From contig CAJVYU010000025.1 in the NCBI GenBank assembly GCA_913009735.1, positions 1 through 34,353 of the forward strand: a DNA stretch of 34,353 bases. Reading direction: 5' to 3'. Both the position numbers and the translations under genes were made by a program. Of the stretch, positions 1-34,353 are shown piece by piece. Numbering within the stretch: the first letter of the stretch is position 1; each line of letters opens with the position of its first letter. The DNA comes from an uncultured Fidelibacterota bacterium (GTDB taxonomy: Bacteria; Fidelibacterota; Marinisomatia; Marinisomatales; TCS55). Below the pieces are notes generated by a model, which made no database searches, was not told where the DNA came from, and worked only from the letters and a program-made list of their open reading frames with translations.

Positions 1-2058
1 TGGACAAATTCTATCACAACCCTGGAGGGTAATTGTAGCGGATTTTCCGATACGATCAGTGGAATTCAATATTATGAATATGCCATCGGAACAACTTCCG
101 GTGGTACAAATGTTGTTGCATGGACGAATAATCAGCTTGAAACATCATTTTTCAGGGATGATTTGACGCTGCAAAGTGGAACGACGTATTACATTTCTGT
201 CCGTGCCACAGACCTTGTTAATAATACAAGCACAGTTGCCACTAGCGACGGCATTACCGTCGATCAATTCAGCCCCACCGTTTCTGAACCTATTGACGGC
301 TCATTAACGGAAGACATTGACTGGCAGCAGGATAATACAATACTCATGGCCGCATGGCAGGGGAATGATACACGGGAAATTGAGTTTTATGAATTTTCAT
401 TCGGAACTACACCGGGAGATTCAACAACTGTTCCATGGACAAGTGTAAGCACAAATACTGATGTAACTGTAGGTGGTTTATCATTGATAAATGGCACAAC
501 ATATTATGTCAATGTCCGCGCTTACGATATAGCCGGTAACCGTTCCGATATCGCTGTTAGCGACGGTATTACCATTGATTATGAACCGCCCTCCATTGGG
601 ATTGTTTACGATGGAAGCAGCCAGGACATTTGGCTATCGAATTCTTCTGGAACAGCTTCTGCAAACTGGTTTGGCTTTATAGATTCATTGAGCGGAATTG
701 TGCGGTATGAATTTGCTTTAGGTTCATCATCCGGGAGTGATGATATTATAGAATGGACAGACAACAGCATGGACAGTTCAGTCATCAACTATACCGGTTT
801 GAGCTTACAGCATGCTGCATCTTACTATTTTTCTGTACGCTCCAATGACTTGGTGGGGAATGTTTCTGCTGTTGCTTCCAGTGACGGTTTCGTCATTGAT
901 ATTTATCCCGGTCCGCCCACATTTGTGAGCATGACCTTTGACACGACTGAGTTATTAGCCTTGACAGAGAATAGGGTAATCGACATTATTTTATCCGAAC
1001 CTTCCGTCAGTATGGAATATGAATTATCATCGATTATTCCTGTAACTCATGCATCGGTTCTGAATAACGATTCTATTCAGATAAATTTGACTGCGCCTTA
1101 TGCAAGTTTGGATACGTTGAGCTTTTCAATTTCCAATTTGACAGATATGGTTGGATTAGACAGCAGTTATTCGTTCACTATCTATACAAAAACGCATGCG
1201 GATTACAATAACGATGGATTGGTTAACGTAACTGATTTAACCACTTTTGCAACAGCTTGGACGTCGGGTGATTTCAATATGGAACTAGGACCTGTTATTG
1301 GCGATGTTCCTCATTTGATCCCTACCCCTGATAATGTATTTGATTTAAGGGATATCATGTCATTTGCCAGGATGTGGCATTGGTCTAACAATACACCCGT
1401 ATTAATGTTAGCTAATTTCAATCAGTTTGGCCCTGAAATAGCAATCAGTCAATCTGGTAAGATACTTGAGATAAATATGCCTGTAGGCGCTGTTTCTGGT
1501 CAAATACTGATAAACTATGATCAAAATAGATTAGAGTTTGAAAATTCTTCTGACCGGATAGTCAATGATGAAATTCAGTTAAAAAGCCACTTTCAAGAAC
1601 TTGGAAACCTGTTAATTGAAAAATCGTATCTTGTAGAAAAAGAAAATAAACAGATTTCCATAGAAACCAGGGCTTTGGATAAAGAAGATTCGTTTATATC
1701 AATACAATATATCTTTTTGGACCGGTATAAAAACACAGTAGCTCAAGGATTCGTTTCACAAAAAGTTATCGCTGTGCCCGATAAATTTGCCTTACACCAG
1801 AATTACCCCAATCCATTTAATCCGGTGACAACCATGCAATATGACCTGCCGGAAGAAACACATGTGGACTTGATTATTTATGATATATTGGGCCGGGAAG
1901 TAAAAACGCTTGTAAATCAAACAGAACGGGCAGGATATAAATCAATCCGCTGGAATGGCCAAAATAACGCTGGGAAACAAGTCAGCGCAGGTATGTATTT
2001 TTACAAACTCGAAACAGCTGGGTTTGTAAAAGTAAATAAAATGTTGCTTCTGAAATAA
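1..2058 (+). CDS. Secreted FN3-repeat/dockerin protein with T9SS sorting domain (5' end missing)
   Basis: The reading frame is open from base 1, so the N-terminus and signal peptide lie outside the window; 685 residues are visible. Three fibronectin-III-like repeats of about 105 residues are marked by a recurring tail of the form VRA.D..GN.S..A.SDG..ID near residues 68-91, 172-193 and 279-300. Around residues 400-462 lies a dockerin-like pair of calcium loops: DYNNDG followed by a ..TTFATAW helix, then a second, weaker loop ending in SFARMW. The last ~90 residues carry the QNYPNPFNP motif and end in GMYFYKLE...KMLLLK. This is the FlgD-Ig-like, type A C-terminal sorting domain used by type IX secretion in FCB bacteria. 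The product is probably a cell-surface or secreted adhesin or scaffold. Its ligand cannot be read from the sequence. Confidence 0.85.
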   Translation, partial: WTNSITTLEGNCSGFSDTISGIQYYEYAIGTTSGGTNVVAWTNNQLETSFFRDDLTLQSGTTYYISVRATDLVNNTSTVATSDGITVDQFSPTVSEPIDGSLTEDIDWQQDNTILMAAWQGNDTREIEFYEFSFGTTPGDSTTVPWTSVSTNTDVTVGGLSLINGTTYYVNVRAYDIAGNRSDIAVSDGITIDYEPPSIGIVYDGSSQDIWLSNSSGTASANWFGFIDSLSGIVRYEFALGSSSGSDDIIEWTDNSMDSSVINYTGLSLQHAASYYFSVRSNDLVGNVSAVASSDGFVIDIYPGPPTFVSMTFDTTELLALTENRVIDIILSEPSVSMEYELSSIIPVTHASVLNNDSIQINLTAPYASLDTLSFSISNLTDMVGLDSSYSFTIYTKTHADYNNDGLVNVTDLTTFATAWTSGDFNMELGPVIGDVPHLIPTPDNVFDLRDIMSFARMWHWSNNTPVLMLANFNQFGPEIAISQSGKILEINMPVGAVSGQILINYDQNRLEFENSSDRIVNDEIQLKSHFQELGNLLIEKSYLVEKENKQISIETRALDKEDSFISIQYIFLDRYKNTVAQGFVSQKVIAVPDKFALHQNYPNPFNPVTTMQYDLPEETHVDLIIYDILGREVKTLVNQTERAGYKSIRWNGQNNAGKQVSAGMYFYKLETAGFVKVNKMLLLK

Positions 2059-2077
2059 GGATTTGGAATCTAAAAAT

Positions 2078-2139
2078 ATTAATATGGAAATTAATCGACT
2101 GTGTCGATTGTACATTGACACAGTCAATGTATTCCAAAG
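2078..2139. repeat. REP-like palindrome, left copy flanking the RAYT gene
   Basis: An imperfect palindrome with arms GACTGTGTCGAT (2097-2108) and ATTGACACAGTC (2114-2125), one G-T pair in the stem and a 5-base loop. It is bracketed by ATTAATATGGA on the left (2078-2088) and a TCCAAA tail on the right. The same bracketing sequences occur at 2774-2784 and 3061-3073 on the other side of the transposase gene. The two copies therefore belong to one repeat family that frames the RAYT. Confidence 0.8.
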
Positions 2140-2232
2140 ATAGGGGTTATTGAACACCGACAGTCTAATAATAAATCAAGGTAGTTGATTAAGTCAACGA
2201 ATTAACACAATCGCATCATTTCAAAAGTAAAA

Positions 2233-2778
2233 ATGGAGGAAGAATACAAAACATATCAGCATAATCCGCCGCATTTATTTATCGCTAATGCGAAGTATTT
2301 TATTACAGCTTCTACATTGGGTAGATATCCTTATCTTAAATCAAAGGATGCAAAACTAGCAGCGTTTGATTATCTTACTAAATCATTGGAATTCTATCAA
2401 TGGGAATTGGAAGATTGGGTGATTTTAGATAATCATATTCATATAATGGTCAATGCACCGGAAAATGCGGCTACTTTGTCAAATGTAATGAATAATTTTC
2501 ATCGATTTACAGCAAATTGGTTATCCAAACATCAAATTAAACGAATTCGTGAAAAATATTTTTATAATTACCGAGATACCTGCATTACATTTGAAAAATC
2601 ATATTTTACACGTCTCAATTATATATGGTATAATCCTGTAAAACATGGTTATGTGGACTCACCTGAAAAATGGAAATTTGGTAGTTATTATTATCGCTTA
2701 AAAGAGGAGCAGGAGGAGATACGGAAAATTATTAACAAATATCCGTGTGATAAAGTGAAAGTAAAAGACGATTATTAA
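2233..2778 (+). CDS. REP-associated tyrosine transposase (RAYT, Y1/HUH family)
   Basis: A 181-residue single-domain HUH protein of the IS200/Y1 transposase superfamily. The metal-binding HxH motif is NHIHIMV with H68 and H70. The candidate nucleophile is Y130 in LNYIWYNPVKHGYV, matching the YI..NPV..G signature of RAYTs, followed by the usual W..SS/GSYY-type motif at about 147-154. RAYTs are domesticated single-strand DNA transposases thought to move or maintain REP palindromes. Here the gene is bracketed by such palindromes, and its stop codon lies inside the start of the right-hand copy, as expected for a self-contained RAYT-REP unit. No clear Shine-Dalgarno precedes the ATG. The adjoining tandem array is the likely product of its activity (inference). 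Confidence 0.88.
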   Translation: MEEEYKTYQHNPPHLFIANAKYFITASTLGRYPYLKSKDAKLAAFDYLTKSLEFYQWELEDWVILDNHIHIMVNAPENAATLSNVMNNFHRFTANWLSKHQIKRIREKYFYNYRDTCITFEKSYFTRLNYIWYNPVKHGYVDSPEKWKFGSYYYRLKEEQEEIRKIINKYPCDKVKVKDDY

Positions 2779-3076
2779 TATGGAGTCAATCGACTGTGTC
2801 GATTGAGCATTGACACAGTCGATTGAGCATTGACACAGTCGATTGAGCATTGACACAGTCGATTGAGCATTGACACAGTCGATTGAGCATTGACACAGTC
2901 GATTGAGCATTGACACAGTCGATTGAGCATTGACACAGTCAATTGAGCATTGACACAGTCGATTGAGCATTGACACAGTCAATTGAGCATTGACACAGTC
3001 AATTGAGCATTGACACAGTCAATTGAGCATTGACACAGTCAATTGAGCATTGACACAGTCAATGCAGTCCAAAAGG
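2774..3076. repeat. Right REP copy expanded into a 13-unit tandem array of 20 bp
   Basis: The right REP copy starts at 2774 with the same ATTAATATGGA as the left one and forms the same 12-bp stem (2792-2820). Its 3' half is then iterated, giving 13 head-to-tail 20-bp units from 2801 to 3060 before the TCCAAA tail resumes at 3061. Units differ only at their first base: G in units 1-7 and 9, A in units 8 and 10-13. Across each unit junction GTCRAT and ATTGAC can pair around a TGAGC loop. The A variant turns a G-T pair into A-T, so the array can fold as a row of small hairpins. There are no unique spacers, so it is not CRISPR. Confidence 0.93.
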
Positions 3077-3078
3077 TA

Positions 3079-3480
3079 CTAATCCTCCAATTTGATTTGA
3101 ATCCCCAGTTCTCTTTCTATATCCGCTACCATCTCTTTTTCTGAGAAAAAGACCATGCCGTCCGCTTCAACTAATGCAGCTACTTTTGGACCAAATTTGT
3201 TTTGCAGGTCTTCTTCAGTAAAATACTTTTTAATATTCGAGCAGAGCCGGATCGCATAATTACGTCTGGAAAATGAATCCATAGCCAGCAAGGCTCTGGA
3301 GGCGTCTTGCAGAAATTCCATAGCCCTGTCTTGTGAATGATCCGGAAAAAGTTCTGTAATGGCATTGGCCCATGATTCCCGTTCTTCAAAATCCATTTTA
3401 CCGTCTGCTAACTGCAAGCATGTTAATAAATGGGTGACTGCTTCCAATGGTGTCATCTCGTTCGGTTTCTTCATTTGCAT
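3079..3480 (-). CDS. TerB-like (DjlA-N superfamily) small cytosolic protein
   Basis: 133 residues, mostly helical, with no signal peptide. Two acidic motifs typical of TerB-like domains are visible: LQLADGKMDFEERE near residues 22-35, and VEADGMVFFSEKEM near 107-120. Both have the ADG...EKE/EE pattern seen in tellurite-resistance B-like and DjlA N-terminal domains, where the acidic residues are proposed to bind metal. The gene ends 19 bases from the REP array and is divergent from the DUF1232 gene at 3661. The specific role is unknown; the tellurite label is a family name, not evidence of resistance. The ATG at 3480 follows a GGAAAGA stretch that can serve as ribosome-binding site. Confidence 0.7.
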   Translation of the reverse strand: MQMKKPNEMTPLEAVTHLLTCLQLADGKMDFEERESWANAITELFPDHSQDRAMEFLQDASRALLAMDSFSRRNYAIRLCSNIKKYFTEEDLQNKFGPKVAALVEADGMVFFSEKEMVADIERELGIQIKLED

Positions 3481-3660
3481 TTCTTTCCAACTATAGTCAT
3501 TCTTGTAACGAATAAGTATTCATGCATTACTCATGGATTTCATATATTGTAATCTTGTTGAGTCTCGCAGTGCTCGCAAATCAGTGGCGTTCCAATAAAT
3601 TTCATTATATAAAGTCATAATCATGACATATTTATTCCAAAAAGTTTAATAAATTTAATC

Positions 3661-4050
3661 ATGGAAACACATCCGGAAGAATTCAAATTAACAGAAGAAG
3701 ATATTCAAAAAATGGAGCGAAGGATTGCTGCGTTTGATCTTTCCAGAGAGCAGAAAATTCTGGCAGTCATTCCCCAGAAACTTGAATCGATGCTTATATT
3801 AACTAAATTGAATGAGTTTACGACTGAACTGATCAATGATGTTTCCAGATTATATAATATTCTATTAGCTATGCCATCCTTGAATGATGATCTCAAACGA
3901 AGAATCCTGTATGCACTGGATTATTTTGTGGTCAATGATGATGAAATACCGGATGAAATTCCGGATATGGGTTATATAGATGATTTGGCTGTTGTGAGAT
4001 ACGTCGTGGATCAGATTTTAGCTGACGATTCAGAAATAGTTCAATCTTGA
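3661..4050 (+). CDS. DUF1232 (YkvA-like) protein
   Basis: 129 residues. The C-terminal part from about residue 78 has the DUF1232 pattern: LKRRILYALDYFV, then an acidic stretch with IPDEIPDMGYIDDLAVV, corresponding to the family's YF..P.D.IPD..P..GY.DD consensus. The canonical P-x-D-L-I-P-D is altered to NDDEIPD. The N-terminal 70 residues are helical and unassigned. Function in the family is unknown; members are usually small and often membrane-associated, but this one has no convincing membrane segment. The gene is convergent with the zinc-ribbon gene at 4041 and overlaps it by 10 bases. Confidence 0.72.
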   Translation: METHPEEFKLTEEDIQKMERRIAAFDLSREQKILAVIPQKLESMLILTKLNEFTTELINDVSRLYNILLAMPSLNDDLKRRILYALDYFVVNDDEIPDEIPDMGYIDDLAVVRYVVDQILADDSEIVQS

Positions 4051-4244
4051 TTCGTTAATTCTTCTTCAGAAAACTGCCACTGACATTTTGGACACCACCA
4101 GGGTTTGCCAAAATATGTTTCCTCATTTTCATTCAACTGCATTGGCGTGTTGCATTTAGGGCAATCGCGTTCAGTACTCTCGTCCGGCCATTTGTAATCC
4201 GCCCTGAATTTAATTGCCGGGTCGTAAATCGTATATTTATCCAT
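4041..4244 (-). CDS. Small zinc-ribbon protein
   Basis: 67 residues when started at the ATG at 4244; an upstream GTG at 4283 would add 13 residues but is less likely. Two CxxC pairs, CPKCNTPM and CPKCQWQF, are 23 residues apart and form a probable four-cysteine zinc ribbon. An FGKPWWCP segment sits before the second pair. No other domain is present. It could be a DNA-, RNA- or protein-binding accessory factor, but no partner is evident. Its stop overlaps the end of the convergent DUF1232 gene. Confidence 0.6.
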   Translation of the reverse strand: MDKYTIYDPAIKFRADYKWPDESTERDCPKCNTPMQLNENEETYFGKPWWCPKCQWQFSEEELTNQD

Positions 4245-4383
4245 ACTTAAAATTACGAATGGATTATTCGCCGAAAAAGGCACAAAATTCTCAAAAGTAA
4301 ATGGATATACTCCAAAATGATTATAGAAGAGAGTCGGCAGGGACAGGTAAAAACATCATCGTTTATCTTTAAAAAACAAAATC

Positions 4384-4548
4384 TGTCATCGCGAGTCTTT
4401 AATACGAAGTAAAAAGACGCGGCGATCTCCTTTGTTCTGTTTACGCCCTGATAATATTAGTTCAATACGCTCACTGCAAGTGATGTCTTTACATTAGCTG
4501 ATGATAAGAGATTACACGTCCCGGTTCGCATCGGAACTCGCAATGACA
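4384..4548. mobile_element. MITE-like non-coding element with terminal inverted repeats
   Basis: Terminal inverted repeats TGTCATCGCGAGT (4384-4396) and ACTCGCAATGACA (4536-4548) match at 12 of 13 positions. A second inner pair follows (GACGCGGCGATCTC near 4414 and GAGATTACACGTC near 4508), so most of the ~165 bp can fold back on itself. The pattern TGTCATTGCGAG...CTCGCAATGACA resembles widespread small palindromic repeats in many bacteria. No reading frame is present. It occupies the gap between the zinc-ribbon gene and the PEGA gene; the rest of 4245-4587 shows nothing recognisable. Confidence 0.7.
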
Positions 4549-4587
4549 CTATCCATAACGGATGGATTACGTCCGCTCTCTTAAATA

Positions 4588-5025
4588 TTATCCTGAAACA
4601 CGCCAAAAAAGATATATTGATGAAATGATCATAACCATACCAACATAATGAGTGATTTTATTTTCTGTTTTAATTGCTTTATATTGGGTGTATTCCTGAT
4701 CAAAGTAAAGTGCCACACGAACAGTATCTCCAATAGGAACATACACTTTTTTAATGGCCTGATATAACTGCTTTTTAACATAGGCATCCCTGATTTGGGG
4801 CGGAGCATAGCCCACCTCATGAAACCCGGCTAAAACAGGCACCGGACGTCGTATGGGAGACTTTCCGACATTAATGCCATCCACGAAAAGGGGGACGCCC
4901 AAACTGTCGCATGTAGGAAGAATATAGCCTGTCTCCGGGATCTTTTCCGTAGAATCGGGTGTTGAAGCCCATAAAACGGAAAAAAGAAAAATGGCGTTGA
5001 AAATGGTTCTAGATTTGAAAATCAT
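4588..5025 (-). CDS. PEGA-domain envelope protein with C-terminal membrane anchor
   Basis: About 145 residues from the ATG at 5025; a nearby ATG at 5031 and a longer frame to 5085 are alternatives, but only the short forms place the hydrophobic segment at the N-terminus. A signal peptide (IFNAIFLFSVLWAS) is followed by a PEGA-like beta domain: VPLFVDGINVGKSPIRRPVPVLAG, corresponding to the 'a.v.vdG..vG.tPl....l..G.H.v' pattern. The C-terminus has one hydrophobic helix (YVGMVMIISSIYLFW). PEGA domains are small surface beta modules. The gene is divergent from the TPR lipoprotein at 5115 and probably shares its promoter region. Function unknown. Confidence 0.6.
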   Translation of the reverse strand: MIFKSRTIFNAIFLFSVLWASTPDSTEKIPETGYILPTCDSLGVPLFVDGINVGKSPIRRPVPVLAGFHEVGYAPPQIRDAYVKKQLYQAIKKVYVPIGDTVRVALYFDQEYTQYKAIKTENKITHYVGMVMIISSIYLFWRVSG

Positions 5026-5114
5026 ACTCATAAAAATTATTCCGGAACTTGGCATTCTACAACCAGTTAATTTATTGGAATTCACATGGAAGTCAGCGAA
5101 TTTCCCGCTTGATA

Positions 5115-6869
5115 ATGACCTCTATTAACCAGCTCTTACATCCAAAATTGATAATTACCATGACAGCATTTCTGTTGTTGTCATCCTGTGCATACTTCAA
5201 TACCTTTTATAATGCACAGTACTATTTTAAACTGGCTGAAAAACAACGCCTGGAAAAAGCAGGTGAATCCATTCCGCCTTCGGCCATCGATGCATATGGT
5301 AAAGTGATCGATAAATCACAATACGTTTTGGATAAATATCCCGACTCAAAATACTGCCCTGAAGCCTTGTTTCTTATTGGTAAAGCACGATTTCATCGCA
5401 AGGAATATCGCATTGCGGAAAATACATTTAAGCAATATACAGAGAAATATGATAACAGAGAACTGGAAGCGGAATATTGGCAGGCTTTATGCAAATGGAA
5501 ACTGGGAAAACCACAGCCAGCATTAGATGATTTAAATAGCATCCTTGATAAAACAGATGATAAAAACCTGCTGTCAAAAATATATTTATCCATAGCGGAA
5601 ATTCAACTCGAAGGAAATAATCCTGAATCTGCGTTGGAACAACTTGAACTGGCTGCATCCGCTAATCGGGATCGGGATGAGCGCGGACAAATTTACTATC
5701 GCCTTGCAGATTTGGCTTATAATGCAGAAGATTTCGAACGATCACTGAAAGCGTATAAACAAGTCATCAAAAACACCACATCCAAGAAACGAAAAGAAGA
5801 AGCCAACTTGATGATCGTTCGTATTCATCGTCAATTGGGAAATTGGGATAAAGTACAAAATACTATTAAAAATATGTTATTGGACGATGTGTTTAAAACC
5901 ATTCATGGCGATCTTGAACTTGAATTAGTCAAGTTATATCAAATGGATGGCAGATTAGATGAAGCCATTACACGACTAGAATCCATAAAAGAAGATTATA
6001 AGAATACAAAAATTTCTGCTGAAGCCAACTACATTCATGGAGAAATCGAATTATACGATCGTTGGAATTTAGATGATGCAGCCAAATATTTTGGTCAGGT
6101 CACTCGAGAATATCGCCAATCACCGTTCATACAGTCCGCCAATTTGAGAAAAAAAGAAATTACCGAATACCAGGAATCTGTAGCAGAAATTTCACGTTTG
6201 GATGAATTTATCATACAGATGTACGCAGAATTGGATACGATAAAAATCGATTCAATTCGAAATATTGTTCAAAGTGAAATTCCACCTGCAAAAAAATCCC
6301 TCACAGAAAATATTTATAATTTGGGGGAATTAGAAGCATTTCATTTTAAACGAAGTGATTCTTCAATGGTTCATTTTCAAAGGATTATCGATGAATTCAC
6401 TGACTCAGAGATTTATCCAAAGGCTCTTTTTGTCATGTATTATTTAAATAATCAAAAGGGTGACGAAACTAAAGCTCAAATATATAGCGAAAGAATATTA
6501 GCAGAACTTCCGGTGTCAGAGTATGCCGATTTCCTCCGAAAATCGATGGATTTACCCGATGATCCAAATTCAATCCAAGCTCTATTACGCCAAGCTGAAC
6601 TGGAATGGCTGATTAATCCTGAAAATGCGTTGATTTATTATAAAAATATTCTTCAAAAAGACAGCATAAGCGAAACGTCTGCACGCGCTGCACTCTTTTT
6701 AGCTTATCACTATGACTATACATTTTTTAACCAGGATAGTGCTTTAAAGTACTATACATGGCTGCAAGATTATCATGTTAATTCTGAACAGGCTAATGCT
6801 TCTCGTGATCGATACGAGTTTTTAATAAATTTATCTGTAGATACAATTCAGGATTCCCTTGATAATTGA
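5115..6869 (+). CDS. TPR-repeat outer-membrane lipoprotein (possibly PorW/SprE-like)
   Basis: 584 residues from the ATG at 5115, chosen because it places a type II signal peptide correctly: a hydrophobic stretch ends in the lipobox LLSSC with lipidated Cys25. Directly after it comes AYFNTFYNAQYYF, a motif seen in FCB-group TPR lipoproteins. The rest is a helical array of tetratricopeptide repeats, for example residues ~60-100 (AIDAYGKVIDKSQYVLDKYP) and further units with A.Y....Y..S spacing to the C-terminus. Such proteins scaffold envelope machines. With a T9SS cargo in the same window, a PorW/SprE-type role in type IX secretion is possible but is inference only. pyrK starts 7 bases after its stop. 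Confidence 0.72.
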   Translation: MTSINQLLHPKLIITMTAFLLLSSCAYFNTFYNAQYYFKLAEKQRLEKAGESIPPSAIDAYGKVIDKSQYVLDKYPDSKYCPEALFLIGKARFHRKEYRIAENTFKQYTEKYDNRELEAEYWQALCKWKLGKPQPALDDLNSILDKTDDKNLLSKIYLSIAEIQLEGNNPESALEQLELAASANRDRDERGQIYYRLADLAYNAEDFERSLKAYKQVIKNTTSKKRKEEANLMIVRIHRQLGNWDKVQNTIKNMLLDDVFKTIHGDLELELVKLYQMDGRLDEAITRLESIKEDYKNTKISAEANYIHGEIELYDRWNLDDAAKYFGQVTREYRQSPFIQSANLRKKEITEYQESVAEISRLDEFIIQMYAELDTIKIDSIRNIVQSEIPPAKKSLTENIYNLGELEAFHFKRSDSSMVHFQRIIDEFTDSEIYPKALFVMYYLNNQKGDETKAQIYSERILAELPVSEYADFLRKSMDLPDDPNSIQALLRQAELEWLINPENALIYYKNILQKDSISETSARAALFLAYHYDYTFFNQDSALKYYTWLQDYHVNSEQANASRDRYEFLINLSVDTIQDSLDN

Positions 6870-6876
6870 AAATGCA

Positions 6877-7632
6877 ATGATTGTTTCAAATGTTGAAATC
6901 GCTATTGGCATTTGGCAAATGACCCTACTCGCACCGGAAGTGTCATCTCACTATAAAGGACCGGGGCAATTCATTAATATTTTATCAGCCGATAGCTGGG
7001 AACACCCGGTGCGTCGTCCCATGAGTATTGCGAATGTTAATGGCGAAAATATTAATATTATTTATAAGATATTTGGTAATGTCACACAACAATTATCACA
7101 AAAAGTCCCCGGTGATTCATTAAACATTCTTGGGCCGTTGGGCAATGTGTTTACTGGATGGAAAACAAAAAGAACCGTTTTACTTGGCGGGGGAGTCGGA
7201 CTTGCTCCAATATTAAATCTCTATGAGTCTTGTCCCAACAGCACACTCATTATCGGAGCAAGAACTGCTGATGAACATTTTATGGAACACGAACCTGGAA
7301 AAAATATCTTTTTAACAACCGATGATGGTTCACTGGGCGTTGCCGGAAATGTGCTAACGGTATTGGAAAATTTGGATTTCAATGATCAAATAATCATTTA
7401 TGCCTGCGGTCCGAAACCTATGCTGAAAGCCATTCAGCATTTTGCAGCAAAAAATTCTGTTAAAGCCCAGTTATCTGTTGAAAGTTATATGGGTTGTGGA
7501 CTGGGTTTGTGCCAGGGATGTGTTATTGAACGACAAAATGAACAAATGAAAAAACATAGTTATCACGAAAAATATACACTGGTTTGTATGGACGGGCCTG
7601 TTTATTGGAGCAATGAGGTTTGCTTTGGCTGA
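6877..7632 (+). CDS. pyrK: Dihydroorotate dehydrogenase electron-transfer subunit PyrK
   Basis: 251 residues from the ATG at 6877; an upstream TTG at 6859 would overlap the previous gene. It is a ferredoxin-reductase-type flavoprotein: the FAD site motif RRPMSIA at about 45-51, the NAD-binding GGGVGLAPI, and a C-terminal [2Fe-2S] site GCGLGLCQGC plus a fourth cysteine in LVCMDGP. The C-x4-C-x2-C...C spacing is that of PyrK. The subunit passes electrons from the PyrD flavin to NAD+ in class 1B dihydroorotate dehydrogenase, in pyrimidine synthesis. The last 20 bases overlap the start of pyrD, so translation is probably coupled. All expected motifs are present. Confidence 0.93.
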   Translation: MIVSNVEIAIGIWQMTLLAPEVSSHYKGPGQFINILSADSWEHPVRRPMSIANVNGENINIIYKIFGNVTQQLSQKVPGDSLNILGPLGNVFTGWKTKRTVLLGGGVGLAPILNLYESCPNSTLIIGARTADEHFMEHEPGKNIFLTTDDGSLGVAGNVLTVLENLDFNDQIIIYACGPKPMLKAIQHFAAKNSVKAQLSVESYMGCGLGLCQGCVIERQNEQMKKHSYHEKYTLVCMDGPVYWSNEVCFG

Positions 7633-8542
7633 TTTATCAATCCAAATAGGTCATATTCGATTTAATAATCCTGTATTCGTTGCATCGGGAACATTCGGCT
7701 ACGGTACAGAAAATAAAGAATTAGTAGATGTATCTAAGCTGGGAGCCATTGTTACAAAATCGATTACACTTAATCCAAGAGAGGGCAACCCTCCGCCGCG
7801 CCTTGTTGAAACACCATCCGGAATGATCAACTCCATCGGTTTGGCAAATATAGGCGTTGATAAATATATCAGCGACATGCTTCCTGTTTATGAGGGAATC
7901 GGTACACCAATCATAATGAATATTGCCGGTTCTTCTATGGATGAATACATATCAGTTTTAGAAAAGATTGAGTCCGTTTCGTCAGCAATCGTCGGATATG
8001 AGATCAATATTTCATGTCCGAATGTAAAAGAAGGAGGTATGCAGTTCGGTATTGATTGCTCAATGACGGAATCCCTCACATCTGCATTACGCAAGCGGAC
8101 CGAAAAGTTGCTTATTATGAAATTGAGTCCGAATGTTACGGATATTTCATCCATCGCTACATCAGCCGAAAACGGAGGCGCAGATGCTGTTTCTGCAATC
8201 AACACTGTTGTTGGAATGAGTATTGATCATAAAACGGCGAAAAGTAATATTTATACAACATTTGGCGGCCTTTCCGGTCCGGCCATTAAACCCATCGGTC
8301 TTGCGTGTGTCCACAAAGTATTTCATTCGATCACTATTCCAATTATCGGTATTGGCGGTATCGTCAATACCGGCGATGTAGTGGAATATATTCTTGCCGG
8401 CGCAAAAGCTGTGCAAGTGGGAACGGCTAATTTTCGCGATCCCGGAATCTGTGTCAAGATATTGAATAATCTTGATTTATACATTAATAAACATAACATA
8501 ACTTTAAATAATTTGATTGGTAGTGTTAAACAGTATGACTAA
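7613..8542 (+). CDS. pyrD: Dihydroorotate dehydrogenase, catalytic subunit (class 1B)
   Basis: 309 residues, the normal length for class 1 enzymes. The FMN TIM barrel is recognisable from VFVASGTFGYG (21-31), TKSITLNPREGNPPPR (48-63), NISCPNVKEGG with the class 1 catalytic cysteine C135, MKLSPNV, and the phosphate-binding GIGGIVNTGD / GAKAVQVGTANF near the C-terminus. It oxidises dihydroorotate to orotate. The overlap with pyrK confirms the NAD-dependent 1B heterotetramer type. The following rlpA overlaps its stop by 8 bases. Confidence 0.95.
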   Translation: MRFALADLSIQIGHIRFNNPVFVASGTFGYGTENKELVDVSKLGAIVTKSITLNPREGNPPPRLVETPSGMINSIGLANIGVDKYISDMLPVYEGIGTPIIMNIAGSSMDEYISVLEKIESVSSAIVGYEINISCPNVKEGGMQFGIDCSMTESLTSALRKRTEKLLIMKLSPNVTDISSIATSAENGGADAVSAINTVVGMSIDHKTAKSNIYTTFGGLSGPAIKPIGLACVHKVFHSITIPIIGIGGIVNTGDVVEYILAGAKAVQVGTANFRDPGICVKILNNLDLYINKHNITLNNLIGSVKQYD

Positions 8543-8987
8543 ATATATTCTAATCTTATTTATCTTGCTAATGTCTTGCACAAATTCCCCAAGATACCAT
8601 ACGGGATCAGAGCCGGGAAAAAAGGGATCAGTTCCTTTATCAACAAAGGGTAAATACTCAAAAGTAATGTACGGCGTCAGTTCATTTTATGCCGAAGATT
8701 TTCACGGTAAACTTACAGCGAACGGTGAAGTGTATGATATGTATGGACTGACTGCAGCTCATAAAACTCTTCCTTTGAATACAATCATTCGTGTGACTAA
8801 TATGGAAAATGACAAGAGTATCATTCTACGCATCAATGACCGGGGTCCTTACGTGGCTGGACGAATTTTAGACTGTTCATATGGCGCCGCATTAAAATTG
8901 GGCTTTTTAGCTCAAGGAACCACCAAGGTAAAAATTGAGATTATTGAGTTTGGCGATAATCAATACATGAAACATAAAGAAGAATGA
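8535..8987 (+). CDS. rlpA: RlpA-family septal ring lytic transglycosylase, lipoprotein
   Basis: 150 residues from the ATG at 8535. A short lipoprotein signal ends in the lipobox LLMSC (Cys15). A double-psi beta-barrel follows: GVSSFYAEDFHGKLTANGE with E65, then TLPLNTIIRVTN, then RINDRGPY with D102. E65 and D102 correspond to the catalytic acidic pair described for RlpA, which cleaves glycan strands of peptidoglycan, preferring those without stem peptides. No SPOR domain is present, so this is a minimal form. The start overlaps the pyrD stop (ATGACTAA), suggesting cotranscription although the pathways are unrelated. Confidence 0.9.
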   Translation: MTKYILILFILLMSCTNSPRYHTGSEPGKKGSVPLSTKGKYSKVMYGVSSFYAEDFHGKLTANGEVYDMYGLTAAHKTLPLNTIIRVTNMENDKSIILRINDRGPYVAGRILDCSYGAALKLGFLAQGTTKVKIEIIEFGDNQYMKHKEE

Positions 8988-9042
8988 TGAAAGTGGGTAA
9001 AGTAGTAGATTGGTAACCGGTAACTTGTGAAACAATAATATT

Positions 9043-9930
9043 ATGTCAAAATATTATCTAATAGTGAATCCACATGGTGGTTTGAAAAAGGGATTAAGTA
9101 TTCTTGAACTGGTTAAACCTGTCTTTGAAAGCGCGGGTGCTGAACTGACCATTTTAGAAACCCAATATGCAGGTCATGCCAGAAATATGGCCCGCACAGA
9201 AAATTTTGAAGGATACGATGGCCTTTGTGCCATTGGCGGAGACGGGACAATGCATGAAGTAATCAACGGTATGATGAATAGGGAAGATGGTCAACAACTG
9301 CCCATTGGTCTTATTACCGGTGGAACCGGTAATTCGTTTATGCATGACCTGGATTGCCTGGATCCGGTTAATGCAGCCAAACGGATTATTACGAATCGCA
9401 AACGACCCATTGATATTTCCAAAGTCAATGCCAATGGTGAAACATTGTATGCTTTCAATATCGTTGGTTGGGGGATGCCCACTGAAATCAATATTCTGGC
9501 TGAAAAATTGCGATGGTTTGGCGGACAAAGATATAACGTAGCATCCTTAATCGAAATATTTGCATTCCGTCAACGGCTGGCTACATTAGTCATTGAAGGG
9601 AATAGAACTGTCGGGGATTTTGGATTTATACTCGGCTGCAATACCATTCATACTGGTAAAGGGATGAAAATGGCGCCATTGGCTCAATTGAACGATGGGT
9701 ATATTGACTTAATTGTTGTGCATAAACCCAGTCGCTGGAAATTGTTAAAAATGTTTCCAAAAATCTTTTCAGGTAAACACATTGCCGAACCCATAGTCGA
9801 ATACCATCAGGTGAAAACATTTTCTATCATACCCATAGAAGAGCATGTTTTGAATATTGATGGCGAATTGCTGGGGAACACACCGATTGATGTGGAAGTA
9901 CTACCATCAGCAATTAACGTTCTCGTCTGA
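9043..9930 (+). CDS. Diacylglycerol/lipid kinase (DgkB/YegS family)
   Basis: 295 residues, typical for the DAGK catalytic family. It has VNPHGGLKKG at 8-17, the nucleotide-binding signature IGGDGTMHEVINGM (64-77), and GGTGNSF (93-99). Near the C-terminus it has LNIDGELLG, the DGE motif of the second domain. It transfers phosphate from ATP to diacylglycerol or a related lipid or sphingoid base at the membrane. The next gene, cdsA, uses phosphatidic acid, the product a diacylglycerol kinase would make; this fits a phospholipid-recycling pair. The exact substrate is not readable. A 55-bp spacer rich in GGTAAC-type repeats precedes it. Confidence 0.88.
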   Translation: MSKYYLIVNPHGGLKKGLSILELVKPVFESAGAELTILETQYAGHARNMARTENFEGYDGLCAIGGDGTMHEVINGMMNREDGQQLPIGLITGGTGNSFMHDLDCLDPVNAAKRIITNRKRPIDISKVNANGETLYAFNIVGWGMPTEINILAEKLRWFGGQRYNVASLIEIFAFRQRLATLVIEGNRTVGDFGFILGCNTIHTGKGMKMAPLAQLNDGYIDLIVVHKPSRWKLLKMFPKIFSGKHIAEPIVEYHQVKTFSIIPIEEHVLNIDGELLGNTPIDVEVLPSAINVLV

Positions 9931-9995
9931 TTTATGATGCAAAAGCTAAATATAATTCGTCTTAAATCGACAACACAGACAAACCACAAAATTTA

Positions 9996-10811
9996 GTGTC
10001 AGAAAAATTGAAAAAAGGGAGAACACTGGTTAATGCTTTAGGCATCCCCGGATTGCTATTTATCATCTGGCTGGGTGGTATTTATTTTACTATGTTAATG
10101 TCAGTTGTCATTTTTCTGGCATTAAAAGAATTCTATGGTATATATAAAGAAAAAGGTATTTATGCATCATTTCCTTTGGGGTTAGTTGGCGCTGTTTTTT
10201 TCATCTGGTTTTATCATACTGAACCGTATATAAATATGCTTTCTTTTTTACAATGGGTGTTTGTATTTACACTCTTTGCATTGGTGGTGGAATTGTTTTC
10301 CAAAAAAGACAACCCTGCTTCCAACCTGGCGTACACACTGCTCGGCATATTCTATATACCTATGCTTCTTGGCTCGCTTATTGCTATTCGACAGATGGAT
10401 ATGACCTACTCGACTCATTTTACGTTTGCAATATTTATATCTGTCTGGATTTGTGATTCGGCGGCATTCGGATTTGGAACAAAATGGGGTAAGAAAAAGA
10501 TCCTGCCCAGGGTAAGTCCTGATAAATCGTGGGTAGGGTGTATAGCCGGTTTTGTCAGTGTTTTCATCTTTTTTAATATTTTGTCTTATTTCAACCTTCC
10601 ATCGCTGGATTTTTCTATTCAGGATATATTCATATTTTCAATTATATCAGGAATATTTGGCCAGTTGGGGGATTTTACAGAATCATTATTCAAGAGAGAT
10701 ATCGGTATAAAAGATTCCAGTTCATTTCTTTTGGGTCACGGGGGTGTTTTGGATCGTTTTGATTCCTTGATTTTCGTCGCTCCTTTGTCCTATTTTTATA
10801 TGGTTTTCTAA
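9996..10811 (+). CDS. cdsA: Phosphatidate cytidylyltransferase
   Basis: 271 residues starting at GTG. An integral membrane enzyme with about seven to eight hydrophobic segments. The C-terminal CDS signature is complete: SLFKRDIGIKDSS, then LLGHGGVLDRFDSL (about residues 231-257), preceded by SPDKSWVG. These residues bind the Mg-nucleotide. The enzyme makes CDP-diacylglycerol from phosphatidic acid and CTP, the branch point of phospholipid synthesis. It lies 65 bases after the lipid kinase and 29 bases before the GlmL-like gene. Confidence 0.93.
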   Translation: MSEKLKKGRTLVNALGIPGLLFIIWLGGIYFTMLMSVVIFLALKEFYGIYKEKGIYASFPLGLVGAVFFIWFYHTEPYINMLSFLQWVFVFTLFALVVELFSKKDNPASNLAYTLLGIFYIPMLLGSLIAIRQMDMTYSTHFTFAIFISVWICDSAAFGFGTKWGKKKILPRVSPDKSWVGCIAGFVSVFIFFNILSYFNLPSLDFSIQDIFIFSIISGIFGQLGDFTESLFKRDIGIKDSSSFLLGHGGVLDRFDSLIFVAPLSYFYMVF

Positions 10812-10840
10812 TCCTTATTTAACCCATTATATAACATCCC

Positions 10841-12670
10841 ATGGAATTAAGATCAATACTAGCAACGGATTGCGGAAGTACAACGACTAAAGCGATTCTC
10901 ATAGAAAAAATTGACGGCGAATACCGGCTGGCTATACGCGGTGAAGCACCTACAACAGTGGAAGCACCTTTTGAAGATGTCACCAAAGGGGTTTTGAATG
11001 CTGTCATGGAAGTAGAAGAATTAGCCGGACGAAAATTATTGGATGGTGATCAAATCATTACTCCGCGTAAAGGCGATGAAGGTGTAGACGTTTATTTTTC
11101 CACCAGTTCAGCCGGCGGCGGATTGCAAATGATGGTCGCCGGTGTAGTGAAAGGAATGACCGGCGAGTCGGCAGAACGGGCTGCCTTGGGGGCCGGTTCG
11201 ATTGTTATGGATGTTTTAGCGTCAAACGATGGCCGTAAACCCCATGAAAAAATCACCCGGATTCGACAGTTACGTCCTGATATGATTTTGCTCTCCGGGG
11301 GCATCGATGGCGGAACCACAAAGCATGTGGTTGAATTAGCTGAAATTTTAGCGGCTGCCAACCCAAAACCACGTTTAGGACAAAATTTCAAATTGCCTGT
11401 GATTTATGCCGGGAATAAAAACGCGACGGATAAAATCATAGAAACACTTGGTAAAATTACAGATTTAGATATAACTGAAAATATACGCCCTGTTTTAGAG
11501 CGGGAAAATCTTAAGCCATCCCGGGATAAAATTCACGATCTGTTTATGGAACACGTCATGCAGCAAGCTCCCGGGTATAAAAAGCTCATGTCATGGACGG
11601 ATGCGCCTATTATGCCCACACCGGGTGCGGTTGGTGCGTTAATTGAAATGGTGGCGGAGAAGGAAAACATTTCAGTCGTGGGTGTGGATATTGGTGGAGC
11701 AACTACAGACATATTTTCTGTATTTCAAAAACAATTCAATCGAACCGTAAGTGCAAACCTGGGGATGAGCTATTCCATTTGCAATGTTCTGGCAGAAACC
11801 GGATTGAAAAATGTACTACGCTGGGTTCCATTTGATATTGATGAAAAGGAATTGACAAATCGTATCGGCAACAAAATGATTCGCCCAACCACTGTTCCCC
11901 AAAGTTTGGAAGAATTGATCATTGAACAGGCCATTGCCCGGGAAGCATTACGGTTATCATTTATACAGCATAAGTCATTTGCAGTAAACTTGAAAGGTGT
12001 TCAGAAAGAAAGAACCATTTCCGATGCTTTTGAACAAACAGATTCCGGTGAATCACTTGTGGATATGATGGAACTGGATTTAATGGTTGGATCCGGCGGT
12101 GTTCTTTCCCATGCTCCCCGCCGTCAACAATCAGCGCGTATGCTTATCGATAGCTTCCTTCCGGAAGGAATTACGCAGTTAGCTGTGGATTCCATTTTTA
12201 TGATGCCCCAACTTGGTGTCATGGCAAATATCGAAAATGAAGATTTAGCGGAAGTGGCTCGAAAAGCAGCTATAGAAGTATTTGAAAAAGATTGCTTAAT
12301 TCGCCTGGGAACTTGCCTTGCACCGGTTGGAACTTCAAAATCAGGAGCGACCGTTTTAACCGCAGAATTAATGCTGCCCGGCGGCGCTACTGAAAGATAT
12401 AAAATTAAATTTGGTGAAATTATCAGAATTAAAGCACCCTATGAACCCATTAAAGCAAAACTGACTCCCGGAAAAGGGATGAATATCGGCGCTGGAAAAA
12501 ATGAATCAATCGAAACCACTATTTACGGTGGTGTGGTCGGAATTATTCTGGATGGACGTGGTCGTCCTATGAAGATACCCACTGATCCGCAGCAAAGAAT
12601 CTCCGATTTGACAAAATGGTCAGAAGCAGTGCAGGAGTATCCTGCGATGCAAGACCAAGGATTAGGATAA
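10841..12670 (+). CDS. GlmL/MutL-family actin-fold ATPase (orphan 'glutamate mutase L' homologue)
   Basis: 609 residues. It has the three nucleotide motifs of the actin/Hsp70/sugar-kinase fold: phosphate-1 DCGSTTTKA (residues 9-17), phosphate-2 GVDIGGATTDIFS (about 281-293), and an adenosine-type motif MVGSGGVLSHAPR (about 415-427). A glycine-rich LLSGGIDGGTTKH lies at about 149-161. This matches the MutL/GlmL family, named from clostridial glutamate mutase operons, where it is the accessory protein. No glutamate mutase subunit or other B12 enzyme is present here; instead the gene leads a block of membrane-protein genes to 18088. The protein is also longer than the clostridial form. I infer an ATP-driven chaperone-like role for a neighbouring complex rather than mutase maintenance. 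Confidence 0.82.
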   Translation: MELRSILATDCGSTTTKAILIEKIDGEYRLAIRGEAPTTVEAPFEDVTKGVLNAVMEVEELAGRKLLDGDQIITPRKGDEGVDVYFSTSSAGGGLQMMVAGVVKGMTGESAERAALGAGSIVMDVLASNDGRKPHEKITRIRQLRPDMILLSGGIDGGTTKHVVELAEILAAANPKPRLGQNFKLPVIYAGNKNATDKIIETLGKITDLDITENIRPVLERENLKPSRDKIHDLFMEHVMQQAPGYKKLMSWTDAPIMPTPGAVGALIEMVAEKENISVVGVDIGGATTDIFSVFQKQFNRTVSANLGMSYSICNVLAETGLKNVLRWVPFDIDEKELTNRIGNKMIRPTTVPQSLEELIIEQAIAREALRLSFIQHKSFAVNLKGVQKERTISDAFEQTDSGESLVDMMELDLMVGSGGVLSHAPRRQQSARMLIDSFLPEGITQLAVDSIFMMPQLGVMANIENEDLAEVARKAAIEVFEKDCLIRLGTCLAPVGTSKSGATVLTAELMLPGGATERYKIKFGEIIRIKAPYEPIKAKLTPGKGMNIGAGKNESIETTIYGGVVGIILDGRGRPMKIPTDPQQRISDLTKWSEAVQEYPAMQDQGLG

Positions 12671-12779
12671 TGGAAAAGAAAATATATTTTAATCATGAAA
12701 AATTGAAAATCCATTAATGATGGAAATACATACAAAACTATTTATATCAGAAACGAAAGAAATTGGTGAGATATTACCC

Positions 12780-12842
12780 AAATGATCCAATTTCCTAATC
12801 CCAATCCAAATCCTCACGTTAATCCTAATTCAAACTCCTAAT
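12780..12842. repeat. Degenerate AATCC-type intergenic repeat
   Basis: The spacer after the GlmL-like gene contains irregular iterations of CTAATCC, CCAATCC and TTAATCC. A purine-rich version in the opposite sense lies at 13980-14005 (GGATTAAGATTAGGATAAAG), and another pyrimidine-rich one is embedded in coding sequence at 14331-14389. The remaining spacer (12671-12779) is AT-rich with nothing recognisable. Confidence 0.5.
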
Positions 12843-12849
12843 CCCGCTT

Positions 12850-13977
12850 ATGGCACACTCATATACCCCCGGACTTAAAGTATTACAAGAAACAATAATC
12901 GATAAAGAACGTCGCTTGCCGCTTAAAGGAACTGTAACTGTTGAAAAAGGACAGTCCGTCACACCAGATGATATAGTAGCAAAAACAGAATTGCCTGGTA
13001 ATGTGCAAATGGTCAATGTGGCAAACCAACTGAATATAGATGCGATTGATGTCAGTGAGGCGATGATTGCTAAAGAAGGTACGCTGGTTAGTAAAGATGA
13101 AATGATTGCTGAAACGAAGGGTCTGTTTGGGTTTTTCAAATCTAATGTAACTGCCCCGGTTGACGGCACAATAGAAGTGATTTCAGATACGACAGGGCAA
13201 GTGGTTATCAGAGAAGCTCCAATTCCTGTTGAAATTGATGCTTACATGCAGGGGATTATAAAAGACGTTATTCCTGAAGAAGGTGTTATTATTGAATCGG
13301 AAGGTGTTTTTATTCAGGGTATTTTTGGTATCGGAGGTGAAAGCAGGGGAGACTTGGCTGTTATTGTGGACAACCGGGAAGATGAAATCACGGAAGACAT
13401 TATTACTCCTGAATTAGCGGGAAAAATTATTGTTGGCGGTTCCTTTATCAGTTTGAGCGCTTTTAAAAAGGCAATTCAAATGAAAATCGCCGGAGTGGTT
13501 GTGGGTGGATTTAATTATTATGACTTAGAAGATATTCTGGGATACATATTAGGTGTTGCCATCACCGGTTCCGAGAATTTGGGCACATCCTTAATTCTGA
13601 CAGAAGGATATGGTAAAATTCGAATGGGACGCCGAACCTTTGAATTATTAAAAAGACATCATGGAAAATTTGCATCTGTGAATGGTTCGACCCAAATCCG
13701 TGCAGGTGTTATTCGTCCGGAAATAGTTATTCCGCTGTCTAAAGATCAACTTAAGGGAGAGCATAAAGACGCCGATGCATCTGAAGGTATTCAAGCCGGA
13801 AGTCTTGTTCGTGTGATCCGGGCTCCTTATTTTGGCAGAATGGGAACCGTGATAGATCTTCCATCGGAATTGAGAAAAATGGAATCAGAAACAATGGTAC
13901 GTATAGCTATCATTGAAATTCAGGGGGAAAATGTTGAAATCCCCCGGGCAAATCTGGAAATGATAGAGACGGATTGA
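12850..13977 (+). CDS. Barrel-sandwich and KOW-motif protein of unknown function
   Basis: 375 residues, soluble, no signal peptide. Residues ~20-125 are beta-rich with a repeated G.v.v..G..V..dd.ia pattern, resembling a barrel-sandwich hybrid (lipoyl/RNA-polymerase-type); no lipoyl lysine motif is seen. The middle (about 195-300) has an alpha/beta pattern (KIIVGGSFISLSAFKKAIQMK, GVVVGG). The C-terminus is a KOW module, GSLVRVIRAPYFGRMGTV (about 316-333), followed by IPRANLEMIE. KOW modules bind RNA or proteins in ribosomal and transcription factors. The position between the GlmL-like ATPase and the membrane genes suggests a cytosolic adaptor of that complex (inference). Confidence 0.65.
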   Translation: MAHSYTPGLKVLQETIIDKERRLPLKGTVTVEKGQSVTPDDIVAKTELPGNVQMVNVANQLNIDAIDVSEAMIAKEGTLVSKDEMIAETKGLFGFFKSNVTAPVDGTIEVISDTTGQVVIREAPIPVEIDAYMQGIIKDVIPEEGVIIESEGVFIQGIFGIGGESRGDLAVIVDNREDEITEDIITPELAGKIIVGGSFISLSAFKKAIQMKIAGVVVGGFNYYDLEDILGYILGVAITGSENLGTSLILTEGYGKIRMGRRTFELLKRHHGKFASVNGSTQIRAGVIRPEIVIPLSKDQLKGEHKDADASEGIQAGSLVRVIRAPYFGRMGTVIDLPSELRKMESETMVRIAIIEIQGENVEIPRANLEMIETD

Positions 13978-14010
13978 ACTGGGATAAGGATTAAGATTAG
14001 GATAAAGAAG

Positions 14011-14286
14011 ATGGAAAATATAAATATTGCAGACCAGTTGGATAGAGCTTCAATATCTATTCCATTAAATACAGCAGAAGGAAATGGAAAAACATATCCA
14101 AAGGATCGAAAGCGTTATTTTGAAATTGCTAGAGCATCTGTTTTAGAAAGTGCTTCTTGCCTCGATGTTATTGTAATTAAGAAATTATTAAATGAAGACG
14201 AAGTGATTGAGGGTAAATAATTGTTATTTACCATAGTAAAAATGCTAACGAAACTTTCTCAAAAGGCAATAAATAAAAGTGCGTGA
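14011..14286 (+). pseudogene. Broken four-helix-bundle (S23/IVS-type) protein gene
   Basis: The first 69 codons encode the middle of the four-helix-bundle/S23 family: QLDRASISIPLNTAEGNGK, then RYFEIARASVLESASCLD. The usual N-terminal helix is missing; upstream in-frame sequence is repeat-like (GIRIKIRIKK). After EGK comes TAA at 14218, but the same frame continues LLFTIVKMLTKLSQKAINK to TGA at 14284-14286, which matches the family's expected C-terminal helix. The gene is thus truncated at its start and interrupted by an in-frame stop. It sits inside an otherwise coherent operon, so it is probably a decayed insertion. Intact members are often carried in 23S rRNA intervening sequences or stand alone; their function is unclear. 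Confidence 0.75.
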
Positions 14287-14318
14287 CGTGAAGGCAGAAT
14301 ATTTTACTGGGATTAACG

Positions 14319-14687
14319 ATGAAGGCTAAATTTAGGAATCCAAACACTACAGAATTTCTTAATCCAAATCCTAATCTTGATCCTGATTTAACTGCCTTAT
14401 CAAATTCCGATAGGGATTTTATAACACGACTGGCAAAACGAATTCAAAAATCCGGATTCGTAACACCGGCTATATTATTTTTGGAAATGACAAAACCTTT
14501 GGCATTATTAGGAAGCCATGCCATGGTATTTTTCGGTCCAATCGTCAATTCATTTATTAAAGCGGATGGTTATTATCGCGCCGCAGAACTTTTGGAAGAA
14601 CCGGACACTGTAGAATTTCTATTATGTGAAATTGAGCGTCTGGATAAAGAAGACTCCGAAATGGAAGGAGAACCAAGTGAAAGATAA
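14319..14687 (+). CDS. Small protein of the GlmL/DUF6754-like membrane block
   Basis: 122 residues. The N-terminal 30 residues are rich in N and P (NPN, NPNPNLDPD) and are encoded by an AATCC-type repeat, so they look like a recent extension of the start. The conserved-looking part begins near residue 35 (RDFITRLAKRIQKSGF), with an amphipathic to hydrophobic segment TPAILFLEMTKPLALLGSHAMVFFGPIVNSF and an acidic tail. It may be a membrane-associated subunit. I recognise no named family. The last 11 bases overlap the GTG start of the next gene, whose ribosome-binding site lies in this gene, so the two are coupled. Confidence 0.6.
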   Translation: MKAKFRNPNTTEFLNPNPNLDPDLTALSNSDRDFITRLAKRIQKSGFVTPAILFLEMTKPLALLGSHAMVFFGPIVNSFIKADGYYRAAELLEEPDTVEFLLCEIERLDKEDSEMEGEPSER

Positions 14688-15540
14688 ACAATTTTGGCTG
14701 GTAACAGGAGGGTTGGCCCTTGTATTCCTGATTTATTGGGTTGCAGGACACCCCCTTTTCAATGCGGATCGTATTGTCATGTTCTTAGCTATCATTACTA
14801 TTGGAGCAACATTACTTTATAATATTCGTATAGCCGAAAGGGGAGAGACATTTTATTTAAGACCCATCCCCGGTTTGAAAGCAATAGAAGAGGCCGTCGG
14901 CCGGTCTACAGAAATGGGCAAACCTGTTTTATACGTCCCTGGAATTATGGACATGGATCAAGTGGAAACGGTAGCAGGTGTCATTGTTCTCGGTCATGTT
15001 GCAAAAATGACAGCCCGGTACGAAACGAGTTTAAATGTACCCGTTTCACGATCTATCGTTATGAAGGCGGCCCGTGAAACTTGCCATGAATCGTATATGC
15101 TGGAAGGCCGGCCGGATATGTTTCATGATGACATGGTTCATTATTTAACCGATGACCAGTTTGCCTATGCCGCCGGTGTAAACGGAATTATGGTTCGGGA
15201 AAAACCGGCAGCCTGTTTGTATATGGGTAAATTTTATGCGGAATCATTGATTCTGGCTGAAACGGGTAACTCCATCGGCGCTATTCAAATCGCCGGAACG
15301 GCATCGCAGGCACAGATACCCTTCTTTGTAACGGCGTGTGATTATACTCTTATCGGTGAAGAATTCTTCGCCGCCAGCGCCTATCTTTCGCAAAAACCCG
15401 AACTGATTGGCGGCGTGAGAGGACAGGATATGATTAAAATCGGTGTTATTACTGTCATTATTCTGGCCACGGTTTTGCGATTTCTTTATGAAACGTGGGG
15501 AATCGGTTTTGATATTGTTAAACTTTTAACGGTTCAGTAG
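14677..15540 (+). CDS. DUF6754-like membrane protein
   Basis: 287 residues from the GTG at 14677. This start is chosen over one 51 bases upstream because GGAAGGAG lies six bases before it. Two N-terminal membrane helices (FWLVTGGLALVFLIYWVAG and VMFLAIITIGATLLY) are followed by a large domain of about 190 residues with the sequences YLRPIPGLKAIEEAVGRSTEMGKP, MDQVETVAGVIVLGHVAK and AGTASQAQIPFF. A C-terminal helix (IGVITVIILATVLRFLY) completes it. I recall this architecture as DUF6754, an uncharacterised family, but could not confirm it here. Many conserved-looking polar residues (R, E, D, H) in the central domain suggest an enzymatic or binding function. Next gene: 9 bases downstream. Confidence 0.7.
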   Translation: MKDKQFWLVTGGLALVFLIYWVAGHPLFNADRIVMFLAIITIGATLLYNIRIAERGETFYLRPIPGLKAIEEAVGRSTEMGKPVLYVPGIMDMDQVETVAGVIVLGHVAKMTARYETSLNVPVSRSIVMKAARETCHESYMLEGRPDMFHDDMVHYLTDDQFAYAAGVNGIMVREKPAACLYMGKFYAESLILAETGNSIGAIQIAGTASQAQIPFFVTACDYTLIGEEFFAASAYLSQKPELIGGVRGQDMIKIGVITVIILATVLRFLYETWGIGFDIVKLLTVQ

Positions 15541-15549
15541 GAGATCGCT

Positions 15550-16374
15550 ATGATTTGGAAAAGACAAATCCCCATATTTATTGTTGCTTTGGTGGGATCT
15601 ATTACTCTGTTTGGCTGGTTTGTAGATCAGCCATATATCGAAGCTTTCGTTGACGATGATGCAACTCAATGGTATGATATTCTGGCAAGTTTTGCGATTA
15701 TTTTAGGTGCTCTGAACCTGATGAAACTGCAAATACAAAAAGTGGCTCGAAAGAAAACAGGTTGGCCGTATAGCCTGGTTGCTATCGGAGGTTTCCTGTT
15801 TGCTATCACCGCGGGGTTTATCGTAAAAGGTGTAGATGATTCCGTTGCTGTTTGGGGTGCCCATGTAACAACGGAAGGAACGCTCTTTAAATGGATGTTT
15901 GACTACATCATTACCCCCTTGTCAGCTACCATGTTTTCACTCTTGGCATTTTTTGTGGCTTCTGCTTCGTACCGCGCTTTCCGTATTCGGAATTTTGAAG
16001 CGACATTATTACTGGTGGCAGGAATCATCATTATGGTGGGCAGGGTTCCCATCGGTAGTATGGTTTCTTCATGGTTTGTCATGTATATTATCGTTTTGGC
16101 TTTAGGCGTCGGTGTTAATTCCTGGAAAAAAGATAAAATGCTCACATTCGGGGTTGTTGGGGGCGGAATAGTGATCGTTACCATTGCAGGAATGTTAACC
16201 GGCTGGCCCTTAGATAAACCGGGAATCTTCTATCTGCCTATTCTACAGGAATGGATCTATTATTATCCAAATGTGGCTGGAGCTCGGGCAATTATGATTG
16301 GAATCGGATTGGGGATTTTTGCTACATCCATCCGGTATATCCTTGGACTTGAAAAATCGTATATCGGAGAATGA
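15550..16374 (+). CDS. Polytopic membrane protein of the GlmL/DUF6754-like block
   Basis: 274 residues with seven or eight predicted membrane helices, for example IPIFIVALVGSITLFGWFV, WPYSLVAIGGFLFAITAGF, TLLLVAGIIIMVG and AIMIGIGLGIFATSIRYIL. The start ATG follows TAGGAG with good spacing. Between helices 1 and 2 lies an acidic loop (AFVDDDATQWYD). I recognise no transporter signature, ATP site or family. Its place in a tight run of four membrane genes makes it a likely integral subunit of a shared complex (inference). The next gene begins 5 bases after the stop. Confidence 0.65.
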   Translation: MIWKRQIPIFIVALVGSITLFGWFVDQPYIEAFVDDDATQWYDILASFAIILGALNLMKLQIQKVARKKTGWPYSLVAIGGFLFAITAGFIVKGVDDSVAVWGAHVTTEGTLFKWMFDYIITPLSATMFSLLAFFVASASYRAFRIRNFEATLLLVAGIIIMVGRVPIGSMVSSWFVMYIIVLALGVGVNSWKKDKMLTFGVVGGGIVIVTIAGMLTGWPLDKPGIFYLPILQEWIYYYPNVAGARAIMIGIGLGIFATSIRYILGLEKSYIGE

Positions 16375-16378
16375 TCAC

Positions 16379-17224
16379 ATGAAAGGATTAACAGAATTAA
16401 TATTAAAAATCGGAAAAGTAGACAGACGGTGGATATTTTTGGTACTTGCCGTGGTCGTGTTTATTCCTATCTTGACTCCAATCGGTATGCCTATACGCGC
16501 AACGGCTACGACAAAAGTGGTTTATGATCTAATTGAAAACCTGCCTCCGAATTCGAACGTACTGGTTTCCATAGAATACAGTCCCAGCACCAAGCCGGAA
16601 AACCACCCCATGACCATCAGCATATTAAGGCATTTATTCAGGAATAATCAAAAGGTGTTTATAACCTGTTTATGGCCCGATGGTCAATTCATGGCTCAAG
16701 ATGCCATACAGCAAGTGGCCATAGAAGAATTTGGCAAGGTGTATGGTGAGGACTATGTGTTTCTGGGTTTCAGGCCCGGGAGTGAAGCCGTCATTAAGGG
16801 AATTGTGAGCAATATCCGCAAACTATACACGGTAGACGTTTACCAGACAAAAATTGATGAAATTCCATTAATGGATGGAATAAATAAATTTAGTGACTTT
16901 GCGTATTTATTCTCATCCTCTGCCGGATACCCGGGTACAGTCGAATGGGTACAGTATGCGGCTGACCCGACCGGTGTACCTATGAGTTCAGGTGTGACAT
17001 CCATTCAAGTCAACGAAGTGATGCCTTATGTGCAATCCGGACAAATAAAAGGTTTATTAGCCGGGATGCCGGGAGCAGCAGAATATGAGGCATTGATTGG
17101 TCAAAAGGGGCTTGCCACAAGCGGAATGGATGCGCAATCCATCGCTCACCTGGTTATTGTACTATTCATCATTTTAGGGAATGCGGCCTATTTCATAGAA
17201 CGCAAGCGTTCCAAAAAATATTAA
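16379..17224 (+). CDS. Bitopic membrane protein with a large soluble domain, GlmL/DUF6754-like block
   Basis: 281 residues from the ATG at 16379, preceded by CGGAGA; a longer frame starting at 16298 would overlap the previous gene by 77 bases. One N-terminal helix (WIFLVLAVVVFIPILTPIG) and one C-terminal helix (IAHLVIVLFIILGNAAYF) flank a ~220-residue soluble alpha/beta domain. That domain holds NVLVSIEYSPSTKPENHP, SEAVIKGIVSNI, FSSSAGYPGTVEWVQYAADP and LLAGMPGAAEYEALIGQ. The last resembles a turn found in ligand-binding proteins, but I cannot assign a family. Topology suggests the domain faces outward. The following gene starts 12 bases downstream. Confidence 0.65.
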   Translation: MKGLTELILKIGKVDRRWIFLVLAVVVFIPILTPIGMPIRATATTKVVYDLIENLPPNSNVLVSIEYSPSTKPENHPMTISILRHLFRNNQKVFITCLWPDGQFMAQDAIQQVAIEEFGKVYGEDYVFLGFRPGSEAVIKGIVSNIRKLYTVDVYQTKIDEIPLMDGINKFSDFAYLFSSSAGYPGTVEWVQYAADPTGVPMSSGVTSIQVNEVMPYVQSGQIKGLLAGMPGAAEYEALIGQKGLATSGMDAQSIAHLVIVLFIILGNAAYFIERKRSKKY

Positions 17225-17236
17225 GGAGACAGAATT

Positions 17237-18088
17237 ATGAGCAGCACAGCTATACTTGGCGCATGGATTGCAGTATTTCTAACATTTGGGATATTTTCCT
17301 ATTTATATAAGGATAATCCCTTTTACAAAATGGCGGAACATCTTTTTGTGGGAGTATCAGCAGGATATTGGACATCCATTTACTTCTGGACACAGATTCA
17401 GCCGAACTTATTCGGCCGCCTATGGCCAGCTTCAGAATACAACGCTGATTCATTCTGGTATAAGATATATAATGGTTTAGGCTTTTTCTCATCGTCCATT
17501 TTTCCTGAAGGTGGAATTGATAAAGGTCATGATATGTATTTGATCTACCTTATTCCTTTTGCTTTAGGTGTGATGATGCTATTAAGTCTTATACCTAAAA
17601 TTAATTGGTTTGCCAGGTGGGGAATTGCCTACACAGTGGGAATGGCTGCGGGTTTACGTGCTTATGGTTATCTGAATTCCAATGTCATCGGTCAAATTAA
17701 AGGAACAATTGCGAATTTAGGTGATCCGAATATGCCATTTTGGAGTTTGAGTTCCCCGTCTATATTCAACAGTATCGTGATTATCGTCGGTACGCTTACC
17801 GGTTTAATATATTTCTATTTTTCTAAAGAACATAAAGGTATGTTAGGTAAAATTTCCAAAGTGGGTATTTACTTTCTTATGATCAGTTTTGGTGCGTCTT
17901 TTGGATTTGCGGTCATGGGCCGTATTTCCTTGCTCATCGGCCGGTTTGTGGATTTGATTAAATATTCGGGAAGTCAATTCCATTATGCAACAATATGGAT
18001 TCTGGTTATCATGATTATCATCTTGGGGTATGATGCTTTTAAAGATCGTGGAAAAAATACACCTGTGAGTGAAGATGTCGTTCAATAA
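17237..18088 (+). CDS. Seven-helix membrane protein of the GlmL/DUF6754-like block
   Basis: 283 residues with about seven membrane helices, including AILGAWIAVFLTFGIFSYLY, MYLIYLIPFALGVMMLLSLIP, NSIVIIVGTLTGLIYFYF and WILVIMIIILGYDAF. The ATG follows a strong AAGGAG. A helix near residues 35-55 contains EHLFVGVSAGYW, with charged residues next to aromatic ones. There is no recognisable transporter signature. It closes the membrane block; the following 59-base spacer has stem-loops, so the transcript may end or be attenuated here. Confidence 0.65.
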   Translation: MSSTAILGAWIAVFLTFGIFSYLYKDNPFYKMAEHLFVGVSAGYWTSIYFWTQIQPNLFGRLWPASEYNADSFWYKIYNGLGFFSSSIFPEGGIDKGHDMYLIYLIPFALGVMMLLSLIPKINWFARWGIAYTVGMAAGLRAYGYLNSNVIGQIKGTIANLGDPNMPFWSLSSPSIFNSIVIIVGTLTGLIYFYFSKEHKGMLGKISKVGIYFLMISFGASFGFAVMGRISLLIGRFVDLIKYSGSQFHYATIWILVIMIIILGYDAFKDRGKNTPVSEDVVQ

Positions 18089-18090
18089 TT

Positions 18091-18115
18091 ATGTAAAACC
18101 ACTTTCGTTTTACAT
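18091..18115 (+). promoter_or_regulatory. Stem-loop after the membrane block
   Basis: Perfect 9-bp arms ATGTAAAAC (18091-18099) and GTTTTACAT (18107-18115) with a 7-base loop, three bases after the stop codon at 18088. The stem is AT-rich and lacks a following T-run, so it is a weak terminator candidate or an mRNA 3'-end stabiliser. Confidence 0.4.
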
Positions 18116-18119
18116 TCAT

Positions 18120-18186
18120 CACCTTTAGAAGGTGGGATTTAGATAATTTGTTTTCTCCAAAATCATCTAACACACCTTCTAAAGGT
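18120..18186 (+). promoter_or_regulatory. Mutually exclusive stem-loops around the ABC ATPase start
   Basis: CACCTT-TAG-AAGGTG (18120-18134) folds as a local hairpin, and ACCTT-CTA-AAGGT (18174-18186) folds as another. The two are also reverse complements of each other over 14 bases (18121-18134 with 18173-18186). The long-range pairing would put the TTG start codon of the ABC ATPase (18148) in its loop. This is the geometry of a leader switch, but no ligand domain is recognisable. Confidence 0.4.
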
Positions 18187-19119
18187 AGGTTAGATGTTAA
18201 CGACTTAACCATCCAATATAATATTGAAGGAAACCTGGTTCCGGTTGTGGACCGGGTTTCCTTTTTTATTGAACCGGGTGAAATCGTTGCTTTGGTGGGC
18301 GAATCAGGATGCGGGAAAACACAAATAGCTTTGTCTCTTGCCGGGCTGCTGACAAAGTCGGCTTATGTAAGTCAACAATCTGCCAATAATATCCGGACTG
18401 CCATGATTTTTCAGGATCCCTTAAATGCGCTCAATCCTGTCATAAAAGTGGGTAAACAGATACTTGAGGGAATTAGAAAGAAGGAAGATAGAAAAAGGAA
18501 AAAAAGAACTGGTAGAACGGTAACGGGTAGAGTGGTAGAGGGAGAAGGAAAGAAACGTGTGTTGGAATTACTTAACAGTGTCGGGATTGATGAACCGGTA
18601 AAACGATATAATCAGTATCCCCATGAATTTTCCGGAGGAATGCGTCAGCGGGCTCTCATTGCCATTGCTCTTGCACAGAGACCTGATTTGCTTATCGCTG
18701 ATGAACCTACCACTGCATTGGATGTTACGATTCAAGCACAGATTATTGACTTGTTGAAAGAATTAAATGAAACACATGAACTAAGTGTTTTATTTATTTC
18801 CCACGATCTATCATTGGTGAAATCATTTGCCCACAGAACGATGGTTATGTATGCCGGCAGAATTGTTGAATCAGCACCAACGGATATTTTGTTTTCAGCT
18901 CCAAAGCATCCGTATACAAAAGCATTAATACAAGTTGCCGCCTTGGCAAAAGTGAATAATGCATTTATTACTATCAAAGGTTCAGTCCCGGATCCGCAAC
19001 ATTATCCGACAGGATGTCCATTTCATCCCAGGTGTGATGTGGCAGAAGAAATATGTATGAAAGAATTTCCGGAATTGATCACTGACAATGACCATAGCTG
19101 GAACTGTGTTCATAGATAA
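18148..19119 (+). CDS. Oligopeptide/dipeptide-type ABC transporter ATP-binding protein (DppD/OppD-like)
   Basis: 323 residues. Walker A is GESGCGKTQ (51-59), the ABC signature EFSGGMRQR is near 158-167, Walker B LLIADEPTTALD near 181-192, and the H-loop is FISHD. The C-terminal oligopeptide-transporter tail GCPFHPRCDVAEEIC is present. It would couple ATP hydrolysis to uptake of peptides or similar solutes. No permease, binding protein or DppF partner lies nearby, so it is an orphan in this window. A K/R/G-rich insert (about 108-136, GIRKKEDRKRKKRTGRTVTG) sits between the Q-loop and the signature and is encoded by low-complexity repeat-like DNA. The TTG start is uncertain; no in-frame ATG fits better. 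Confidence 0.85.
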   Translation: MFSPKSSNTPSKGRLDVNDLTIQYNIEGNLVPVVDRVSFFIEPGEIVALVGESGCGKTQIALSLAGLLTKSAYVSQQSANNIRTAMIFQDPLNALNPVIKVGKQILEGIRKKEDRKRKKRTGRTVTGRVVEGEGKKRVLELLNSVGIDEPVKRYNQYPHEFSGGMRQRALIAIALAQRPDLLIADEPTTALDVTIQAQIIDLLKELNETHELSVLFISHDLSLVKSFAHRTMVMYAGRIVESAPTDILFSAPKHPYTKALIQVAALAKVNNAFITIKGSVPDPQHYPTGCPFHPRCDVAEEICMKEFPELITDNDHSWNCVHR

Positions 19120-19216
19120 TTATTTAGCCTCTCTATCATCTATGGTATGATATGACAACCTTTTATGTTCAGATGCATCAAAAAAATTATAATACATAGT
19201 TTAAAGGAAAATAATA

Positions 19217-22198
19217 ATGCAGAGAATTATCCTACCAATACTAATGACACTCTCGGTTCTTTTGGGTGAAAACCAATATTTTCAACAGGAAGTTGCTTAC
19301 GATATATCCGTTACATTGAATGATTCCGCACATACACTTACAGCTTATGAAAAACTGATCTATACTAATCATTCACCTGACACACTGAATTATATCTGGT
19401 TTCATTTATGGCCAAATGCTTATAAAAATAACGAAACTGCATTTGCAAAGCAGCAGATGAAGAATTTTTCAACACGGTTTTATTATTCAAGTGAGAAACA
19501 GAGGGGATTTATCGACAGTCTTGATTTTCAGTCAGACGGAGTTCAACTGAAATGGGAATTTCATCCGGATTGGATTGATGTGGCGAAAGTATATCTTCCA
19601 TCGGCTCTTCTTCCGGGGGGAAGCGTCACAATCGAAACGCCATTTTTCGTTAAACTCCCGGAAGTGTTCAGCCGTTTGGGGCACACGGGGAAACATTATG
19701 AAATTACCCAATGGTATCCAAAACCGGCCGTTTATGATTCAGAAGGCTGGCACCCGATGCCTTATCTGAATATGGGTGAATTCTATAGTGAATTCGGTAC
19801 ATTCGACGTAAAAATTACCCTGCCCAAAGAATACAGAATTATGGCAACAGGAGACATGGTAAACGGTGATGAGGAAATTGCATGGCTGGATTCACTGGTC
19901 ATTGAGGGTGATGCACTTTATAAACTGGATAAAAAGGCCTTCAAGAAAAAAATTAAGGAATTGAAAAAAGGAGGGAGGAAATCCGGTAAGCTGTCTATTC
20001 GTTCTCTTTTTGGCAAGGATAAGGAAAAGAAAGAAGAGACAAAAAAAGAAGTCATATATAAAACAGTCAATTTCCGTCAGGAAAATGTTCATGATTTTGC
20101 GTGGTTTGCAGACAAAAATTGGATTGTAAGAAAAGGTGAATTATGGTTAGCTGATTCCACACGACAGGTGACGATCTGGAGTATGTATCTTCCAAAAAAT
20201 GCTGAAGTGTGGGAGAATTCAATTGAATACATCCACGATGCCGTTTTCTGGTACGGTCAATTTTACGGGGATTACCCATACAATCATGTAACAGCTGTGG
20301 ACGGTGATATGTCAGCCGGAGGCGGAATGGAGTATCCAAATATCACCGTAATATCCAGCAGTGTGTCAAAAGATTTGCTTGAATTCGTCATTATGCATGA
20401 AGTAGGACATAACTGGTTTTACGGAATCCTGGGCTCCAACGAGCGGGATCATGCATTTCTGGATGAGGGATTGAATGAATATGCCAATATTCGATATTGG
20501 GAAAAGAAATATCCGGAGCGGAATGGGCAAATAATCGTTCAGGATTTTATGCAGAACAAATTGAAAATTGCGCATAATCTCGATTTTCGGTGGATAATGG
20601 GATATCTCGGCTACCAGTCCAGAGCTGTTACCGGAGATGACCAACCCATTGATATTCCTTCCGAGGATTTTGCTCGGAGTAATTATAGTTCAGTTGTCTA
20701 TGGAAAAACAGGAATCTTTACACGATTTCTACACTATTATCTCGGAGATGAGACCATGGACAGTGTGATGCAGGATTATTACGAAACGTGGAAATTCCGA
20801 CATCCTTCACCAGATGATTTCAAAGCCGTTTTTACAAAACACCTCGATAAAGATTTGAGTTGGTTTTTTGATGATGTGATTAATGACACAAAAGTTGTGG
20901 ATTACGCTGTAGGAGAAATGAGTGAAAATGATGTTATAATCAAGAATCTGGGTACAATGTCTCCCCCTGTAGAATTGGCATTTTATGATAAGGAGAATGT
21001 AGAAATTGACAGAATATGGGTTGAAGGATTTGAAGGTGAAAGAAATGTATCATTGCCCTCAGGCGTACATAGAGTCGTCATCGACCCGGAAAACTACATG
21101 CCGGATATTTCCAGAATAAATAATTCATCCTCAAAGGGTATTAAACTGCATTTCGTCTTTGATCAGCCGGTTTTCTATGAAAATGAAATAAATATTCTCC
21201 CCTGGTATAAATGGTCAGCATATAATGGTTTCTCTCCCGGATTAAGTCTCTATTCCGGCTTTGTGCCAGGATATCCGTACGGAATTTCGGTTTTGCCGGT
21301 GTGGGATTTCCAACATAAAAGACTATCCGGGTCTGTGTCCGCGCAACGTTCATTTTATCAGTTGATGGGTTTCCGTTCGTTTACAATGAAAAGTAATATT
21401 TCCAGGTATGAGGGGCGAAGAGGCGGTATGATCAAATTTAGCGGATTATTGCGAAAACCGGTAATCTCTACACCATCAACCACCATAACAGCCAAACTCT
21501 TTTATCATGATATTGATTCTACGGCCGTGAACCCATTTTATTACACATCGGGGACAATCACGACCTTAAGGTTATCAGGTAATTATCAATATCGTGTAAA
21601 TCCATTTTTGAAATATTCCGCTAATATTAATGCAACAGCTGGAAATCACAATACTTCATTTTCTGTCGTTTCCATGTCCGGTAAGTTAAGTTGGAAGTAC
21701 CAGAAGAAATTGAAAGTTGAAGCGAGAGCGTGGCTTGGAAGTGTGGTCTCCGGTGAAACAATCCCAAACCAGTATAAAATCTGGATGAGTGGCGGGGTAG
21801 ATGCGGATTTTGAAAACGGTTATGTATTTAATCGAACTGACAATGATGGTGATCCAAAAGGCAGCACCTATGACGTTTATGACGAGCAGTATTTACAATC
21901 GGGCCCGGCTTTGCGCGGCGCTGTATTTGTCGCTTCGGAAGAAACTGCCTGGGGATTGAATATTGATCATACATTACCATATGTCCCGGTGGGTTTATTT
22001 ATGGATATTGCCGGAGCTACTGACCTGGATCAAATGTATTCCGACGTGGGATTTAAAATGAAATTGGGAATAATTACAATCTATCTCCCGGTTTACCAGA
22101 GTTGGGAAGATAAAGAAAATATGATAACAGGTTTTGATTGGCTGAAATCCAGGGCCCGGTTTGAATTTTCCGTTTTAATGGTTGGATTTGGGCGTTGA
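19217..22198 (+). CDS. M1-family metallopeptidase with C-terminal beta-barrel-like domain
   Basis: 993 residues with a signal peptide (PILMTLSVLLG). The gluzincin motif is complete: HEVGH at 394-398 and the third ligand E417, 18 residues on, in FLDEGLNEY. GGGMEYPN at about 373-380 is the counterpart of the exopeptidase GAMEN motif. A lysine-rich insert (about 240-280, KKAFKKKIKELKKGG) interrupts the N-terminal beta domain. After the catalytic and helical part (to about 560), residues 640-993 are beta-strand-rich with alternating aromatic and polar residues, ending in ARFEFSVLMVGFGR, suggestive of an outer-membrane barrel. It is probably a surface or periplasmic aminopeptidase anchored in the outer membrane. 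Whether exopeptidase activity is kept is not readable. Confidence 0.85.
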   Translation: MQRIILPILMTLSVLLGENQYFQQEVAYDISVTLNDSAHTLTAYEKLIYTNHSPDTLNYIWFHLWPNAYKNNETAFAKQQMKNFSTRFYYSSEKQRGFIDSLDFQSDGVQLKWEFHPDWIDVAKVYLPSALLPGGSVTIETPFFVKLPEVFSRLGHTGKHYEITQWYPKPAVYDSEGWHPMPYLNMGEFYSEFGTFDVKITLPKEYRIMATGDMVNGDEEIAWLDSLVIEGDALYKLDKKAFKKKIKELKKGGRKSGKLSIRSLFGKDKEKKEETKKEVIYKTVNFRQENVHDFAWFADKNWIVRKGELWLADSTRQVTIWSMYLPKNAEVWENSIEYIHDAVFWYGQFYGDYPYNHVTAVDGDMSAGGGMEYPNITVISSSVSKDLLEFVIMHEVGHNWFYGILGSNERDHAFLDEGLNEYANIRYWEKKYPERNGQIIVQDFMQNKLKIAHNLDFRWIMGYLGYQSRAVTGDDQPIDIPSEDFARSNYSSVVYGKTGIFTRFLHYYLGDETMDSVMQDYYETWKFRHPSPDDFKAVFTKHLDKDLSWFFDDVINDTKVVDYAVGEMSENDVIIKNLGTMSPPVELAFYDKENVEIDRIWVEGFEGERNVSLPSGVHRVVIDPENYMPDISRINNSSSKGIKLHFVFDQPVFYENEINILPWYKWSAYNGFSPGLSLYSGFVPGYPYGISVLPVWDFQHKRLSGSVSAQRSFYQLMGFRSFTMKSNISRYEGRRGGMIKFSGLLRKPVISTPSTTITAKLFYHDIDSTAVNPFYYTSGTITTLRLSGNYQYRVNPFLKYSANINATAGNHNTSFSVVSMSGKLSWKYQKKLKVEARAWLGSVVSGETIPNQYKIWMSGGVDADFENGYVFNRTDNDGDPKGSTYDVYDEQYLQSGPALRGAVFVASEETAWGLNIDHTLPYVPVGLFMDIAGATDLDQMYSDVGFKMKLGIITIYLPVYQSWEDKENMITGFDWLKSRARFEFSVLMVGFGR

Positions 22199-22208
22199 GT
22201 CATTGGAT

Positions 22209-22871
22209 GTGAAGATTAATGCAATAATAACCGGATCAACGGGTATGGTAGGTGAAGGTGTTCTCCATGAATGCCTTCACCATCCTGATGTCGAGTCTGT
22301 TTTGGTAATAAACCGGAGAAATTGTAATGTACATCACGCAAGACTCAAAGAAATTATTCACGAAGATTTTTCAGATTTCAGTCGTATAGAAAATGAACTA
22401 TCAGGATACAACGCAGCATTTTTATGCATGGGAGTTTCTTCAGCCGGTATGAGAGAGGAAAAGTATTCTCATCTTACGTATGATTTGACCATGGCTTTAG
22501 CCCGGCCGCTTTCAAAATTAAATCCCGATATGACTGCATGTTACATATCCGGTGTAGGAACCGATTCATCTGAAAATGGCCGTATCATGTGGGCAAGAGT
22601 AAAAGGAAAAACAGAAAATCATTTATTGAAATTGCCTTTCAAACAAGCTTTTATGTTCCGGCCGGGGTTTATTCGTCCAACCAAAGGATTAAAAAATGCT
22701 TATATGTTTTATAAAATAATTAATCCGTTATTTCCGGCTTTCAAACTGCTGTTTCCAAAATATATTACCACGTTAAAAGATATTGGATTGGCAATGATTC
22801 ATACCGTAAATAAAGGTTATGATACGCCAATACTTGAAGTAAAAGATATTGAAAAACTTGCCATTGAATAA
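22209..22871 (+). CDS. NAD(P)-binding Rossmann-fold (SDR/NmrA-like) protein
   Basis: 220 residues from the GTG at 22209, chosen so that the Rossmann strand MKINAIITGSTG begins the protein; the frame is open further upstream from a TTG at 22182. The dinucleotide site is GSTGMVGEGV (T-G-x-x-G-x-x-G pattern), followed by VLVINRR. YISGVGTDSS and the later WARVKGKTE supply the S/K-type positions of atypical short-chain reductases. The C-terminal part has RPGFIRPTKG, typical of the YwnB/HTATIP2-like branch. The substrate is unknown. It lies 10 bases after the M1 peptidase stop and is probably cotranscribed. Confidence 0.72.
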   Translation: MKINAIITGSTGMVGEGVLHECLHHPDVESVLVINRRNCNVHHARLKEIIHEDFSDFSRIENELSGYNAAFLCMGVSSAGMREEKYSHLTYDLTMALARPLSKLNPDMTACYISGVGTDSSENGRIMWARVKGKTENHLLKLPFKQAFMFRPGFIRPTKGLKNAYMFYKIINPLFPAFKLLFPKYITTLKDIGLAMIHTVNKGYDTPILEVKDIEKLAIE

Positions 22872-23159
22872 TTTCGTAAAGGTTGATATTGTTGACAGTA
22901 CTTCGGGCGTTGACTCATTGATTGTGTTATATTACTTTCGAGATGGGTTATGAGACAGTATTAATAAGTTTTACGGTTAAATATGAGACAGTGGTGGTAA
23001 TTATACAAAAAGTGGAGTGTATGCGTGCATATTCGGATAAAACGTAACATCCAATTAAGGACAAAACCCGCTAAACGCAATAACCTGTTTTTAGCAAGAT
23101 GATGTGCAAAATAAATCAGAACTTATGAAGTTAATTGATATTAAATAAAAAGGTAAATA

Positions 23160-24224
23160 ATGAAAGAAAAATCTTTAGTTTATAGTGAGAATGAGTTTGG
23201 AAAGATAGATGGAAAAGTGGCCAATGGTTTAGCTAGATATTCTGAACGATATGAAATTGTTGGTATTATAGATAGTACAAAAGCAGGGCTAGATGCAGGC
23301 GAATATCTTGATGGAATTAAGAATAATATTCCAATATTTAAAAGTATTGATGACGCTTTAAATAGTTTGAACTATACTCCTGAAAATTTTATTTATGGCA
23401 TTGCACCTCTTACATCATTTCTTAATGAAGAACAAAGAAAGATAATAATAAGTGCCATAGAAAATAGGATGAATATTGTAAATGGTCTTCCGGAATATTT
23501 CACCGAAGATGATGAATTTGTTCAAAAAGCAAATGAATATGGTGTCCGAATTCATGATATCAGGAAAGCTCCACCAAGAAATAAACTCCATATATTCTCA
23601 GGGCGTATTTCAGAAATCAGAACCCCGGTAATACTTGTAACAGGAACAGATTGTGCTGTAGGGAAAAGAACGACTGCCCAATTACTTGTTGAATCTTTGA
23701 AAAAACAAGGCGTAAAAACAATTTTTGTAACAACTGGACAAACAGGTTTACTTCAAGGTGCAAAATATGGTATTGCTTTGGATGTTTTAACTTCTGGTTT
23801 TGCAACGGGAGAAGTTGAAAATGCAATTGTGAATGCAGTTGCTACAGAACAGCCTGATATAATTATAGTTGAAGGTCAGGGAGCTTTGAGTCATCCTGCG
23901 TTTACATCATCAAGTGCAATTCTTAGAGGAGCATTGCCTGATGCTATAATTATTCAACATCCACCCAAAAGAAAAAATTATTGTGATTATCCCAACATAC
24001 CAATGCCAACATTAGAAAGCGAAATTAAAATTAATGAACTGTTTTCAAAATCAAAAGTAATTGCCATTACACTTAATCACGAAGATATGACTGATGCTGA
24101 ATTAGAAGACACAATAATAGAATATGAAGACAGATATAAACTACCGACTACGGATGTTTTAAAATATGGAAGTGATAAAATCATTAAAAAAATATATGAA
24201 GTATTTCCCGAAATTCTAAAATGA
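23160..24224 (+). CDS. DUF1611/DgcN-like protein (candidate D-glutamate N-acetyltransferase)
   Basis: 354 residues. The N-terminal Rossmann-like region (about 31-110) is followed by a P-loop-type domain with VTGTDCAVGKRTTAQLL (160-176) and VEGQGALSHPAF (about 239-250), the landmarks of DUF1611. One member, DgcN, was described as a D-glutamate N-acetyltransferase in marine bacterial D-glutamate catabolism; older notes calling the family ATPase-associated are weak. It leads a three-gene unit, with its stop overlapping the racemase start (ATGA). DNA here is visibly more AT-rich than on either side. Its ATG follows an AAAAGG stretch. Confidence 0.78.
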   Translation: MKEKSLVYSENEFGKIDGKVANGLARYSERYEIVGIIDSTKAGLDAGEYLDGIKNNIPIFKSIDDALNSLNYTPENFIYGIAPLTSFLNEEQRKIIISAIENRMNIVNGLPEYFTEDDEFVQKANEYGVRIHDIRKAPPRNKLHIFSGRISEIRTPVILVTGTDCAVGKRTTAQLLVESLKKQGVKTIFVTTGQTGLLQGAKYGIALDVLTSGFATGEVENAIVNAVATEQPDIIIVEGQGALSHPAFTSSSAILRGALPDAIIIQHPPKRKNYCDYPNIPMPTLESEIKINELFSKSKVIAITLNHEDMTDAELEDTIIEYEDRYKLPTTDVLKYGSDKIIKKIYEVFPEILK

Positions 24225-25291
24225 GTTCAATTGATATGATAATACCGAGGATAGAGATAGACTTAGGGAAAATTGCTCATAATGCAAAAACATTGAAAGA
24301 ACTTTATGGTTCAAAAGGCATTGATGTAATTGGTGTAACGAAAGTAGTTTGCGGTGACCCTGTCATTGCCGGAGTTTTAGTAAAAAGTGGTATCGCTATC
24401 CTCGCTGACTCAAGAATTTCAAATATTGTAAGGATGCGTGATGCAGACATACATGCACAATTTCTTCTGCTAAGAACCCCGCTGAGCCAATCTGAATCAG
24501 TAGTAAAATATGTGGATATCAGTCTTAATTCGGAGCTTTCTGTAATAAACGAAATCTCAAAATATGCAGTAAAACAAAATATCACGCATAAAATTATATT
24601 AATGGTTGAACTTGGAGATTTAAGAGAGGGAATTATGCCCTCTGACTTGGGAAAAGCCGTTAATGAGGTGATAAAATTGAAAGGAATTGAACTTGCCGGT
24701 ATCGGATCAAATTTGGCTTGTTTTGGCGGTATTAAACCCAATGATGAAAAAATGGGATATTTGTCTTTGCTTGCTGAAGATACTGAAAAGAAATTTGGCT
24801 TGACATTAGCGTTTATTTCCGGGGGGAATTCAGCCAATTATGATTGGTTTATGTCCACGAAAAATGTTGGCAGAATTAATAATTTACGACTTGGTGAATC
24901 AATATTTTTGGGTCGTGAAACTCTTGACAGAAAACCAATTACAGATCTATTTACAGATATATTTACTTTAATTGCAGAGGTTATTGAATCAAAAACAAAA
25001 CCGTCTTTACCTTTTGGCGATGTTTGTCAGGATGCATTTGGAAATATTCCGAAATTTATTGATCGTGGTTTAATGAAAAGAGCCATACTCGGAGTTGGAT
25101 TACAGGATGTTTTAGTTTCAGGATTAACGCCCGTATCGGATATTGATATTCTCGGGGCAAGCAGCGATCATATTATCATTGACGCCAAACAATCGGAAAT
25201 CAAAGCAGGAGATACTGTTGAGTTTAATCTCAATTACGGAGCATTACTCTCAGCTATGACCTCACCGTATATAATTAAAATCTATAAATAA
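24221..25291 (+). CDS. Fold-type III PLP amino-acid racemase (alanine/ornithine racemase-like)
   Basis: 356 residues. The N-terminal TIM barrel begins PRIEIDLGKIAHNAKTL, with the PLP lysine K41 in GVTKVVCGDP. MVELGDLREGIMP is the usual substrate-side segment, and SGGNSANYDWF lies near the phosphate pocket. The C-terminal beta domain ends VEFNLNYGALLSAMTSPYI. It resembles the COG3457-type predicted racemases (ornithine racemase, YhfX) more than Alr, which usually starts with an SHAYGHG-like motif. It would interconvert L- and D-forms of an amino acid; the substrate is unknown. It sits between DUF1611 and a D,D-dipeptidase, implying D-amino-acid or cell-wall peptide salvage. Confidence 0.82.
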   Translation: MSSIDMIIPRIEIDLGKIAHNAKTLKELYGSKGIDVIGVTKVVCGDPVIAGVLVKSGIAILADSRISNIVRMRDADIHAQFLLLRTPLSQSESVVKYVDISLNSELSVINEISKYAVKQNITHKIILMVELGDLREGIMPSDLGKAVNEVIKLKGIELAGIGSNLACFGGIKPNDEKMGYLSLLAEDTEKKFGLTLAFISGGNSANYDWFMSTKNVGRINNLRLGESIFLGRETLDRKPITDLFTDIFTLIAEVIESKTKPSLPFGDVCQDAFGNIPKFIDRGLMKRAILGVGLQDVLVSGLTPVSDIDILGASSDHIIIDAKQSEIKAGDTVEFNLNYGALLSAMTSPYIIKIYK

Positions 25292-25295
25292 TTTT

Positions 25296-25973
25296 ATGAC
25301 AGCAAAAGAATATTGCGAATTAGTTGAACGATTAGACCGCTACCAAAAGCAGCTTATAACAACTATTACTATCAAAGAAGACAATTCCCCGTTAATCAGT
25401 TTAAAAGAATCAAATTTTAATTTAATGTTTGAACCATCTTTTTACAAGGGTTACAAATATATGGTTAGAGAAGCCATTTTTGGAAAAATAGGACGGATAA
25501 GCAAAATTTTAGATAAGGAAGATAAAAGATTAATCATTCGTTCCGTATGGAGAGGTTTTGCACACCAAAAGCTTTTACGGGACAGAAGGACTAAAATTAT
25601 ACAAAAAAAATATCCCAATAAATCATTAAAAGAAATTAGTAAAATAGTTTCATATTTCATCGCTCCGGAGGAAGAATCTATGCATTCAACCGGTGGAGCT
25701 GTGGATGCGTTAATCTATGATTTAAAAAAAGATTGTGTAATGGACTTTGGAAATAATGACGGACTACATTTAGAACTTAATAAAACCTGTTATCCGTTTC
25801 ATCCGGACATTACAGCACAAGCAAGAAAGAACAGAGAACTTCTTATAAGTCTCTTTGATAAAGAAGATTTTGTAGTTGATCCTAAGGAATACTGGCATTT
25901 TGATTATGGAAATGTTATTTGGGCAATAGAAAAAGGAGGAAAATCTGCTAAATATGGTATTATCAAAGCATAA
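25296..25973 (+). CDS. D-alanyl-D-alanine dipeptidase (VanX/DdpX-like)
   Basis: 225 residues, family M15D. The zinc ligands and catalytic residues fit: SMHSTGGAVD gives the first His and the Asp, EYWHF gives the catalytic Glu and the second His, and SVWRGFAH supplies the transition-state Arg of VanX. It hydrolyses D-Ala-D-Ala. There is no signal peptide, so it acts in the cytosol. Outside vancomycin clusters this type recycles D-Ala from wall turnover. No vanH or vanA ligase is nearby, so resistance is not implied. It starts 4 bases after the racemase. Confidence 0.85.
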   Translation: MTAKEYCELVERLDRYQKQLITTITIKEDNSPLISLKESNFNLMFEPSFYKGYKYMVREAIFGKIGRISKILDKEDKRLIIRSVWRGFAHQKLLRDRRTKIIQKKYPNKSLKEISKIVSYFIAPEEESMHSTGGAVDALIYDLKKDCVMDFGNNDGLHLELNKTCYPFHPDITAQARKNRELLISLFDKEDFVVDPKEYWHFDYGNVIWAIEKGGKSAKYGIIKA

Positions 25974-26447
25974 ATGAACTTTGAATTATGAGGTAATTAT
26001 TAGGAGTCCCCTTAAGGCATTATACGAAATAGGTTGACCAAAGCAGACGATGTTATTTTGTGCGGTAACAATAAATAAACATAGTAGCAAACTGAAAAAA
26101 TTGGAGCGTTAAAATGCCAAACGCGCCATAGCCTAAATCGTTAGCCAAAAATGTAAAGAAACTGCAAAAAACTTATCATTCCAACAAGACTTTGTAAAGA
26201 AATCTTGATTTTCTTATCAAAACAATTTCTCTTTGTAAAGAGAATTGATAAATATTTGCAAAGCAGAATAGAGATGTTGGATATTCCGGCCATATTGTGC
26301 CAAAGGAAACGGCGTCCTCGCACTATCCGCTTCAGGCGGCCTCGCCTGAAGCGAATACCCTGCTGGCCGGGATTTGTGCCAAAGGCACTCCTGTTGAGCC
26401 GTCCGCCAGAGGCGGGCTTTAACACCAATTCAGGGGTATTGTTGGTA
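25974..26447. other. Non-coding junction region with inverted repeats
   Basis: There is no credible gene in these 474 bases. The left part is an AT-rich spacer. The right part holds three stem-loops: CAATTTCTCTTT...AAAGAGAATTG (26223-26247, one bulge), a perfect 11-bp hairpin CGCTTCAGGCG-GCCT-CGCCTGAAGCG (26328-26353), and GTCCGCC-AGA-GGCGGGC (26401-26417). The last two lie in what look like two diverged ~95-bp copies, both containing GGCC...TTGTGCCAAAGG. GC-rich CCGCC.GA.GGCGG hairpins like these are common in Bacteroidetes spacers. The region separates the AT-rich cassette from Bacteroidetes-like genes. Confidence 0.55.
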
Positions 26448-27203
26448 TTACACATTCTCCCGATACATTCGGCCCAGGAGATAGCGTATTTTTTTGCCGT
26501 AACGTTTGTCGGCGGCCCATTTTCCCGACAGGTCGTCCACCTCTTTTATACTGCCTCTTTTTACAAACCGGAACCGGGGATCCACGAGGTTGTGATGCAG
26601 ATTGGCGTGCGAAGCATACGCTTTCAAATGTTGAATGTGGGCGCGAATGCCCAGCCGGATATCACGGAAAGAAAGTCCCCGGGTCTTTTTGTCCAGCACG
26701 CCGAGACCGCAAAAGTTATTCTGTCCGGGCAGCACCGTTCCGCCATAACGCAGAAAACCCGTCTCCAAACACATTTGTGAAAAAGCAATGTCGTAATTAA
26801 CGCCTTCGGCATTGGATTCTTCTATGTATATTTTTGCAATCTTACTGGCTTCCGTGGTTGAAATCCCATTATTATTCCGGTGTAAAAACGCTGCCAGCGC
26901 CGAAGCTTTTAATCTCCCCTGCCCCATAATGGAAAGTAAAGTTTTTTGTTTGAGAAGGGGTGTTTTGGCTTTCGTTTTACGCAAAACGATGTAATCAGCC
27001 GGACAGAAAACAACAAAATCTTTCTGCTGCAAACGAATCATCAGCGGCTGACGCCCTGTAAAACCTATGGAAAGTGAAGGGTCGTGTCCGGTACTTTCTT
27101 CCGAGAAGATGCCTCCTCCGCCCAACACAATCATCAGTAAAACAAGCCAATAGCGCTTCTTGAGCGTTATTCTGAACAGGTGGGGCACAGCAGGTTTTAT
27201 CAT
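26448..27203 (-). CDS. Glucosaminidase-domain peptidoglycan hydrolase, membrane-anchored
   Basis: 251 residues. One N-terminal membrane helix (YWLVLLMIVLGGGGIF) is followed by a linker, then a glucosaminidase domain (PF01832 type) from about residue 110: IYIEESNAEGVNYDIAFSQMCLETGFLRYGG, with catalytic-type Glu in LETGFLRYG, then NNFCGLGV and RLGIRAHIQHLKAYAS. The C-terminus has the Bacteroidetes-style segment WAADKRYGKKIRYLL. It would cleave N-acetylglucosaminyl bonds in peptidoglycan from the periplasmic side. It is divergent from sppA, with a 107-base shared upstream region. Confidence 0.85.
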   Translation of the reverse strand: MIKPAVPHLFRITLKKRYWLVLLMIVLGGGGIFSEESTGHDPSLSIGFTGRQPLMIRLQQKDFVVFCPADYIVLRKTKAKTPLLKQKTLLSIMGQGRLKASALAAFLHRNNNGISTTEASKIAKIYIEESNAEGVNYDIAFSQMCLETGFLRYGGTVLPGQNNFCGLGVLDKKTRGLSFRDIRLGIRAHIQHLKAYASHANLHHNLVDPRFRFVKRGSIKEVDDLSGKWAADKRYGKKIRYLLGRMYRENV

Positions 27204-27310
27204 GATTTAAAGTTGAAATCTTTTTTTTAATGATTCCTGGCTTTCGCGTATATTTTTACACACATTATTGTTAATATTGTAATCGAAACAAATCAATAAA
27301 TCCTATCGTT

Positions 27311-29080
27311 ATGAAACAGTTCTTTAAATTTATGTTTGCCTCCTTTGCAGGCACGTTGTTAACCCTGATTTTAATCATGCTTCTTTTTGCAGGCATGGTA
27401 GCCTCCATTTCGAGCATGGCGCAAAAACAACGTATAAAAACCAAGCCGCATACCGTTTTGCGTATTGCGTGGAAAGCACCTATCCGCGACCGTACGCCGC
27501 AAAACCCTTTTGAAAATTTTGATTTCAGCACCATGAGACCCAATAGATCGCTGGGACTAAATGATATTTTAAAAGACATTGGCAAAGCAGCCAAAGACCC
27601 AAATGTGGACGGAATTTTCCTCGATATGGGATCAATTCCGGCAGGCATTGCCACCACCGAAGAGATTTACAACAAGCTGAAAGACTTTAAGAAATCCGGT
27701 AAGTTTATCGTCAGTTATGCCAATAACTATGATCAGAAGGCCTATTACCTTGCCAGCCTTTCCAACAAAATTTACCTGAATCCGGAAGGCCTTGTGCTTT
27801 TCAAAGGGCTGAGCGCGCAGGTTATGTTTTTAAAAAACCTGTTAGATAAATTAGACATCAAAGCCCAGGTCATCCGCGGACCTAACAACAAGTATAAAAG
27901 TGCCGTGGAACCCCTGCTTTATGACAAAATGAGCGCTGCCAACCGCCAGCAGACCAAAGCGCTGCTACAAAGTATTTGGGGAAATCTGCTTGCCACGTTG
28001 TCCGAAAACCGCCATGTTTCCGTTGCCGAAATGAATAAACTGGCCGACAACCTGACGCTTTCCGATGCAAAACAGGCTTTGAAACACCATTTTATCGATG
28101 GCATTGCTTACCGTGATATGGTTTTGGATTCCATCAAAAAGCGGGTGGGAGCAAAACCTGATTACATGGCGTTTGCCAAATATGACAACGTAATCCTGAA
28201 AAAGAAAAAAGAAAAAATCAGTCGCAACCGTATTGCCATCATCTATGCGCTGGGCGGTATCAGCAAGGGCAAGAGCAAAGACAACAGCATTGGCTCGGCC
28301 ACACTGGCAGAAGCCATTCGTCAGGCACGCCTCAACAAACACGTGAAAGCCATTGTGATGCGTGTCAATTCGCCGGGCGGTGATGCTCAGGCTTCCGATA
28401 TCATCCGCCGCGAGGTGGCGCTGGCAAAAAAAGCCAAACCTTTCATCGTTTCCATGGGCAACGTGGCTGCTTCGGGCGGCTACTGGATTTCCACCAACGC
28501 CGACTACATTTTTGCAGAACCCACCACAATCACCGGTTCTATTGGCGTGTTTGGTATCATTCCCGATTTTCAGGGATTCATGAATAAAAAGCTGGGCATC
28601 ACCTTCGACAAGGTTATGACTAATAAGAATGCCGATTTTGTGGATGTAATGGCGCCCATGAATGCGTTACAAAGGCAAAAACTGAACACCGGTATTACCA
28701 GGATTTATAAGAATTTTGTGGCCCTCGTAGCACGCACGCGACACCTGCGCAAAAGCTTTGTGGATAGTATTGCCCGCGGCCATGTGTGGGCAGGCAGCGA
28801 AGGGCTGAAACTGGGATTGGTTGACAGCCTTGGCGGATTGCAGGATGCCATTGCCTACGCAGCCAAAGAAGCTAAGCTGGGCAAAAACTACCGCATCACC
28901 GAATATCCCAAACGCAAAGAGTTCCTGCAGGAATTGATGGCAGAGTTCAGTGGTAAAGCTGAAAGTCGCATTCTGTCCAACAAACTTCAGGTTTTCGAAC
29001 CTTACCTTTCGGGGATACAAACCTTCAGCCAAATGAAAGGCATTCAGGCACGGCTACCGTTTGTGATGAAGATTGAGTAA
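27311..29080 (+). CDS. sppA: Signal peptide peptidase SppA, 67K type
   Basis: 589 residues, the long two-domain form. The N-terminal anchor is FMFASFAGTLLTLILIMLLFAGMV. The N-terminal domain has FLDMGSIPAG and KFIVSYANNYDQKAYYLAS, where the Lys before AYYLAS-type segments is the general base in SppA. The C-terminal domain has VNSPGGDAQASD and NVAASGGYWISTNADYIFAEPTTITGSIG, whose Ser in ASGGYW is the nucleophile. The enzyme cleaves residual signal peptides in the membrane, forming a tetramer. Sequence and neighbours are Bacteroidetes-like. Its GC content is clearly higher than that of the genes before 26 kb. Confidence 0.93.
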   Translation: MKQFFKFMFASFAGTLLTLILIMLLFAGMVASISSMAQKQRIKTKPHTVLRIAWKAPIRDRTPQNPFENFDFSTMRPNRSLGLNDILKDIGKAAKDPNVDGIFLDMGSIPAGIATTEEIYNKLKDFKKSGKFIVSYANNYDQKAYYLASLSNKIYLNPEGLVLFKGLSAQVMFLKNLLDKLDIKAQVIRGPNNKYKSAVEPLLYDKMSAANRQQTKALLQSIWGNLLATLSENRHVSVAEMNKLADNLTLSDAKQALKHHFIDGIAYRDMVLDSIKKRVGAKPDYMAFAKYDNVILKKKKEKISRNRIAIIYALGGISKGKSKDNSIGSATLAEAIRQARLNKHVKAIVMRVNSPGGDAQASDIIRREVALAKKAKPFIVSMGNVAASGGYWISTNADYIFAEPTTITGSIGVFGIIPDFQGFMNKKLGITFDKVMTNKNADFVDVMAPMNALQRQKLNTGITRIYKNFVALVARTRHLRKSFVDSIARGHVWAGSEGLKLGLVDSLGGLQDAIAYAAKEAKLGKNYRITEYPKRKEFLQELMAEFSGKAESRILSNKLQVFEPYLSGIQTFSQMKGIQARLPFVMKIE

Positions 29081-29092
29081 ATAAAAATCAAT

Positions 29093-29620
29093 GTGGAGAA
29101 AAGCTGCATAAAAAAGATCGTCCTGATTTCATTGGTTATTTTGTTCACATTGCCTGTGATGGCGCAGAAAGAAATTTTCCCCCGTGAACAGGCATTACAA
29201 CGAAAAAACAATGTATCTCTTACGCTGGGCGGAAACGGTCTGTTTTTATCGTTGAGCTACGACAGGATAATTGCCGTGAAGCCCGGTTATTTTATAGATG
29301 CCAATGTGGGAATAGGCGTTTTCCCCGGGCTTGCCGGAGCCAACGTCTCCCATCAAATCATTATTAACAAAGGAAAAAGGAGCAGCTTTTTCATGTTCGG
29401 ACTGGGTGGCACTTACGAATGGCACAAAACAGATGCTTCGGGCTTTACCGAAACGCAAACATCTTACAATCTCTCGCCCATTATGGGATGGAAAAAGATT
29501 TTCAGAAATCACTTACTGTTCAGTATTTACGCCAGTCCCATGATTCACATTGCCGGAAACAATCTATATATATATGGGATATGGCATAATCCCTTATGCC
29601 GGAATAAGTTTCGGATATAG
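29093..29620 (+). CDS. Outer-membrane beta-barrel protein, C-terminus frameshifted
   Basis: 175 residues as read, starting at GTG. A signal peptide (IVLISLVILFTLPVMAQ) is followed by a small barrel-type sequence: NNVSLTLGGNGLFLSLSYDR, FIDANVGIGVFPGL, SSFFMFGLGGTYEW. The read-through tail HNPLCRNKFRI is not barrel-like. Shifting frame after the TA run at 29565-29574 instead gives MGYGIIPYAGISFGYSF ending at TAG 29625-29627, an ideal beta-signal with terminal Phe. The natural product therefore probably ends at 29627. Function unknown. It follows sppA by 12 bases. Confidence 0.7.
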   Translation: MEKSCIKKIVLISLVILFTLPVMAQKEIFPREQALQRKNNVSLTLGGNGLFLSLSYDRIIAVKPGYFIDANVGIGVFPGLAGANVSHQIIINKGKRSSFFMFGLGGTYEWHKTDASGFTETQTSYNLSPIMGWKKIFRNHLLFSIYASPMIHIAGNNLYIYGIWHNPLCRNKFRI

Positions 29621-29691
29621 TTTTTAGAATAAAATAACCCCGCTTCGGGCGATACTGCCTAAAAACAAAAAAAGCATAGCGTAAATTTTTT

Positions 29692-29699
29692 TACTTTTG
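29692..29699 (+). promoter_or_regulatory. Bacteroidetes-type -7 promoter element upstream of valS
   Basis: TACTTTTG fits the Bacteroidetes primary sigma -7 consensus TAnnTTTG and lies 28 bases before the valS ATG. No clear TTTG -33 box is visible about 20 bases upstream. A short inverted repeat CGCTTCGGGCG lies before it at 29641-29651. Confidence 0.5.
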
Positions 29700-29727
29700 C
29701 TGCCTCATTTAAACGTTACGAAATCAC

Positions 29728-32352
29728 ATGGAGATTCCCAGCAAATATAATCCGGCAACCACTGAGGATAAGTGGTATGCGTACTGGTTAGAGAAGAAAT
29801 ATTTTCATTCGGAGCCGGATGACAGAGAACCTTATACTATTGTGATTCCGCCGCCGAATGTGACGGGGGTGCTGCACATGGGACACATGCTGAACAATAC
29901 GCTGCAGGATGTGCTGGTGCGGCGCGCGCGGATGCAGGGCAAAAACGCCTGCTGGGTGCCGGGAACGGATCATGCCTCCATCGCCACGGAAGCCAAGGTG
30001 GTGAACAAGCTGAAACAGGAGGGCATCGACAAAGATGGTCTTTCGCGGGAGGAGTTTATGGCACATGCGTGGGAATGGAAAGAGAAGCACGGCGGTATTA
30101 TCCTCGAACAACTGAAAAAGCTGGGGGCTTCGTGCGACTGGGACCGGACGCGTTTTACCATGGACGAGGCGTTGTATGAATCTGTGATTGACACGTTTAT
30201 CGACCTGTACGAAAAAGGGCTGATTTACCGCGGCGTACGTATGGTCAACTGGGACCCGCAGGCGCAAACGGCCGTTTCGGATGAGGAGGTGATTCACAAG
30301 GAGGTGCAGTCGAAACTGTACTACCTGCGTTACCGGGTGGAAGGCGAAGAGGATTACCTGACCATTGCCACCACGCGGCCGGAGACTATTCTGGGCGATA
30401 CAGCGGTGTGCGTGCATCCGGAAGATGAACGGTTTAAAAAGATTGTGGGCAAGAAAGTGATCGTGCCACTGGTGAACCGACCGGTGCCGGTGATTGCCGA
30501 CGAATATGTGGACCGCGAATTTGGTACCGGCGCCCTGAAAATTACGCCTGCCCATGACATTCACGACTACGAAATAGGAATAAAACACCACCTGGAAAGT
30601 ATTGACATTTTTAACGACGACGGTACACTTGGCGAACGGGCGCAGCTTTATGTGGGTAAAGACCGGTTTGCTGTGCGCGAAGAGATTGTAAAAGATTTGG
30701 AAGCCGCCGACAACCTGGTAAAAATTGAGGATTATATGAACAGTGTGGGCTTTTCGGAGCGCACCGATGCGGTGATTGAACCGAAACTTTCCATGCAGTG
30801 GTTCCTGAAGATGAAAGAGATGGCGCGGCCGGCGCTGGAAGCTGTGGAAAAAGATGAAATCCGGTTTCACCCGGCCAAATTCAAAAATACTTACCGCCAC
30901 TGGATGGAAAACGTGCGCGACTGGAATATCTCGCGACAGCTTTGGTGGGGACAGCGCATTCCGGTGTATTATTTACCAAACGGTGAATTTGTGGTGGCCA
31001 AAACGGCGGAAAAAGCGCTGGAAAGAGCTCGTCGGGAGCTTGATTTGCCTGATATTAAACTTGCTGATTTGAAGCAGGATGAAGATGTTATGGACACCTG
31101 GTTTTCGTCGTGGCTGTGGCCGATCTCGGTTTTTGATGGTATTCGCTTTCCTGATAATAAGGAGATCAACTACTACTACCCCACCAACGACCTGGTGACG
31201 GGGCCCGACATTATCTTTTTCTGGGTGGCACGTATGATTATGGCGGGGCTGGAATACCGCAAGGAGGTTCCGTTTAAAAATGTCTATTTTACAGGCATTG
31301 TGCGAGACAAGCTGGGCAGCAAAATGTCGAAAACACTGGGCAACTCGCCCGACCCGCTGGAACTGATCAAAAAACACGGTGCCGATGGCGTGCGTGTGGG
31401 CATGCTGCTGACGGCACCTGCCGGCAACGACCTGCCTTTCGATGAGGCATTGTGCGAGCAGGGAAGGAATTTTAGCAACAAAATATGGAACGCCCTGCGG
31501 CTGGTGAAAGGCTGGAAACCAGATGACATGTTGGAAACCCCCGAATACAGCAAACTGGCTATTAGCTGGTTTGAAGATAAGCTGAATGAAACCCTCGCCG
31601 CTATTGAGAAGAACTTTGCCGGTTACCGTATATCGGATGCACTGATGGCCTCCTACAAACTGATTTGGGATGAGTTTTGCTCGTGGTATCTTGAAATGGT
31701 AAAACCGGCCTACCAACAGCCCGTTGACACTTTTACTTATGAGAAAACGGTGGTGCTGTTTGAGGCGCTTATGAGAATGCTGCATCCGTTTATGCCGTTT
31801 ATCACGGAAGAGATCTGGCACCTGCTGCGCGAGCGTAAAGAGGGCGATGATATTATTGTGGCTTCCATGCCTGTTTCTCAACCCTTTGATGAGAATAATC
31901 TGAAAGCTTTTGAACGGGCAGCACAAATCATTATCGGCATTCGTAATTTGCGTAAAGAAAAAAACATTCTGAACAAAGAGGCTTTGGAGTTGAAAGTACG
32001 TGCAGGCGAAGGTGCTGATTGTAAGTTTTATCCGGTGGTGATGAAGCTGGGCAACCTCTCGTCGGTGGAAACCGTATCTGAGAAACCTGATGGCGTGATT
32101 GTCTTCACGGTGGGTTCACAGGAGTATTACGTACCGCTGAGCGAAAGTGTGGATGTGGAAGCCGAAATCAAAAAAATTAAAGAGGAATTGAACTACACCC
32201 GGGGATTCCTGAAATCGGTGCATAAAAAGCTTTCCAATGAACGTTTTGTGAATAATGCTCCCGCCGCCGTGGTGGAAAAAGAGCAGCAGAAACAAGCGGA
32301 CGCCGAGGCCAGGATAAAGGTGCTGGAGGAGCAGTTGAGGGGGTTGAGATAG
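29728..32352 (+). CDS. valS: Valyl-tRNA synthetase
   Basis: 874 residues, full length. The class I signatures are intact: [15 protein letters not shown] (HIGH-type, about 41-55) and [13 protein letters not shown] (KMSKS-type). The CP1 editing domain is recognisable by [20 protein letters not shown] and the conserved [12 protein letters not shown]. After the anticodon-binding domain comes the C-terminal coiled-coil arm typical of ValRS ([20 protein letters not shown], then [17 protein letters not shown]). It charges tRNA-Val in the cytosol and edits threonyl mischarging. Sequence style and high GC are Bacteroidetes-like. Long antisense frames across it are composition artefacts. Confidence 0.97.
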
Positions 32353-32425
32353 GGGCACGCGAAAAATTCGCGCGCCAGTTGAGCAAGACCTGAAAGGTGA
32401 ATCAACCGGAAGGCCGGCTATCAGG

Positions 32426-32512
32426 CTATGGCAATTTCATCTCTCTTTTTGCTTTCATCATCAACACCCTCAGCACCAACAACCCTGTGGCCAGCAAGAG
32501 GGTGTATTTCAT
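32426..32512 (-). CDS. Tiny membrane peptide coupled to the upstream gene
   Basis: A 28-codon frame: MKYTLLLATGLLVLRVLMM followed by KAKREMKLP, i.e. one hydrophobic helix and a basic tail. Its ATG overlaps the TGA of the preceding minus-strand gene (ATGA at 32512-32509), a strong sign of translational coupling. It could be a small accessory membrane peptide, or chance coding. Nothing else is recognisable in the convergent gap to valS apart from a CGCGAA/TTCGCG hairpin at 32358-32372. Confidence 0.4.
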   Translation of the reverse strand: MKYTLLLATGLLVLRVLMMKAKREMKLP

Positions 32513-33126
32513 AAAGGCGCCAGTGGCAGGATAATATCCAGCATGATACTCAGTGCACTGAAAACCAATACACGCGCTTTGTATTCTTTCAGGTTGATGA
32601 GTTTTTTCTGTTCAATCAGCATGGCAAATCCAATCACCCCCATTACGCCTATAAAAAACGACAAATCACGGTTGTTTTCCTCTCCTTTAAGCAGGTTGAA
32701 AGGCAGGAAAGTATAGATAAACGAAAGCAGGAACCCTGTAACTAAAATGGCAATATCCTGCTCAAAATCCTGCCTGGGATTTATCGCTTTTTTGTATTCT
32801 TCTATGTTGGCACGGTTAAATTCTTCTTCATTAACAGTATGCGGGACTAAAATTTTCCTTAAAAGGTCAAACAAAATACCGGGGAAATATTCTCTGAAAT
32901 AGTAGGTTACGATAACAAACTCTTCTTCGGTATTATCTTTTAGACAGATGGTTGCATGATAAGGAAAACTATAAGCAAGTTTCAGGTGTTGTCCTTTCTT
33001 TACCTGTAATATGCAGGATTCCCCGTTTAACAAGCGGGCGATAGTCTTTCCCCCGGAACGAACTTTTAACCGCATGCCTACATCCGCATTTACCAGTATA
33101 AAAATTTTGATATGAACCTCTTTCAT
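32509..33126 (-). CDS. Hypothetical protein with N-terminal beta domain and C-terminal membrane helices
   Basis: 205 residues. The first ~75 residues are beta-rich (IKIFILVNADVGMRLKVRSGGKTIARLL, ILQVKKGQHLKLAYSF). A hydrophilic middle follows, then three to four hydrophobic helices: IAILVTGFLLSFIYTFLPFNLL, LSFFIGVMGVIGFAMLIE and ARVLVFSALSIMLDIILPL. I recognise no family. It begins 21 bases after the broken gene at 33147 and ends in an ATGA overlap with a tiny membrane peptide. These genes probably form one minus-strand transcript. A role as immunity or accessory protein to the glycine-rich product upstream is conceivable but unsupported. Confidence 0.6.
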   Translation of the reverse strand: MKEVHIKIFILVNADVGMRLKVRSGGKTIARLLNGESCILQVKKGQHLKLAYSFPYHATICLKDNTEEEFVIVTYYFREYFPGILFDLLRKILVPHTVNEEEFNRANIEEYKKAINPRQDFEQDIAILVTGFLLSFIYTFLPFNLLKGEENNRDLSFFIGVMGVIGFAMLIEQKKLINLKEYKARVLVFSALSIMLDIILPLAPL

Positions 33127-33146
33127 TATACTTCCCTTTTACAAGA

Positions 33147-33425
33147 TTATATCATTGAAGCAACAGCCGCTGTTCCCAAGATAGCACCAAAATATCCCCA
33201 AGGACCTGCGAAAACAACAGCCGTTACGGCATACCCTCCCTCAACTGCCATCCCGGCGCCAGCAACATCACGATAAACCCAACTGGGTAATCCACCTTCC
33301 GTTGCAAGACTTGCCTTAAAAGAACCATTTCCATAAGCCCAGTATTGAACCGATGATTTGGCAATAGACATCACACTTTCCAACTGCTTACTTTCTATCG
33401 GTGAATATTTGCCGCTATTTTGCAA
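33147..33425 (-). CDS. 3' fragment of a frameshifted gene: glycine/alanine-rich hydrophobic tail protein
   Basis: 92 residues from the first usable start, but the frame is open further upstream and encodes AVLKTIGNFEDEL before it. It therefore continues the gene at 33452-33757 in another frame. The C-terminus is striking: WVYRDVAGAGMAVEGGYAVT followed by AVVFAGPWGYFGAILGTAAV, a small-residue-rich hydrophobic stretch like those of pore-forming bacteriocins or phage-holin-like peptides. No family is recognised. Inserting one base near 33465 would give a continuous protein of about 200 residues. Confidence 0.55.
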   Translation of the reverse strand: MQNSGKYSPIESKQLESVMSIAKSSVQYWAYGNGSFKASLATEGGLPSWVYRDVAGAGMAVEGGYAVTAVVFAGPWGYFGAILGTAAVASMI

Positions 33426-33451
33426 TTCATCTTCAAAATTACCAATTGTTT

Positions 33452-33757
33452 TTAATACAGCTCCGGGTTGGATAAATTGGGCTGAATTGAATCATAAAAA
33501 CGTTTCATAAAAACGTATTCATCCTTACTGTACGCATGTTTTTTATACAAATCGTTTATGACTTTGTAGTTAGTTTCAAAGCTATAACTATTTGAAGTTA
33601 TTCGTTTTAAATTATAGACGATATTTGTATCTCGTTTTACGATGGTACTGAATAATGGCGTAATATCATGTTCCTTATAATACTGGTCAACAATAGCAAT
33701 TTTATCCTTCAAACTAACACTTTCTTTCGTGCCAAACGCATGTTTTGAATAATACAA
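33452..33757 (-). CDS. 5' fragment of the same frameshifted gene
   Basis: 101 residues from a TTG at 33757, mostly charged and helical (KDKIAIVDQYYKEHDITPLF, KVINDLYKKHAYSKDEYVFM), ending SNPELY at a stop. One inserted base would turn the end into PELVLKTIGNFEDEL and join it to the fragment at 33147. The frame is closed only two codons upstream of the TTG (TAA at 33763-33761), next to the end of the IS66 transposase. The true N-terminus may thus have been removed by that insertion. Function unknown. Confidence 0.5.
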   Translation of the reverse strand: MYYSKHAFGTKESVSLKDKIAIVDQYYKEHDITPLFSTIVKRDTNIVYNLKRITSNSYSFETNYKVINDLYKKHAYSKDEYVFMKRFYDSIQPNLSNPELY

Positions 33758-33763
33758 ATGTTA

Positions 33764-34209
33764 CTACTCAGCAGCAATTAATTTCTGATTAGCCAAACAG
33801 GTTAACGTATCAAAAACATTTTGAGAATTCTTCAGGCTTGTGTCAATTACAGACCTGATAACAGCATAGTGGTTTGCAAAGTCAATCGTTTTAAACTGAT
33901 TTGAGATTTTCATTTTTACCTTTGCATTTCTAATGGCCCTTTCCGAACCATTGTTGTCAGGGGGCACTTCTAAATGGTATAGGAAAGTTAAAAGAGAATC
34001 CCGGTTTTTTATCAGCCTTTTTATGAATGCCCTAAGCTTTCGGTGTTTGTTTGAATAATCAATTTCCAACAATTCGGACAACCGGATTTCAAATTCTTTT
34101 ACCTTCGGGTTTTCCCCTCCATAATCATCCATTGTCATTTGCCTTTTATATTCAATGGCTTCTTTGAAAACCTGCTTTAATTTGGTTGCCCATTCACTTT
34201 TGAAAGTTT
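33764..34209 (-). CDS. IS66-family transposase, C-terminal part (5' end missing)
   Basis: The frame stays open to the adapter junction at 34209, so only about 148 C-terminal residues are present. They begin KSEWATKLKQVFKEAIEYKR and include the IS66 hallmark PPDNNGSERAIRNAKVKMKISNQFK, which holds the last catalytic acid (Glu in NNGSER) of the DDE domain, followed by FANHYAVIRSVIDTSLKNSQNVF. The upstream half, with the first two catalytic Asp residues, is lost because the contig runs into sequencing adapter. Terminal inverted repeats were not identified. The element abuts the broken gene at 33452. Confidence 0.85.
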
Positions 34210-34275
34210 AGATCGGAAGAGCACACGTCTGAACTCCAGTCACATTCCTTTATCTCGTATGCCGTCTTCTGCTTG
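34210..34275 (+). other. Illumina TruSeq adapter sequence (artefact)
   Basis: AGATCGGAAGAGCACACGTC begins at 34210 and runs through ...CTCCAGTCAC. An index segment ATTCCTTT follows (34244-34251), then the P7 end ATCTCGTATGCC...TGCTTG to 34275. This is the standard indexed read-through adapter and is not genomic DNA. Confidence 0.98.
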
Positions 34276-34353
34276 AAAAAAAAAAAAACAAACAAACTAC
34301 AATATATATTTCTGAACGGCCGATTCATACGAGCTTCATACCTCTCTCTGACT
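34276..34353. other. Post-adapter poly-A and read noise (artefact)
   Basis: A run of 13 A's directly after the adapter, then low-complexity and random sequence. This is what a sequencer emits after reading past the end of an adapter. No biological feature should be called here. Confidence 0.9.

Follow-up and report, generated by a model that had tools for sequence, protein, structure and literature searches.

Known RAYT-associated repeat clusters and the present locus

Tandem clusters of REPINs, each a pair of inverted REPs, have already been described beside REP-associated tyrosine transposases (RAYTs). In Pseudomonas fluorescens SBW25, REPIN clusters adjoin all three RAYTs; the repeated unit is a whole REPIN with its flanks, and the largest cluster holds four REPINs plus one REP (Bertels and Rainey 2011, PMC3116915). 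Around one RAYT in three has a BIME directly associated with it (Nunvar 2010, PMC2817692), and the BIME-2 elements of Escherichia coli, likewise tandem and found also beside the RAYT, consist of whole inverted REP pairs with GTAG heads. REPINs of E. coli often stand in tandem, their local gain and loss has been discussed, and a tandem REPIN cluster lost five copies in a mutation-accumulation line (PMC8049555).

The window (the whole 34,353-nucleotide stretch analysed, contig C25 of its Candidatus Neomarinimicrobiota assembly) contains a locus of this kind, in which the REPIN to the right of a RAYT gene includes a tandem array. It resembles the SBW25 clusters and BIME-2 in being a tandem of REP-containing units beside a RAYT. 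However, its unit is 20 bp taken from inside one REPIN, a chimeric hairpin smaller than a REP, present in 13 copies with the REPIN brackets uncopied, and the heads of the REPINs are of the GGANT type. As far as we could find, a 13-copy array with a 20-bp sub-REPIN unit is new. The features of the locus are as follows.

2078 to 2143, + strand: left REPIN, unexpanded, with bracket TATGGA, hairpin B (loop TGT), hairpin A (loop ACA) and bracket TCCAAA
2233 to 2778, + strand: predicted RAYT gene, 181 aa, with HxH motif (DNHIHIMV) and Tyr motif (NYIWYNPVKHGYV)
2774 to 2784, + strand: left bracket of the right REPIN, ATTAATATGGA, including the RAYT stop codon (2776-2778)
2787 to 2805, + strand: hairpin B of the right REPIN, CAATCGAC-TGT-GTCGATTG, with stem covariation across 14 relatives
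2798 to 3060, + strand: tandem array, period 20, 13.1 copies, unit GTC[G/A]ATTGAGCATTGACACA
2809 to 3063, + strand: thirteen mini-hairpins ATTGAC-ACA-GTC[G/A]AT, one per unit, the original 3' arm of hairpin A surviving in the last
3068 to 3074, + strand: right bracket TCCAAAA, single copy, outside the repeat unit

The RAYT gene and its two flanking REPINs

Judged by its sequence, the predicted product of 2233-2778 is a RAYT, in agreement with the original prediction. It scored 90.5 bits against the NCBIfam model NF047646 'REP-associated tyrosine transposase' (cut-off 80) and 32.3 bits against Pfam Y1_Tnp, and its sole PDB sequence match was TnpA-REP 4er8 (E 5e-7, ~33 bits). H68-x-H70 and Y130-x-x-x-NPVKH were invariant across eight homologues. 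The NPVKHG motif and the HxH region are common to this protein and the E. coli TnpA-REP of 4er8, whereas the GTAG-recognition residues of the latter, W94 and Q95, did not align with identical residues. The closest named relatives were in Candidatus Neomarinimicrobiota metagenome assemblies.

The orthologue in a same-genus genome, with the same neighbours, shared 89% protein identity (dS 0.24, dN/dS 0.22), and the remaining RAYTs of the own genome were at most ~38% identical to the window RAYT, a pattern of vertical inheritance with one gene per REP family. These substitution values mark the RAYT as a conserved resident, its sequence kept under constraint, and the array as a later change. REPINs stand on both sides of the gene and recur at about ten places in the genome. 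The locus is a REPtron, in which two REPINs enclose a RAYT gene that is passed on vertically. The upstream neighbour (163-2058) codes for a large protein of surface type, whose sorting tail for type IX secretion matched TIGR04183 at 34.7 bits (cut-off 23).

Many related RAYT genes carry a REPIN of the same family in the part of the coding frame that separates the HxH motif from the Tyr motif, and the frame stays intact; the window RAYT is without such a REPIN. Such in-frame REPINs have been published for TnpA-REP subclass 2.4 (PMC6006769). A structure predicted for a RAYT with a REPIN insert had a mean pLDDT of 48.5, too weak for use. The in-frame REPINs are located as follows.

L069: 4292-4356
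L070: 4292-4392
L071: 3129-3199
L169: 1637-1701
L173: 1777-1883
L175: 1837-1895
L131: 192-283

Anatomy of the flanking REPINs

The same bracketed element had been claimed for both RAYT flanks, and a covariance model of the family (R2) recovered it on the left (2078-2143, 76.3 bits, E 5e-17) as well as on the right (2774-3075, 47.4 bits). On the + strand the order is TATGGA, hairpin B, a short spacer, hairpin A and TCCAAA; the ancestral hairpin A of the right REPIN is ATTGAC-ACA-GTCAAT. Pairing was evaluated over fourteen element copies from the own genome and relatives, in which two local hairpins with ~8-bp stems and 3-nt loops had 95.5% of cells paired, against 74% for the best register of a long hairpin pairing REP with REP. 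Compensatory changes on both sides occurred in 11 of the 16 stem pairs, compared with 0 or 1 pairs in the control, where the partner was slid by one to three columns. With mirrored heads on its two hairpins and a short spacer between them, the flanking element is a pair of inverted REPs, i.e. a REPIN.

The head next to the stem is TGGANT in nearly all of the 14 aligned copies, instead of the canonical GT[AG]G. Since GTRG is also absent from TnpA subclass 2.6 and class 3 (PMC6006769), we describe the element as a REP with a non-canonical head. Group 3 TnpA-REP systems, e.g. that of Stenotrophomonas maltophilia (PMC8266576), share the 8-bp perfect REP stem and 3-nt loop, but the S. maltophilia head is GTAG where the window has GGANT next to the stem. 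The locus widens the range of RAYT/REPIN anatomy, here with a head other than GTAG, to Candidatus Neomarinimicrobiota.

The 20-bp tandem array

Tandem Repeats Finder (TRF) reported 2798-3060 with 98% matches and a score of 491, the second-best array of the window scoring 55. The array comprises 13 units, ATTGACACAGTC[G/A]AT, from 2809 to 3063 at a spacing of exactly 20 bp throughout, although its true length may differ, given a metagenome-type assembly of 258 contigs and 3.42 Mb. The number and period agree with the original description of 13 tandem half-palindromes; the units themselves turned out to be complete mini-hairpins with a 3-nt loop. A single base varies, G or A, as had been noted, reading GGGGGGAGAAAAA from left to right, and the A variants do cluster distally, with one G out of order. 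Taken over all 14 arms the variable base reads GGGGGGGAGAAAAA, its first G and last A being ancestral.

Each unit extends from hairpin B, at its 3' arm, as far as the loop of hairpin A. It is less than a whole REP, holding half of each REP in the pair without the head, and lacking a whole inverted REP pair it does not make the array a BIME-2 or a tandem REPIN cluster. It is bounded by GTCGAT/GTCAAT, near-direct repeats that lie 20 bp apart in the unexpanded element, while the outer brackets TATGGA and TCCAAAA are present in one copy each and are not copied in the array. RNA folding of the array gave z-scores of -10.2 on the + strand and -4.5 on the - strand, and DNA folding gave -6.7.

Several other identities for the repeat were rejected. 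Every unit contains TTGACA, but the array held no promoter-like site and its promoter scan was below chance; a CRISPR was ruled out as there are no spacers. An iteron array of a replication origin does not suit a repeat whose adjoining gene is a RAYT on a contig that looks chromosomal, one example being ORF 7613-8542, which on reading its sequence we take to be dihydroorotate dehydrogenase-like. A coding repeat was set aside because a 20-bp unit is not divisible by three, and a 94-aa minus-strand ORF over the array was taken as spurious.

Ancestral state and amplification in relatives

The same-genus genome (L039, L068) carries the orthologous RAYT with the same neighbours and collinear flanks, and on the right one ordinary unexpanded REPIN, which shows the window array to be the derived state. 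A pattern for three successive hairpins of the array sequence matched only the window among 245 phylum genomes. Other members of the REPIN family are amplified differently beside their RAYTs: the unit is the whole REPIN (63-66 bp) in L069 and L071, and L072, which comes from an Ignavibacteria assembly, has 4.8 copies of a 40-bp unit made of a single REP arm together with its bracket. There are therefore at least three amplification registers beside RAYTs in this family, and only that of the window is without a bracket.

Further RAYTs of the phylum are adjoined by different tandem arrays.

L049: 1824-1964, 28 bp x 5
L051: 2020-2078, 20 bp x 3
L149: 2071-2282, 57 bp x 3.7
L201: 2123-3007, 125 bp x 7
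L067: 838-1217, 152 bp x 2.5

Arrays and RAYT proximity

Proximity was assessed at 78 RAYT loci from the phylum, almost all of them obtained by the family-model search. An array was counted as clean if it scored 80 or more in TRF with matches of 85% or more, and as near or far if it lay within 450 bp or more than 700 bp from the RAYT match. Fourteen clean arrays lay near a RAYT against 0 in 112 kb of far DNA (binomial p ~1e-6), an imperfect control in that far DNA is mostly coding. Within the REPIN family itself, arrays occurred in 4 of 12 RAYT-flanking cases (the window, L069, L071 and L072) and in 0 of 35 solo REPINs (Fisher p 0.003), where the twelve RAYT genes flanked by the window's family were listed by hand and the solo set was 41 loci less 6 duplicates. 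Arrays are thus linked to the RAYT neighbourhood. Because solo REPINs with the same hairpins had no arrays, the places where arrays arise must depend on more than hairpins and short repeats.

Origin of the array

The array is likely to have arisen in an ordinary REPIN, through replication slippage or through unequal recombination of two arms spaced 20 bp apart, the slippage itself and the part played by the hairpins being what we infer. At the start, hairpins B and A of the right REPIN would have had nearly the same 3' stem arm, GTCGAT in B and GTCAAT in A, at a distance of exactly 20 bp, and misaligned replication or unequal recombination between them would duplicate the 20 bp in between. Events of the slippage type are known to be favoured by single-stranded DNA that forms hairpins, and folding of the hairpins could have assisted the first duplication. 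Whether a unit has G or A would be set by the side of that base on which the exchange falls, G marking descent from the hairpin B side and A descent from the hairpin A side. From two copies, slippage by one or more units could then lead to 13. Such events may become more frequent where a RAYT nicks DNA close by.

The G/A variants match the two ancestral arm ends, and the unit with its variable base is fully predicted from the ends of the ancestral REPIN. A search showed that the observed G/A string can be reached from GA by tandem duplications alone, in a minimum of seven steps, so that the array is derivable from one ordinary REPIN without point mutation. Single-unit steps alone cannot give the string, since one G is out of order, and multi-unit steps are needed; this unit, requiring a multi-unit step or a mutation, counts against slippage. 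The array is probably near neutral.

The original prediction offered expansion by the HUH transposase or by replication slippage. Local expansion was upheld, and slippage or unequal recombination fits better because the unit ends at the sequence repeat GTCRAT instead of at REP boundaries and leaves the brackets uncopied; the transposase may have helped to set off the expansion, given that such arrays lie beside RAYTs and are absent from solo REPINs. Had the RAYT made the array, it would have cleaved and rejoined the adjacent REPIN in cis on single-stranded DNA, adding hairpin units by repeated strand transfer. TnpA-REP does cleave and strand-transfer REP DNA (PMC8266576), and the confinement of arrays to RAYT surroundings, both for clean arrays and within the REPIN family, is in its favour, yet the unit lacks the 5' head (TGGANT) as well as the brackets, and the relatives that do copy brackets (L069, L071 and L072) look different, so that we regard this origin as unlikely. 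Nevertheless, slippage alone leaves the RAYT proximity unexplained, and cutting by the nearby RAYT, or tolerance of arrays at such sites, could add to it. A broader and doubtful idea is that RAYTs destabilise their own adjacent REPINs by cutting in cis, which would make RAYT-side REP DNA a hypervariable minisatellite across the phylum, with the 13-unit array as an extreme case; if true, array length could tune RAYT dosage or binding.

An assembly artefact, in which a longer or shorter repeat was collapsed or wrongly joined to give the present copy number or unit order, has in its favour the 258-contig metagenome-type assembly and a longest internal repeat in the array of 123 bp, near usual short-read k-mer limits. 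Ordered variants, an exact phase and both correct flanks would be hard to make from a single-unit locus, and the flanks are collinear with those of the relative, which makes this explanation improbable even if the copy number may still be wrong. We give still less credence to a selected regulatory element that ends transcripts between convergent genes, protects mRNA or titrates the RAYT. The array does sit between the RAYT stop codon and the 3' end of an opposite-strand gene (3079-3480), and its + strand folds strongly (z -10.2), but neither a terminator-like nor a promoter-like site was found within it, and it is absent from the same-genus relative and present in only 1 of 245 phylum genomes.

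The locus offers a readable case of how a REP cluster can start, in which every array base is traceable to an ordinary REPIN kept in the sister genome. It also separates two routes that are usually lumped, internal slippage with brackets uncopied and whole-unit copying with brackets copied, and the comparison suggests that the RAYT neighbourhood matters for both.

The REPIN family across genomes

Further copies of the palindrome, which the original prediction had called for, were found at about ten places in the own genome (21 R2 matches, counted on both strands), including solo copies read on contigs C92, C128, C49, C176, C22, C164, C41 and C87. The same-genus genome gave 23 matches, and the family was present in 20 of the 61 genomes searched. 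A genome search with the exact bracket pattern TTTGGANTG...TCCAAA was too strict and returned mostly chance matches. Seven genomes (G002, G009, G013, G022, G037, G041 and G042) carry the REPIN family with distant RAYT matches to the window protein or none, and their REPINs may depend on other RAYTs or be remnants.

Several REPINs contain, nested within their hairpin loops, a GC-richer second palindrome of the CCCGCTACGC...GCAGGCGG type, which gives the impression that a further REP family inserts itself in the REPIN loop. It was seen at the following loci.

L120 (contig C87 of the own genome)
L069: 3893-3984
L070: 3895-3996
L128
L132
L073: 4528-4611
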